A DNA stretch of 64,000 nt, taken from the NCBI GenBank assembly GCA_001464125.1, contig LNEP01000006.1:98310-162309 (forward strand), in the 5' to 3' direction. The notes beneath the pieces were generated by a model that saw only the letters and a program-made list of their open reading frames with translations, was not told where the DNA came from and did not search any database. The translations under genes were made by a program, and so were the position numbers. The first letter of the stretch is position 1. Every line of letters begins with the position of its first letter. This stretch comes from Betaproteobacteria bacterium Ga0077540. Its GTDB lineage: Bacteria; Pseudomonadota; Gammaproteobacteria; Burkholderiales; Methylophilaceae. This document shows positions 1 through 64,000 of this stretch, piece by piece.

Positions 1-2
1 AA

Positions 3-155
3 GAAGGCGTTGCTGGCGTGGCTGGCGTGAACTTGCCAATGCTGGTACGTGTACTCAATTATCGTCAAGAACCGCTGGATACTTGTATTGAAAAAGCTAT
101 CACCGGCGGCCGCGAAGGCGTGGTGCATTTCACATCAGCAGGTTGTAACCACTAA
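3..155 (+). CDS. PTS EIIA (mannose-type) C-terminal fragment, truncated by window start
   Basis: Open frame from window start ..EGVAGVAGVNLPMLVRVLNYR..GCNH*, directly upstream of HPr. Confidence 0.75.
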   Translation, partial: EGVAGVAGVNLPMLVRVLNYRQEPLDTCIEKAITGGREGVVHFTSAGCNH

Positions 156-184
156 GCGAAAACGTTGAAAGTAACCAAAAGCAT

Positions 185-454
185 ATGATTAAAGAATCCA
201 TTGAAATCATCAATAAACTTGGCTTGCATGCGCGAGCCTCTACCAAATTCACACAAACCGCCAGTCAATTTAAAAGCGAGGTTTGGGTAGAAAAGAACGG
301 CCGCCGTGTCAATGCTAAGAGTATTATGGGCGTGATGATGCTGGCAGCGGCACAAGGCACCATCATTCAAATTGAAGCGAATGGCGAGGACGAACAAGCG
401 GCAATCGAAGCACTAAAGGCGCTCATTAATAATTACTTTGGCGAAGGAGAATAA
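185..454 (+). CDS. ptsH: HPr phosphocarrier protein
   Basis: GLHARAS active-site His motif; 89 aa; abuts ptsI. Confidence 0.95.
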   Translation: MIKESIEIINKLGLHARASTKFTQTASQFKSEVWVEKNGRRVNAKSIMGVMMLAAAQGTIIQIEANGEDEQAAIEALKALINNYFGEGE

Positions 455-2203
455 GTGTCCAGTTTTAGCATTCATGGTGTTGGTGTGTCGAGTGGGATCG
501 CAATTGGGCGAGCACACTTGGTCTCTAATGCCTTGCTGGAAGTGGTGCACTACCAACTTACCCCTGAACAAGTCCCAGAGGAAGTGCAACGCTTTAGCGA
601 TGCGATTCATACCGTGAAGCATGATTTGGAAGTGGTGCGATCACAATTGCCCAAAAATGCACCAGCTGAACTCGATGCTTTTATTAGTACACACTTGGCG
701 ATGCTCAATGATAAGTCTTTATCAGAGGCGCCCAAAGACATTATTCGCAACGAACTCTGCAATGCCGAATGGGCCATCAAACAGCAGATGGACGACATTG
801 TGGAGCAGTTTGATGCGATTGAAGATGCGTATTTAAGAGAACGCAAGCACGATGTAGTGCAGGTGGTTGAACGTATTATCAAAGTGCTACTGGGCCACCC
901 AAGCCAATCGCCCAACCAAAGCAAAGAAAAGCAACAACAAGAAAGCGCAACCATTTTGGTCGCGCATGACATTTCGCCTGCAGATGCGATTCAGTTCAAA
1001 CAGCATCAGTTTGCCGCGTTTATTACCGACGTTGGGGGCATTACCTCACATACTGCCATTTTGGCGCGCAGTCTTAATATCCCCTCGATCGTTGCTTTGC
1101 AACGTGCGCGTGACCTGATTAGTGATGGTGAAATCATCATTGTTGATGGTAGCGTGGGCGTGGTCATCGTTAACCCAAGTAAAGAGGTGCTGGCGGAATA
1201 CGAGCTCAAGCAAGACCAATGGCAGCTTGAGCAACAAAAATTACAACGCATCAAATCCACCAAAGCGGTGACCATGGATGGCACTGGGATTGAGTTGCAC
1301 GCCAACATCGAAGTACCGGAAGATGTCATCACGGTGAAGGCCTCAGGCGCTACAGGCATCGGCCTGTACCGTACTGAGTTTCTGTTTATGAACCGCCGTG
1401 ACATGCCGGATGAGGAAGAGCAATTTATTGCCTACAAACATGTGGCCGAAGCCATGCAAGGCATGCCTGTCACAATTCGCACCCTGGATTTGGGCGCGGA
1501 TAAACAAATGAATCCGGATACTGTCACCCATTGTGCCAACCCTGCTTTGGGGCTACGTGCGGTGCGTTTTTGTTTGTCTGAGCCACACATTTTTCATACG
1601 CAATTTAGGGCCTTACTGCGCGCATCTCATTACGGGCATATCAAAATTTTGATTCCCATGCTGTCCAACCTGACAGAGTTGCGTCAGAGCAAACTATTGC
1701 TTGAGCGTGCTAAAGTGTCGTTGCGCAAAGAAGGCATACCTTTTGACGAAAACATTCGCATTGGCGGCATGATTGAGGTACCAGCGGCCGCGATTAATGC
1801 AGAGTCATTTGCGCGTGAGTTAGATTTTCTCTCCATCGGCACCAATGACCTTATTCAATATACGCTGGCGATTGACCGCACCGACGATGCCGTGGCGCAT
1901 TTATATAACCCACTCCATCCGGCTGTGCTTAAGCTGATTCAAATGACGATTCATGCTGCTGAGAAATACAACATCGGCTTATCTATTTGCGGTGAAATGG
2001 CGGGCGACATCAAACTCACACGTTTGCTCATTGGCATGGGCATGCGCCAACTTTCGATGCATCCATCCAATATTTTGAGCGTGAAACAGCAAATCTTACA
2101 CAGCCAAATCACACGCTTGAATAAGCAGGTTAAGAAACTGCTGCATTTGAGAGAAATTGAGAAAATTGAATTACAAGTGATGGAGCTTCACGCAGAGTTC
2201 TAA
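455..2203 (+). CDS. ptsI: Phosphoenolpyruvate-protein phosphotransferase (EI), GTG start
   Basis: GGITSHTAILARSLNIPSIV and GIGLYRTEFLFM motifs; 582 aa. Confidence 0.95.
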   Translation: MSSFSIHGVGVSSGIAIGRAHLVSNALLEVVHYQLTPEQVPEEVQRFSDAIHTVKHDLEVVRSQLPKNAPAELDAFISTHLAMLNDKSLSEAPKDIIRNELCNAEWAIKQQMDDIVEQFDAIEDAYLRERKHDVVQVVERIIKVLLGHPSQSPNQSKEKQQQESATILVAHDISPADAIQFKQHQFAAFITDVGGITSHTAILARSLNIPSIVALQRARDLISDGEIIIVDGSVGVVIVNPSKEVLAEYELKQDQWQLEQQKLQRIKSTKAVTMDGTGIELHANIEVPEDVITVKASGATGIGLYRTEFLFMNRRDMPDEEEQFIAYKHVAEAMQGMPVTIRTLDLGADKQMNPDTVTHCANPALGLRAVRFCLSEPHIFHTQFRALLRASHYGHIKILIPMLSNLTELRQSKLLLERAKVSLRKEGIPFDENIRIGGMIEVPAAAINAESFARELDFLSIGTNDLIQYTLAIDRTDDAVAHLYNPLHPAVLKLIQMTIHAAEKYNIGLSICGEMAGDIKLTRLLIGMGMRQLSMHPSNILSVKQQILHSQITRLNKQVKKLLHLREIEKIELQVMELHAEF

Positions 2204-2249
2204 CACCTTTTGTCACATGCAATCAATACAACTATAAGGAGCCACCACC

Positions 2250-2588
2250 ATGACAGACATACTCAGCCCTAGCAATGATGATAAAAACATCGCCACCGTC
2301 ACCCATTTGGGTGGCACCGTGTTTTCATTTATCCCCGGGCTGTTGGTCTGGGCTCTGAAAAAAGACGATAGCGCCTATATTGCAGACCAAGCTAAAGAGG
2401 CGCTCAACTTTCAGATTACCGTGTTGATTGCACAATTTGTGGCGGGTATTTTGGCCCTGATATTAATTGGCTTTATTTTTATCGGCATCATTTGGCTGCT
2501 GAATATTGTTTTTTGTATTCTCGCCGCCATCTCTTCCAGTAAAGGTGAGACATACCGCTACCCTTTCTGCTTGCGCTTAATCAATTAA
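2250..2588 (+). CDS. DUF4870 domain-containing membrane protein
   Basis: HLGG..FIPGLLVWALKKDDSAYIADQAKEALNFQ pattern typical of DUF4870. Confidence 0.8.
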   Translation: MTDILSPSNDDKNIATVTHLGGTVFSFIPGLLVWALKKDDSAYIADQAKEALNFQITVLIAQFVAGILALILIGFIFIGIIWLLNIVFCILAAISSSKGETYRYPFCLRLIN

Positions 2589-2705
2589 TGGTCGCGCTGA
2601 TAAATCTTATTTATCAGCCCCATCAGAAACTTCAATCCAGCGTGCAGAACGTTTGGGGCATAATCTCGCTCTATCTCTATACATATAGTACTTGAAGGAA
2701 ACCAC

Positions 2706-4736
2706 TTGACTACCGCCAACCCATTACTTGATTTTTCTGGCTTACCAAAATTTGATGCTATTCAACCTGAGCATGTTGGCTCTGCCATAGACAGCTTGAT
2801 TGCAGAAGGCCGTGCCTTGGTTGAGCAGCTTGCCACTGCTACCGAGACGCCTAGTTGGGATAATTTTGCACGTAAATTAGAAGATCACAGCGAAAAGATT
2901 GGACGCGCTTGGAGCCAAGTCGGGCATATGAATGCTGTGGTCAACAGCCCTGCTTTGCGCGAAGCCTATAACGATAGTTTGGCGAAGTTAACCGATTATG
3001 GCAGCGATATCTCTCAAGATGAACGCTTATACGCTAAATTTAAGGCTATACAAGCGAGTGCTGAATTTGCCAATCTCACACCCACACAACAAAAAATTAT
3101 TAACAATGAAGTGCGTGATTTCAAATTAGGCGGCGCAGAATTACCAGCCGAGCAAAAAGCACGCTTTAAAGTAGTGAGTGAAGAGCTCTCCAAATTAGGT
3201 AGCAAGTTTGAAGAGAACATCATGGACAACACCAATGACTTCAAACATTTGGTGGAAAATTTGGATGATTTAGCAGGCATCCCCGAAGATGCAATACAAG
3301 CTTCAGCAGAAGCCGCCAAAGCAGATGGTAAAACTGGTTACCAGTTTAGTCTGCACTTTCCGTCTTATATGCCAGTATTGCAATATGCCCATAACCGCAC
3401 TTTGCGTGAGACTCTCTATCGCGCTTACGCCACACGTGCCTCAGAGTTTAGTAAACCGGAGTGGGATAACACCCCATTGATTAGCGATATCCTTAAACTC
3501 AAGCAAGAAGAAGCACGGATGTTGGGCTTTAATAATTACGCTGAGTTATCACTTGCTACCAAAATGGCAGACACACCCAAACAAGTGACTGAATTTTTAG
3601 ACACCCTAGCCAAGCGAGCAAAACCCTATGCTGAGCGTGATATGCAAGAGCTGGTTACCTATGCCAAACAATTGGGCATTGAAGAGATGCAAGCGTGGGA
3701 TGTGGCTTATGTGAGCGAAAAACTACGTGAAGAAAAATATGCGTTCTCTGATCAAGAAGTAAAACAATACTTCCCAGAAAGCAAAGTATTGGCCGGCTTA
3801 TTTAAAGTCACAGAGACCATTTTTGGCGTACAAGTACGCAAAGCCGAAGCGCCACTTTGGCATGCCGATGCTGCTTTCTATGAAATTAGTGATGCTCAAA
3901 ACAAGCCTATCGCCTATTTTTATTTAGACCTGTATGCCCGCAACAACAAACGTGGTGGTGCATGGATGGACGAATGCATTACGCGCCGTAAAAAATCCAA
4001 TGGCATTGAGTTGCCAGTAGCCTATTTGACCTGTAATTTTTCCGCACCGGTCGGTGGCAAACCTGCGTTATTTACGCACGATGAAGTCATCACCATGTTC
4101 CATGAGTTTGGTCACGGCTTGCACCACATGCTCACCCAAGTAGATGAATACGGTGTATCTGGCATTAAAGGCGTGGAGTGGGATGCCATGGAATTGCCTA
4201 GCCAGTTTATGGAAAACTTCTGCTGGGAGTGGGATGTGTTACGCCACATGACCGCGCATGTAGATACTGGCGCGCAACTACCACGTGAGCTGTTCGACAA
4301 AATGGTGGCCGCTAAGAACTTCCAGGCGGGCATGCAAACGGTGCGTCAAATTGAGTTTTCACTGTTTGATATGCGTCTGCATGGTGAGTTTGACCCACAC
4401 GGCAAAAAAACCGCATTAGATTTGATTGAAGAAGTACGTGATGAAGTGGCTGTGGTGCGTCCACCTAAGTGGAACCGCTTCCCCAATAGTTTTAGCCATA
4501 TTTTTGCGGGCGGTTATGCCGCTGGGTATTACAGCTACAAATGGGCAGAAGTCTTATCGGCAGATGCTTACAGCTTGTTTGAAGAAATGGGCACGTTGTC
4601 CGCCGAAGCAGGTACGCGCTTTAAAAACGAAGTACTGGCCAGAGGCGGTAGCCGCCCTGCCATGGAATCGTTTGTGGCTTTCCGTGGTAGAGAGCCGAGC
4701 ATGGATGCCTTATTAAGACACAATGGCATGGCCTAA
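2706..4736 (+). CDS. prlC: Oligopeptidase A, M3 family metallopeptidase (TTG start)
   Basis: HEFGHGLHHM zinc motif, full-length M3 protein. Confidence 0.92.
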   Translation: MTTANPLLDFSGLPKFDAIQPEHVGSAIDSLIAEGRALVEQLATATETPSWDNFARKLEDHSEKIGRAWSQVGHMNAVVNSPALREAYNDSLAKLTDYGSDISQDERLYAKFKAIQASAEFANLTPTQQKIINNEVRDFKLGGAELPAEQKARFKVVSEELSKLGSKFEENIMDNTNDFKHLVENLDDLAGIPEDAIQASAEAAKADGKTGYQFSLHFPSYMPVLQYAHNRTLRETLYRAYATRASEFSKPEWDNTPLISDILKLKQEEARMLGFNNYAELSLATKMADTPKQVTEFLDTLAKRAKPYAERDMQELVTYAKQLGIEEMQAWDVAYVSEKLREEKYAFSDQEVKQYFPESKVLAGLFKVTETIFGVQVRKAEAPLWHADAAFYEISDAQNKPIAYFYLDLYARNNKRGGAWMDECITRRKKSNGIELPVAYLTCNFSAPVGGKPALFTHDEVITMFHEFGHGLHHMLTQVDEYGVSGIKGVEWDAMELPSQFMENFCWEWDVLRHMTAHVDTGAQLPRELFDKMVAAKNFQAGMQTVRQIEFSLFDMRLHGEFDPHGKKTALDLIEEVRDEVAVVRPPKWNRFPNSFSHIFAGGYAAGYYSYKWAEVLSADAYSLFEEMGTLSAEAGTRFKNEVLARGGSRPAMESFVAFRGREPSMDALLRHNGMA

Positions 4737-4772
4737 ATTGCTATCTAGAGAGCGTAACCAAAGGCATGCTCT

Positions 4773-4812
4773 AATAAAGCGCACCTAATAATCATGGGCG
4801 CGCTTTATTTTT
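4773..4812. terminator. Rho-independent (possibly bidirectional) terminator
   Basis: AATAAAGCGC...GCGCTTTATTTTTT inverted repeat between convergent genes. Confidence 0.7.
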
Positions 4813-4814
4813 TA

Positions 4815-5312
4815 CTATTGAATCACGCCCAGCTGTTTAAATAGACCATACGTATCAATGACATCCCAATGTTCAGCAAGCTTGCCGTCTTCAATGCGGA
4901 AGATATCTACCGCATCAATGCGATAGCTTTTATGGGTAGCAGGAATACCCAACCAATCACCTTTCTGTGTACCAGAGTATGTGCCATACGCCCAGACCGT
5001 ATCGCCCTCAGACACGATTTTTGTTAACGCATAGTTCCAATCTGGAACCGCTTTAAACCAATCTGCAAAGAATGTTTTAAAGCCGGTTGCGCCTTGCGGC
5101 ACCAATGGATTGTGCTGAATGTAGTCTTCTTGCATGTAGTTTTGCAAATTGGACAAGTCTTTTTTGCCAAATACCTCTTCTCCAAACTTAGCCAGAATTT
5201 GTTTATTTACTTGCGATTGGGTGATGATTGAATCTTGTGCCATGGTGTTGCCTCCTGTGGTGAGTAATAGCGTAAACATCAGCGTGTTGATGCGATTAAG
5301 TATTGGCGTCAT
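4815..5312 (-). CDS. SnoaL-like/ester cyclase family protein with signal peptide
   Basis: NTF2-like sequence YIQHNPLVPQGATGFKTFFADW... Confidence 0.75.
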   Translation of the reverse strand: MTPILNRINTLMFTLLLTTGGNTMAQDSIITQSQVNKQILAKFGEEVFGKKDLSNLQNYMQEDYIQHNPLVPQGATGFKTFFADWFKAVPDWNYALTKIVSEGDTVWAYGTYSGTQKGDWLGIPATHKSYRIDAVDIFRIEDGKLAEHWDVIDTYGLFKQLGVIQ

Positions 5313-5375
5313 GTGGCCTCCTGAATAGTTTAAAAATGGTCTATTTAAAACCAGTGTTGCGCATTGTAATTGCTT

Positions 5376-5420
5376 AAGTTACTATTAGTAAGTAGGCACC
5401 TAAAAGTTATGTAGTAACTT
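5376..5420. promoter_or_regulatory. Palindromic candidate operator upstream of HxlR regulator
   Basis: AAGTTACTA (5376-5384) ... TAGTAACTT (5412-5420) and inner TTACTattAGTAA, in the divergent intergenic region. Confidence 0.5.
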
Positions 5421-5445
5421 TATGGATACCAATAGAAAGTGATGA

Positions 5446-5859
5446 TTGGAAATAACAATGGAACCCACCTTAAACATTCCAGCCAAGCAAGCATTAGCTT
5501 GGAATGTGTATGACGCCAACTGTCCCACACGGTTGGTATTGAATAGAATCGCAGACAAATGGACCGTATTGGTAGTGAGCTCGTTAGAGCAAGGTACCAA
5601 GCGCTTTAGCACATTGCAGAGAGAGATTGGCGGAATTTCACAAAAGATGCTCACGCAAACCCTGCGCGGACTTGAGCGTGACGGCTTGGTGCACAGGACC
5701 ATTTACCCCACTGTGCCGCCAAAAGTAGAATACACACTTACTCCTTTGGGTCGTACTTTGGTTGGGCTGGTGGATGCCATTCGTGTGTGGTCAGAACAAC
5801 ATATTGAAGCAGTCATGCAGGCACAGACTCACTACGATCATCACAACAAAGAAATTTAG
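5446..5859 (+). CDS. HxlR-family winged-helix transcriptional regulator
   Basis: CPTRLVLNRIADKWTVLVVSSLEQGTKRFSTLQREIGGISQKMLTQTLRGLERDGLVHR. Confidence 0.9.
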   Translation: MEITMEPTLNIPAKQALAWNVYDANCPTRLVLNRIADKWTVLVVSSLEQGTKRFSTLQREIGGISQKMLTQTLRGLERDGLVHRTIYPTVPPKVEYTLTPLGRTLVGLVDAIRVWSEQHIEAVMQAQTHYDHHNKEI

Positions 5860-5877
5860 CAGATTCTAAGGTACCCT

Positions 5878-6540
5878 ATGCAACACGACTTTTGGCATCA
5901 ACGCTGGCAAGCCAACCAAATTGGCTTTCACTTGCCGGAGGCAAATCCATTGCTTATCAAACACTTTCCCAGTCTTCAACTGCAGCAGGGGGCATGTGTA
6001 TTTGTACCGCTGTGCGGCAAAACAATGGATATTCATTGGCTGTTATCGCAAGGTTTTAAGGTGGTGGGCGCTGAATTGAGCCCAATTGCAATTGAAGATT
6101 TGTTTGCCAGCTTACATCTCACGCCTAACATCACGACAGTGGGCGAGCTAGTGCGTTACAGCTCAGACAATATCGATATCTATGTAGGGGATATCTTCAA
6201 AATGGCCGCCGACCAATTGGGCAAAGTGGATGCTGTGTATGACCGTGCAGCTTTGGTGGCTTTGCCGAAAGATATGCGCCAGCAATATGCTGCGCATTTA
6301 ATGGCGCTGACACTTACTACGCCGCAATTGCTGATTTGTTTTGAGTACGATCAATCGATTCATGCCGGCCCACCATTTTCAGTCCAAGCCGATGAAGTGA
6401 AACAGCACTATGCGCAGTCTTACACACTCACGCTTTTGGAAAGCTTGGAAATGACTGATGGCTTAAAAGGCAAATATCCAGCAACCGAGCAAGTCTGGTT
6501 GCTGAGCGTTGACAATGCCTCATCAGCACGTAAAGCGTAA
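5878..6540 (+). CDS. tpm: Thiopurine S-methyltransferase
   Basis: FWHQRWQANQIGFHLPEANPLL..VPLCGKTMDIHWL. Confidence 0.93.
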   Translation: MQHDFWHQRWQANQIGFHLPEANPLLIKHFPSLQLQQGACVFVPLCGKTMDIHWLLSQGFKVVGAELSPIAIEDLFASLHLTPNITTVGELVRYSSDNIDIYVGDIFKMAADQLGKVDAVYDRAALVALPKDMRQQYAAHLMALTLTTPQLLICFEYDQSIHAGPPFSVQADEVKQHYAQSYTLTLLESLEMTDGLKGKYPATEQVWLLSVDNASSARKA

Positions 6541-6612
6541 GACACCCTATACAATTCTTATGTATTGGCTTAATCTACAAGCCTTATCAACCAGCCTTAT
6601 CAAGAGGATTGC

Positions 6613-6927
6613 ATGCGTGCTTATTTTATTATCATGACCTGCCTAATGAGTGCACTCTCAACCAATTTAGCAATCGGGGCAGAAAGCGATTCAGAAGACA
6701 TTGTCGCCAAAACAGCCAATGGTGACGAGGTGATTTTGCACCCCAACGGCTACTGGGAATATGTGGATGAACAAAAAGCCGCTGTTGCCAAAACCAAAGT
6801 GGAAAAAATCGCGCGTGAAGAAGGCTGCCCCAAAGGTACACGCGCCAGTTTTTTTGGGATAGGACGATGCATTGCTAATGATGATCCAGCGCTAAAACGT
6901 GGATCACTTAGCGGCAAAGGCTGGTAG
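6613..6927 (+). CDS. Small secreted protein, DUF3157-like
   Basis: Signal peptide and TANGDEVILHPNGYWEY motif. Confidence 0.55.
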   Translation: MRAYFIIMTCLMSALSTNLAIGAESDSEDIVAKTANGDEVILHPNGYWEYVDEQKAAVAKTKVEKIAREEGCPKGTRASFFGIGRCIANDDPALKRGSLSGKGW

Positions 6928-7074
6928 TGCTCTAAAACCAGCGATGCCCCTCTGGCGGCGCATCGCATACCGCTTTCGTACCGGCTTATTCTGTTGGTGA
7001 CTGATACCTAGTTGAATGCTGCCACGCTATGGCGCGTGTTAAAATGCGCTGTAAACATGCTTTAGGAAACCATT

Positions 7075-7842
7075 TTGAAATTTGCCACCTGGAACGTCAA
7101 CTCACTCAATGTACGCTTGCCTCATGTGCTTGACTGGTTAGCGACTGAAAAACCAGATGTATTGTGTTTACAAGAGACTAAGCAAGAGGATAGCAAATTT
7201 CCTTATGAAGCCTTAAAAGAAGCAGGCTATAACGCCGTGCATAATGGCCAAAAAACCTATAACGGCGTGGCCATATTAAGTCCGCACACTATCGCCGATG
7301 TGCAGTATGACATTCCCGGCTATTCTGATGAACAAAAACGCATTGTTGCAGCCACTATCAATAATATACGCGTAGTGTGTGCTTACATTCCAAATGGTCA
7401 AGCCATTGATTCTGACAAATACCAATATAAACTTACCTGGTTAAATGCCCTGACAAATTGGTTGCAACAAGAGATACTAGCGCACCCTAAATTGATGTTA
7501 CTGGGCGATTACAATATTGCGCCGGATGACAGAGATTGCCATGACCCGGCCGCATGGGTGGGTCAAGTGTTGGTGAGTGAGCCGGAGCGGTTGGCATTTC
7601 AAAAACTAGTCGCCCTAGGCTTACATGATAGCTTCCGATTGTTTGAGGAGGACTCAGGTCATTTTAGCTGGTGGGATTACCGCATGGCTGGTTTTAGGCG
7701 CAATTTGGGCATGCGTATTGATCATATTTTAGTGAGTGATGCATTGAAATCCACATGCGTAGCCAGCAAGATTGATAAAGCGCCCAGAAAATTAGAGCGC
7801 CCAAGTGATCACACACCGGTAGTGCTGGAGATTGCTGCTTAA
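7075..7842 (+). CDS. xthA: Exodeoxyribonuclease III (TTG start)
   Basis: FATWNVNSLNVRLPHVLDWL..DVLCLQETKQED..RIDHILVS. Confidence 0.94.
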   Translation: MKFATWNVNSLNVRLPHVLDWLATEKPDVLCLQETKQEDSKFPYEALKEAGYNAVHNGQKTYNGVAILSPHTIADVQYDIPGYSDEQKRIVAATINNIRVVCAYIPNGQAIDSDKYQYKLTWLNALTNWLQQEILAHPKLMLLGDYNIAPDDRDCHDPAAWVGQVLVSEPERLAFQKLVALGLHDSFRLFEEDSGHFSWWDYRMAGFRRNLGMRIDHILVSDALKSTCVASKIDKAPRKLERPSDHTPVVLEIAA

Positions 7843-9104
7843 CCTTTAATTTTAATGCCCAACTGTTTGAGCTTACGGTACAAGTGCGTGCGTTCCAGCC
7901 CAGAAATTTCCGCCAGCTTGCTCATATTATTGTTAATGAGCTTCATGTGATGCTGAAAGTAAAAGCGCTCAAAATCATCGCGCGCCTCGCGTAAAGACCG
8001 GGTTAAATCTATCGGCAAAGGTGCATGCAATGCTGACTGTTCTGGCGATTGCTTAAACTGCTCCAATACACGCTGTACATCTTCTAGGGTAATCACCTCA
8101 CCTAGTGTAGAAAGCATCAAGTTATGTACGACTGTTTCCAGCTCTGAAATATCTCCATGCCACTCTGCGTTTCTCAGCGCATTCAGCGCGGCAATATCAA
8201 ATGTTTTGTAATCGACGTTTTGGGTTTCTACCATCAACGTCGCCATGGCATTGACCAAGTCAGGAATGTCTTCACGGTGCTCGTTGAGTGAGGGCACACG
8301 TAATGCACCACTCGCCAGCACTTGCAACAGCGTTTGCTCCAACATGCCGTTTTCAATCAATTGCGGAATACCAAATGTGGTGGCACACACAATGCGCGCA
8401 CCGTATTTTTCCGCCTTAGCAATCGCCAGATTGAGCCCTTTTTGCTCAGTCTTATTCAACTGCGTCACTTCTTCAATAAACAGCACACCATCACGCACTT
8501 GCTCCAGCAAGTCTAAAGGGGATGTCGCTAGTTTTTCGTATTCATTTAGTGCGAGCCAAGGAGTGCCAGGCGCGCGCAAAAATTGAGCGCATAACTCTAC
8601 GCTACCACCCTTTTTACCCACTAACAAAATGGTATTTTTGCTACGAGATACTTGTTCCAGACGTTGCTTGAGTTCGTTAATCACCAAACTTTTACCAAAG
8701 CTAGCCAAGTTCATTTCGGTATGCGGGAGTGTCTCACCATGCTTTAGGGCAGCCGTCACGGTTTTGAGTAGCTTTTGTAGCGCGATGGGTTTTTCCAGAA
8801 AATCGAATGCGCCTATGCGCGTTGCCTCTACAGCCGTATCGATAGTGCCATGCCCGGACATCATGACCACTGGCATGGTCAACAAGCCAGAATTACCCCA
8901 TTCTTTCAGTAAACTGATGCCATCACAATCTGGCATCCAGATATCTAATAGCACTAAGTCTGGGCGCTGCTTCAGACGCTCCTCACGAGCAATATGGGCA
9001 TTTTCTGCCAGCCGCACATGGTGCCCTTCATCAAGCAAAATATCACTTAATAGTTCGCGAATTCCAATCTCATCATCTACTACTAAAATACTACGTGATG
9101 CCAT
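7839..9104 (-). CDS. NtrX-like sigma54-type response regulator
   Basis: Receiver domain ILVVDDEIGIRELL, degenerate AAA+ domain, C-terminal Fis HTH. Confidence 0.88.
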   Translation of the reverse strand: MASRSILVVDDEIGIRELLSDILLDEGHHVRLAENAHIAREERLKQRPDLVLLDIWMPDCDGISLLKEWGNSGLLTMPVVMMSGHGTIDTAVEATRIGAFDFLEKPIALQKLLKTVTAALKHGETLPHTEMNLASFGKSLVINELKQRLEQVSRSKNTILLVGKKGGSVELCAQFLRAPGTPWLALNEYEKLATSPLDLLEQVRDGVLFIEEVTQLNKTEQKGLNLAIAKAEKYGARIVCATTFGIPQLIENGMLEQTLLQVLASGALRVPSLNEHREDIPDLVNAMATLMVETQNVDYKTFDIAALNALRNAEWHGDISELETVVHNLMLSTLGEVITLEDVQRVLEQFKQSPEQSALHAPLPIDLTRSLREARDDFERFYFQHHMKLINNNMSKLAEISGLERTHLYRKLKQLGIKIKG

Positions 9105-9106
9105 TA

Positions 9107-11287
9107 TTATGATTCCCTCAACTGACTTCTTGCGGTTTTTGTCTCACGGTTTTGTGTGCGTTTTTCCACAGGCAATACGATGATTATACAAGCTCCACCC
9201 GAATCTCTGTTTTCTATTTTAATTTGGCCACGTTGTTCTTCAATCATTTTTTTCACAATCGCCAGCCCTAAACCGGTGCCATGTGCTTTGGTGGTGACAT
9301 AGGGCTCAAATGCATGGGTGAGCATGTCCACAGGAAATCCATGGCCGTTATCGGCCACAGTTAACCTAACCTTGTCCGATTCCAGCCGTGTCATCACCTC
9401 GATCATTGCGTTATCTTGGCCCACCAGCGCATCTTGTGCATTTTGTATCAAATTATGTAATACCTGCCTTAGCATCGTCGGATCACCCGCCACGGCCGGG
9501 AGCTTAGGTTGCAACTTCAAGGTTAACTTAACGCCCTCATCACCGTATAAGCTAGAAACATCTTTAATTAGGCTATTTAGTTGCACACTGACCAAATTGA
9601 CCGTGGGCGTACGCGCGTACTCACTGAACTCGTTCACCATAGATTTCATGGCCCCTACCTGATTCACAATGGTGTCCGTGGCACGCTTAAGCATGGCTGC
9701 ATCGGTCTCATCCAATTTGGCATGCAGTTTGTGTTGCAAGCGTTCTGCAGACAACTGAATAGGTGTGAGTGGGTTTTTGATTTCATGGGCCAATCGACGT
9801 GCCACTTCCGCCCAAGCTGCATCACGCTGGGCTTGTGCCATGGTGGTCACATCATCGAACACCACCACAAAGCCGTTACCCGCTCCCAGCGGCAACCTTG
9901 TTGCTCGAATCAAAATGTATTGCTTACCATGTGCCCCAGTGATTTCTATTTGCTTGTTCAGCTCTAATTTAGCAAACTCCACTTGCTTGGTCGCTTCAAA
10001 ATGGGTTTGAATCATCTCGACAAACTCATGCAAAAAACTATGCTGGTCGGCAATTGAAGCAAACTGACTGTTTTCATAAGGCGCCAAGTCGATACCCAAA
10101 ATATTGGTAGCGGTAAGGTTATAAGTTCTCAACTCAAAATTGGCGTTAATGGCCAATACTCCCGAAGATAAATGGGCGAGTACCGTCTCTAGATACGCAC
10201 GTGCAGCCTCCAAACGTACGCGGTTTTGTTCAGTGGCTTTGGTGGCATCATCCAGCTGTCGTGTCATGCTATTGAATGATTTCACCAACACGCCCAACTC
10301 ATCATTACCAAATTGTGGCAACACATTACTGTAGTCGCCACTGGCAATGGCACGCGTGCCCTCGGCAAGCACACTGATTGGTTGTGACAAGCGTCGACTC
10401 AGCAAGAAAGCGATGGCCAAGGCCGACAGCATGGCTAGCATCAGCACCATGGTCAACGTGAGTGCAAAGATGTCCTTGAGCGAGCCTCGGCTATAGGACA
10501 GTTCCTGATAGTCCTGATACACCTCTTGCACTGCTTCTGCGGTATTAGAGAGCGCTTTGGGCACCGGCTGTAGCAATTGCAGAATACGTGTTTCACCGGT
10601 CAACCCCTGCACCTCAACCGGGGCTAGCACACGCATGTACAAGCCTTTTCCGGGGATAGGCTCAATCTTGCCATACACCTGACGCTGGGCCTGTCGCAAC
10701 TGCGGGATGCTTGGCAATTCAGGTAAAAAGCTACTGGGGTCACCGCTAGACACCGACAATATCCCGCCCTGTGGGGTGAGTAGTGCCGCTTCTAGAATGC
10801 CGGATTTTTCTCGCAAATCGTTCAATACACTGTAGTGTGCGCGGGTAGGCTGAAACGCCAAACTCGTGGCCATATTCTCGGCCTTCTCCTCAATATCCAC
10901 CAACATAATATCCAAGGCACGCTGCCCCAGACTTAAACCGCCGTCCAATGCCGATTCCACTTTGACGTTAAACCACGATTCAATTGAGCGCGTTAAGAAA
11001 TTGACAGACACCAGATACACCACCATACCAGGCAATATTGCCATGAGTGCAAATGCTGTGAGTAGCCTTAAATTGAGGCGGCTACCCACCACTTTGGCTT
11101 TGGCATTTTGATAAAGGTGACGAATCTGGAAACCGATGAGGCCGGCAAGCAGTACGGCCAATGCGATATTGATATAGAGCAGGTATTTGTAGTAATCGCC
11201 GGAAATCGAAGTGTTGGAGCTTGCTACAGAAAGCAAGTACAACAGCACCAAACTCATGCCGATGCTAATAAAGATGATAAACCGCAT
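9107..11287 (-). CDS. NtrY-like sensor histidine kinase
   Basis: [32 protein letters not shown]-box, HATPase [11 protein letters not shown]. Confidence 0.9.
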
Positions 11288-11304
11288 AATCGTGACTTAA
11301 GTGT

Positions 11305-11880
11305 TTACTTTAGCTCTTTTACGGGCCAAGAATAAATGGGAGAAGCCAAGTTCCAATCTTCAGAACCCAAAGTATCGACCTGAATGGCTTTGGGTAACTT
11401 GGATTTATCCAAACGCATGAGTATGGCCGCGCGATAAGGGGTGCCTTTTTCTAGTTGTTGCTTGGCCACCACACGCCAATCTCGTACCATCGACAACTGA
11501 TGGCGTGCTTCACTTAGGGATTCAAAAGATTTTTGATGTAGCTCGTCGCTTACTAGATATTGCTTGGTTAATGCATGATAACTGAGCTTAACCGACTTAC
11601 TGACGGTGACAATTTCATCATCGAACCAATACTCATGTGGCTCCACAATCTGAAACTCAACAAGAAAGCTAAGCGCCACCCCTTTGTTGATGGCCTCTTC
11701 GATACTGCTGTCGAAGCTAATTTCAAAATCCGCCTTCAGTTGGAGATACTCCTCGGAAGGCACTAGCTCTGCTGATTTGACAGCAATATTGTTAGCGGCA
11801 GCCCAAGCTAGGCAGGAAATGGCAAAGATGCCGAGGAAAACACTAAACTTTTTGTAATAGCGCATAAAACAATCCGTCAT
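11305..11880 (-). CDS. DUF4390 domain-containing protein
   Basis: Position between rsmB and ntrY; ADFEISFDSSIEEAINKGVALSFLVEF. Confidence 0.75.
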   Translation of the reverse strand: MTDCFMRYYKKFSVFLGIFAISCLAWAAANNIAVKSAELVPSEEYLQLKADFEISFDSSIEEAINKGVALSFLVEFQIVEPHEYWFDDEIVTVSKSVKLSYHALTKQYLVSDELHQKSFESLSEARHQLSMVRDWRVVAKQQLEKGTPYRAAILMRLDKSKLPKAIQVDTLGSEDWNLASPIYSWPVKELK

Positions 11881-13135
11881 GTAATGCGCTAGGAATTAAC
11901 TGACCATTTAAACATTGTATGTGTTGACCCAGATTAGTCTCTAATTGAATCGGCAACTGCTTAGCATCAGCGTGCTGACTCAAAAATGCATCCATTTGTC
12001 GTTGATTTTCTTGCTCAAAGACAGAACAAGTAACATAAAGCAATTTACCGCCTTTTGCCAATATTTGCCATAAATTCAACAAAATTGCCGATTGCTGTTG
12101 CGTGAATGAGACAATATCTGCCTCACGTCGCAACCATTTTATATCCACATGACGGCGGACAATCCCAGATGCGCTACAGGGCACATCGGCCAGTATTCGG
12201 TCAAACAATTGTCCATCGTACCAATTGTCTGTATTGGCAGCATTGCCCACCTTTAAAGTTGCGTGCGCAGAGAGTCTTGCTAGGTTACTAGATACACGTT
12301 CCAAACGTGACGCATCATTATCAATCGCAGTGAGGTCTATATCCGCAGATTCTAGTAAGTGTCCAGTTTTGCCTCCAGGCGCACAGCATGCGTCTAGCAC
12401 ACGCATGTGCGGTGCTAAATCTAGCAAATAAGGGGCAAGTTGCGCACCGTAATCTTGCACAGAAACCACACCATCAGCAAAGCCAGGTACTTTATCGACT
12501 GGCATGGGTTGTTCCAACATGACCGCACAAGGCCCAATCTGCTGAGATGCAATCCCTTGTCGATCAAGTAATTGTACATAGTCTTGTGTACTGATTTTGC
12601 GCTGATTGACCCGTAAGGTCATAGGCGGATGGGTGTTACCCACCAGTAGCATTGCTTGCCAATGTGTTGGATATTGCTTTTTTAGCGTGTTTATCCACCA
12701 TTGCGGGTAAGAATAAGTGGCAACTTCATGCTTAGCCACCTGTGTAGCAAGCGCATCTTTCTGACGCAAAAAGTTACGCAATACACCATTTACCAACCCT
12801 TTTGCCCATGCAGGTTTTGCGTAACTAGCCGCTTTTACTGCTTGATTGACGACAGTAAAATCATCCGCCTTGTCATGTAACAGCTGAAACAGCGCCACCA
12901 ATAACAATGCATGCACGTGACCATCTGAAAGCGGTTTTTCTAGCAATTGATTGAGATAAATTTCTAACTCACCATAAAATCGCAAGGTGCCATAGCTTAA
13001 ATCCGCACCTGCGCCACGCTGCTGGGGCGTCGCATTGCCAAAACGTTGCTGAGCATCTGGCAAGGAAAGCGTAAGATTTCTGCCGGATAACACCTGGCGG
13101 ACAGCGTTAGCTGCAATTTGTTGAGCGATATACAC
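11843..13135 (-). CDS. rsmB: 16S rRNA (cytosine967-C5)-methyltransferase
   Basis: NusB-like N-terminus plus LDACCAPGGKTGHLLE and DVPCSASG motifs. Confidence 0.93.
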   Translation of the reverse strand: MYIAQQIAANAVRQVLSGRNLTLSLPDAQQRFGNATPQQRGAGADLSYGTLRFYGELEIYLNQLLEKPLSDGHVHALLLVALFQLLHDKADDFTVVNQAVKAASYAKPAWAKGLVNGVLRNFLRQKDALATQVAKHEVATYSYPQWWINTLKKQYPTHWQAMLLVGNTHPPMTLRVNQRKISTQDYVQLLDRQGIASQQIGPCAVMLEQPMPVDKVPGFADGVVSVQDYGAQLAPYLLDLAPHMRVLDACCAPGGKTGHLLESADIDLTAIDNDASRLERVSSNLARLSAHATLKVGNAANTDNWYDGQLFDRILADVPCSASGIVRRHVDIKWLRREADIVSFTQQQSAILLNLWQILAKGGKLLYVTCSVFEQENQRQMDAFLSQHADAKQLPIQLETNLGQHIQCLNGQLIPSALHDGLFYALLQKV

Positions 13136-13225
13136 GGTGGCTACTTTAAATTTGACTTTAGATTTAGTGAGAATTGATTCTACTTGATTCGTGTATGCAA
13201 AACCTCAGACTTTGTGACTTAGCCA

Positions 13226-13257
13226 CAAAAAAGGGCGATGCACGCATCGCCCTTTTG
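13226..13257 (-). terminator. Rho-independent terminator downstream of htpX
   Basis: AAGGGCGATGC/GCATCGCCCTT stem. Confidence 0.65.
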
Positions 13258-13272
13258 GAATTTACTAGCCGT

Positions 13273-14136
13273 TTAGTACTGATTAGCTAGCGCCATTAAT
13301 TTGGCAATCCGCTCTTCGGTTTGCGGATGTGTGCTAAACAAGCCTCTCAAACTTCCACCAGACAATGGATTAATAATCATCATTTGCCCAGTTTCGGGGT
13401 GAGCCTCTGCAGTCTCGTTAGGTATTTGATGGGCGTAGTGATGAATTTTCTCCAGCGCACTCGCCAAGGCTTTGGGATCTCGACTGATGTCCGCACCCAT
13501 TCTATCTGCCTCAAACTCTCGCGCACGTGAGATAGCCATCTGTATCAGAGAGGCAGCCAACGGCGCAAGAAACATCATCAATATGCCAAGCAATGGATTG
13601 ACATTACGCTCCCCATTGGCGTTATGACCACCGCCAAACATCATGCCAAACTGTGCAATCGATGCAATCGCACCGGCTACCGTAGCAGAGATTGTGGAAA
13701 TCAACGTATCTCGATTTTTTACGTGCGCCAATTCATGTGCCATCACGCCGCGCAATTCACGCTCGTTCAAAATTTTCATAATGCCCACTGTAGCCGCCAC
13801 CGCCGCATTATCTGGGTTACGTCCCGTCGCAAATGCGTTGGGCTGAGATTCGTTGATGACGTACACTTTAGGCATCGGCAATTGCGCATTTTCAGCCAAC
13901 TCTTTGACCATGCTGTAATAATTTCTAAATTGCGTATTGTCTGGCGTCACTTCCATCGCACCATACATTTTAAGTACCGCTTTATCGCTAAACCAATAAG
14001 CGTATACATTCATTGCAGCTGCTAGCACTAAGGCAATCATCATGCCACCAGCGCCGCCCATGGCAGCACCTACGCTACCAAATAACGCCACAATCGCGGC
14101 CATCAGCACGAATGTTTTCATCCAATTTCCAAACAT
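13273..14136 (-). CDS. htpX: Protease HtpX
   Basis: [17 protein letters not shown]48 family membrane protein. Confidence 0.95.
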
Positions 14137-14234
14137 GTCTTTCTCCTCAATTCAGATGCTATCCATCTAGCAATCAACTACTCTTGATATGCGTGCAAAT
14201 ATTAGATTTTCAATAGCACGGGGATAGAGCGCCT

Positions 14235-15173
14235 TTAAATAAAGGCTTCGCCCAGTTGAACATGCCGACCCTGAACAAATTGCTGTGCTGTCTGCCGCTT
14301 ACCACCTGGCATTTGCAGCTCTTCAATATCAAGTATCCCCTCACCACATGCCACTGTTAGCTTCCCATCCATCGCGACAATTTCACCAGGTTGTGCTTTG
14401 GTGGTGGTGCTGGATTCTGGTCGATAAGTTGCGTACCAAATCTTGCATACCTCACCCCTAAACGTGCTGGACGCCACTGGGAACGGATTAAATGCTCTGA
14501 CTTGTCTGGATAATGCCTCGGCAGTTTGCTGCCAGTTGATGGCTGACTCCGACTTTTCTAGCTTGTGGGCATAAGTCACAAGTGCTTCATGCTGCGGGGT
14601 GGATGGCAACTTGCCATCCTTCTCAAGGGTAGCCATCGCATTCACCATCAGCTGCGCACCCAGCAAACTTAAGGCGTCATGCAAACTTTGCGTCGTATCA
14701 GTTGGCAATATGGGAACATGCCCCTTCAAAACCATTGCCCCAGCGTCTAACGCTGGCACCACTTCCATAATCGTCACGCCTGTTTCGGCATCCCCAGCCA
14801 ATATGGCGCGGTGTATAGGCGCAGCGCCCCGCCATCTTGGTAGTAACGATGCGTGAATGTTGTAGCAACCTAGTTTAGGCATGGCTAATACAGGGGTGGG
14901 AATAATTAAACCGTAGGCAGCAACAATCATCACATCCGCATCTGCTTCTGCGATCCTAGCTTGCACCTCGGCTGGCTTGAGAGATTCCGGTTGATATACT
15001 GGCAATTGATGTTGCAAGGCCAATTGTTTAACAGAGCTGGCTCGAAGCTGCATGCCTCTTCCGGCTGGTCGATCTGGTTGCGTTAGCACCATGACGATGT
15101 TGTGCCCAGCCTCGATTAAGGCTGATAATGCAGGCACTGCAAACTCAGGCGTCCCTGCAAAAATAATGTTCAT
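14235..15173 (-). CDS. fmt: Methionyl-tRNA formyltransferase
   Basis: FAGTPEFAVPAL..NIHASLLPRWRGAAPIHRAI. Confidence 0.96.
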   Translation of the reverse strand: MNIIFAGTPEFAVPALSALIEAGHNIVMVLTQPDRPAGRGMQLRASSVKQLALQHQLPVYQPESLKPAEVQARIAEADADVMIVAAYGLIIPTPVLAMPKLGCYNIHASLLPRWRGAAPIHRAILAGDAETGVTIMEVVPALDAGAMVLKGHVPILPTDTTQSLHDALSLLGAQLMVNAMATLEKDGKLPSTPQHEALVTYAHKLEKSESAINWQQTAEALSRQVRAFNPFPVASSTFRGEVCKIWYATYRPESSTTTKAQPGEIVAMDGKLTVACGEGILDIEELQMPGGKRQTAQQFVQGRHVQLGEAFI

Positions 15174-15231
15174 GCGTCAAACTTTCTTGTAAGAATATAC
15201 TGTGAAGATAAACCTGCTGAAATGGCGCGCA

Positions 15232-15747
15232 CTAATAGCTATTTCTCTCAATTTCACGCGAATGCTTGAGCATTTTGGTTTTAATGCGGTTACGCTTGAG
15301 CGGCGAAAGATACTCAACAAATACCTTGCCTTTTAGATGATCCATTTCATGCTGGATACATACACTTAACAATCCGTCGGCATCTAGTGTAAATTTTTTG
15401 CCATCCACATCATAAGCTTCCACTTTAATTTGCTCGGCACGCGACACGGTTTCATAAATCCCAGGCACAGACAAGCAACCCTCTTCATAGGTTTGGGTGC
15501 CTGATTGACTCAAGATTTTTGGGTTAATCAATACCAACAAGTCGTTTTGCTCTTTGCTGGTATCAATCACGATCAATTGCACATGATGATTCACTTGTGT
15601 TGCGGCCAGTCCAATGCCGGGGGCTGCATACATGGTTTCCTTCATATCCTGCACCAATCGCTTTAAGTTGGCATCAAAGGTCGTGACGGGTTTGGCCACT
15701 GTATGCAAACGTGGATCTGGGTAATTCAGTATTGTAAGTAGCGCCAT
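15232..15747 (-). CDS. def: Peptide deformylase
   Basis: [29 protein letters not shown]. Confidence 0.96.
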
Positions 15748-15891
15748 AAACTAAAAGTGTTGTCTTATATCAACAATCCCTATTTTGAACATGTTTGAAT
15801 TGCCAAAAAAGCTTGATTGTTGAATGAATTACATGATAAATTTAATGCAACTTCGCGGATTTTTCCGCTCTTTTTGACCGAGGTCAACTGT

Positions 15892-16953
15892 ATGTTTCGT
15901 TCTATTATAACGCTGCTGAGTCTAAGTTGTTTATGCTTATCTGTTCACGCAGACGAAATTACATTACAAAAAAATCATCCAGAGCGCTATGTGGTTAAAA
16001 AGGGTGACACCCTTTGGGGCATCTCTGGCACCTTTCTTAAAGACCCATGGAAGTGGCCAAAAGTTTGGAAAATGAATCGTGCGGAGATCAAAAATCCACA
16101 TTTAATTTATCCTGGCGATGTAGTGGTACTCGACATGTCTAGCGGGAGCCCTGAGTTTAAACTTTTACGCCAGACAGTCACTTTAGAACCTGGCGTTATC
16201 GAAGAGCCACTTGAAAAAGAAGCCATCTATACCATTCCACCCAATGTCATCGGCCCTTTCTTGAGCCAACCTTTACTCATTGAGCAGGATGAGCTTGAAA
16301 CTGCGCCACGTATAGTCGGCGCTCAGGATAATCGTCTTATTTTAAGTCCGGGCACACGTGTGTATATCAATAACCTAGAGGAAGGTGATAAAAAATTCTG
16401 GAATATTTATCGCCCTGGTGATGTGTTAAAGGATCCGGAATCAAATGAGATATTGGGCACCGAGGCAATTTATTTAGGTGATTTAAAAATTAGCAAGTTT
16501 GGTCAGCCCGCATCTGGCAACATCGTGAAAGCTAAAGAAGAAATTTTTAGTAAGGATAGATTAGTTGTTGCATCGGAGGGGTTTAAAGAAAGTTTTGTGC
16601 CGCATGCACCTGATAATGAGGTTAGTGGCCGTATTATCAAAATTTATGGTGGTGTTGCTGAGGCTGGACCTGAAACTGTAGTCTCCATCAATTTGGGCAA
16701 GCTCAATGGCATTGAAGATGGTCACGTGTTGGCGATTAGTCGTCACGGTCGGTTAATCAAAGATCCAGAATACAAAGAAGACAAATCCAAACCAGTTGAT
16801 AAAGAGAGCAAAGTGAAGCCGGATGAAATCAAGCTACCCGATGAACGCGTTGGCTTGGTCATGGTTTTCAGAACCTTCGATCGTGTCTCCTATGGCCTGA
16901 TTATGCAGACCTCTGATGCTATTTACACATTGGATACCGTACATACGCCTTAA
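15892..16953 (+). CDS. LysM peptidoglycan-binding domain protein, secreted
   Basis: Signal peptide from internal ATG (ORF track starts at 15817) and YVVKKGDTLWGISG..DPWKWPKVWKMN LysM domain. Confidence 0.88.
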   Translation: MFRSIITLLSLSCLCLSVHADEITLQKNHPERYVVKKGDTLWGISGTFLKDPWKWPKVWKMNRAEIKNPHLIYPGDVVVLDMSSGSPEFKLLRQTVTLEPGVIEEPLEKEAIYTIPPNVIGPFLSQPLLIEQDELETAPRIVGAQDNRLILSPGTRVYINNLEEGDKKFWNIYRPGDVLKDPESNEILGTEAIYLGDLKISKFGQPASGNIVKAKEEIFSKDRLVVASEGFKESFVPHAPDNEVSGRIIKIYGGVAEAGPETVVSINLGKLNGIEDGHVLAISRHGRLIKDPEYKEDKSKPVDKESKVKPDEIKLPDERVGLVMVFRTFDRVSYGLIMQTSDAIYTLDTVHTP

Positions 16954-16956
16954 AAC

Positions 16957-18081
16957 ATGTCGCAAATCGTCAGCGAGACAGATCGGGACATCGCTTCTTG
17001 GATTGCACTGAGTATAATTGATGGTATTGGTAGCGTCACGCTTTGCCAGCTTCTGCGTAAGTTTGGCTCACCCACTGGGGTATTTTCTGCTAGCAAATCC
17101 CAATTAAAAGAGATTGTGGATGACAAAATCGCATCATCCATTTTTAGCGGTCTGGATGAAAACGCAATTGCACCTACATTGGCATGGTTATCCGATCCCC
17201 AAAACCATATCATCACCCTGGCTGATAGCTTTTACCCAAAAGTGCTGCTGGAAATAGCCAACCCACCTGCCGTGCTTTATGCAAAAGGTAATATCGATTG
17301 TTTATCGCAGCCTTGTTTGGCGGTGGTAGGGAGTCGCAATGCCACCCCACAAGGCGAGAAAAATGCTGAGGACTTCTCAGAGAACTTAAGTCGGCAAGGC
17401 CTCTGTATCGTAAGCGGTATGGCGCTTGGCATTGATGGCGCAGCCCATCGCGGTGCATTAAAAGCAAATGGCGCCACCATTGCAGTAGTAGGCACGGGCT
17501 TAGATATTGTATACCCTGCCAAACATCGCGGCTTAGCGCATCAAATTGTATCCAATGGCTTGATACTCTCTGAGTTCGCTTTAGGTACTCCATCTAAAGC
17601 ACAAAACTTCCCCAGAAGAAACCGTATTATTAGTGGGTTGAGCTTAGGGTGTTTGGTCATCGAAGCCAATTTAGATAGCGGTTCGTTGATTACTGCTAGG
17701 TTAGCTGTCGAGCAAGGACGAGAAGTTTTTGCAATTCCCGGCTCCATTCATTCTCCAGTGGCTAAAGGCTGTCACCAATTGATCAAACAAGGCGCCAAGC
17801 TTGTTGAGTCAACTGATGATATTTTGAGCGAATTGCAGCCACTTTTGCAATTCTCAAACACGTCAAGTACTAGCCCAAACGGGTCACTACCCAAACGGGC
17901 TAATGAGACCCCAGAAACCAATACAGTACTGGATTCCATGGGGTTTGAGCCTATCCATTTTGACACCATACTGACCCACACTGGCTTGACTGTGAGTGCG
18001 CTTTCAACGATGCTAACGTTACTGGAGTTGGATGGGAAAGTTTCGCCTGTAAATGGAGGGAAGTTTCAACGTCTCGTTTAG
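16957..18081 (+). CDS. dprA: DNA-processing protein DprA
   Basis: VVGSRNATPQGEKNAEDFSENLSRQGLCIVSGMALGIDGAAHRGAL..FPRRNRIISGLS. Confidence 0.95.
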   Translation: MSQIVSETDRDIASWIALSIIDGIGSVTLCQLLRKFGSPTGVFSASKSQLKEIVDDKIASSIFSGLDENAIAPTLAWLSDPQNHIITLADSFYPKVLLEIANPPAVLYAKGNIDCLSQPCLAVVGSRNATPQGEKNAEDFSENLSRQGLCIVSGMALGIDGAAHRGALKANGATIAVVGTGLDIVYPAKHRGLAHQIVSNGLILSEFALGTPSKAQNFPRRNRIISGLSLGCLVIEANLDSGSLITARLAVEQGREVFAIPGSIHSPVAKGCHQLIKQGAKLVESTDDILSELQPLLQFSNTSSTSPNGSLPKRANETPETNTVLDSMGFEPIHFDTILTHTGLTVSALSTMLTLLELDGKVSPVNGGKFQRLV

Positions 18082-18130
18082 TAGTTAACGATACTCAGTG
18101 GCTTTTATAATAGATAATTGAGGAGATAAC

Positions 18131-18604
18131 ATGTTAGAAGTGTTAATTTTTATGTTCCAGAACTATCTTGGAACGCAGCCTCAATTGAACGCTGCTGATA
18201 TTGAGGAAGACTTTTTAGCCCAAGAATTATCCCAAGCGGGGTTTGACCACAGCGATATTGCTGGGGCGTTTGATTGGTATAAACAACTTCGATGTCTAAT
18301 CAGCCAACCTTATCATCAATACCTTTCGAATCCGACGTCATTTCGTGTCTATATCGACCAAGAGCTAGAACGTATTGATGCCGAAAGTTTTGGATTTTTA
18401 AGCTTTGTAGAGCAAGCGGGTGTGATCAAACCGAATGAGCGTGATTTGATTATTGACCGCGCTATGGCGCTCAAACAAAAAGATATTACGATTGAAGAAG
18501 TACGTTGGATTACCATGATGGTATTGTGGAATGACAACCGCAAAAAAGATTACCTGTTTGTGGAAGACGCAGTGTTTAATCCAAAAGGCTTAACCCTACA
18601 GTAA
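18131..18604 (+). CDS. smg: Smg family protein (DUF494)
   Basis: MLEVLIFMFQNYLG..; downstream of dprA. Confidence 0.9.
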   Translation: MLEVLIFMFQNYLGTQPQLNAADIEEDFLAQELSQAGFDHSDIAGAFDWYKQLRCLISQPYHQYLSNPTSFRVYIDQELERIDAESFGFLSFVEQAGVIKPNERDLIIDRAMALKQKDITIEEVRWITMMVLWNDNRKKDYLFVEDAVFNPKGLTLQ

Positions 18605-18619
18605 CCTTGGTAGCGCCTA

Positions 18620-18652
18620 ATAAAAAAACCCTAGCTAGGCTAGGTTTTTTCG
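18620..18652. terminator. Rho-independent terminator, convergent smg/metF
   Basis: AAAAAACCCTAGCTAGGCTAGGTTTTTT. Confidence 0.65.
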
Positions 18653-18666
18653 TTTAATACTCAATA

Positions 18667-19500
18667 TTAAGCAGGCAGATTTTGAATAATCTTGGCAATA
18701 GTACCCGCCTGATTCAATGTATAAAAATGCATATTCTTAACACCAGCTGCAATAAGCCTTTGGCACATTTCAGTCACCACATCTGCACCATAAGCCCTTA
18801 GAGAAGCCATGTCATCGCCATAAGCCTCCAAACGCAATCGTAACCAGCGTGGAATTTCCGCACCACATACCCCAGAAAAACGCGCCAGTTGTGTGTAGTT
18901 ATAGATTGGCATGATGCCAGGCACAATAGGCACTACTATATTTTCTTGATCACATGCTTCTAAAAAGCGGAAGTACGCATCGGCATTATAAAAATATTGA
19001 GTGATAGCGGAATTAGCACCAGCCTCTACCTTACGTTTAAAGTTAGCAATATCTTTGGCCGCTGATTGTGCTTCCGGATGGAACTCCGGATACGCTGCCA
19101 CTTCGATATGAAACCAATCGCCTGTCTCCTGACGAATAAACGTTACCAGTTCATTGGCATACTTAAAGTCGCCTGCACTGACCTCGCCAGAAGGTACGTC
19201 TCCGCGCAAAGTCACCAAACGCTTAATGCCTTTGGCTTGATACGCACTCAGTAACTCGCGTATCTCTTCCTTACTCGAGGAGATACAAGAAATATGCGGC
19301 GCCGCAGCGTAACCTTCACCTTGGATTTCAAACACAGTTTCCATAGTTCGGTCACGCGTAGAGCCACCCGCCCCAAAGGTAACTGAGAAAAATTCTGGCT
19401 TAAATTGCGCAAGTGATTTTCTCGCCTCGCGCAAATTAGCCACCCCATCCGCGGTCTTGGGTGGAAAGAATTCAAAACTATAAGCAATAGGTGGATTCAC
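18667..19500 (-). CDS. metF: Methylenetetrahydrofolate reductase
   Basis: SFEFFPPKTADG..VTFGAGGSTRDRT. Confidence 0.95.
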   Translation of the reverse strand: MNPPIAYSFEFFPPKTADGVANLREARKSLAQFKPEFFSVTFGAGGSTRDRTMETVFEIQGEGYAAAPHISCISSSKEEIRELLSAYQAKGIKRLVTLRGDVPSGEVSAGDFKYANELVTFIRQETGDWFHIEVAAYPEFHPEAQSAAKDIANFKRKVEAGANSAITQYFYNADAYFRFLEACDQENIVVPIVPGIMPIYNYTQLARFSGVCGAEIPRWLRLRLEAYGDDMASLRAYGADVVTEMCQRLIAAGVKNMHFYTLNQAGTIAKIIQNLPA

Positions 19501-19530
19501 GTTTTCTAATCTTTATTAATCTTCAACACA

Positions 19531-19905
19531 TCAATCTTTATCGACAACAATCGCACTTAATATCCATGAAATCACGCTGTAAACGATGGCGCCGATAATA
19601 CCCGCCATGACACTCTGAACAGTGAAGCCATCCAAAAAATTGCCTACCGCCCAGAACAGAATACCATTAATCACAAAGATAAATAGGCCGAGTGTCAGGA
19701 TAGTCACAGGCAAGGTTAGCACAACCAAAATTGGTTTAATTAACATATTCACTAAACCAATAATCACTGCAGCAATCAGTGCGGTTGTAAAACTGGCTAC
19801 CTGAATACCAGGCACAATATACGTCACGCCCATCAACGCCAACGCGTTAAGCACCCAACCAATCAACAGTTTAAACATCGCATGCTCCTTAGAATATCCC
19901 ACCAA
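19531..19905 (-). CDS. Phage holin family / 4-TM membrane protein
   Basis: LLIGWVLNALALMGVTYIVPGIQVASF hydrophobic family; start likely at internal ATG. Confidence 0.8.
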   Translation of the reverse strand: MVGYSKEHAMFKLLIGWVLNALALMGVTYIVPGIQVASFTTALIAAVIIGLVNMLIKPILVVLTLPVTILTLGLFIFVINGILFWAVGNFLDGFTVQSVMAGIIGAIVYSVISWILSAIVVDKD

Positions 19906-19982
19906 ACAATGGGTGCAGTCAGTGTAGCACTGAATAATTATTTGGTGGGAACAGCTATTATTCTATGGACCAAACACGCTAC

Positions 19983-21392
19983 TTAGTAACGGTAGTGGTC
20001 TGGTTTATAAGGACCTTGTTTAGCCACACCAATGTATGCTGCCTGCTGATCTGTCAATTCAGTGAGTTGCGCATTGAGTTTTTTCAATTGCAATACAGCC
20101 ACTTTCTCATCCAAATGCTTAGGTAAGGTATACACACCCACTGGGTAATTTGCAGTTTGTGTAAACAACTCAATTTGCGCAATGGTTTGGTTAGCAAAGC
20201 TAGAGCTCATTACATAACTAGGATGGCCAGTACCACAGCCCAAGTTTACCAAACGGCCTTTGGCCAATAAGATAATACGTTTGCCATCTGGGAAAACCAC
20301 ATGATCCACTTGTGGTTTGATTTCATCCCACTCGTATTTCTCAAGCGAAGCAACGTCAATCTCGTTATCAAAGTGGCCGATGTTACATACAATGGCTTGG
20401 TCTTTCATTTTCGCCATATGGTCATGCGTAATCACATGGTAATTGCCGGTAGCTGTCACAAAAATATCTGCATGCTCAGCGGCATAATCCATCGTTACCA
20501 CACGGTAACCTTCCATCGCTGCTTGCAATGCACAGATTGGGTCAATTTCAGTCACCCACACTTGCGCAGACAATGCGCGCAATGCTTGCGCTGAACCCTT
20601 ACCCACATCACCGTAACCTGCAACCACCGCCACTTTACCTGCAATCATCACGTCAGTGGCACGTTTAATGCCATCCACCAATGACTCACGGCAACCGTAC
20701 AAATTATCGAATTTTGATTTAGTCACAGAGTCGTTTACATTAATAGCAGGGAAAGCCAACTTGCCTTCTTTATGCATTTGATACAAACGATGCACGCCGG
20801 TAGTGGTTTCTTCTGTCACGCCTTTGACTTTGCTTAGGCGTGTTGAGTACCAAGTAGGATCGACTTTTAACTTTTCTTTGATGGAGTTAAACAAGCAGAT
20901 TTCTTCTTCAGAACCTGGGTTGGCCAATACAGAAAGATCTTTTTCAGCACGAGTACCTAGGTGTAACAACAAGGTTGCATCGCCACCGTCATCTAAAATC
21001 ATGTTGGTGTAGCCCCCATCTGTCCATTCAAAAATGCGGTGGGTGTAATCCCAATAATCTTCTAGTGATTCACCTTTTACTGCAAACACTGGCGTACCAG
21101 TAGCCGCAATGGCAGCAGCAGCGTGGTCTTGTGTGGAGTAGATATTGCATGAAGCCCAGCGCACATCTGCGCCTAAGTCTTTCAGTGTTTCAATCAACAC
21201 TGCGGTTTGGATGGTCATGTGAAGTGAACCAGTAATGCGCGCACCTTTCAGTGGTTGCGCTTTTGCATACTCTTCACGAATTGCCATTAAACCTGGCATT
21301 TCAGTCTCGGCAATCGCAATTTCTTTGCGACCCCAATCAGCCAATGATAAATCGGCAATTACATAGTCTTTGAAATCAGCTACAGTATTCAT
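19983..21392 (-). CDS. ahcY: Adenosylhomocysteinase
   Basis: [53 protein letters not shown] track start 21431 probably too early. Confidence 0.95.
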
Positions 21393-21479
21393 AATCTTCC
21401 TTAATGAATGAAAACTGAGCAGGGAAAACATACTGGAGGGCCTACGCTCACCTTTATATTCCGTGCTCGCACAGTTATT

Positions 21480-21555
21480 AAAAGTGAACGCCGTTTACAA
21501 CATCTCTGAGCCTGGGAGCATGGGAATAACTCTCGCAGCGTTCCTCAGAAGGACA
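21480..21555 (-). promoter_or_regulatory. S-adenosylhomocysteine (SAH) riboswitch upstream of ahcY
   Basis: Minus strand CTGAGGAACGCTGCGAG...CAGGCTCAG...AACGGCGTTCAC matches the recalled SAH (ahcY-element) consensus and sits in the ahcY leader. Confidence 0.88.
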
Positions 21556-21588
21556 ACATTATATCGCTAAAACAATCATTTGCCAAAA

Positions 21589-22830
21589 TCAGACGTCTTT
21601 AGGCGTCCAAAGTTCATGCACATCATGAATCCCCCAACTGTGAGCGGATTCGTGACCAACAATTTCATCCATTGCACTTGCTTTAGATAAATCAACCACC
21701 TCTACTTGGATGCGCGCTCTAGATTTAGTCGAGAAAAAGACTTTCACAACCGGCTGTAATAAGGTCTTCGTGGATTGATCGATCACCACTGCCAAGCGAC
21801 CAGATTTGAGCAGCACCACTGAACCGATAGGATAAATGCCAACGCTTTTCACAAAGGCTTTAAACACGGTCTGATCAAAATGGTTTTTCCATTGTGCCAT
21901 CCGCTGCAAGGATACACCTGGTTCCCAGCCATCTTTGTATGGACGATTTGAAGTCACAGCATCATACACATCACAAACGGCACCCATCTTAGCAAGCAAG
22001 CTAATTTGGTCACCTTTGAGCTGTTTAGGATAGCCGGAGCCATCAACTTTCTCATGATGATGTAGACAGACATCTAATGTCACAGGGTCGTCAATACCCG
22101 CCTTCAGCAATAAGGCATACCCCTCTTCGGGGTGAAGTTTCACCTTAGCAAACTCTTGATCCGTCAACGCACCGGGCTTATTGAGTATATCCAAAGAGAC
22201 TGCCGCCTTGCCTATGTCATGCATAAGACCAGCCAAGCCAGCTTGTCTAATTTCCGCATCCCCAAGCCCTAGCTCCTTGGCCAGGGCTGTCATCATGGCG
22301 CACACTGCCACGGAATGCATATAGGTGTAGTCATCTTGGTTTTTTAATCGCACTAAACTAATTAATGCGCCTTCGTTGCGTTTTATAGAAGCAGATATTT
22401 CCTCGACCAGTGGCATCACTGCTTCTGCATTGACGACCTTACCAAGACGCGCATCTTTAAACATGGAAGCTACTGCACGTTTAGACTCTTTAATAATGCG
22501 TGATGCTTGTTGCAACTCCTGCTCAATAGAAGTTTTTTCGATTTTCGATTCAGTTACATCGGTTTGCACCACTTTAGGTGCCTGTGTCTCGATTTGCGTA
22601 CACTCCTCCGCCACAACAGCACTTACTTCGGGAACATCCAATCCTTTAGCGGTATCAATTACTACTTCTTTGATGATACTGGACTGCAGTTTTTTCAGGT
22701 CCTGAATATCATTAAGTACAAATTTGGTTTTCCAAAAAGGATGATCCACCCAAGCACCATTAAGTGCATGGATATGCATGCCAATAATCACTTGATGTGT
22801 AGGAATGGTTTTAAGCATTGTAGACATCAT
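21589..22830 (-). CDS. HD-GYP domain phosphodiesterase with DUF3391
   Basis: HDIGKAAVSLDILNKPGALT, HHHEKVDGSGYPKQLKG. Confidence 0.92.
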   Translation of the reverse strand: MMSTMLKTIPTHQVIIGMHIHALNGAWVDHPFWKTKFVLNDIQDLKKLQSSIIKEVVIDTAKGLDVPEVSAVVAEECTQIETQAPKVVQTDVTESKIEKTSIEQELQQASRIIKESKRAVASMFKDARLGKVVNAEAVMPLVEEISASIKRNEGALISLVRLKNQDDYTYMHSVAVCAMMTALAKELGLGDAEIRQAGLAGLMHDIGKAAVSLDILNKPGALTDQEFAKVKLHPEEGYALLLKAGIDDPVTLDVCLHHHEKVDGSGYPKQLKGDQISLLAKMGAVCDVYDAVTSNRPYKDGWEPGVSLQRMAQWKNHFDQTVFKAFVKSVGIYPIGSVVLLKSGRLAVVIDQSTKTLLQPVVKVFFSTKSRARIQVEVVDLSKASAMDEIVGHESAHSWGIHDVHELWTPKDV

Positions 22831-22913
22831 TCTGGCTTAAAATTGCGCGCGTGGATGCAAAGAAAAAGGGGCTAAAAAGCCCCCATTTCTCGCCTAACAT
22901 CAAGCTAATCTTT

Positions 22914-24077
22914 TTATAAGCCTGCTGCTGCGCGTAACGCTGAAGCTCTGTCAGTAGCTTCCCAAGTGAACTCTGGCTCATCGCGACCAAAATGCCCGTA
23001 AGCTGCAGTTTTTGCGTAGATTGGGCGTAGCAAATCCAGCATTTTAACGATGCCTTTAGGGCGCAAATCAAAATGCTCGCGCACCAATTGTGTCAGCAGT
23101 TCATCCGACACTTTACCCGTACCATAGGTTTGCACCATGATGGATGTCGGTTGCGCCACACCAATGGCATAACTCACTTGCACCATGCACTTATCAGCCA
23201 AGCCAGCTGCCACAATATTTTTAGCCACATAGCGGCCGGCATACGCGGCTGAGCGGTCTACTTTAGAGGGATCTTTGCCTGAAAAAGCGCCACCACCGTG
23301 TGGGGCTGCACCACCGTAGGTATCTACAATAATTTTACGGCCAGTTAAACCACAATCACCTTGCGGGCCACCCACCACAAACCGGCCTGTTGGATTCACC
23401 AAATATTTAATCTCACCTTTGATTAACTCTTGCGGCAACATCGGCTTGATGATTTCTTCGATGGTCGCTTCACGAATCGCTTCCAAAGTCATCTCTGGCG
23501 CATGCTGTGTGGATACCAACACCGTATCAATTTTATGTGGTTTGCCATCCACGTATTGAATCGTCACTTGGGATTTGGCGTCCGGACGCAACCATGGCAA
23601 ACGGCCATCCTTACGCAATTGCGCTTGGCGCTCCATGATGCGATGGCTCAGCCAAATCGGCAATGGCATTAATTGTGGTGTTTCATTCACGGCATAGCCA
23701 AACATCAAGCCTTGGTCACCTGCGCCTTGATCTAGTGGGTCGTCATTCGCATTGTCCACGCCCTGGGCAATGTCTGGCGATTGTTTGTCATAGGCGACCA
23801 GCACCGCGCAACCCTTGTAATCGATGCCGTATTCGGTATTGTCATAGCCAATGCGTTTAATCGCATCGCGTGCTACTTTGATGTAGTCGACATTGGCGGT
23901 AGTCGTAATTTCACCCGCCAACACCACTAAGCCAGTATTAGCCAGCGTCTCTGCCGCCACTCGTGCGGTAGGGTCTTGCGCTAAAATAGCATCTAAAATG
24001 CTATCAGATACTTGGTCTGCGAGTTTATCGGGATGGCCCTCAGAAACAGATTCTGAAGTAAAAAGATATTGATTCAT
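22914..24077 (-). CDS. metK: S-adenosylmethionine synthetase
   Basis: [40 protein letters not shown]. Confidence 0.97.
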
Positions 24078-24267
24078 AATGCGCCTTGAAAATAAATATT
24101 AAAAAGTTTGAAATGACGCACCGACTAAAGGCTAAAGCAAGTGCATCAGGACAACGAATTTGGTATTGTAGTGGAAATTAAGTTCGCACCCCATATAAAT
24201 TTAATTGGCAAGCATTTAATCGGGGCTAGCAGACTTCCTCGCAACACTAAGCATTATCATCGGCATT

Positions 24268-25098
24268 ATGAAACTTAACTTTACTAAAATGCAGGGCGCA
24301 GGCAACGACTTTGTTGTCATCGATAGCTATACCCAACCTGTTTCCCTCACTTCCGATCAAATCAAATTCATTGCCAACCGCTACTTTGGCGTGGGTTGCG
24401 ATCAATTATTGATGGTCGAAAAAACCACGACACCGAATGTTGATTTCCGTTATCGCATCTTTAACGCCGACGGCGGCGAGGTGGAGCAATGTGGCAACGG
24501 TGCACGCTGTTTTGTGCGTTTTGTGGTGGAAAAGGGCTTGACGCAAAAACATGAAATTTCAGTAGAAACCGCTAGCGGTGTGATTTCACTGCAATTGCAG
24601 GATGATGGCCAAGTCACGGTCAATATGGGGGCGCCCCGCTTTGCGCCTGCGCAAGTTCCATTTGAGGCACCATCGCAGCAAACACTGTACCCACTAGCAT
24701 TAACCCAGACCGAGATACAAATTTCTGCAGTATCGATGGGGAACCCACATGCGGTAACAGTAGTAAACGATGTGAACACCGCACCTGTTGCTGAATACGG
24801 CCCACAAATTGAGTCACATCCGCGCTTTCCGCAACGCGTCAATGCCGGGTTTATGCAAGTATTAAATCCACACGCCATCAACTTGCGCGTATACGAACGT
24901 GGCAGTGGCGAAACCCTAGCCTGCGGTACTGGCGCTTGTGCAGCCGCTGTGAGCGGTATACAACTTGGCCTGCTGTCATCACCGGTCGTAGTCAACACGC
25001 GTGGCGGCCAACTGACGATTACTTGGGCTGGCAATCAAGCCCCGGTCATGATGACGGGCCCAGCAGAAATCGTGTTTGACGGCGAAATTAATATCTAA
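24268..25098 (+). CDS. dapF: Diaminopimelate epimerase
   Basis: [38 protein letters not shown]. Confidence 0.97.
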
Positions 25099-25120
25099 TT
25101 GCTTACTTGGAAAATCCACT

Positions 25121-25762
25121 ATGGAAAACGAAATCAAAGCGTATTTAAAAGCGCACCCAGAATTTTTTGAACACAATGCACATTTGTTGACGGAAATCTT
25201 TCTGCCCAGCCCACACGGCGATGGCGCGATTTCACTGGCACAACGCCAACAATTGGCTCAGCGCGATAAAATTCGCGTGTTGGAATCCAAGTTTACCGAG
25301 CTTATTTTGAATGCAGAGGAAAACGAAGCAACGGCTGAAAAAGTGCATAGATTGACCATCGGCTTATTAGGTGCGCCTAATTTTGAACAACTGAATGCGC
25401 ACCTTACTGCATATTTGCGTGATTATTTCGATTTGCCTGACAGTCAGTTGAAACTGTGGTCTAGCTCCAGCTTACTGGCGGACAGTATTAGCGCATTTAT
25501 TGTTGCAGACGATGCCTTGAAAAACTGGGCGAAAGATTTATCACAACCCTATTGCGGCCCGATGCCGAGTATTGATATTGGCAGTTGGTTTACAGAGCCG
25601 CCCGCATCGATCGCGATTGTTCCAATGCGCGGCAAAGACACGTTTGGCGTATTGGTATTGCCAAGTACCAACCCAACCCGCTTTTACCCGGGCATGGGCA
25701 CTCTGTTTTTAACGCGCATCGGCGAGTTAGTGAGCGCATCTCTATTACGCTACATTAATTAA
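25121..25762 (+). CDS. DUF484 family protein
   Basis: YLKAHPEFFEHNAHLLTEIFLPSPHGDGAISLAQRQ; between dapF and xerC. Confidence 0.9.
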   Translation: MENEIKAYLKAHPEFFEHNAHLLTEIFLPSPHGDGAISLAQRQQLAQRDKIRVLESKFTELILNAEENEATAEKVHRLTIGLLGAPNFEQLNAHLTAYLRDYFDLPDSQLKLWSSSSLLADSISAFIVADDALKNWAKDLSQPYCGPMPSIDIGSWFTEPPASIAIVPMRGKDTFGVLVLPSTNPTRFYPGMGTLFLTRIGELVSASLLRYIN

Positions 25763-25763
25763 C

Positions 25764-26645
25764 TTGGATTACCTAAATCAATATTTAGATTTCTTACATT
25801 TTGAGCGTGGCTTGAGCGACAACACGCGTGACAACTACGCGCGTGATATACAGCAACTTCTAACGCTGAGTGAAACGATGTCACTTGCCAACATCCAAGT
25901 TACGCAAGTGCGCAAATATGTGGCCATATTGCATAGCAAAGGCCTGAGCGGCAAAAGCATTGCGCGCATGCTTTCCAGCTGGCGCGGTTTTTTTGATTAT
26001 CTGGTCCAGCGCCACCAGTTTAAGCATAATCCGGTGATTGGGATGCGCGCGCCAAAATCGCCTAAAACCCTGCCACAGGCGCTATCCATCGAGCAGGCCA
26101 GTAAGTTGGTGGATATTCAAGATGATGACATTTTGAGCCAACGTGACCATGCTATTTTGGAGTTATTTTATTCTTCAGGCCTGCGCTTAAGCGAGCTAGT
26201 GGGGCTGAATATTGACCAGATTGATTTTGCTGAAGGCACGGTCATGGTCACAGGTAAAGGCAATAAAACACGTATCGTACCGCTAGGTGCGCATGCAGCC
26301 CAAGCCATTCAAACTTGGCTACCGCTACGCAGCAGCATGCTGATACGTAACCCCAACGAGAAAGCGGTATTCATCAGCAAGCAGGGTCGACGTATTTCCG
26401 GACGCAATATCGAATACCGCCTGAAAGCATGGTCCATTAAACAAGGCTTGCATACGGCGGTGCACCCACACACCTTACGCCATAGCTTTGCCACGCATGT
26501 TTTACAATCTAGTGGTGATTTACGTGCAGTGCAAGAAATGCTGGGACACGCCAATATTAGCACCACACAAGTGTATACGCATTTGGACTACCAACATTTA
26601 ACCAAGGTCTATGATGCTGCGCATCCTCGCGCCAAAAAGAAATAA
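25764..26645 (+). CDS. xerC: Tyrosine recombinase XerC
   Basis: Tyr recombinase motifs HTLRHSFATH, LGHANISTTQVYTHLD; dapF-DUF484-xerC order. Confidence 0.93.
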   Translation: MDYLNQYLDFLHFERGLSDNTRDNYARDIQQLLTLSETMSLANIQVTQVRKYVAILHSKGLSGKSIARMLSSWRGFFDYLVQRHQFKHNPVIGMRAPKSPKTLPQALSIEQASKLVDIQDDDILSQRDHAILELFYSSGLRLSELVGLNIDQIDFAEGTVMVTGKGNKTRIVPLGAHAAQAIQTWLPLRSSMLIRNPNEKAVFISKQGRRISGRNIEYRLKAWSIKQGLHTAVHPHTLRHSFATHVLQSSGDLRAVQEMLGHANISTTQVYTHLDYQHLTKVYDAAHPRAKKK

Positions 26646-26738
26646 AATTCAATGTAGGGCTTGAACTGTCACAATTTAGGCGCATCTATAAGAGATGATG
26701 TATCAATAATAATTTTCAACCTGTTAGGAAACCTTCGC

Positions 26739-27323
26739 ATGGAACACACACTACCCGCTTTACCCTATGCCAAAAACGCTTTGGCACCTCACATTTCAGA
26801 AGAAACATTTGAGTTTCATTACGGCAAGCACCACCAAACCTATGTCACCAATCTGAACAACTTAATTAAGGGCACAGAGTTTGAAAACAGCAGCTTAGAA
26901 GACATCATTAAAAAATCTTCCGGTGGCATTTATAACAACTCTGCCCAAATCTGGAACCACACGTTCTTTTGGAGCAGCATGAAACCAAACGGTGGCGGCG
27001 CTCCAACTGGCGCATTGGCCGATGCAATTAACAAAAAATGGGGTTCTTTTGACGAATTTAAAAAAGCGTTCCAAGCCTCTGCAGTGGGCAACTTTGGCTC
27101 TGGCTGGACATGGTTAGTGAAAAAGGCTGACGGCAATGTAGACATTGTGAACACTGGAGCTGCAGGTACGCCTCTCACCACAGGCGATACAGCACTGTTG
27201 ACGATTGATGTCTGGGAACACGCTTATTACATTGACTATCGCAATGCACGTGCTAAATTTGTAGAAGTATTCTTGGCTTCTTTGGCTAACTGGGACTTTG
27301 CCAGCGCCAATTTCAACGCTTAG
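26739..27323 (+). CDS. sodB: Superoxide dismutase (Fe-type)
   Basis: [40 protein letters not shown]. Confidence 0.93.
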
Positions 27324-27340
27324 TTTATTCTACTTATCCC

Positions 27341-27371
27341 CAAGCCAAGTGATTGCCACTTGGCTTTTTTT
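27341..27371 (+). terminator. Rho-independent terminator after sodB
   Basis: AAGCCAAGTGattgcCACTTGGCTTTTTTT. Confidence 0.8.
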
Positions 27372-27413
27372 ACGTCATTATCTTTTTAGCCAAACCGATA
27401 GTGTGCACACACA

Positions 27414-27665
27414 TTGAAAAAACTGACAGGCATATTATTGTTATTGGTAGGTTGAGGATTTGCAAGCCGGGCAGCCATCGCAGGGTTATCTTTCTGCACC
27501 ATTATGGTCGTAGGCTTTATCGGCACAGCCGGTAGAAAGGGTTGCAAGGATTTCTTGGAAATATTGATATATACCATCATTGCTGTGTCTTCCGGATATT
27601 TGGTGGGTAAATTTGGTCAACATTTATATCGACAGGCAAAACAAAAAGAAAAACATGAAACCTAA
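27414..27665 (+). pseudogene. Small membrane-protein gene with one in-frame TGA (readthrough candidate, mutation or sequencing error)
   Basis: Single frame: (TTG)KKLTGILLLLVG[TGA]GFASRAAIAGLSFCTIMVVGFIGTAGRKGCKDFLEILIYTIIAVSSGYLVGKFGQHLYRQAKQKEKHET*; stop overlaps next gene start. Confidence 0.5.
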
Positions 27666-28005
27666 CCTAAGCTATCACGCGCACATTTATTTTGATAACG
27701 AGCAATCGGTTCTAGCCAGCAATGTACGCGACAATATTATTCAAGACATTCCTCAATTGACTTATCGCGGCCAACTCATCCCTATGTCGGTGGGGCCACA
27801 CCCCAAACCAATGTTTGAATTACACATCCCCGGCGATTGTATCAACTACGCCATGGCCAGTATTGATGCATTTCGTCAGGGATTATCGGTATTGATTCAC
27901 CCAGTGCATGACGATGAATACCTTGCACATACACAAGATGCCAAATGGTTAGGCCCAAGCTTGCCATTAAAACTCGATGTGTTAAAAATAAAACAATCGA
28001 ATTAG
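27655..28005 (+). CDS. DOPA 4,5-dioxygenase family protein
   Basis: YHAHIYFDNEQ..VGPHPKPMFELHIP..LSVLIHPVHDDEYLAHTQDAKWLG. Confidence 0.85.
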   Translation: MKPNLSYHAHIYFDNEQSVLASNVRDNIIQDIPQLTYRGQLIPMSVGPHPKPMFELHIPGDCINYAMASIDAFRQGLSVLIHPVHDDEYLAHTQDAKWLGPSLPLKLDVLKIKQSN

Positions 28006-28107
28006 CCCGTTTGGCACAGAAGCGTTGTTTTTTCTCACTCTCTGGTAACAATTGACCATGATTTTTGATGCTGTTGCCATAAATGTGCGGCATGTTATTT
28101 TCTCAAT

Positions 28108-28365
28108 CAAGACAGGCGGTTTTTTGGCTCTGTCTTAATTTTGGCACTCTACATCAACAGCCCAGAAACTAGCCAAATGTATCCAAACACCATGTGGCTA
28201 TGGTTAATTCCGCCAATAATTTTGTATTGGACCAGCCGTATGTGGATGAAAGCACACCGTGGTCAAGTGGTTGATGACCCAGTGGTGTTTGCAGCTAAAG
28301 ACTGGCAAAGCCTGACGGTGATTGCGCTCTCCGCCATTATCTTTGCTACTGCGCTCTTTGCTTAA
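28108..28365 (+). pseudogene. C-terminal remnant of a UbiA-family prenyltransferase
   Basis: LALYINSPETSQMY..LWLIPPIILYWTSRMWMKAHRGQVVDDPVVFAAKDWQSL resembles the C-terminus of much larger UbiA-family enzymes; no upstream portion present. Confidence 0.6.
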
Positions 28366-28414
28366 TACTGCAGTTTAGCGTTAGAAAATCACCTTACTTT
28401 CTACGCTAAAACAC

Positions 28415-28441
28415 AAAGGCTACCCGTGGTAGCCTTTTTCA
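28415..28441 (+). terminator. Rho-independent terminator
   Basis: AAAGGCTACCcgtGGTAGCCTTTTT. Confidence 0.8.
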
Positions 28442-28491
28442 TTCTCACTCACCCTATTTGAATCTGCGCATACTCCTGTTAAAATGCAATT

Positions 28492-28803
28492 ATGTTGCAT
28501 AAATTAATGATTCATATTGCATTGTTATTCTTATTTGCGTTTACGCAAATAGGCGTTGCTACGCATGAAATCAGCCACTTCAGCAACGCTACACAGCAAA
28601 CGCATCCTGATCAGCACACAAGTCCTGATCAATGTAGCCAGTGCTTGGCACATGCAGATGCTGCCGCCGGTGTATTGATGCCAGCGTTTTCAATGCCGCT
28701 ATTACTAGCAGCTTTGGAATTAGCTACCGCGCCTACACAGCACGCTTCCTCAACCACACTTGCGTACTACAGCGCTCGCGCACCACCCACATCTCTTAAT
28801 TAA
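28492..28803 (+). CDS. Small His-rich secreted protein (DUF2946-like), metal-related
   Basis: Signal peptide; HEISHFSNATQQTHPDQHTSPDQCSQCLAHADA; directly upstream of TonB receptor. Confidence 0.6.
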   Translation: MLHKLMIHIALLFLFAFTQIGVATHEISHFSNATQQTHPDQHTSPDQCSQCLAHADAAAGVLMPAFSMPLLLAALELATAPTQHASSTTLAYYSARAPPTSLN

Positions 28804-28861
28804 ATCATGAAGTTACCAGCCACTTTGAGCTGGCTTTTGCTATTTATTTGAGGATGTATCC

Positions 28862-30913
28862 ATGTTGCCTAAACCATTACGCACCTGCGCCGCTGCGCCA
28901 ACTGCTTTAAAACGAAAATCTTTGCCTATTATTATTGGTTGCATGCTCAGCCACGCCGCACTCGCCGATGACGCCAATGCCATTCATCTAGACAGCATTC
29001 CTGTCACAGGCAATCCATTAGGGGTGGCTTCCGATGAGTTGGTAGTACCGGTATCTGTATTGAATGGCCGTGAACTGAGCCTTCGCCGTGAAGGCACCTT
29101 GGGCGAGACGTTGAACGGTATTCCCGGCGTGACTGCCACCCAGTTCGGCCCCAATGCTTCGCGCCCCGTCATCCGCGGTTTAGATGCTGAACGTGTACGC
29201 ATCATGCAAAATGGTATTGGCGTGCTGGACGCTTCCAGCTTAAGTTTTGACCATGCAGTAGGCATAGACCCACTAATTATTGAGCAGATTGATGTAGTAC
29301 GCGGCCCAGCAGCGTTGCTTTACGGTGGTAGTGCAGTAGGTGGTGTGGTTAACGCAATTGATCACCGCATCCCCAAAGAGCAGTTGGACGGCGTGACCGG
29401 ACGTGCCGAAGCACGATTTGGCGGACCGGACAGCAGTCGTAACGCAGCGGCAGTGGTGGATGCAGGCAATGGTCAATTTGCTATTCATGCCGATGTCTAC
29501 AACCGTAAAACGGACGATTTAGATATCCCGGGCTTTGCCGTGTCACGACGAAAAAGCCAAGCCGATGGTACGCCGCGCGAAAACAAAGGCAAACTAGTGA
29601 ATAGCGGTGCAGAAGGTGACGGTGCAGCACTTGGTGCAGCACTGACCTTTGATAATGGCTACATTGGCGCCTCGGTCTCTACACTTAATAACAATTATGG
29701 CGTGGTGGCAGAAGAAGATGTGCGTATTGATATGAAAAGTGACCGATGGGATGTAGCCAGTGAGTTTACTGATTTGGGCGGGATTATTCAGCGCGTGAAG
29801 TTCCGCATGGCACATACCGATTATGAACATACCGAACTTGAAGGTGATGAAATTGGCACCACCTTTAAAAACCGTGGCGTTGAAGGTAGCTTTGAAGCAG
29901 GACATGCGCCCATTGCTGGTTTAAACGGTGTGATTGGCTATCAATTTAGCAACACCAACTTTGAAGCGTTGGGCGAAGAAGCCTTTGTCCCTAGTGTCAA
30001 TACACAAACCAAAGCCTTATACGTTTACGAAGAACTGCCCTTAGGCAGCGACGAAGCCAAACATAAAATCACTTTTGGCGGCCGCTTGGGTCACACTTCT
30101 GTTGACTCTAAAACCACTGCTAATTTTGGCGCTGGACAAAGCAACAGTTTTAATCCAAATAGCTTTGCTTTAGGTGGCTTGTATAGCATCAATGAGCAGT
30201 GGTCAGTTACCAGCAATCTCTCACATAACGAACGTGCACCTAGTTACTTTGAACTATATGCCAACGGTGCACACGTTGCCACCGGGCAATTTGAGGTCGG
30301 AAATGCTAATTTTGACGTTGAACGCTCCAATGGCATTGACGCTCAATTACGCTGGAAAAACGCTTTGCATAGCTTTAGTGTCGGCGCTTACTACACGCGC
30401 TTTAGCAACTTTATCGGGTTATTTAACACAGGTAATGACATTGAGGTTGAACCTGGCGAGTTTTTGCCCGAAGCACAGTTCCGTGCAGTACCTGCTGTAT
30501 TTAAAGGCTTAGAAGCTGAGGGTAAATTTACACTTACGGATCACTTGCAATGGCTGGTCCGCGGTGATTATGTACATGCTAAAGAAACACGCACCAATGA
30601 ATACCTGCCCCGCATCTCTCCTCTGCGCTTGGGTACTGGCTTGCAATACGCACTCAATGGCTTTAGTGCGCGTATTGATGTTTTACGCGCATTCAATCAA
30701 AACAATACTGCGGACAATGAGTTAGCGACAGATGGCTATACCAATGTCTCGGCTATCTTGGCTTATAAACTACCCACCAAAGTCAACGTCGAGTTATTTG
30801 CGAAAGCCAACAACTTGTTGGATGACGAAATTCGAGAGCATGCATCATTCTTGAAAGACATTGCACCCGCAGGTGAGCGCTCACTATTGCTAGGCCTCAG
30901 AGCTGATTTTTAA
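28862..30913 (+). CDS. TonB-dependent receptor, ZnuD-like
   Basis: Plug domain RPVIRGLDAERVRIMQNGIGVLDASSLSFDHAVGIDPLIIEQIDVVRGPAALLYGGSAVGGVVN. Confidence 0.88.
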   Translation: MLPKPLRTCAAAPTALKRKSLPIIIGCMLSHAALADDANAIHLDSIPVTGNPLGVASDELVVPVSVLNGRELSLRREGTLGETLNGIPGVTATQFGPNASRPVIRGLDAERVRIMQNGIGVLDASSLSFDHAVGIDPLIIEQIDVVRGPAALLYGGSAVGGVVNAIDHRIPKEQLDGVTGRAEARFGGPDSSRNAAAVVDAGNGQFAIHADVYNRKTDDLDIPGFAVSRRKSQADGTPRENKGKLVNSGAEGDGAALGAALTFDNGYIGASVSTLNNNYGVVAEEDVRIDMKSDRWDVASEFTDLGGIIQRVKFRMAHTDYEHTELEGDEIGTTFKNRGVEGSFEAGHAPIAGLNGVIGYQFSNTNFEALGEEAFVPSVNTQTKALYVYEELPLGSDEAKHKITFGGRLGHTSVDSKTTANFGAGQSNSFNPNSFALGGLYSINEQWSVTSNLSHNERAPSYFELYANGAHVATGQFEVGNANFDVERSNGIDAQLRWKNALHSFSVGAYYTRFSNFIGLFNTGNDIEVEPGEFLPEAQFRAVPAVFKGLEAEGKFTLTDHLQWLVRGDYVHAKETRTNEYLPRISPLRLGTGLQYALNGFSARIDVLRAFNQNNTADNELATDGYTNVSAILAYKLPTKVNVELFAKANNLLDDEIREHASFLKDIAPAGERSLLLGLRADF

Positions 30914-30961
30914 CGCTGACTTTTAATTTACTTAGAGAGAGGGCAACTGCCCTCGCCTAGT

Positions 30962-31747
30962 CTAAAAAGCGCTCTTAATCACACCACCATCTACACGCAT
31001 GGCAGCCCCAGTGGTTGCCGATGCAAGTGGACTGGCAAGGTAAGTCACCATCGCCGCTACCTCGTCTGGTGTAGCGAAACGTTTAATCAGAGAGGTCGGA
31101 CGCACTTTATCAAAGAACTCTTGCTCAAACTCCTCAAATGATTTTCCCGCCGCCAACGCCTCCACAAAATCTTCCACACCGCGCGATTTGGTGGGGCCAG
31201 GCAATACACTGTTCACGGTAATCCCTGTACCGGCAACCGCTTCAGCCAAGCCTCTGGCTACTGCAATTTGCGCAGATTTGGTCATGCCATAATGAATCAT
31301 CTCGGACGGAATTTGTACACCGCTTTCGCTAGAAATAAAGATAACACGGCCCCAATTTTTCTGTTTCATGCCACCCAAGTATTGACGTGCTAAACGTACG
31401 CCGCTCAATACGTTCACATCAAAAAAGCGCGTCCAATCCATATCCGGAATATCCTCGAATGCTTTGGGTTCAAAGATACCCAGATTATTCACCAAGATAT
31501 CTACCTGAGGATAGACCGCGAACAATGATTCTGCCGCACTCGCTTGCGTGAGATCACCCGCATAGCCTTGCACTATGTGTCCTGTGGCTTGACGAATACG
31601 CTCAATCGCGTTGTCTACCGCTACTTGCGTACGACCACTGATAATAACATCTGTGCCCTCTTTGGCCAGTGCTTCAGCAATGGCGTAACCAATACCTGCG
31701 GTAGAACCACTAACCAATGCACGTTTGCCTTTCAATTGTAAGTCCAT
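30962..31747 (-). CDS. SDR family oxidoreductase
   Basis: GSTAGIGYAIAEAL; YGMTKSA; SNNLG-type motif. Confidence 0.92.
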   Translation of the reverse strand: MDLQLKGKRALVSGSTAGIGYAIAEALAKEGTDVIISGRTQVAVDNAIERIRQATGHIVQGYAGDLTQASAAESLFAVYPQVDILVNNLGIFEPKAFEDIPDMDWTRFFDVNVLSGVRLARQYLGGMKQKNWGRVIFISSESGVQIPSEMIHYGMTKSAQIAVARGLAEAVAGTGITVNSVLPGPTKSRGVEDFVEALAAGKSFEEFEQEFFDKVRPTSLIKRFATPDEVAAMVTYLASPLASATTGAAMRVDGGVIKSAF

Positions 31748-31813
31748 GTGTTTTTTCCCAATCGCTTAATTAAAAATCTTGTTTAAACCCTGCAATCTTA
31801 AAAGTCTGTTAGT

Positions 31814-32821
31814 TTAAAATCCTGCCAGCACAATTTTGCCTATCACCTGCTGACGCTCCAGCATGGTGTGCGCTTGTTTCAAATTGGCAGCATTAATACG
31901 CCCAAGCTGCTGGTTGATGGTAGTTTTAATCAGGCCTTGATCCACATATTGCGCCACTTGATTCAATATCTCATGTTGACGCTTAAGGTCATGCGTATTG
32001 AACAAAGCACGCGTAAACATCAGTTCCCAATGTAAAGACACGCTTTTGCGCTTCAATTTTCTAAAATCAAACAACTCTGGGTCATCAATTAGTGCAAACT
32101 TCCCCTGCGGTTGAATCACCTCTACGATTTGCGCAAAATGCTCATCCGTCTTGTTTAGGCTAATCACGTAGGCGACCTCTGGGATACCGAGCGCTTTTAG
32201 CTGCGCTTGCATGTCTTGGTGATGATTAATCACATAATGGGCACCAATCTTTTGCAGCCAAGCGATGCTTTCTGGCCTAGAAGCGGTCGCAATGATAGTC
32301 AACGACGTCAATTGCCTAGCCAGTTGCACCAGTATCGAACCCACTCCACCCGATGCGCCAATCACCAGCAAAGATGAGCCTTGCAGGGCACCTTGCACCT
32401 CTAGCCTATCAAACAATAATTCCCAAGCTGTCAAACTAGTTAAAGGCAATGCTGCGGCTTCTGCAAATCCAAGTGTCGTTGGCATATGCCCAACAATACG
32501 TTCATCCACCAGTTGATACTCGCTATTGCTACCGGGTCTAACAAGAGAACCGGCATACCAAACCCGGTCGCCTATCTTGAATAGTGATGCCTGCTGGCCA
32601 ACCGCTTTTACCACGCCGGAAGCATCCCAACCCAAAACTCGGGCAGCACCATCTTCGGGTGACATGCCTTTTCTCACCTTGGTGTCTACTGGGTTAACAG
32701 AAACGGCTTTGACCTCAACCAAGATATCATGCCCGCTTGCCTCCGGCATTGGCAACTCCAGATCCACCAAGGCATCTAGCTCTGTAATAGCTTTACTTTC
32801 ATAGTAACCAACGGCTTTCAT
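31814..32821 (-). CDS. Zinc-type alcohol dehydrogenase-like / quinone oxidoreductase family protein
   Basis: MDR family: GWDASGVVKAVG, VIGASGGVGSILVQLARQ; start adjusted to MKAVGYYES. Confidence 0.88.
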   Translation of the reverse strand: MKAVGYYESKAITELDALVDLELPMPEASGHDILVEVKAVSVNPVDTKVRKGMSPEDGAARVLGWDASGVVKAVGQQASLFKIGDRVWYAGSLVRPGSNSEYQLVDERIVGHMPTTLGFAEAAALPLTSLTAWELLFDRLEVQGALQGSSLLVIGASGGVGSILVQLARQLTSLTIIATASRPESIAWLQKIGAHYVINHHQDMQAQLKALGIPEVAYVISLNKTDEHFAQIVEVIQPQGKFALIDDPELFDFRKLKRKSVSLHWELMFTRALFNTHDLKRQHEILNQVAQYVDQGLIKTTINQQLGRINAANLKQAHTMLERQQVIGKIVLAGF

Positions 32822-32884
32822 ATACAACCCTCTCATAGAATATGCAGTCATTCTACGACTTAAATTATTAGCAATAAACATGGT

Positions 32885-32919
32885 ATTATCAAAATTACTT
32901 TCAATAATATTTTGATAAT
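32885..32919. promoter_or_regulatory. Probable LysR operator in divergent promoter
   Basis: ATTATCAAAAT (32885-32895) / ATTTTGATAAT (32909-32919) perfect 11-bp inverted repeat between the MDR gene and LysR. Confidence 0.65.
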
Positions 32920-32927
32920 CACACATC

Positions 32928-33833
32928 ATGGTCAGGCTGGATGACGTTCAAATTTTTGTGCAGGTTGCTGAACAGGGTGGCTTTACGGCAGCCAGCAAAT
33001 CGCTAGAAATTAGCCCTGCCGTAGCTAGCGTTGCCATCAAGCGTTTGGAGCAAAGCCTCAACACCGCTTTATTTGTGCGCACAACCAGAAGTTTGAGTAT
33101 GACTGAGGCTGGCCAGCTCTATCTGGATCATGCCAAAAGCGCATTACAAGCAATCAAACAGGGAGAGGCGGCGATTGCGTTAAAACAAGGCGACATCAAT
33201 GGGCGACTGTCTGTTTCAGTACCCTCAGATCTAGGACGTGGGATGTTGAGAATTGCATTGAACGCATTTCAACGCTTACATCCAAACTTAACCATCAAAA
33301 GCATGCCGAGTGACCGTATTTTCGATTTGTATAAAATGCCTGTGGATGTCGCCATTCGCTATGGCACACCGGGGGATTCCAGCTTATATGCCATCCCACT
33401 GGTCAGCGACAATTATCGCGTGGTGTGTGCATCACCGGAGTATTTTAAGCAATATGGTCAGCCGCAACGGCCGCAAGACTTAAGCCATCACCAGTGTTTA
33501 TGTTTTATGTTGAATGACGTGGTGCATAACAAATGGCAATTTGGCACGACGGATGACAAGCAGATTGTCACGGTCAGCGGTAACAAGGTATCGGATGACG
33601 GAGATATGGTGCGGCAGTGGGCGGTAGATGGCGAAGGCATCGCTTATAAATCCAGACTAGATGTGCTGGGCGATGTACGCGCTGGCAGACTCATGCTGGC
33701 ACTGGAAGACTACACTACAGAGCCTGTACCGTTGCATTTCATTACTGCGCAGCGCGTGAGCACAATGCCAGCGGCACATGCGCTGTTGGATTATTTGAAT
33801 AGTACGTTTAAAGACTATTTGGTTAACACTTAA
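32928..33833 (+). CDS. LysR-family transcriptional regulator
   Basis: N-terminal HTH FVQVAEQGGFTAASKSLEISPAVASVAIKRLEQSL. Confidence 0.93.
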   Translation: MVRLDDVQIFVQVAEQGGFTAASKSLEISPAVASVAIKRLEQSLNTALFVRTTRSLSMTEAGQLYLDHAKSALQAIKQGEAAIALKQGDINGRLSVSVPSDLGRGMLRIALNAFQRLHPNLTIKSMPSDRIFDLYKMPVDVAIRYGTPGDSSLYAIPLVSDNYRVVCASPEYFKQYGQPQRPQDLSHHQCLCFMLNDVVHNKWQFGTTDDKQIVTVSGNKVSDDGDMVRQWAVDGEGIAYKSRLDVLGDVRAGRLMLALEDYTTEPVPLHFITAQRVSTMPAAHALLDYLNSTFKDYLVNT

Positions 33834-34231
33834 TCCAGCAGAATCAAACCCCAAATCACCACAGTATTTAACAAAGCAATAAACACGGCAGCACTGCCAA
33901 TGTCTTTAGCACGCTTGGCTAGCTCATGGCGCTCAATCGAGACTCTGTCTACCACGGCTTCTACAGCTGAATTCAGCAACTCTACAATCAGCACCAAAAA
34001 TACGCTGCCTATCATCAAGGCACGATGTAGGGGCTCATGGCTCAAGTATAGCGCTAGTGGAATCAACACACAGGCCAAAAACACTTCTTGTCTAAACGCA
34101 TCCTCATGTTTAAAAGCTGCCTTAAAGCCGTCTAGTGAGTAACCAAACGCATTAAACAAGCGTCGCAATCCAGTTTTACCTTTAAACGGGCTTTCTTGAT
34201 GGGGTGTCACCTTAGAATTTGTGTCGTTCAT
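33830..34231 (-). CDS. dgkA: Diacylglycerol kinase
   Basis: EAFRQE-type motif, VELLNSAVEAVVDRVS. Confidence 0.9.
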   Translation of the reverse strand: MNDTNSKVTPHQESPFKGKTGLRRLFNAFGYSLDGFKAAFKHEDAFRQEVFLACVLIPLALYLSHEPLHRALMIGSVFLVLIVELLNSAVEAVVDRVSIERHELAKRAKDIGSAAVFIALLNTVVIWGLILLD

Positions 34232-34319
34232 AGCATCGCATCGTCAAAAAATTATCCTCACATTTTAACATGCGTTATCATATTGTTTTGTGATGAATCG
34301 TAATCAGTTAGGGCACAGC

Positions 34320-34592
34320 ATGGCACGCACAGTACATTGTATTAAATTAGGTAAAGACTTAGACGGCATGGACTTCCCACCTTACCCGGGAGAGCTTGGC
34401 AAACGTATCTATCTGCAGGTTTCTAAAGAAGCATGGGCGACTTGGCTAAAGCAGCAAACCATGTTGGTGAACGAAAATCGCCTCAGTTTAGCTGATCCAG
34501 CGGCCCGCAAATACTTGGCCGAACAAACCGAAAAGTATTTTTTTGGCGATGGTGCCGATACTGCTAGTGGATATGTTCCACCGAAAGCGTAA
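34320..34592 (+). CDS. Probable Fe(2+)-trafficking protein (YggX family)
   Basis: [55 protein letters not shown]. Confidence 0.93.
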
Positions 34593-34603
34593 GGCCCAAG
34601 CAA

Positions 34604-34638
34604 TAAAAAAAGCACCTGAATCAGGTGCTTTTTTTATT
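34604..34638. terminator. Bidirectional Rho-independent terminator
   Basis: AAAAAAAGCACCTGAatcAGGTGCTTTTTTT. Confidence 0.85.
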
Positions 34639-34651
34639 TGAGTCATCTTAA

Positions 34652-35356
34652 TTAAGAAAGTGTTTCACGCTCAATATCTTGCAAACTCGTGTGGCGTATA
34701 TCTTTGCCTTTCACCATATACACCACGTATTCAGAAATATTTTTCGCATGGTCACCGATACGCTCTACCGCTTTGGCCACGAATAACACTTCCAATGACA
34801 TGGATATAGTACGCGGATCTTCTAGCATAAATGTAATCAATTGACGCATGGCGGCACGGAACTGCTCGTCCACTTGCTCATCTTGCTTAGCCACTTCCAA
34901 GGTTTGACTTACATCCAAACGCGCGAAAGAATCTAATGAGGTACGCAACATTTCACGCACGATTTTGACCATGGTTTTAATTTCAGTAAACCGTGGTTTA
35001 AACATGCGATCTTCTTCGTAAATGCGCTGGGCTGTACGTGCAATCTTGGTTGCCTCGTCACCAATACGCTCCAAATCCGTAATGGTTTTCACCATCATCA
35101 TAATCATGCGTAAATCACCTGCAGCTGGCTGGCGGCGGGCGATAATGTGGCTACAGTCTTCATCCACTTGCACTTCCAGCGCATTCACACGTGCATCACT
35201 TTGCATCACATCTCGGGCCAATTTCAAGTCCGCGCGTAACAAAGCTTCTAGTGCGTTTACAATTTGCTGCTCCACCAAACCGCCCATTTCGAGCACTTTG
35301 GCGCGTACCGCTTCTAATTCGGCATCGTATTGTTTTGAGGTGTGTTCAAATTGCAT
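34652..35356 (-). CDS. phoU: Phosphate signalling complex protein PhoU
   Basis: VLEMGGLVEQQIVNALEALLRAD; RIGDHAKNISEYVVYMVKGKDIRH. Confidence 0.94.
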   Translation of the reverse strand: MQFEHTSKQYDAELEAVRAKVLEMGGLVEQQIVNALEALLRADLKLARDVMQSDARVNALEVQVDEDCSHIIARRQPAAGDLRMIMMMVKTITDLERIGDEATKIARTAQRIYEEDRMFKPRFTEIKTMVKIVREMLRTSLDSFARLDVSQTLEVAKQDEQVDEQFRAAMRQLITFMLEDPRTISMSLEVLFVAKAVERIGDHAKNISEYVVYMVKGKDIRHTSLQDIERETLS

Positions 35357-35438
35357 ATGTGTATCCTAGTTTATCCGTACCAACAACATACCAGTCAGTT
35401 GTGACAACAATATGATAGTTTTTGTTATTTTTAATCAA

Positions 35439-36098
35439 CTACTTTTTATAAGTTTTCACACCGTCAGACGTTGCCAGTAATAATACGTTCGCAGGCCTTG
35501 CCGCAAACAAACCATTGGTGACTACGCCCACGATTTGATTGATTTTCGCTTCCAGAGCAATCGGGTCTGTAATTGTTAAGCCATGCACATCTAGGATCAC
35601 ATTGCCGTTATCTGTGGTGAAGTCGCGTAGCTTTGGTTGGCCACCCAGTTTGACCAATTCACGCGCCACTTGGCTACGCGCCATAGGCAACACTTCTACT
35701 GGCAACGGAAATTTACCCAATACCGGCACATATTTGGTTTCATCACAGATACAGATAAAGGTTTTAGCCACTGCTGCGACGATTTTTTCGCGGGTCAATG
35801 CGCCGCCGCCGCCTTTGAGCATATGCAGGTGTTCGGTAATTTCATCCGCACCATCTACATAAATATCCATACCATCGATATTGTTCAAATCAAACACTTG
35901 AATGCCGTGACCACGTAGACGTTGTGCAGTAGCTTCTGAGCTTGCTACTGCGCCTTCAATTTTGTGTTTTACCTTAGCCAGCTCTTCAATAAAAAAATTA
36001 GCGGTAGAACCTGTGCCTACCCCAATAATGCCTTCTTTGACATATTCCACTGCTGCTTTTGCTACTTGTTGCTTTAATTCGTCTTGCGTGTAAGCCAT
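35439..36098 (-). CDS. rpiA: Ribose-5-phosphate isomerase A
   Basis: [43 protein letters not shown]. Confidence 0.96.
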
Positions 36099-36196
36099 TT
36101 TTCCGTCAATCCTTAACTATTTCTTTTATAATACAAATAATTTCATATCATACACCGCAAAAGCCGCTTATAAAAATAGGACGGTTTAAATTTCGC

Positions 36197-37717
36197 ATGC
36201 AGACACCCGCCAGCCAATACCGTGAAAAAATCGAGCATTCCAAAGTGTATGCCGTTGCCAAAGAAACTCCGCTAGAGTTTCAGTCTAATTTATCCGCACG
36301 TATCCATAATCGCGTACTGCTGAAACGTGAGGACATGCAGCCAGTATTCTCTTTCAAATTGCGGGGCGCCTATAACAAAATGGCCAATCTTTCGCCCGAT
36401 GCGCTACAACGCGGGGTGATTTGTGCCAGCGCAGGCAATCATGCGCAAGGGGTTGCCTTAAGTGCACAAAAACTCAATTGCCGCGCGGTGATTGTGATGC
36501 CAACCACCACGCCACAAATTAAAATCAACGCGGTAAAAGCACGCGGTGCGGAAGTTGTGCTGTTTGGTGACAGCTATTCCGACGCCTATGTGCATGCGCT
36601 TGAGTTAGAGAAATCCGAAGGCCTAACCTTTGTACACCCCTACGATGACCCCGATGTGATTGCCGGGCAAGGGACGATAGCGCTCGAAATCTTGAAGCAG
36701 CATCCTGAGCCGATTGAGGCTGTATTTTGCTGTGTGGGTGGTGGTGGCTTGCTCGCAGGTATTGCCGCGTATATCAAAGCGGTCCGCCCAGAAATCAAAG
36801 TCATCGGCGTAGAGGCAAAGGACGCTGAAGCCATGACGGAGTCCCTCAAATCAGGTAAACGCGTGATGCTGGACCAAGTCGGTCTGTTTGCGGATGGCGC
36901 TGCGGTGAAACAAGTGGGAGAACACACACTTGCACTTTGTCAGCAATATGTGGACGAGATGATTGTGGTGGATAACGATGCCATATGTGCTGCCATAAAA
37001 GATGTATTTGAGGATACGCGCAGTATTTTAGAACCGGCTGGCGCATTGGCCACTGCGGGCTTAAAGGAATATGCGCAACGTCACAAATTAACTGGAAAAA
37101 CATTAATTGGCATTGCATCTGGCGCCAACATGAACTTTGATCGCTTACGCTTTATTGCAGAGCGTGCAGAATTAGGTGAACAACGCGAAGCTGTATTGGC
37201 AGTGACAATCCCAGAAAAGCCGGGGGCGTTTAAAACCTTTTGCCGTTTATTGGGCAACCGCAACATTACTGAGTTTAATTATCGCTACTCCGACCCAGTA
37301 AATGCACATATTTTTGTAGGTGTGGCCATCCAAAGCATGACTGAGGCAGATCAGCTGGTTGCTGCGCTACAACATGAAGGCTTGCCTGCGCTAGACCTGA
37401 CGCAAAACGAAGTGGCCAAATTACACTTACGTCATTTGGTCGGCGGTCACGCACCACAAGCTACCAATGAAGTCGTCTATCGCTTTGAGTTTCCGGAAAA
37501 ACCAGGCGCGCTGATGAACTTTCTGGAGTCCATGGGCCATAACTGGAACATTAGCTTGTTTCATTACCGCAATCACGGTGCAGACTTTGGGCGCGTGTTG
37601 GTAGGTATGCAAGTACCTCCTCAAGACAAAGTTGCGTTTGAAGCCTTTTTAAATAAACTGGGCTATCCCTATTGGGATGAGTCGAACAATCCAGCCTATC
37701 GTTTATTTCTTGGCTAA
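36197..37717 (+). CDS. ilvA: Threonine ammonia-lyase, biosynthetic
   Basis: KREDMQPVFSFKLRGAYNKM; two C-terminal ACT-like domains. Confidence 0.95.
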   Translation: MQTPASQYREKIEHSKVYAVAKETPLEFQSNLSARIHNRVLLKREDMQPVFSFKLRGAYNKMANLSPDALQRGVICASAGNHAQGVALSAQKLNCRAVIVMPTTTPQIKINAVKARGAEVVLFGDSYSDAYVHALELEKSEGLTFVHPYDDPDVIAGQGTIALEILKQHPEPIEAVFCCVGGGGLLAGIAAYIKAVRPEIKVIGVEAKDAEAMTESLKSGKRVMLDQVGLFADGAAVKQVGEHTLALCQQYVDEMIVVDNDAICAAIKDVFEDTRSILEPAGALATAGLKEYAQRHKLTGKTLIGIASGANMNFDRLRFIAERAELGEQREAVLAVTIPEKPGAFKTFCRLLGNRNITEFNYRYSDPVNAHIFVGVAIQSMTEADQLVAALQHEGLPALDLTQNEVAKLHLRHLVGGHAPQATNEVVYRFEFPEKPGALMNFLESMGHNWNISLFHYRNHGADFGRVLVGMQVPPQDKVAFEAFLNKLGYPYWDESNNPAYRLFLG

Positions 37718-37915
37718 TTCAACCAATGGCTGGCTGAAATAAACCATTTATTGGTTGAAATGAACCAGCCATTTAATCAACATGATTAAGCACATGATTT
37801 AATTCAGTATTTTACGTATATGAAGTAAGTACGTTTTTTGCTTCAATAGTAAACTAAATGCAAAATTAAGAATCCCTATAATACGGATCAAACAATAACA
37901 CTTTGGAGATAACGA

Positions 37916-39070
37916 ATGAAATTGAACTCTGTGCTAAAACCAACGCATGCGCGCGTGCTTACACTTGCATTAGTTGCAGCTTTAAGTGCGTGCAGCAAAG
38001 ACAACAGCTCAGCTAGCAGCTCAACCGAGACGAGTAACACAGCCAGTGAGTTAGTTACTCCAGCTGCTGAGACCAGCCAAGGTGTTGCCTATGTGACCAG
38101 CCAGGATGCAGGCGTGAGTGTGATTGATTTAGCCACTATGTCTGTTGTAAAGCAGTTTGATGTAAAAGCAGAGGGCCCCCGCGGCCTAGGCGTAACAGAC
38201 GATGGTAAAAAACTGATTGTTGCTACCCGTGAAAATGAAAGTATTACCGTAATTGACACGGCCACTGGTGAAGTACTATCACAAATCCCAGTAGGCAAGA
38301 ATCCAGAGTTTGTGCGGATTAGCGGCGACTTTGCTTACGTTTCATCTGAACCAAGCGCTAAAGGCGGACCGCCACCAGCACCAGGCGCAAAAGCTGCTGA
38401 GGAAGAGGATGAGGACGATGACGAAGAGAAAATCCCGGCTAAAATTGCAGTGGTGGATTTAGTCAAAGGTGAAAAAGTACGCGAAATCACAGGAGGTCCG
38501 GAAACTGAAGGTATTGAGTTCTCCGCCGACGGCAAACAGTTGGTGATTACCAACGAAGCCGATAATACAGTGACTGTGCATAATATTGACGATGGGAAAT
38601 TAGTCAAAACCATTCAAACGCATGAACATGGCGACCGTCCACGTGGCATCAAAATATCTCCTGACGGTAGCACTTATTTAGCTACTCTGGAATACGGCAA
38701 CAAAATCATGGTGCTAGATAAAGACTACAACTTAGTGCGCACTGTAGAGACTGGCCAAACGCCTTATGGTATCTCCTACAACCATGCGGGCGATCGCATC
38801 TTTGTAGCGACCAACAAAGAAAAAATGTTACAAGTGTTTGATGCTAAAACCTATGAAAAAATTAAAGACATTCCTACTGGAAACCGCTGCTGGCATTTCT
38901 CATTCACTCCGGATGACAAACAAATCTTATTAGCTTGTGGTAAGTCAGACGCAGTATTTGTCATTGATGCGGACAAACTGGAAGTCACCAAGCAGATTGA
39001 AGTGAAAAATATGCCTTGGGGTTTAGTGACTTATCCAAAAGCCATGGGTAGCTTGGACTCCAAAAAATAA
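37916..39070 (+). CDS. YVTN/beta-propeller repeat lipoprotein
   Basis: Lipobox LSAC; repeated VIDLATMSVVKQF.. / VIDTATGEVLSQIPVG blades. Confidence 0.85.
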   Translation: MKLNSVLKPTHARVLTLALVAALSACSKDNSSASSSTETSNTASELVTPAAETSQGVAYVTSQDAGVSVIDLATMSVVKQFDVKAEGPRGLGVTDDGKKLIVATRENESITVIDTATGEVLSQIPVGKNPEFVRISGDFAYVSSEPSAKGGPPPAPGAKAAEEEDEDDDEEKIPAKIAVVDLVKGEKVREITGGPETEGIEFSADGKQLVITNEADNTVTVHNIDDGKLVKTIQTHEHGDRPRGIKISPDGSTYLATLEYGNKIMVLDKDYNLVRTVETGQTPYGISYNHAGDRIFVATNKEKMLQVFDAKTYEKIKDIPTGNRCWHFSFTPDDKQILLACGKSDAVFVIDADKLEVTKQIEVKNMPWGLVTYPKAMGSLDSKK

Positions 39071-39087
39071 TAATTATTTCACCCAAC

Positions 39088-39118
39088 AAAAAAGGCGCTT
39101 AATGCGCCTTTTTTTATT
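39088..39118. terminator. Bidirectional Rho-independent terminator
   Basis: AAAAAAGGCGCTTaATGCGCCTTTTTTT. Confidence 0.8.
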
Positions 39119-39572
39119 TGAGCAACTCTATAATGTATGCCCAATCTTTAGGGTCCACTGGCGTTATCGAGAGACGATTTCCACGCTGCAATATGCGAAG
39201 ATTACCCAATTCTGGCGTTTCCCGCATCTCCTTCAAACTTAGCAAGCGCGTTTTACGCACCAGCTTGACATCCACATTAAACCAGCGAGGGGTTTCCTGC
39301 GTTGCCTTAGGGTCATAGTATTTTTGACCTTCTACAAACTGCAAACGATCTGGGTACGCTAAACAACTCACTTCACAAATGCCCACCACCCCAGGCGCTT
39401 CACAATTGGAGTGGTAAAACAATACACCATCACCTACTTGCATCTGGTCACGCATAAAATTACGCGCCTGATAGTTGCGCACACCATACCAGTCTACAGT
39501 TTGATTCGGCCTTGCTGCCAAATCATCTATTGAAACATCGCCCGGCTCGGACTTCATTAACCAATAACGCAT
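39114..39572 (-). CDS. EVE domain-containing protein
   Basis: MRYWLMKSEPGDVSIDDLA..DWYGVRNYQARNFMRDQMQVGDGVLFYHSNC. Confidence 0.93.
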   Translation of the reverse strand: MRYWLMKSEPGDVSIDDLAARPNQTVDWYGVRNYQARNFMRDQMQVGDGVLFYHSNCEAPGVVGICEVSCLAYPDRLQFVEGQKYYDPKATQETPRWFNVDVKLVRKTRLLSLKEMRETPELGNLRILQRGNRLSITPVDPKDWAYIIELLK

Positions 39573-39609
39573 CACTATTTCTCGTCTACACAATTTCTCG
39601 TATCATACG

Positions 39610-39996
39610 ATGGACTTAGTTTTAAATGGAATAGTAATGGCAAAAAATGTACTTGGCACTCCGCTACAAACCTGTAGCACCAATCCGATGACTGGCTTTA
39701 CGCGCACTGGCTGCTGCGAAACCGGGCCAGAAGACAACGGCAGCCACACCGTATGCGCCCAAATGACTGATGAATTTTTAGCGTTCTCTTTCTCTAAAGG
39801 CAATGACCTAAGCACCCCAAGATTAGAGTTTGGATTCACCGGACTGAAGGCTGGGGACCGTTGGTGCGTGTGCGCAGCACGTTGGCTAGAAGCCAGTGAA
39901 GCCGGATTTGCACCGCCCGTGGTGTTAGAAGCTTGTCATGAAAGATGCCTAGAAATTGTAAGCTTGGCGGATTTGAAATATCATGCGCTGAGATAA
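39610..39996 (+). CDS. DUF2237 family protein
   Basis: NVLGTPLQTCSTNPMTGFTRTGCCETGPEDNGSHTVCAQMT. Confidence 0.92.
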   Translation: MDLVLNGIVMAKNVLGTPLQTCSTNPMTGFTRTGCCETGPEDNGSHTVCAQMTDEFLAFSFSKGNDLSTPRLEFGFTGLKAGDRWCVCAARWLEASEAGFAPPVVLEACHERCLEIVSLADLKYHALR

Positions 39997-40023
39997 AAAC
40001 ACGTCCTAACCGTTTTGATTTTC

Positions 40024-40220
40024 AGATCAAAGTTTAAGGAGTTTGGGCGACATGTTGCTCAAAATCAATTTAGACGTAACCTTGTTCAAGCGAAGCTGAA
40101 ACAAGGCACTTGAGTGAAGACCAAGTTTTGAGTTTTTACATCAAAGTTCAAGGCGTGTGAGGGCAGACAGTACACTTAAGTACGTCAAGTGAAACATAAC
40201 GTGGGAATTTGATATAAAAA
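40024..40220. repeat. Intergenic repeat pair with inverted-repeat ends (REP/MITE-like)
   Basis: ATCAAAGTTTAAGGAGTTTGGGCGACA and ATCAAAGTTCAAGGCGTGTGAGGGCAGACA; second copy bounded by TACATCAAAGTT...AATTTGATATA. Confidence 0.45.
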
Positions 40221-40228
40221 ACAAAACA

Positions 40229-40432
40229 CATTCTCTTTGGTGTTACCTGAGCCGTTAATCCTGAACCAAAAAAGTTCAGGTGGTAACAGCCTAAAGCGCT
40301 TTAGGTTCACCCACCAAGGACCGCTTAAAAGCGGATCCAACTTAGGGCGATCACACCGCACCCGAATAGCCGAAACCTATAACAAAGACTAGTTCAAGGA
40401 ATTTAGACTCAGGCAACACCAAAGAGAACGTT
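40229..40432 (-). ncRNA. ssrS: 6S RNA
   Basis: ~200 nt long-range self-complementary rod (TTCTCTTTGGTGTTGCCTGAG / CTCAGGTAACACCAAAGAGAA), adjacent to zapA; minus strand assigned from resemblance to the recalled E. coli 6S 3' half and co-orientation with zapA. Confidence 0.75.
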
Positions 40433-40479
40433 TATTAGATGTTAAAACTTATTTATGACGTAAAAATGAAGTGATTTGG

Positions 40480-40782
40480 CTACAAAAGCTTAGTTTGCAA
40501 AGAAATCGCCTCATCAATCTGGGTTTGCATAGTAAACATCCTACGCTTAATATCACCTACGTCAACTCCACCAGATTTTGTATTTAGCAATTCGTGCGAG
40601 ATATTGAGCGCAGCCATAATTGCAATGCGCTCCACGCCAACAATTTTACCAGCATCGCGAATTTCGCGCATTTTGTGGTCTAGATAATCTACAGCATCCA
40701 ATAAGCCCTGCCGCTCTTCGTCTGTACAGGATACCGTAAATTCACGTCCTAGAATTTCAATATCAATTGGTTTTACAGCCAT
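40480..40782 (-). CDS. zapA: Cell division protein ZapA
   Basis: PIDIEILGREFTVSCTDEERQGLLDAVDYLDHKMREIRD. Confidence 0.93.
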   Translation of the reverse strand: MAVKPIDIEILGREFTVSCTDEERQGLLDAVDYLDHKMREIRDAGKIVGVERIAIMAALNISHELLNTKSGGVDVGDIKRRMFTMQTQIDEAISLQTKLL

Positions 40783-40985
40783 TAAGATTGACCCTCAGCA
40801 GGCAATGAACCAAGCAAATTTTCTAATTGATCACTTGCCTGTAACATATTAGTCTTCAATCGCGCAGTATCCTGCGTTGCTTTATTGAGTTCAGATTTAA
40901 GCTGCAAATTCTCATCGCGCAACGATGCGCATATGCTGATGAGCTTGCTCACTTTGTCCTCTAAACTTTTTAAATCAATCTCCAT
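40782..40985 (-). CDS. TIGR02449-type coiled-coil (ZapB-like) protein
   Basis: MEIDLKSLEDKVSKLISICASLRDENLQLK; overlaps zapA start. Confidence 0.8.
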   Translation of the reverse strand: MEIDLKSLEDKVSKLISICASLRDENLQLKSELNKATQDTARLKTNMLQASDQLENLLGSLPAEGQS

Positions 40986-41125
40986 GTGCCCACTATAATT
41001 GAAAAAAATCATTATAGTCAATAGCTAACGTTTACTATTCAAAGTGATTTAACATGTTTCAAACTTTCTGTTGCAGAAAAATTTTACTGTAGCCAATGGA
41101 ACTTTCGCTATAATCCAATCTGTAG

Positions 41126-41310
41126 TTAGGTGCCGACGTTACTTTTCTGTAATAAGGTGAAACTGGGAAACAGGTGAATGGTGTAAAACATCAAAATTCC
41201 TGTGCTGCCCCCGCAACGGTAAGTGATTTAAGATTTACTACATGCCACTGAGTTTGTTAAAGCTTGGGAAGGCGTAAATTGTATTGTCACGAGCCCGGAG
41301 ACCGGCCTAA
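41126..41310 (+). promoter_or_regulatory. Cobalamin riboswitch
   Basis: AGGTGCCGACG..GGGAAACAGGTGAA..CCTGTGCTGCCCCCGCAACGGTAA..GCCACTGAG..GGGAAGGCG..GAGCCCGGAGACCGGCC; upstream of btuB. Confidence 0.96.
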
Positions 41311-41475
41311 TCACAATTGCCTTTATAGGCTTTGTTGGAAATACCGCGGGGTGACGGTGGTTCAAGGCGACATACTTAAACTGTGTTTAAGCAATCGTTT
41401 CGTTCATTTTTATCCTTGGTATTTCTTATTTTGAATACCGCATGCGGGGACGCGTGCGCATCAGGGAAAACTATA

Positions 41476-43320
41476 ATGAAAAAAACAATCACTGCCAGCC
41501 TAATTGGACTGGCGTTTAGCAATTCTGCCTTTTCTGCAGAAGACATTCAGTTAGATGACGTTGTGGTGACTGCAGCGCGAATACCCCAAACACGTGAGTC
41601 GGTGATTGCTGATGTAACGGTAATTGCCCCAGAGGATATCGAACGTGGTGGCCAAAGTACGCTGGTTGAGCTATTGCAACAACAGCCAGGCGTTGAAATC
41701 ACCAACTCTGGTGGCGCAGGAAAGGCATCTGGCATCTTTTTGCGCGGCACCAATACTAACCATGTGGTCGTAGTGATTGACGGAGTCAGAATTCACTCTG
41801 CAACCGCAGGAACAGCAACATTTGAAAATTTACCAATACAGCTTATTGACCGTATTGAGATTTTGCGTGGTCCAGCCAGTAGCTTGTATGGTCCAGATGC
41901 TATAGGCGGCGTCATTCAGATTTTCACAAAAAAAGGCGTTGATGGTTTTAAACCCTTTGCTAACTTGGGTTACGGCAGCTATGACACCAAGATTGGCAAT
42001 GCTGGTGTGCGGGGCAAAGTAGGCGACACTAGCTATGGGCTCAATATTGCCGCGAGTGATATCGGTGGCTTCTCAGCCTTGGACGCAAATAACAGCGCTT
42101 TGAACGACAAAGATGGTTATCGCAACTTCTCCACTTCAGCCAATCTTTCACATACCATTGTTCAGGGACACGAATTAGGCGTTCAGTTTTTTAATAGCAA
42201 TGGAACAACACGTTTTGATAACCGCTTTAACGCGACGCCAGCGTTTTCATCTAGAGCAAGACTTGAGCAACAATCGATTGCTGTATTCAGCAACAATCAA
42301 CTTACTTCATTTTGGCTTTCAAAACTACGTATTGCTGAGAGCCGTGATGATAGTAAAACCTTCGATGAAACAAGCTTAGCGCAAGGGGATATTTTTAACA
42401 CACGCCAAACACAAATTAACTGGCAGAACGACTTTACACTAACTGTGGGGACGCTCACCTTAATGTACGACAGACTACAAGATAAAGTGGACTCCAATAC
42501 CAACTTTGACAAAGTGAAACGTAATAACGAAGGGTATGTTGCCAGCTATTTGGCCCATCTAGGCTCGCATAGCTTGCATGCCAGCTTACGCGAAGACCAC
42601 AACAGTCAATTTGGCAATTATTTCACTGGCGGCCTTGGCTATGGCTATACGTTTAGCAAGCAATGGCGAGCAACCGCCAGCTATGGTAACGCGTTCAAAG
42701 CACCTACTTTTAATGATTTGTATTACCCAGGCTTTAACAACCCCAATTTGCGTCCGGAAAAATCGGACAATATTGAAGCAAGTATCAAGTACCAAAATAG
42801 CGGCTTCCATGCCTCTGCTACAGTATTTGAAAACCGCATACGCGATTTAATTGGATTTGATTTAACCACATTCACTATCGACAACATTAACAAAGCTCGC
42901 ATTCAAGGACTGTCGCTAACTGCTGGTCGACAATGGGGAAGTTTTGATATTGCCGGGAATGTGGATTTTCAATCACCACGTAACCTTGCAAACGACAACT
43001 TGTTAGTGCGCCGAGCTAATCGTAACGGAAGGCTAAATTTAGGTTACACGTGGCAAGACTGGCGCTTTGGGGCTGAGATTGTTAGTGCATCCAAACGATA
43101 CAACGATGCCGCGAACGATTTTAGTATGGGCGGCTACACAATCTTAAACTTAGTATCACAATACAAAATTAACCCTGACTGGAGCTTGCAGGCACGTGCT
43201 AACAACGTATTTGATAAACAATACAACATTGCTTTGGACGGCAACCCAGCAACCACAGGATTTGCGTACAACACACCCGGCGCAAACTTGTTTATCAATA
43301 TCCGTTACGAACCGCAATAA
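41476..43320 (+). CDS. btuB: Vitamin B12 TonB-dependent receptor BtuB
   Basis: TonB box DVVVTAAR, plug domain, riboswitch-preceded. Confidence 0.93.
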   Translation: MKKTITASLIGLAFSNSAFSAEDIQLDDVVVTAARIPQTRESVIADVTVIAPEDIERGGQSTLVELLQQQPGVEITNSGGAGKASGIFLRGTNTNHVVVVIDGVRIHSATAGTATFENLPIQLIDRIEILRGPASSLYGPDAIGGVIQIFTKKGVDGFKPFANLGYGSYDTKIGNAGVRGKVGDTSYGLNIAASDIGGFSALDANNSALNDKDGYRNFSTSANLSHTIVQGHELGVQFFNSNGTTRFDNRFNATPAFSSRARLEQQSIAVFSNNQLTSFWLSKLRIAESRDDSKTFDETSLAQGDIFNTRQTQINWQNDFTLTVGTLTLMYDRLQDKVDSNTNFDKVKRNNEGYVASYLAHLGSHSLHASLREDHNSQFGNYFTGGLGYGYTFSKQWRATASYGNAFKAPTFNDLYYPGFNNPNLRPEKSDNIEASIKYQNSGFHASATVFENRIRDLIGFDLTTFTIDNINKARIQGLSLTAGRQWGSFDIAGNVDFQSPRNLANDNLLVRRANRNGRLNLGYTWQDWRFGAEIVSASKRYNDAANDFSMGGYTILNLVSQYKINPDWSLQARANNVFDKQYNIALDGNPATTGFAYNTPGANLFINIRYEPQ

Positions 43321-43356
43321 TGCTATAATTTGGCCCAATTACAGATAGGATTTCTC

Positions 43357-43905
43357 ATGAAGAAAAGTTTAATAATTGCTGCTTGCCTCGCTTTTTTTAT
43401 GCTACTCACGCGTGGTAGCCACGTGCTTACGCAAGTAGCACTGCCGGATGCTAGCTTGGCATTGTTTTTATTGGGTGGCTTGTTGCTGGGCCGTTTTGTA
43501 TGGTTTGCCGCATTCTTTATCTTGGCCACTTTCATTGATTTCGGTGCTGCTGCATTTGATCCTGCACAAGGGTTTTGCCTCACCAACGGCTACTGGGGCT
43601 TGATTCCAGCCTATGGTGCTATGTGGTTGGGTGGTATGTGGTTAAGCAAACAACAAAACGCATTTGCGTGGTTACCATACACGCTAGTAACCATGGTTAC
43701 CACTTTGATTGCTTTTGTGATTTCTACACAAACCTATTATCTATTCTCTGGCCGTTTTCCAGTAAACGGTGTCATTGAATCCATGCAACATGGCTGGGAA
43801 TACTTGCCTAGCTGGATGGCCTTTGCAGCAATGTATTTCGCTGTGGTTTGGCTGGCTGTGAAAGCACTACGCAATGTGAAAGCATTGCAAACATCCAAAG
43901 CATAA
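43357..43905 (+). CDS. btuM: BtuM-like cobalamin S-component membrane protein
   Basis: ~182 aa six-helix-like protein with GFCLTNGYWGLIP (Cys74) between btuB and bluB; matches the recalled BtuM family description. Confidence 0.75.
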   Translation: MKKSLIIAACLAFFMLLTRGSHVLTQVALPDASLALFLLGGLLLGRFVWFAAFFILATFIDFGAAAFDPAQGFCLTNGYWGLIPAYGAMWLGGMWLSKQQNAFAWLPYTLVTMVTTLIAFVISTQTYYLFSGRFPVNGVIESMQHGWEYLPSWMAFAAMYFAVVWLAVKALRNVKALQTSKA

Positions 43906-43924
43906 TACATGTACTTAATATCAA

Positions 43925-43953
43925 AAGCCGCTCGTTTACAGCGGCTTTTTTTA
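43925..43953 (+). terminator. Rho-independent terminator
   Basis: AAAAGCCGCTcgtttacAGCGGCTTTTTTT. Confidence 0.8.
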
Positions 43954-43961
43954 TCCTTTAA

Positions 43962-44633
43962 ATGACAAACTCACACGCATATACCCAGGCCGAGCAAGCT
44001 GCTATTTATAAAGTGATTGCGGAGCGGCGCGACATGCGCCATTTTCTACCCACGCCCATTGCGCCGGAACTCCTGACCAAACTATTGCAAGCCGCGCATC
44101 ATGCGCCCAGCGTTGGCCTGATGCAACCTTGGCGCTTTATTCGCATAAGTGACAGCAACGTACGCCAAGCCATTTACACTCAAGTGAATGAAGAGCGTAC
44201 TCTGACTGCGCAAGCCATTGGGGAATATGAGGATAGCGCACGCATGGCAGAGTTTATGCGCTTAAAGGTAGAGGGCGTACTGGAGTGCGGTGAGTTATTG
44301 GTTGCGACTTTATGTGATCACCGTGAACAGCATATTTTTGGGCGCCGCACATTGCCAGAAATGGACATGGCTTCTGTAAGCTGTGCCATTCAAAATATGT
44401 GGTTAGCAGCACGTGCTGAAGGCATAGGTATGGGTTGGGTGTCGATATTTGACCCAATCAAACTAGCCGAGCTACTTAATATCCCAGACGGAGCAAAACC
44501 AATTGCGATTTTATGCTTGGGCTACGTCAATAGCTTCTACAAAGCACCCATGTTGGTTGAGGAAGGCTGGGCAACAGAAAAGCCATTATCGGCAATGTTA
44601 ATGGAAAACCGCTGGCAAGGAGACGACTCTTGA
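43962..44633 (+). CDS. bluB: 5,6-dimethylbenzimidazole synthase
   Basis: RRDMRHFLPTPIAPELLTKLLQAAHHAPSVGLMQPWRFI. Confidence 0.94.
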   Translation: MTNSHAYTQAEQAAIYKVIAERRDMRHFLPTPIAPELLTKLLQAAHHAPSVGLMQPWRFIRISDSNVRQAIYTQVNEERTLTAQAIGEYEDSARMAEFMRLKVEGVLECGELLVATLCDHREQHIFGRRTLPEMDMASVSCAIQNMWLAARAEGIGMGWVSIFDPIKLAELLNIPDGAKPIAILCLGYVNSFYKAPMLVEEGWATEKPLSAMLMENRWQGDDS

Positions 44634-45157
44634 GCATTCATTTAATCTTGGGTGGCGCTCGCTCCGGCAAAAGCCGTTATGCAGAGAAGTTGGCCTCACA
44701 ATTAGAGTTACCGGTCAATTACATCGCTACCGCGCAAGTGTATGACGAAGAGTTCAGGCAGCGCGTTGCGCACCATAAAGCGTCCAGACCTAGTTATTGG
44801 CCCACATTTGAGCAACCGTTTAATTTGGGGCAAGGCCTTTTGGCGCATGACCAGCTAAATACCACTATGGTTGTGGATTGCTTAACATTGTGGCTAGCGC
44901 AATGCATTTGCCCAGATTGTGCACCGCCAGATGGAGTAAACTGGCAGCATGAGCGTGAGCAATTACTTATCGCATTACCCAAGCTAAAAGCCAACGTGTT
45001 TTTGGTCAGCAATGAGGTGGGGATGGGCATTGTGCCATTAGGTGAAATCAATCGCCAATTTCAAGATGAGCAAGGTAGGCTCAACCAAGCCATTGCAAGC
45101 ATCGCAGACAAAGTAAGTTTTGTGGCAGCGGGCTTGCCAATTCAACTTAAAGGATAA
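44630..45157 (+). CDS. cobU: Bifunctional adenosylcobinamide kinase/guanylyltransferase
   Basis: LGGARSGKSRYAEKLA; overlaps bluB by 4 nt. Confidence 0.95.
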   Translation: MSIHLILGGARSGKSRYAEKLASQLELPVNYIATAQVYDEEFRQRVAHHKASRPSYWPTFEQPFNLGQGLLAHDQLNTTMVVDCLTLWLAQCICPDCAPPDGVNWQHEREQLLIALPKLKANVFLVSNEVGMGIVPLGEINRQFQDEQGRLNQAIASIADKVSFVAAGLPIQLKG

Positions 45158-45169
45158 CAGTAGAACGAT

Positions 45170-45376
45170 ATGGAAGTGTTTGAATTAAAAGGTGAGCATA
45201 TTGCATTGTGCGATTTACTCAAACTGGTGGGCATTGCCGATAGCGGCGGTCAAGGCAAAGCCATGGTAGCTGAAGGTTTGGTGTCTGTGGATGGTGAAAT
45301 CGAATCGCGCAAAACCGCTAAAATTCGTGCTGGTCAGACCGTGGAATGTATGGGCCAAGCGATACAAGTGCGGTAG
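45170..45376 (+). CDS. RNA-binding S4 domain protein (YbcJ-like)
   Basis: LCDLLKLVGIADSGGQGKAMVAEGLVSVDGEIESRKTAKIRAGQ. Confidence 0.9.
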   Translation: MEVFELKGEHIALCDLLKLVGIADSGGQGKAMVAEGLVSVDGEIESRKTAKIRAGQTVECMGQAIQVR

Positions 45377-45380
45377 GTCC

Positions 45381-45962
45381 TTAACGGTTCACGTATTCAA
45401 TCTTTGGTACTGAGCCGCAAAAGTCTAGTTGCGTCACACTCCCATAATCAATATTAAATCTAAATAAACCTTTTAATTGCATATTCAGCACGTGCGCCAG
45501 CATGGCGCGAATCATGCCACCATGCGTTACTACCAACACATGTCCTTGTGGATGCGTTTGCAGAATTTCCTCTACAAATGCTACGCCGCGCTGCTGCAGT
45601 TGGCCAAAAGTCTCGCCGTTAGGTGGTGCTAGCTCTGCATAGTTTTGCGCCCAATGATCGAACGCATCTCGCGGAATATCATCCCAAGCACGCATCTCCC
45701 AATCGCCAAAATGCAACTCTTTGAGGCGCTCATCATGCACAACGTTTTCAGCAACGAGCGCTTGCGACAACTTGACACAACGCTGTAACGGGCTTGAAAA
45801 CACAGCATCAAACTGCCCACCATTGAGCTTTTGTTTGGTCAAGTTAGCTTCTTGTTCAAAGCTAGCCGCCACATCGACATCGGTTTGGCCATAACACACC
45901 CCTGTCGGAATTTGTAAACTGGTATGGCGTACAAGCATCAGTCTCACACTTGCAGACTCCAC
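45381..45962 (-). CDS. cobC: Alpha-ribazole phosphatase / histidine phosphatase
   Basis: LVRHTSLQIPTGVCYGQTDVDV; HFGDWEMRAW; in cob cluster. Confidence 0.85.
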   Translation of the reverse strand: MESASVRLMLVRHTSLQIPTGVCYGQTDVDVAASFEQEANLTKQKLNGGQFDAVFSSPLQRCVKLSQALVAENVVHDERLKELHFGDWEMRAWDDIPRDAFDHWAQNYAELAPPNGETFGQLQQRGVAFVEEILQTHPQGHVLVVTHGGMIRAMLAHVLNMQLKGLFRFNIDYGSVTQLDFCGSVPKIEYVNR

Positions 45963-46741
45963 GCCAACACGCCCAAATAAAACATCAGTTCAGTCATTTG
46001 TTGCATCGCTCCCAAAGTATCGCCGGTATAACCGCCTATCCAACGTTTGATTTTGGCTAGCCACCACCACCAAACACACCATACTGGCAAAGCAGTCATC
46101 AATATCAACAAGACCACTACCTGCCATGTATGATTGCTCAAAATAAGCAGCGTAAGCACCAACACAAATGGAAGCAATCCAAACAGATTAGCCAAGCCAA
46201 GCTCTAGCCCACTGAGTGTTGTGGCAAGTGGTTTTGATTTTCCCGCAAACTTCACATAATTTGCATAATACATCACCCAAACCGCGGCTAAGCGGCTAAG
46301 TGCATGTGCGCAAATCAAAGCCACAGATATCACAACCGGATGCATGGCATTGAGTGTTTGAAACTTTGCAAACAGCATTAAAAATAATGCAATTGCGCCA
46401 TAAGTTCCAAGCCGAGAGTCTTGCATGATAGTAAGTATTCGCTCACGATCGCATCCACCTCCCAAGCCATCAGCACTATCTGCCAAGCCATCTTCATGAA
46501 ATGCCCCAGTAAGATAAATACTGGCTACCATGCTCACCATCACTGCTAAAGAGTGCGGCAGTAACAAGCTTGCGACATAAAATGTAACGGCAGCCACCAA
46601 ACCAACCAATATGCCCACCAATGGAAAATATTTGGCAGCGTGATTTAACTCTTCTTCCACAAAATCAGGAAAACTGGGAACAGGGATGCGAGTAAAAAAG
46701 CCGACTGCTAATTGAAATCGTCGCCACTCACGTTGCATCAT
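45944..46741 (-). CDS. cobS: Adenosylcobinamide-GDP ribazoletransferase
   Basis: [26 protein letters not shown]. Confidence 0.95.
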
Positions 46742-47781
46742 GCCGACCTCTCCGACACGCCTGCACTCTCAAAGCTGGCCATCTCATTGAGGAAATTGAC
46801 AGCATTCTGCACCAACGGATAAGCTAATGCTGCGCCTGTACCCTCACCCAAACGCAGGCCCAAATTGAGCAAGGGCTTTGCTTTTAATTCTGCTAACAAC
46901 ATTTGATGCGCATGCTCATCTGATTGGTGAGAAAAAATACAATACTCTAGGATGGCAGGTTGAATTCGGCTTGCTACCAATAACGCTGCAGTCACAATAA
47001 ACCCATCAATCAACAGTACCGCTTTCCGCTCAGCGGCGGCGAGCATTGCACCAACCATCATTGCAATTTCAAAACCACCAAAGGTGCTCAGCACAGCATA
47101 GGGGTCTGTTGCATTTAAGGCATGATGCGCTATCGCCTGAGTTAGCACCTGAATTTTATGGGCAAGACCAGTATCATCTAAGCCTGTACCGCGTCCTACA
47201 CAATGCGCAATCGGCATACCCAATAGCACACCCATCAAACAACTCGCGCTAGACGTATTGCCAATACCCATCTCACCAAACCCGATAATATTGCAGCCCG
47301 CTTTTATTTCTGCGCAGGCAATCTCAGCACCACGTGCTATGGCTGTATCGCATTCTGATGCTGTCATGGCAGGCGACTGTAAAAAATTGGCAGTACCCAT
47401 ACCGACTTTTGCATTTACTAAGTGTGTATTGGGCCCGAATGTATGATTCACACCAGCATCAATCACGCGCAATGCCATGCCCGCTTGGCGGCTGAACACA
47501 TTAATGGCGGCGCCACCGGCGATAAAATTGAGCACCATTTGCGCAGTAACCGCTTGTGGATAGGGACTGACACCACTTTGAGCAACCCCATGATCGCCGG
47601 CGAATACCAGCATAGTAGGCTGCCTCAGTTGTGGAGTCATTGATTGTTGAATTAAGCCTATTTGTAGCGCAACCATTTCCAACTGACCGAGCGCGCCTAG
47701 AGGTTTGGTTTTGTGTTGAATTTTATGCAAGAGTGCTTCTTGCAGGGTCGTGTTTAGAGGTGAGATGTCGAAATCAAGCAT
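46738..47781 (-). CDS. cobT: Nicotinate-nucleotide--dimethylbenzimidazole phosphoribosyltransferase
   Basis: [47 protein letters not shown]. Confidence 0.96.
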
Positions 47782-47811
47782 GCCCTATTTTACATGACAC
47801 CCATAAAATAA

Positions 47812-47844
47812 ACCCTGTGCTGTTTGACTAACACAGGGTTTAAT
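47812..47844. terminator. Terminator-like hairpin between cobT and an upstream divergent region
   Basis: AAACCCTGTGctgtttgactaaCACAGGGTTT. Confidence 0.5.
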
Positions 47845-47861
47845 CGGTAATGAAGTATTAA

Positions 47862-48155
47862 TTAAGGTGCGGTTGCTTCGTGCGCAGCTTCTTTTGCTGC
47901 CTTCACTGCATCTTCCGCAGACTCTTTGGCATCAGCTGCAGCTGCCTCAGTTTTAGCTGCCGCTTCTTCAGCAGTTTCTACAACGGCTTCTTTGGCATCA
48001 GCAGCTGCTGCAGCGGCTGCATCTTTGGTTGCATCAATCGCCTCACTCATTTCCGCTTTAGCATCTGCTGCTGCCTCTTCTGTTTTCTCGCTACACGCTA
48101 CCGTTAGCGAACCCGCTATCAAACTAATGAATAAAACTCGTAAAAATGCATTCAT
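47862..48155 (-). CDS. Ala/Lys/Glu-rich lipoprotein (LEA/apolipoprotein-like amphipathic repeats)
   Basis: Lipobox LTVAC then KDAAAAAAADAKEAVVETAEEAAAKTEAAAADAKESAEDAVKAAKEAA. Confidence 0.7.
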   Translation of the reverse strand: MNAFLRVLFISLIAGSLTVACSEKTEEAAADAKAEMSEAIDATKDAAAAAAADAKEAVVETAEEAAAKTEAAAADAKESAEDAVKAAKEAAHEATAP

Positions 48156-48177
48156 AAAACTCTCCTCTTTTAAAAAA

Positions 48178-48678
48178 TTATTGGGGTGGAATACGCAACA
48201 TTTGACCCGGATAAATTTTATCAGGATGCGATAACATTGGTTTATTTGCTTCAAAAATGCGCATATACAAATTGGCATTACCGTAAAACTCTTTAGATAT
48301 CTTGGAGAGTGTATCGCCGCGTACCACTGTATAAAACTGAGGAGCAGCCTCAGCCTCAATCACACCCAATTGATCTTGCACATGTTCAACGCCATCCACA
48401 TTGCCACAGCATAACAAAATCTTCTCTTTAATTTCCTGTGTAGCGGCCATGCCCTGCACAATCACAGTGCCAGATTTTCCATCAAAACCAATCGTCAGAC
48501 CGTCTGCTGTAAGATTCATTTTTGCCACATATGCTGCAATCGCATTTGCGGCAGCACGATTCGCTGCATCCACGTTCACTGGTGTAGGCTCTTTTTTGGC
48601 CACTTGCTCAGCAGCCTTAGCCTCTCCCGTCCCAAATAGTTTTTCACCTGCCTCTTTGATGAATGAAAATAATCCCAT
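48178..48678 (-). CDS. BON + LysM domain protein (LysM/YgaU family)
   Basis: MGLFSFIKEAGEKLFG; YTVVRGDTLSKISKEFYGNANLYMRIFEANKPMLSHPDKIYPGQMLRIP. Confidence 0.9.
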   Translation of the reverse strand: MGLFSFIKEAGEKLFGTGEAKAAEQVAKKEPTPVNVDAANRAAANAIAAYVAKMNLTADGLTIGFDGKSGTVIVQGMAATQEIKEKILLCCGNVDGVEHVQDQLGVIEAEAAPQFYTVVRGDTLSKISKEFYGNANLYMRIFEANKPMLSHPDKIYPGQMLRIPPQ

Positions 48679-48870
48679 CTGCTTCTCCTTTTTATTAAAA
48701 CAACCGATTAAAAACAATTGGTATCACAGCAACTGACCAAGTTCATCATAATGCAATCACCTAAGATTGACCACGCGTAATTGAATTAATTTTAAGATGC
48801 ATGGTTCCAAAGCGCACTTTGTTTGCTATAATGCGCGGCTTGCAAACGTTTCAATCATGTTTGCATCGCT

Positions 48871-48946
<76 letters not shown>

Positions 48947-49045
48947 TCTTTTAGTATTACCATAGATAGCCTGACTGTTAATAATAGTCGGGCTTTAAGC
49001 TTCTTAACTAAGGTAATAAAGAATTTTTGTAGTACAGATTTACAT

Positions 49046-49122
49046 GGTGATGTAGCTCAGCTGGTTAGAGCACAGGATTCATAATCCTGGGGTCGAGGGT
49101 TCAAGTCCCTCTTTCACCACCA
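49046..49122 (+). tRNA. tRNA-Met (CAT)
   Basis: GGTGATGTAGCTCAGCTGGTTAGAGCACAGGATTCATAATCCTGGGGTCGAGGGTTCAAGTCCCTCTTTCACCACCA cloverleaf, encoded CCA. Confidence 0.95.
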
Positions 49123-49128
49123 ACAAAG

Positions 49129-49162
49129 ACGCCACATTCGAGAGAGTGTGGCGTTTTATTTT
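49129..49162 (+). terminator. Rho-independent terminator after tRNA-Met
   Basis: ACGCCACAttcgagagagTGTGGCGTTTTATTTT. Confidence 0.75.
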
Positions 49163-49266
49163 ACATCTTACGTTAGATAAAATCCTTTCATGTAGGGGCT
49201 ATGTAGGATTATTCAATATAAAAAATCATCGTTAATTGTTTTAGTGATCAAAAACATAATGAAGAG

Positions 49267-49449
49267 TTAACTGGCTTTTCTTCTCTCATCAATCCAGTCA
49301 TTAATTTCGCTCAACTTCCACACGCTTGTTCTCTCAGTCAGTTTAATTTGTTTAGGAAACTTACCATCCTTAACTGATCTGTAAATCGTACTCTTACCAA
49401 TACCAAGCATATTTGAAAGTTCTTTAATACGAACGTATCTATCTACTAA
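49267..49449 (-). CDS. AlpA-family excisionase/regulator
   Basis: RYVRIKELSNMLGIGKSTIYRSVKDGKFPKQIKLTERTSVWKLSEINDWI. Confidence 0.88.
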   Translation of the reverse strand, partial: LVDRYVRIKELSNMLGIGKSTIYRSVKDGKFPKQIKLTERTSVWKLSEINDWIDERRKAS

Positions 49450-49580
49450 CATATATAACTCCCATTTATTGATAACTGTGTATAGTGAACTCACCTAAAT
49501 GAGTATTTGTTAATTATTCACATCCAATCATTTCATGAATAAGCACTTTGAAAAACTAGATTAATAATTTTTGTTTTTTC

Positions 49581-49796
49581 TTATGGCTTTTTATGGGCTA
49601 TGTTCCTTTTCAATTCTATAACGGACCTGTGAAGCTTTTTACATCTTTCTAAAAGACTATTTTTGAATGCATTACGTGAAGAGGTCGCCTTTCCATTTAA
49701 AGACCTTGGGCCAGTGCTATTTTTCCATGGTTGCCAATCATGTATTTTTTGCGCCTGTTCCTTCTTTTGACTTTCAGTCCAATTTCTTTTAGCCAT
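49581..49796 (-). CDS. Short hypothetical with WxPWxxSTGPxxxxGKAxSxxNA motif
   Basis: DWQPWKNSTGPRSLNGKATSSRNAFK; coherent minus-strand ORF. Confidence 0.6.
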   Translation of the reverse strand: MAKRNWTESQKKEQAQKIHDWQPWKNSTGPRSLNGKATSSRNAFKNSLLERCKKLHRSVIELKRNIAHKKP

Positions 49797-50059
49797 ATAT
49801 GGTTTAACTAATAGTTTGTTTCGTAAATTTATTTTGGTTCGTCCTTGTTGGACTTATTCTAGCACTCTTAAATTGTGAAAATGGTGTCAGCTCATCCCTT
49901 CTTATTCTCAGAAAGAATATAGTTTTTTACAAACAATCAAATAATTGAATAAGTCGATAGGAATTAAAATCAATATTATCGCGGATGAATACAGCCCAAC
50001 GGTTAGGAATCATTCTTTTATAATGACAAACTTAAAAGCATGCTCCAAAAGGATGTTAT

Positions 50060-50767
50060 ATGAAAAAATCAAAAGAACTTGAAGACATTATTCTCAAAGG
50101 CACACAATACATTATTGCCCCTTCAGTGAATGACTTTCCACTCGACTTTGACCCTTGGGCAAACTTCCCCAAATGGGATGTAGATACAGCCTGCAAAGCC
50201 ATAACACTTTCCCGAATGATAGATATTGAAGAAAGTCGAAGAATTGCCGCATTAGAATTTCAAACTAAACCCGGGGAATGTCCAATAATAGCTCGTCACA
50301 TTTGTACGGTTTATGACCGTGCGAAGTTACTCGCGGACAATGCTATTAAAGTCGGAATAATTAACGATCTTGACACCCCTGCCAACTGGATAAAATGGGC
50401 TGAAGATAATAGATATTCGGTTCAACATCTCAAATTCATAATAGATCCAGAGACTTTGAAAACCTTCCAAAAAAGTATTGACGAATATGAAGATATTGAT
50501 TTACCTATATATCCGAGCCACAAAAACGTTAATGTTGAGAAAAATAGGGGAATCAGATTTGATGATTGGAAAATATCAGCGAAAGAAATTGCAAAGTCTA
50601 TATTCCAAAAAAATCCAAAATTATCTGTAGCTCAGATTTCAATAAAAACTCATGATGTGATGTTGGGAAAAAAGGACGCCGGAGAACATGGAATGACTGG
50701 ACGTAGTGGTAGGGTGCCTAGTCCTGAAACCATCAAAAGACATGCCCTAACAGGAATAAAGTCTTAA
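50060..50767 (+). CDS. Hypothetical protein of replication module
   Basis: 235-aa ORF, consistent codon use, no family recognised. Confidence 0.6.
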   Translation: MKKSKELEDIILKGTQYIIAPSVNDFPLDFDPWANFPKWDVDTACKAITLSRMIDIEESRRIAALEFQTKPGECPIIARHICTVYDRAKLLADNAIKVGIINDLDTPANWIKWAEDNRYSVQHLKFIIDPETLKTFQKSIDEYEDIDLPIYPSHKNVNVEKNRGIRFDDWKISAKEIAKSIFQKNPKLSVAQISIKTHDVMLGKKDAGEHGMTGRSGRVPSPETIKRHALTGIKS

Positions 50768-50925
50768 AGCATTCGGGCAATGCCCCACTTTTTACATTTT
50801 TGCCCTAAACGTAACCCATTGTAAAATAAAGTTAAAATTCAGCTTCACTTTCAATAAAGCACCTACTTGCGGGCATTTAACGCTCTAGCATAGTGGAGGT
50901 TCTCAACAAAAAGGAACCTTCCAAA

Positions 50926-51144
50926 ATGCAATTCACCTCAAATCAAAACTTTGTTCCTCTCGATAAGGAAACAAGAACCGCAATTCCCACTGACGCTGCT
51001 GCTCATCATCTAAGTAGAAAAGAGCAAACCCTGAGAGCATGGGCCTGTTTAGAAAATGGACCAATACGCCCTGTGAGAATTAATGGCAGACTCGCTTGGC
51101 CTGTAGCTCAAATTATTAGCCTTCTAAATGGAGGCAAAAAATGA
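50926..51144 (+). CDS. Small putative DNA-binding protein
   Basis: DAAAHHLSRKEQTLRAWACLENGPIRPVRINGRLAWPVAQIISLL; HTH-like excisionase fold pattern. Confidence 0.6.
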   Translation: MQFTSNQNFVPLDKETRTAIPTDAAAHHLSRKEQTLRAWACLENGPIRPVRINGRLAWPVAQIISLLNGGKK

Positions 51145-51290
51145 CCGTAATCAGAAAGCTTATATTGGCTTACGAGTCCAAAGACTACTCAAAACTTACG
51201 AAGGTTGATTTATTTGAATTAGTTAAAAAGGGAATCTTGCATCAAGAAACCGCTGACAGACTCTTGAAGGAGACTTCAAATGTCAGTTAG
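51141..51290 (+). CDS. 49-aa hypothetical, ATGA-coupled to upstream and overlapping downstream gene
   Basis: MTVIRKLILAYESKDYSKLTKVDLFELVKKGILHQETADRLLKETSNVS*; not in supplied ORF track. Confidence 0.5.
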   Translation: MTVIRKLILAYESKDYSKLTKVDLFELVKKGILHQETADRLLKETSNVS

Positions 51291-51945
51291 GGTTCTTTCA
51301 AAAGTTTGGGATGGCTATCCTGGTGGCGGGACAGAGTTACTGGCGCTATTGGCTTTAGCGGACTGGTCTGATGATGAAGGCAGATGCTTTCCTTCAATTA
51401 AATCTATAGCCAAGAAAATTCGCCTTAAAGAAAGACAGGCTCAGCGCGCAGTTAACAAACTAATTAACAATGGATATGTGAAAGTAATCAGTAATAAATT
51501 CGGCGGTTCACCCGGATCAACTAGAAATTATCAAATAATCATCAATAATCTAACGGGTGTCATTTACGACACCCCTTCAGACGAGACGGGTGTCATCCAA
51601 GACGCAAACGGGTGTCATATCACTCCACTTACGGGTGTCACTGACGACACCCTAACCGTCATAGAACCATCATTAACCGTCAGTGCAAAATTCTCCAAAT
51701 TTTGGAATGCATATCCAAAAAAGAAAAGCAAAGGGGATGCTGAAAAAGCATTTAAATCGATCAACCCAGATTCAGAAACACTTGAGCAGATACTTGCTGC
51801 TATCGAGATTCAAAAAAGAACCTCCGAGTGGTCAAAAGATAATGGTCGATATATTAAATATCCTGCAACTTGGCTTAGGGGTAAGGCATGGTTAGATGAG
51901 TTTTTAGTCACCAACACTAATGACCTCATGGATGGTGTGCTATGA
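51280..51945 (+). CDS. HTH replication initiator (phage O-like / HTH_36)
   Basis: LALLALADWSDDEGRCFPSIKSIAKKIRLKERQAQRAVNKLINNGYVKV; C-terminal FWNAYPKKKSKGDAEKAF; internal repeats. Confidence 0.75.
   Translation: MSVRVLSKVWDGYPGGGTELLALLALADWSDDEGRCFPSIKSIAKKIRLKERQAQRAVNKLINNGYVKVISNKFGGSPGSTRNYQIIINNLTGVIYDTPSDETGVIQDANGCHITPLTGVTDDTLTVIEPSLTVSAKFSKFWNAYPKKKSKGDAEKAFKSINPDSETLEQILAAIEIQKRTSEWSKDNGRYIKYPATWLRGKAWLDEFLVTNTNDLMDGVL
51553..51652. repeat. Iteron-like repeats inside initiator gene (candidate origin)
   Basis: ACGGGTGTCA(T/C) at 51553, 51586, 51608, 51631; inverted GACACCC at ~51568 and ~51646. Confidence 0.65.
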
Positions 51946-52424
51946 GTAACGTTCACAATTTATTAAACAGATTGAATAATGTTAAGAAAACGGGCAAGCA
52001 TAGCTGGAAGGCATGTTGCCCAGCTCATAATGGCACTAAACAAAGCTTAGCTATACGCGATGATAACGGTATTGTGCTCATTCACTGTTTTGCTGAAGGT
52101 TGTGCAATAGGTGATGTTCTTTGCACAGTTGGTTTGTCTTTTGCAGACATCATGCCGGATCGTATTGGAGTTGCAAAGCCCAATAAAAAGCCATTTTACG
52201 CGAGTGATGTTTTGCAAATATCAAGCGATGAAATTCTAATAGCCTACCTAATCACAAAAAAAATGCTGGATAGAACAGTTAACTTTAACGATTCACAAAG
52301 GTTGCTTAAATGTGCAAATCGTTTACGCCATGCCTGTGAAATTGCAAATGAAGGTAACGGTACACAAGTAATCGAGGCAAATAAAAATCTCAGAATTATT
52401 GAAAGGACTGTAAATGCTGAATGA
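51942..52424 (+). CDS. CHC2-type zinc-ribbon primase-like protein (no Toprim visible)
   Basis: HSWKACCPAHNGTKQSLAIRDDNGIVLIHCFAEGCAIGDVL. Confidence 0.7.
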   Translation: MSNVHNLLNRLNNVKKTGKHSWKACCPAHNGTKQSLAIRDDNGIVLIHCFAEGCAIGDVLCTVGLSFADIMPDRIGVAKPNKKPFYASDVLQISSDEILIAYLITKKMLDRTVNFNDSQRLLKCANRLRHACEIANEGNGTQVIEANKNLRIIERTVNAE

Positions 52425-53424
52425 GAGATTAGCCGCTTTTGACGAGAGTGCTCAAAAATCTGATGCAATTAATATGCAGGGGCTTCAATATCCGCCAACC
52501 CTTCAAAGTCAAATAAATAGATTGATAATAAGCGAACATGACCTTGATGGTTACATGATTGAACGCGATGCCTCAGAGCATTCAAATGTAAAACCTGCCA
52601 ATGTGTTTTTAGATGATTTAATTACATTTTTTAATTCTGATACAGTTTATACAGGCGCTGGTCTGCCATGGTCAAAGACGCATGAACAGTTCAGATTACG
52701 TCCAAGTGAAGTTACCTTGTGGGCAGGCTTCAACGGTTCTGGCAAGAGTCTCGTACTTGGTCAAATCATGCTGCATTTACTTAAAGATCAAAAGATATGC
52801 ATTGCATCGCTTGAAATGAAGCCTGTCACAACTCTAGCACGCATGTGTCGCCAAGCGTTGGGAGCAAATAACCCTACGGATGATTACATTAAGAGATTTT
52901 GTGTCCGGGGTTGTGAGAAGTTGTGGCTATACAACCAATTAGGAACGGTTAACTCAGAGCGCATAATTTCAGTGATTCACTATGCTACTGAAAAACTAGG
53001 GGTACAGCATTTTGTTGTTGATAGTCTAATGAAATGCGGAATTGCTGATGATGACTATACAGGCCAAAAGAATTTTGTAGATAAGTTATGCGCTGTTGCT
53101 AAAGATACTGGTTGTCATATTCACTTGGTTGCTCATTCTCGCAAAGGTGCGGATGAATTATCTCCTCCCGGCAAGATGGATGTTAAGGGCTCTGGCTCGA
53201 TAACGGATCAAGTTGATAACGTAATGACGGTATGGAGAAACAAACGAAAGGAGCAGGCTGTAGCATCAAATAAAGCGGATGATAAAACATTGAGTGAACC
53301 AGATACTCTCATCATTTGCGACAAGCAACGTAATGGCGAATGGGAGGGTAAAGTTGGCCTTTGGTTTCATCAATCAAGCATGCGTTTTTTAGAAAATAAG
53401 AGTCAAAATTTTGCACTAAGTTAA
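52414..53424 (+). CDS. DnaB/RepA-like replicative helicase ATPase
   Basis: Walker A GFNGSGKS; CIASLEMKPVTTLARMCRQA; VVDSLMKCG; HLVAHSRKGAD. Confidence 0.82.
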   Translation: MLNERLAAFDESAQKSDAINMQGLQYPPTLQSQINRLIISEHDLDGYMIERDASEHSNVKPANVFLDDLITFFNSDTVYTGAGLPWSKTHEQFRLRPSEVTLWAGFNGSGKSLVLGQIMLHLLKDQKICIASLEMKPVTTLARMCRQALGANNPTDDYIKRFCVRGCEKLWLYNQLGTVNSERIISVIHYATEKLGVQHFVVDSLMKCGIADDDYTGQKNFVDKLCAVAKDTGCHIHLVAHSRKGADELSPPGKMDVKGSGSITDQVDNVMTVWRNKRKEQAVASNKADDKTLSEPDTLIICDKQRNGEWEGKVGLWFHQSSMRFLENKSQNFALS

Positions 53425-53465
53425 TAAATGATTAAACGCCACTTTAAACACATTTTTATACTTAA

Positions 53466-54518
53466 TTAGTTCACGTCATCACTTCTAGCAACTGTCCAAA
53501 TTCTTTTTAGGGGCAGTTCAGCTTTGATTTCCTCGTCTAGCTTTTCATAATTTAAAAATAGCTGCTCTAACAAATCATTTTGAGTCCAAAGTCTTACTTT
53601 AAAAAAACTAGATGCGAGCTCTTTTTGAACACCTGATTTAAAACCACCCCATGATACGAACAAACCATTTTTAGCATTAAACTTAGTCATGGCCCCTATC
53701 AATTTATCTACAGTTGGCCTGTCAGTTAAACCATCACCCGATTTCACCTCAATACAAATTTTTTGAGATCCAAAACCCATTGGTCCGTCACTAGCAAGTA
53801 TATCTACACCGCCATCTGCACCTTCCGGGCTTTGCCAGCAGGTATAGCCTTGAACTTCTAATATTGCTTTCACCAATCTTGTAAGCTGATGTCCCTTGAA
53901 TTTTGCTTCGATGAGTTTAACAATTTGATTTTTCCCTAACGCCTCAAGGTCAGTTTCAAACTCTTCATTCGTATCGTTATCTGTTGCAATTAAACTATCA
54001 TTTTTAGAGATTATTTGATTATTTGTTTCTGGTTGCCAATTATTAACCTCCATCTGGGCTAGCCTCACTTCGGCATTGTTACGTGTGATCCGACACACCG
54101 TCATAAAAGCACCAAAGCTGTAAAGCAAATCTTGTGAAAAGTGAGTTCTAGGAATTGGCTCAGCTAACCATTCAACTTCACGATAATGAAAAAAAGGATT
54201 ATTAGCATTTATATCATAGTGATAATCAGATTTTACTTTGCCAATATAAATAACTGGCTGCGTTTTTGAAGGCAGAATTATCCTGTCGCCTATATTCATG
54301 CTATGTACAAATGGCCATATTTGGCTTGCATGATTAATCAACTTTCTAGGTTTGGGGTCGCTGACAACTTTTTCTAGCTCATCAATCAAATCAGAACGAC
54401 TTTTTAGCTTGTCAATTGGAGTATTTAAATCGTCCCAAGTGAGATAAATGCGCTTCTCTTGAAGAAACTTTTGCTCATATTGCCCTTGGGCACCAGCTCT
54501 GACTAACCAAACTGCCAT
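53466..54518 (-). CDS. Mrr-type restriction endonuclease with N-terminal EVE/PUA-like domain
   Basis: WLVRAGAQGQYEQKFLQEKRIYLTWDDL..; catalytic region GGVDILASDGPMGFGSQKICIEVKSG. Confidence 0.82.
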   Translation of the reverse strand: MAVWLVRAGAQGQYEQKFLQEKRIYLTWDDLNTPIDKLKSRSDLIDELEKVVSDPKPRKLINHASQIWPFVHSMNIGDRIILPSKTQPVIYIGKVKSDYHYDINANNPFFHYREVEWLAEPIPRTHFSQDLLYSFGAFMTVCRITRNNAEVRLAQMEVNNWQPETNNQIISKNDSLIATDNDTNEEFETDLEALGKNQIVKLIEAKFKGHQLTRLVKAILEVQGYTCWQSPEGADGGVDILASDGPMGFGSQKICIEVKSGDGLTDRPTVDKLIGAMTKFNAKNGLFVSWGGFKSGVQKELASSFFKVRLWTQNDLLEQLFLNYEKLDEEIKAELPLKRIWTVARSDDVN

Positions 54519-54522
54519 ATTA

Positions 54523-55326
54523 TTAATCCAATTCTAAAATCTCTTTAACCTCAGCTAAATCACGATGCGGTCTGATATAAACAATTGCTGCCCTCGATAA
54601 CTTCTCTGAGTCTCTGACCATTTTCCTCAATGATACTTTTGCATCTTGAACATCGATATTATTTCTAATTTTTTGTATCAGTCTCTCAACCTCAATTCTG
54701 ATATTGTTTCTTGCTCTGACTATTTTTATCTCATGAAGATGAAAAATATCGATTGAGTTTTTTACTTTTATCACCTCTTGTGCATTTGCACTAGGTTTGT
54801 GAATTGGTTTTCCATCATTATCAAACCATAATATTTTTTCATCGTCAGGATTGAAAGGGTCCAAGAAATTTGGAGTTTCTAAAATAAGTGAATCAGCTGA
54901 TGTAAATGCCCTTTGGCTAGAAGCAGTAATAGGAAACTTGCAGGCTTTGCCACCAACAGTTTCATCAAAAGCTCTAAGGCTATTACAATAAGTACAAGCG
55001 CAACGATAATTCTCCCAGTCAAATGCCAGCCACCAATAACCATCGTGATTATCTTCGTTCTCAACTTTATTTTTTGGTCGGAAATGGTCTACAGGCATAT
55101 CAGATCGAATATCCTCAGCTTCGCAATACCAACATTTCTTTTTCAGATTATCTGGCAATAATTTATAAAAATCTCTCCAAATCTTTGAAGAGCTTGCTTT
55201 TTTCAATATTGCTTTACGCTGTTTATCGGTTGTGGCAGTTATCAGTTTTTGTTTTGCTTGTGCAGCCCTCGTACGCCATGCGGCTGTCAGACATCCCTCA
55301 ATATCATCCTTGCATATCCAACGCAT
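54523..55326 (-). CDS. HNH endonuclease (TIGR02646/PtuB-like)
   Basis: CWYCEAEDIRSDMPVDHFRPKNKVENEDNHDGYWWLAFDWENYRCACTYCNS. Confidence 0.82.
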   Translation of the reverse strand: MRWICKDDIEGCLTAAWRTRAAQAKQKLITATTDKQRKAILKKASSSKIWRDFYKLLPDNLKKKCWYCEAEDIRSDMPVDHFRPKNKVENEDNHDGYWWLAFDWENYRCACTYCNSLRAFDETVGGKACKFPITASSQRAFTSADSLILETPNFLDPFNPDDEKILWFDNDGKPIHKPSANAQEVIKVKNSIDIFHLHEIKIVRARNNIRIEVERLIQKIRNNIDVQDAKVSLRKMVRDSEKLSRAAIVYIRPHRDLAEVKEILELD

Positions 55327-56837
55327 TATTCAGTAGCTTTCTTGTAGTGATATTTTTTTCTCAGGAAGTCCATATAATCTGGATCATCAGATGCCATATT
55401 GAAGCCAAGTTTATCTAATTCAGTGTTAATCCCTTTTAATTCAGCTTCTTCATCATCAGTTAACTGATCTTTTGAAGCAAGAAAATTTCTTCTTGATAAC
55501 TTCGTATTGGTGTCATCATCAAGCGTAGTTTTCATATCAAACATGTCGCTGCGAAGAATTAGATTTATACCCATCCCTTTCGGACTTTCTTCAGGCATTT
55601 GAGCATGTGACTGATACTTTTCGTCTTTCCACATCACCTGAATTTGTTTTTTATCCAACTCAGCAATTGCTAACGGGTGATGTGTAACCATTAATAAATG
55701 GCTAGTGTCATGGTTGGGGACAAACTCTCGCAAAAATTTTAAATACTTTGCTGCCCAGGACGGGTTTAGGTGGGTGTCTGGTTCATCCAGTAAAAATACT
55801 GAATCTTTTCCGCCAGTAAATTTGAGCAATCCTATTACAGTAAGTAATTGTTGCTCACCCTCACTTAGTTCTCTAAAGGTTAGCGGCTCCTTACTTGATG
55901 TTGTTTTTACACGTATTCGAACCTCAGAGATAATGTCTGAAAGCAAGGTACTTTCCAACATTTTGAATAATTCGTCAGCTGATAAATCTTTGGAAAAATC
56001 TCTCAAAGACTGAATATTGGGTAAAAATAAATGAAAAAACTCATTTTTAAGTCCTAAGCCTGTCAGCGATGTCGTTTCATGCCTTGTAACCTTAACTGGT
56101 GCTAGGCTGAATTTAATAAGATCGTCTAAAAACCTTCTGACAACGCCACGTGCGCCCCAAAAAATCTCATTTTTTTGCTTTGCCCATTCAGGTTTACGCA
56201 TTACAAAATGAATGCTATCTAAAGCTTCAATTCCCAAATGCTCTTTTAGAAACGCTCTCTCAGGACTTGTTTCTTGAGATAGAAAGAAAGCAAGTAACAC
56301 AAATTGACTATGATGTGGCTTAGCATAAAAAAGAGGGCGAATATCACCTTTTAAGTTAAGCTCATCTTTGAGTAATTTATTATAAAAGTTGGTTCTGTGT
56401 TTTTTAAAATAGCTCTCTAATCGATCGCTGGGGCCTGAATAGTACGCAAAAACATAGTTAGGTAGAAAATCAGATTTGCCATTTTTATCACGAGTGACTT
56501 TAGAAAAAGGCGCTTCAAAAACAAGATTATCTGAGTTCTTAACTTTAACATCATATTGCTTTGAAAGCGTTCCCCTATTGGGGTCGGCATCAATCGTAAT
56601 TTCTTTCCAACTTGCAGTATTTTTTTCGCCTAATTGATAAACCAATTCGTATGAAAAAGTTGGATCTTCACCTAAATCTAAATTGCGGAATATACAAACT
56701 AAAGCTTCCAGCACATTCGATTTTCCTGAGCCATTGCGACCAACAATCACTGTCATCAAGTGATCCTCGTCGAAATCGACCCTTATACTTTCAAGATTCT
56801 TGAACCTTGAGCGAATATATAATTTATCAACTTTCAT
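55326..56837 (-). CDS. Restriction-system-associated AAA (ABC/SMC-type) ATPase, PtuA-like
   Basis: Walker A VGRNGSGKSNVLEAL; LSEGEQQLLTVIGLL signature; VFLLDEPDTHLNPSW. Confidence 0.85.
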   Translation of the reverse strand: MKVDKLYIRSRFKNLESIRVDFDEDHLMTVIVGRNGSGKSNVLEALVCIFRNLDLGEDPTFSYELVYQLGEKNTASWKEITIDADPNRGTLSKQYDVKVKNSDNLVFEAPFSKVTRDKNGKSDFLPNYVFAYYSGPSDRLESYFKKHRTNFYNKLLKDELNLKGDIRPLFYAKPHHSQFVLLAFFLSQETSPERAFLKEHLGIEALDSIHFVMRKPEWAKQKNEIFWGARGVVRRFLDDLIKFSLAPVKVTRHETTSLTGLGLKNEFFHLFLPNIQSLRDFSKDLSADELFKMLESTLLSDIISEVRIRVKTTSSKEPLTFRELSEGEQQLLTVIGLLKFTGGKDSVFLLDEPDTHLNPSWAAKYLKFLREFVPNHDTSHLLMVTHHPLAIAELDKKQIQVMWKDEKYQSHAQMPEESPKGMGINLILRSDMFDMKTTLDDDTNTKLSRRNFLASKDQLTDDEEAELKGINTELDKLGFNMASDDPDYMDFLRKKYHYKKATE

Positions 56838-58459
56838 TATTTTTCTAAATACTTGGCAAGTGCAAACCAGTCCTGACCTTCATCACCACGATTCAACTTA
56901 ATAATTTCCCCTGCATCAAGTGAATCCCTTAAATCCAAATAGAACTTCTCCAGTGTTTCCGCATCAGCGTCATTTGGATAACCTGCTGCAAGAAGCAATT
57001 CTTGACCAGAAAGAATATGATCCTCATCGCTTGAGTCAACATTAAAAGCATCTTTAACTTTTAAGATTTTATTAATAGACACAATAGCCCTCATTCTAAT
57101 ATCAAGTGGTGGAAGTGGTAGGTTAATGGACATTTTCATGGCTTTTTTTGAATTGTCACTTTTTGTTTTTTCATCTTTTATTCTCATTAAAAGTGCCTGT
57201 GCTGAATTATCCCCAGAAATTAAATCCATATTACTTTCGCGCCAACTTTTAGTTAAATCACCGCTAAAAGCTTTAGCAAGAATAGATTGAGGTAGTCTGG
57301 AAGCTTTATCTAATGCAAGTTTAGCTCGACTTTCTGTTTGTGATGTTTTTTCAAAAATTTCATTAACGCGTCTGACAATTTCGTTTTGCTCTCTAAGTGA
57401 GGGGTGGCGTATTTTAATTTTTTTTAGTAATGAGGCTTTAATCCCTTTTACAGTTGTACCAGTAGCATAGCTATTAAGCGCCATCTGGAACTCAGATGTT
57501 TGCATGAAGATAGAGGCGTAGTAAGGGTTGACAGTCTCTTGAAACTGAAGACATATCGCCCTTTGAGCCAGAGCAAATTTCTCTGTTATGTTAACGTTCG
57601 CCACAAACCCCATTGGGGCTTCCGTTGTAATAAGTACATCACCATATTTTGGAATGCCGCGTGTCATCCATGATTCGTAATCCTTTTCTGAAATAAATTC
57701 CCTAGGTTCAAGAGATAAAAATCCTTGTCTAATATTTTTTGCTGTGATTAATGGAAAACCATACGAAGTTTTTTTGGGTGTTTTACCCCTATAGTCAATG
57801 AATCTAGCTACTCGTCCAAGCTCTGAAACTTCATAATTAGGTTTCTCCGCTAGTCGCCAATCCTCTGTCAGCTTCCCACTTACTGCGTCTGCAAGAACAG
57901 ATTGGCGGAGTTTTTTGAGTATTTGCGGGATGCGTTCGAGACGTGCTTTTATTCGCTCGACTTTTGCAAGCATGTCATCTAGCTTAATTACGATAATCTT
58001 CTGTTCGCTTAGTGGTGCTAATACAATTGGAATTTTCCTCATATTTGCTTGAGTAAGCTTTAGACGTGTTCCTCCGTTTACATACCCTTGATAATCAAAT
58101 TGATTTAGATAATGAAGAATGTATTTGTTTATAGCCACTTGCTCTTTTGCCTTTAAGACATGAGCATGATTATTTACCCATGTTTTACCTTGCAATAAAT
58201 ATGCTTTTGCTTTTCGAGCATCAAAAAAAGGAACCCCATCCTCTCCAAGTGCAACAAGCTCTTCATCAAAAATATATCCATCAATTTTCCCAACTTCACC
58301 AGTAGCCCCATAATATGGATAAAGTTGAGATTGCGACTTATTCTTTACTCTTGAACTTCTATCATCACTATTGACGGGCACCCTCATCGAATCAAGTATC
58401 TCAACAACATTCTCGAGATAAACTTGTGCCCAACCTGAGGGGAAATTAGATGAGACCAT
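56837..58459 (-). CDS. hsdS: Type I restriction-modification specificity subunit
   Basis: Two target-recognition half repeats with conserved region LERIPQILKKLRQSVLADAVSGKLTEDWR / ASRLPQSILAKAFSGDLTKSWR. Confidence 0.93.
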   Translation of the reverse strand: MVSSNFPSGWAQVYLENVVEILDSMRVPVNSDDRSSRVKNKSQSQLYPYYGATGEVGKIDGYIFDEELVALGEDGVPFFDARKAKAYLLQGKTWVNNHAHVLKAKEQVAINKYILHYLNQFDYQGYVNGGTRLKLTQANMRKIPIVLAPLSEQKIIVIKLDDMLAKVERIKARLERIPQILKKLRQSVLADAVSGKLTEDWRLAEKPNYEVSELGRVARFIDYRGKTPKKTSYGFPLITAKNIRQGFLSLEPREFISEKDYESWMTRGIPKYGDVLITTEAPMGFVANVNITEKFALAQRAICLQFQETVNPYYASIFMQTSEFQMALNSYATGTTVKGIKASLLKKIKIRHPSLREQNEIVRRVNEIFEKTSQTESRAKLALDKASRLPQSILAKAFSGDLTKSWRESNMDLISGDNSAQALLMRIKDEKTKSDNSKKAMKMSINLPLPPLDIRMRAIVSINKILKVKDAFNVDSSDEDHILSGQELLLAAGYPNDADAETLEKFYLDLRDSLDAGEIIKLNRGDEGQDWFALAKYLEK

Positions 58460-60054
58460 TAATTGGATCCCTCTAATTCACTCAACAATAACTCTAATTC
58501 ACCAAGAGCACTTTCCAATTCAGCTTTTGCCTCAACCACTAAGATACTTGGGTCAGGCAAGTTAGCAATATGAGCACTATCATTATCTTTCAACCAGCTA
58601 ATATCTAAAGAATCGCCTTTATGCTCGGCAATCCAGTTTCGGTTGAAACTACGCCAACGGCTTTTGGCTAGCTTCTGATCAACACCTTGGTTCTCATCTG
58701 TTTGAGTCGTTTCCACTTCTTCTATATTGAAACTCCACTCGCCTTGTTGGCGGCTTGCTAAAATTTTGGCAATGTTTTTTTCGTTAAAGGTCTTGCTATT
58801 GGTCGGGTCAAACACTTTCTCAAATTGTTTTAGGTGGTCTTCGCCAAATGGGCTGCGTTTGCCAAAGCTGGGGATATTTGTTCGCAGGTCATATACCCAA
58901 ACATTTTGTGTGCAGTTTTCTTGTTGGCGTGGATCTGTTGCGCTACCTTTGTTAAAAAATAGCACGTTCGTTTTTACGCCTTGGGCGTAAAAAATACCTG
59001 TAGGCAATCGCAATATAGTATGTAAATTGCATTTATTCATCAGATCGCGACGAATCTCTGTGCCTTTACCAGCTTCAAACAAAACGTTATCAGGCAACAC
59101 CACGGCAGAACGGCCCCCTGGTTTTAGATTACGGTAGATATGTTGTAAGAAGGCGAGCTGTTTATTGCTAGTTTCATAGGTAAGATCATCACGTGTAATG
59201 CTTGCCTCGCCACCCTTGCTTGTTCCGAAGGGCGGGTTAGCCAAAATCACATCTGCGGCACTTAGATTTGCGCCAACTTGACCTAAGGCATTGCCAAGGT
59301 GAACTACACCCTCATCGTCACCCTCCATGCCATGCAATAAGCAGTTCATTAATGCAAGCCTGCGAGTTCCAGGGACAAGTTCTACCCCAACAAACGCTTT
59401 GTTTTTTTGAAAGCTTTGCTCTTCAGCTTTAAGGCTATAGAGTTCATCGGTATTGCTTTTGATATAAGCATCTGCAGCGATTAAAAAACCAGCCGTCCCA
59501 GCTGCTGGATCTTGAATCACTTCTCCCGGTTGCGGCTTGATGCAACGCACCATGCTATTGATTAGCGCACGAGGCGTAAAGTATTGGCCAGCGCCTGATT
59601 TAGTTTCACCAGCATTTTTCTCTAACAAGCCTTCGTATAAATCACCCAAGCCATCTTTCTGAGCACTAAACCAATCAATCTGATCAAGCGTTTTAATGAG
59701 TTGCTCCAAGTGGCGTGGTTCACGCAAGCGGGTTTGGGCATCGGCATAGATAGCGCTAATTAATGGGTCTTGATGAACGACCTTACCTACAGCGTCTTTG
59801 CCAGTGGAAAGTGCTAACAACATACGTCTGTAGTCGTTTAGTAGGTTAATACCCGACTTGCCGTTTAAATCTGTCCAACGGCAACCTTCAGGTAATGGAT
59901 GTTTTTTAAGTGTGCCTGCCTCGGTGTTTTCATGCACCATTTTAATAAACAGTAGTAGCACTAACTCAGTGACGTAATCACTATAGTTAATGCCATCATC
60001 TCGTAGAACATCACAGAGGTTCCAGAGTTTTTGAACGATGTCGTTATTGGTCAT
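58459..60054 (-). CDS. hsdM: Type I restriction-modification DNA methyltransferase subunit
   Basis: GAGQYFTPRALI, DPAAGTAGFLI, ILANPPFG motifs. Confidence 0.95.
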   Translation of the reverse strand: MTNNDIVQKLWNLCDVLRDDGINYSDYVTELVLLLFIKMVHENTEAGTLKKHPLPEGCRWTDLNGKSGINLLNDYRRMLLALSTGKDAVGKVVHQDPLISAIYADAQTRLREPRHLEQLIKTLDQIDWFSAQKDGLGDLYEGLLEKNAGETKSGAGQYFTPRALINSMVRCIKPQPGEVIQDPAAGTAGFLIAADAYIKSNTDELYSLKAEEQSFQKNKAFVGVELVPGTRRLALMNCLLHGMEGDDEGVVHLGNALGQVGANLSAADVILANPPFGTSKGGEASITRDDLTYETSNKQLAFLQHIYRNLKPGGRSAVVLPDNVLFEAGKGTEIRRDLMNKCNLHTILRLPTGIFYAQGVKTNVLFFNKGSATDPRQQENCTQNVWVYDLRTNIPSFGKRSPFGEDHLKQFEKVFDPTNSKTFNEKNIAKILASRQQGEWSFNIEEVETTQTDENQGVDQKLAKSRWRSFNRNWIAEHKGDSLDISWLKDNDSAHIANLPDPSILVVEAKAELESALGELELLLSELEGSN

Positions 60055-61866
60055 TGCTTGTTTCTCATTAAAATAATTTCTATGCCCAAATGGCTTCGCT
60101 GATTTCTTGTATTACTTGGTCAAGTTGGTTGCCAAGGATATTGTTTAATTGTTTTATCCCACCGTCAAAATGCGCATTGATAAACGTTTGGTCTAAAATG
60201 ACTTCAAACACCAGTTGTTTGGCGATTCTTTCTAACCATTTTTTCTGAACAGGAGTCCATGCATGCTGGGTATATATTTTATCCATTGCTATTTTAACGC
60301 GTTGTTCAAACGGAATCAGCGCTTCACCTAAAGCAGCGCGGCGTATATGCCCAATAATGCTGGCAGCAATGTCTTGGTTAGTTTGATTACGCACCGCTGA
60401 TTGCAAGTTTTTCTCAGAGTAGCCTGCATTATCAAGCATGAGTTTGATTTCTTTGAGTTGCTCACGGGTGAGGTCACGTGGACGATTGACCACAATCGCT
60501 AACGCAGCAGATTGGTTGAGTTGGTCACGGATAAATTGGTTAAAACTGTCCAAATAATCCTCTGGACGTTGATGCTCTCCATAACTTTGTACGCGCTGTC
60601 TTAATTCATCTGCATGCTCTGAAATGATGGGTTTGTATTCTGTGCCAATGAGCTGGTTAATTTCTGCAATTTGCTTTACAAACTGGCTGTGTTTTTGAAT
60701 AAATTGTGCGGCTTGTTGCGGGCCTAACGCTTTCAGATGCTGATGTAGTGATTTGGGCTCAACTCCCCAAGTTTCTTTAAGCTCAGTCAGTTTCTGTTTG
60801 ATTGGAGCCTTGGTTTCTGCTTGATGTTCTGCTTTGCGCAATACGCGCATTAGTTTTTGAGAAAGTTGACTTAACACTACATCAGCTTGGCTCTCACCTT
60901 TTTTCTCACCAGGGGCATTAAGTGCGAGTTGCAGACGGTCAGGGTTAGCTAGCTCCTCGACCAATTGCTCAAGTGTAATGTCAACGTTTTTAACCAGTGG
61001 CTGCATTGTATTGACGTTTTGCAAGGCAGCATAAATTGAAACTGGGTCGTAAATTCTGAAAACAGTTTTGCCAATTTCGTCGCAACGCCTTGTAGCACGG
61101 CCTATCATTTGCTCAAAAAGAATGCGTGATTTGACGCGACGCAAGAATACGATGTTGCAGATTTTGGGTACATCAATACCAGTTGTGAGCAAATCTACCG
61201 TAATCGCAATATTAGGGTAACGTTCATTTTTGTACTGGCGAATGAGTTGTTTAACCTTATCGCTTTGACCTGTGATTTTGGAAACAGCAGCTTGTTTATA
61301 GTCTTCGCCATAAAGATTTAAAAAAGCCTCATCTAACAAGCGTTTTACCATGTCGGCATGCAAGTCTGTGGCACAGAAAATCAGCGTTTTTTCTTCTCCG
61401 AACGGATCAAGCTCTTGCACGAGTTGTTCGCAAATGACGCGGTTAAAGTTTTCGTTAATAACGCGTTTATTGAATGCATCAATCTCAAAATCGAGTTCGT
61501 CATCCAGATCGGCAGTCTCTACTTCACCTGTTTGGGTGTCTATGGCTTTGACCGTTTCGCCCTTATCAAAATGAATACCTTTTTGACTAAGTAATGTTTC
61601 GTATCGGATTGGAGGTTCATGGTCAATTAGCCAATCATCTGCAACGGCCTCACGATATGAGTAGGTAAAAATTGGACGTCCAAAAATCTCTGTTGTTTGT
61701 TTTGCTGGTGTAGCAGTTAATCCGACTTTAACTGCATCAAAATAATCTATCACGCGGCGGTAACTTGAAAGGTATTGTGCAGCATCCCTTGTCGCAAGCT
61801 CACCCTCAGTCATTTCTTGATCAAGCGTGTAGCTGACCTATGCTGTCAATCAAAGAGTCGAACGGG

Positions 61867-62754
61867 TTAAGCCGCAAGCAATTTTTTATAGTATTGCTGC
61901 GTAAAAGTAGCAGGCGATAAATATCCTAATCTGTTATAGAACACCTCAACATATTCTGTAATTTCTTGTATAGCTTGTTGCCGCGTGGCGAATTGCTTGT
62001 GATATACAAGCTCATTCTTTAACGTTCCCCAGAAGCTTTCCATAGGTGCGTTATCCCAACAGTCACCTTTACGGCTCATTGAAACCGTCATACCAAATTG
62101 GGTGAGTAGCTTTTGATAGTCATGGGCACAATATTGGCTGCCGCGATCTGAATGCAACACCAACCCTTTAGCTGGACGTTTGTTAGCTACAGCCCTAAAT
62201 AAGGCCTGAGCTACCAGCGATTGCGTCATGCGCTCATTCATGGCATAGCCAACCAACTCTCCACTGCATAAATCTTTAATGCCCGCTAAATACAACCAAC
62301 CTTCATTCGTTGAAACGTAGGTGATATCACTCACCCAAGCCTTATTGGGCGAACTGACGTTAAATGCTCTAGCCAATATATTGTTGGCGACTGGAAACTT
62401 GTGATTGGAGTTGGTCGTCACTTTGAATTTACGACGTTGTTTGCATCGCAAATTAAGCTTCTTACGTAACATACGCACCTGGTATGGGGTAATGTGTATG
62501 CCGTGATCTACCATGTCGCTATGCAAGCGTTCTGCACCATAAGTTTCTCGCGTGCGTTGGTGCGCAGCTAATACTTCTATTTCCAATCGTGCATTCTCTA
62601 GTTTCCGTGACGAAGGCGGTCTAATTGCCCAAGCATGAAAGCCACTCTCAGAAACTTCTAAAGTACGACACATGAGTACAACTGGGTAAAATCCACGCAT
62701 ACTTCTAATCTGCTCGTATCTCACCGTGAGGTCTTGGCGAAATACGTTGCACAC
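61867..62754 (-). CDS. IS3-family transposase OrfB (DDE)
   Basis: AWVSDITYVSTNEGWLYLAGIKDL..LHSDRGSQY..SMSRKGDCWDNAPMESFWGTLKNE. Confidence 0.95.
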   Translation of the reverse strand: MCNVFRQDLTVRYEQIRSMRGFYPVVLMCRTLEVSESGFHAWAIRPPSSRKLENARLEIEVLAAHQRTRETYGAERLHSDMVDHGIHITPYQVRMLRKKLNLRCKQRRKFKVTTNSNHKFPVANNILARAFNVSSPNKAWVSDITYVSTNEGWLYLAGIKDLCSGELVGYAMNERMTQSLVAQALFRAVANKRPAKGLVLHSDRGSQYCAHDYQKLLTQFGMTVSMSRKGDCWDNAPMESFWGTLKNELVYHKQFATRQQAIQEITEYVEVFYNRLGYLSPATFTQQYYKKLLAA

Positions 62755-63050
62755 TTTTTTATAAAATCACGCTCCATTTTAACTTCAGCTAATTCACGTT
62801 TTACTCGTGAAAGCTCAAGCTCTAATTCTGACAGTGGTTTTTGATGTTTGCCGACTGTAGAGAGTTCGCCTTTTTTATCCGCAGTAACCCAAGATAGTAA
62901 TGTAGTTTTAGGCAGCGACAAACGCTTTGCTGTTTCAACTAGGGTTAAATTGCTTTCATTAAATGACTTAACTGCTTGCTCTCTAAATTCAGGGCTATAT
63001 TGCGCCTTGGGTATCTTATTCATTTGAGTGACTCCGTTTCTTTCATGCAT
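62721..63050 (-). CDS. IS3-family OrfA (HTH)
   Basis: KAQYSPEFREQAVKSFNESNLTLVETAKRLSLPKTTLLSWV. Confidence 0.95.
   Translation of the reverse strand: MHERNGVTQMNKIPKAQYSPEFREQAVKSFNESNLTLVETAKRLSLPKTTLLSWVTADKKGELSTVGKHQKPLSELELELSRVKRELAEVKMERDFIKKCATYFAKTSR
62754..62760 (-). other. Programmed -1 frameshift slippery site A_AAA_AAG
   Basis: orfA frame ATA AAA AAG TGT; orfB is in the -1 frame directly after it. Confidence 0.8.
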
Positions 63051-64000
63051 TTTACGAAATGTTCGACTCTTTGAATATCAGCTTAGCTCAAGCCTCGATG
63101 TGCTTCATCAACAATAATGCAATCAAATTGATCGATTGCAGGTGGGTTATCCGACATGAAAACACGCTTTACCATTGCTTGCACTGTAGATACTTGTACT
63201 CGTGTTTCTGCTTCAGCGGCCATATCCCCCAATTCGGCGACATTATAAATTTTCGCAAGGGATTGGTTTTGCTCTAAAGGGGCTTCATCAAATGCATCTA
63301 GCGCTTGTTCACCTAAAGAGGTTCTGTCCACTAAAAACAAAATGCGTTTAAACCGCTCAGCTTTTAAAAACCGATACATCAGGCCAATAATTGTGCGTGT
63401 TTTACCTGTACCTGTTGCCATCGCTAAAAGCGCAGTTCGCTGATTGTTTGCAACCGCTTGCTCAACAGCTTGTATCGCTTTCTGCTGATAATCACGCACT
63501 TTGAGGTAGCCAAAGGGCTCAATCTTCAATTTTTCTTCTGCTTGTTCTTTACTTCGCTTGAGTAAGTCTGCAAGACCTTGCGGCGTGTGGAATTGTTGTA
63601 AAGCGCGGCTGATATTACTAGGTTCACGTACATCACGAAACCATGTGCCAGATTGTTCTGCTAACTGTGAAATAAATGGACGCCCATTACAAGAGTATAC
63701 AAAAGGGATTTGATAGTGGCTGTCTTCTTCATCTGGCCAAGCAACCGTTCTGCCGGCTAACTCCCATGCTCCTTTTAGAGGCGAAGCAATTTTAAAGCCT
63801 TTGCTGTATCTCACAGCTTGGGGGATTTTGCCAGCAACGTTGACGTTTTCTTTCTTTGCTTCAACCACAGCTAATGGAGTAAGTCCCGCAAACAAAACAT
63901 AATGACCTGCCCCCAACAACCCTACCAGTTTTTATTGAAAAAAGTCCGATTAAAAATCATGTTGCTTGCCTAAGTCTTTGCGCATAGATAGCAGGTGGAA

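Follow-up and report, generated by a model that had tools for sequence, protein, structure and literature searches.

The window analysed here, a stretch of 64,000 nucleotides, carries one end of what appears from its sequence to be an integrative island in tRNA-Met, about 20.4 kb long plus a gap. The island combines a replication module with defence genes, and its far end lies on a second contig, C5. Its features are as follows (window positions unless contig C5 is named):

49073–49123, + strand: attL, the 3′ part of tRNA-Met(cat) (49046–49122), a 51-bp repeat (repeat match)
49267–49494, − strand: AlpA-family regulator/excisionase (Pfam Phage_AlpA, E 4.5e-17)
51280–51945, + strand: O-like replication initiator, 221 aa (HTH_36, E 8e-13; PHROG 270 'replication initiation protein', E 6e-41)
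51942–52424, + strand: CHC2/DnaG-type zinc-ribbon protein (Zn_ribbon_DnaG, E 7e-5, just below the Pfam cut-off; PHROG 6088 DNA primase)
52414–53424, + strand: DnaB-C/RecA-fold helicase-like ATPase (DnaB_C, E 1e-10; PHROG 239 primase/helicase, E 4e-57)
53466–63919 (53466–60054 and 60080–63919), − strand: defence cargo, comprising a PDC-S02 Mrr-like nuclease, Septu PtuB/PtuA and type I R-M hsdS/hsdM/hsdR
61867–63050: IS3-family element interrupting hsdR
Contig C5, L268:5486–5536: attR, the 51-bp copy (repeat match)
Contig C5, L268:3960–5327: tyrosine integrase, an open gene that adjoins attR

No second att copy was found within the window; it was located on contig C5. That contig starts close to sequence for the hsdR N-terminus, beyond an IS-like end at which the assembly breaks. 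The att repeat and the split hsdR are the grounds on which C5 was joined to the window's end. Neither virion genes nor a packaging or capsid-size gene were recognised in the sequenced part of the element. With its IS-split hsdR and its integrase on another contig the element may be decaying, and its completeness is presumed. A related element of about 10.9 kb occupies a tRNA-Ser in genome G115 (L027:15203–19901 and L028:1–6297) and carries a like replication cassette, a 14-bp att repeat and an integrase; no virion genes were recognised in it.

The initiator consists of an N-terminal winged helix-turn-helix (wHTH) domain (approximately residues 1–92, with the recognition helix RLKERQAQR), a linker (approximately residues 93–139) and a C-terminal helical domain. 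A Pfam search of the protein returned HTH_36 and a sub-threshold DnaD_N match, with no match to Phage_rep_O. A sequence search gave a weak DnaD match, and the N-domain is matched by the O-like PHROG families 391 and 8540. Foldseek comparison with the PDB yielded nothing below E 6e-3, the similarities being to MarR-like wHTH proteins and, weakly, to the RepA type. In the AF2 model confidence is limited to the N-terminal winged HTH and is poor for the linker and the C-terminal domain, so that no single-stranded DNA (ssDNA)-binding site can be named in the initiator. Both the profile match and the place ahead of helicase/primase genes that characterise HTH_36/PHROG 270 phage initiators were found. 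An earlier note on this DNA had described the next two genes as zinc-ribbon primase-like and DnaB-like, a description that holds at the level of domain matches (Zn_ribbon_DnaG, sub-threshold, and DnaB_C); no primase catalytic domain is recognisable in the zinc-ribbon open reading frame (ORF). L013 (81% identity, from another genus within the same family) and L019 (58%, from IMG/VR), the two closest relatives, share the order initiator, zinc-ribbon ORF, DnaB-C ATPase.

Iterons within the initiator gene

The linker of the initiator is encoded by DNA that contains four direct repeats:

51553–51574, + strand: iteron 1, with the full dyad GGGTGTCATTTACGACACCC (51555–51574), exact pattern match
51586–51603, + strand: iteron 2, exact pattern match
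51608–51625, + strand: iteron 3, in a reading frame different from that of the other three
51631–51652, + strand: iteron 4, with the full dyad GGGTGTCACTGACGACACCC (51633–51652), exact pattern match

The four copies of ACGGGTGTCA(T/C) begin at 51553, 51586, 51608 and 51631, with spacings of 33, 22 and 23 bp. They are exact and occupy the positions given in the earlier note, and no further copy without mismatch occurs anywhere in the window. Copies 1 and 4 were said to form GGGTGTC..GACACCC dyads, and they are full and exact instances of GGGTGTC-N6-GACACCC. With up to one mismatch allowed, the 2.33-Mb assembly contains just these two dyads and zero matches to a reversed control pattern. In a first-order Markov null of the 64 kb (n = 300), any 10-mer reached a maximum of two non-overlapping copies per 110 bp, compared with the four observed, and in 5000 synonymous-codon shuffles of the initiator gene the number of repeat copies always stayed below four. 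Copies 1, 2 and 4 share one frame, in which they encode TGV, and copy 3 lies in another, encoding GCHI; the repeat is therefore kept as DNA and not as peptide. The earlier note included neither this out-of-frame copy nor the second set of repeats described below. The iterons lie approximately 270–400 bp into the coding sequence, not at a promoter.

Repeats absent or unconserved in orthologous elements had been named as grounds for abandoning the origin proposal, and the comparison with homologs went the other way: an iteron array is present in the corresponding linker of all 20 close N-domain homologs examined, and its sequence shifts with the recognition helix. In most of these homologs the terminal iterons are spaced by 22 and 23 bp, a spacing that puts the penultimate copy into a different frame. 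The iteron sequence varies by clade and is GGGTGTC, GGGYCGC or GGGAGGG. Its class tracks the recognition helix (KERQAQR-type helices with GGGTGTC, SRSQAQR with GGGYCGC and SEKQARR with GGGAGGG) in 20 of the 20 proteins, a count in which kinship is addressed through C-terminal domain swaps. Iteron class is independent of the swapped C-terminal domain, since one C-terminal group of seven proteins spans all three classes, with the helix matched in each. Inspection of a wider set of 81 dereplicated homologs associated further helices with further iterons, QSERTVQYQLR with GGGTGCAA, GVRQVQRT with GGGTGACA and GERAVQTNIR with TGCGGGGG, and repeat number exceeded that of all 20 synonymous shuffles in 58 of the 81. 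In the G115 ortholog, from another genus, iteron positions are unchanged and eight of nine motif codons are identical at conserved residues. The initiator gene at L040:3278–4204 has approximately nine iterons, gained mostly in 18-bp (six-codon) steps, as if its array had grown by in-frame duplication.

A constant array behind the iterons

The iterons are followed by three copies of a second motif, AACCRTCA, and by a stretch of moderate A+T content:

51654–51661, + strand: AACCRTCA copy 1, AACCGTCA, 21 bp past the GGG of iteron 4
51665–51672, + strand: AACCRTCA copy 2, AACCATCA
51675–51682, + strand: AACCRTCA copy 3, AACCGTCA
51684–51770, + strand: moderately A+T-rich stretch (65.5%, from base composition), a possible extension of the opened region

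The copies at this locus are 10–11 bp apart. When over-represented 8-mers were sought de novo in the 81 initiator genes, AACCGTCA and AACCATCA ranked as the top two. Together the genes contain 132 copies of AACCRTCA, a 9-fold excess over 100 synonymous shuffles (mean 14.6, maximum 23), and just three copies on the reverse strand. The copies are distributed over the three frames as 17/72/43 and are read as TV(I/S), EPS and NHQ/NRQ, and 57 of 72 distances between neighbours measure 10–12 bp. In 18 close homologs the first copy begins 21 bp after the GGG of the last iteron (CCC in the GGGAGGG class), whatever the iteron sequence.

Viral contigs were also scanned blind for three copies in tandem, and 88 of the 120 matches listed fell inside ORFs with an initiator profile; among the matches listed, these 88 were all in the sense orientation, with frames 45/22/21. 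For a scrambled motif, none of the 120 matches listed fell in initiators, and 234 of 240 spacings were 12 bp. The number of matches was dropped as evidence, since the scrambled motif likewise gave at least 120, mostly 12-bp-period repeats; the location of the matches is therefore the only informative part of the scan. Across 299 genomes of the phylum, the triple motif occurs in just two, at the present locus and in another HTH initiator. Among named phages, the array is carried by Pseudomonas phage PP9W2, Bordetella phage PHB09 and EBPR podovirus 2, and Arthrobacter phage Andrew has variant copies of the GAACCGTCC type at the equivalent place. A cluster of at least two strict copies is found in only 38 of the 81 dereplicated homologs and none is found in lambda, and AACCRTCA is therefore not universal. 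Open-access papers yielded nothing on AACCRTCA or on nested origins in the HTH_36 initiator family.

Tandem repeats of other sequence were also seen. In other phage initiator families, purine-rich linker tandems, AAGAGAATAGAAGA and AGAGAAGAG, lie roughly at the AACCRTCA position (L022:1576–1604 and L255:1426–1450). The L156 ORF has tandem AACCATCAAGC in an initiator with a different N-domain, whose C-domain belongs, by eye, to the same family as that of L003.

The sequence right after the iterons had been called AT-rich. At this locus that is true to a modest degree, A+T being 63.6% at 51653–51770 versus 58.4% for the initiator gene. As a distinct tract the feature is weak, and an A+T-rich unwinding region 3′ of AACCRTCA is absent on average in the homologs. 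The local A+T maximum in the homologs is the AACCRTCA array itself, where it rises above the codon-shuffle null, i.e., beyond what the protein demands.

A candidate bipartite origin

These observations suggest that the locus is the replication origin of the tRNA-Met-integrated element, nested in its own initiator gene, a reading that we consider probable. Taken jointly, the claims that the locus is an origin and that the initiator binds the iterons seem very probable. What the sequence shows is the anatomy of the site, its conservation, selection acting on the DNA itself and covariation of helix and iteron. The site appears to be bipartite, with iterons that vary with the recognition helix and a constant 8-letter AACC(A/G)TCA part. 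The constant part is a candidate strand-opening or loading element, an assignment based on its arrangement and on analogy, to which we give an even chance. In the proposed mechanism, initiator dimers would dock on each iteron by the recognition helix and, spaced by 22/23 bp, stack into an O-some-like complex, which would open the adjoining AACCRTCA tract on its 3′ side. One strand of the tract would then offer a recognition site at roughly each turn of the helix, and the initiator or a partner would keep this strand unpaired while the element's DnaB-like helicase and zinc-ribbon protein load at the opened tract. Because the iterons and their reader are encoded in one gene, specificity would travel as one cassette, leaving the AACCRTCA part constant.

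The main alternative concerns only the AACCRTCA part. It proposes that a nucleoid or initiation factor of the host binds the motif as duplex, in helical phase with the iterons, and that the motif has no single-strand or opening role. A period of 10–12 bp suits proteins that bind along one side of the double helix, the motif stays constant although the iteron specificity of the initiator changes, and the variant in Arthrobacter phage Andrew might be host-linked; we regard this explanation as plausible, if somewhat doubtful. AACCRTCA is not known to match a host motif such as the DnaA box or the IHF site. The coincidence of the array with the local A+T peak also weighs against a duplex site, as do the ATCA repeats in the opened region of V. 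cholerae ori2, which RctB reads as a single strand (PMC11711613, PMC10316083).

An origin that is real by descent could have fallen out of use in the present chromosome. Disruption of hsdR by an IS element, at which the assembly breaks, is consistent with such a dead remnant. We consider this unlikely, because no replication ORF of the three is interrupted, the element has its two att sites as well as an open integrase gene, and in G115 the ortholog retains the iteron positions and most motif codons.

Plasmid Rep proteins often regulate their own synthesis through sites related to their iterons. The initiator might similarly bind the array as a set of operator sites and so repress or attenuate the operon that encodes it, with no origin involved; protein bound beyond the start codon could form a roadblock. 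The location of the iterons deep inside the coding sequence instead of at a promoter, the rigid 22/23/21 spacing that couples them to a second, strand-specific array, the zinc-ribbon and helicase genes that come next, and the equivalent place of the lambda iterons make this explanation improbable. A dual role, in which the iterons serve as origin and in autoregulation, is possible.

Finally, linkers of this initiator family are repetitive at the protein level (TGV.., EPS..), but the idea that selection acted on the peptide and left the DNA likeness as a by-product was rejected as extremely improbable, given the out-of-frame copy 3 here and penultimate copy in most of the clade, the failure of all 5000 synonymous shuffles to match the observed copy number, the reading of AACCRTCA in three frames at 9-fold excess and the disordered AF2 model of the linker.

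The bipartite origin may extend well beyond this element. A large class of temperate phages and integrative islands of Proteobacteria, possibly also of Actinobacteria, could share one nested design, in which a swappable iteron/helix cassette is combined with a constant, strand-specific AACCRTCA array, phased by one helical turn, for opening and helicase entry; we give this generalisation an even chance. We know of no mapped origin for most temperate phages and satellites. A constant array whose distance from the iterons is fixed, if true, would make many such origins findable by pattern, and the array provides a specific candidate for the site of opening and loading. The helix/iteron classes provide natural swaps for studying the joint evolution of initiator and origin specificity. 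The locus would also be an unusual case in which one stretch of DNA serves as coding sequence, binding array and opening site.

Relation to known replication systems

In gene content the element resembles Gram-negative PICIs of the EcCICFT073 type, with AlpA, an integrase, its own replication module, accessory and defence genes and no virion genes (PMC6092414). The integrase, AlpA and att sites expected of PICIs were all found and no virion structural genes were recognised, in an element that lacks part of its gene content where the contig ends. In PICIs the origin is situated 3′ of the rep gene and has two iteron sets flanking an A+T-rich region (PMC6092414), whereas the present element has a single array inside the initiator gene; no pri-rep or terminase genes were recognised in it. 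PICI membership was rejected because of this mismatch in origin layout, i.e., a single intragenic array versus two sets 3′ of pri-rep.

The HTH_36 'primosomal protein I'/initiators of Pseudomonas phage PP9W2 and Bordetella phage PHB09 share the wHTH, the repeat linker, AACCRTCA, the C-terminal domain and the downstream replication genes. They differ in belonging to full phages and in having other iteron sequences, and the record features returned for them include no annotated origin.

Iterons beside short direct repeats in an opened region are also known from V. cholerae ori2, where six ATCA repeats are read single-stranded by RctB (PMC10316083, PMC11711613), and from RK2 oriV, where there are four GGTT repeats and an ssDNA grip has been proposed for TrfA (PMC10316083, PMC11711613, PMC10797057). 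The AACCATCA form of the motif includes ATCA, and GGTT on the opposite strand, which may be coincidence. Neither origin lies within a phage-type HTH_36 initiator gene, and their initiators are unrelated; recognition of ssDNA has been demonstrated there and is surmised at the present locus.

The locus would work by analogy with lambda ori. Lambda ori in gene O and the Stx phage origins lie in the middle of the initiator gene (PMC7466680), and the lambda initiator, bound to its iterons, opens DNA on their 3′ side (PMC7466680). The lambda record annotates four O-binding iterons inside gene O, with spacings of 20, 24 and 23 bp (L257), and direct-repeat iterons inside the initiator coding sequence are found here as well. 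The lambda and Stx origins also resemble the present locus in having iterons of approximately 18–20 bp at 20–24-bp spacing that are not all in one frame, and a helicase-recruitment gene directly downstream. Their A+T-rich or opening side lies 3′ of the iterons, where A+T is modestly raised at the present locus. The earlier note's lambda-like reading, with the origin lying in an O-like initiator gene, is supported by these annotated iterons together with the linker arrays of the 20 homologs. Lambda differs in having an A+T-rich tract and no AACCRTCA cluster; at the present locus the N-domain is HTH_36/DnaD-like, and the element has genes for a DnaB-like ATPase and a zinc-ribbon protein of its own, with no P-type loader recognised. 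An origin within an initiator gene is an already known kind. As far as the open-access literature was searched, what is new is that the AACCRTCA array is constant and keeps its register in many phage-type initiators, and that recognition helix and iteron correspond in HTH_36 initiators.
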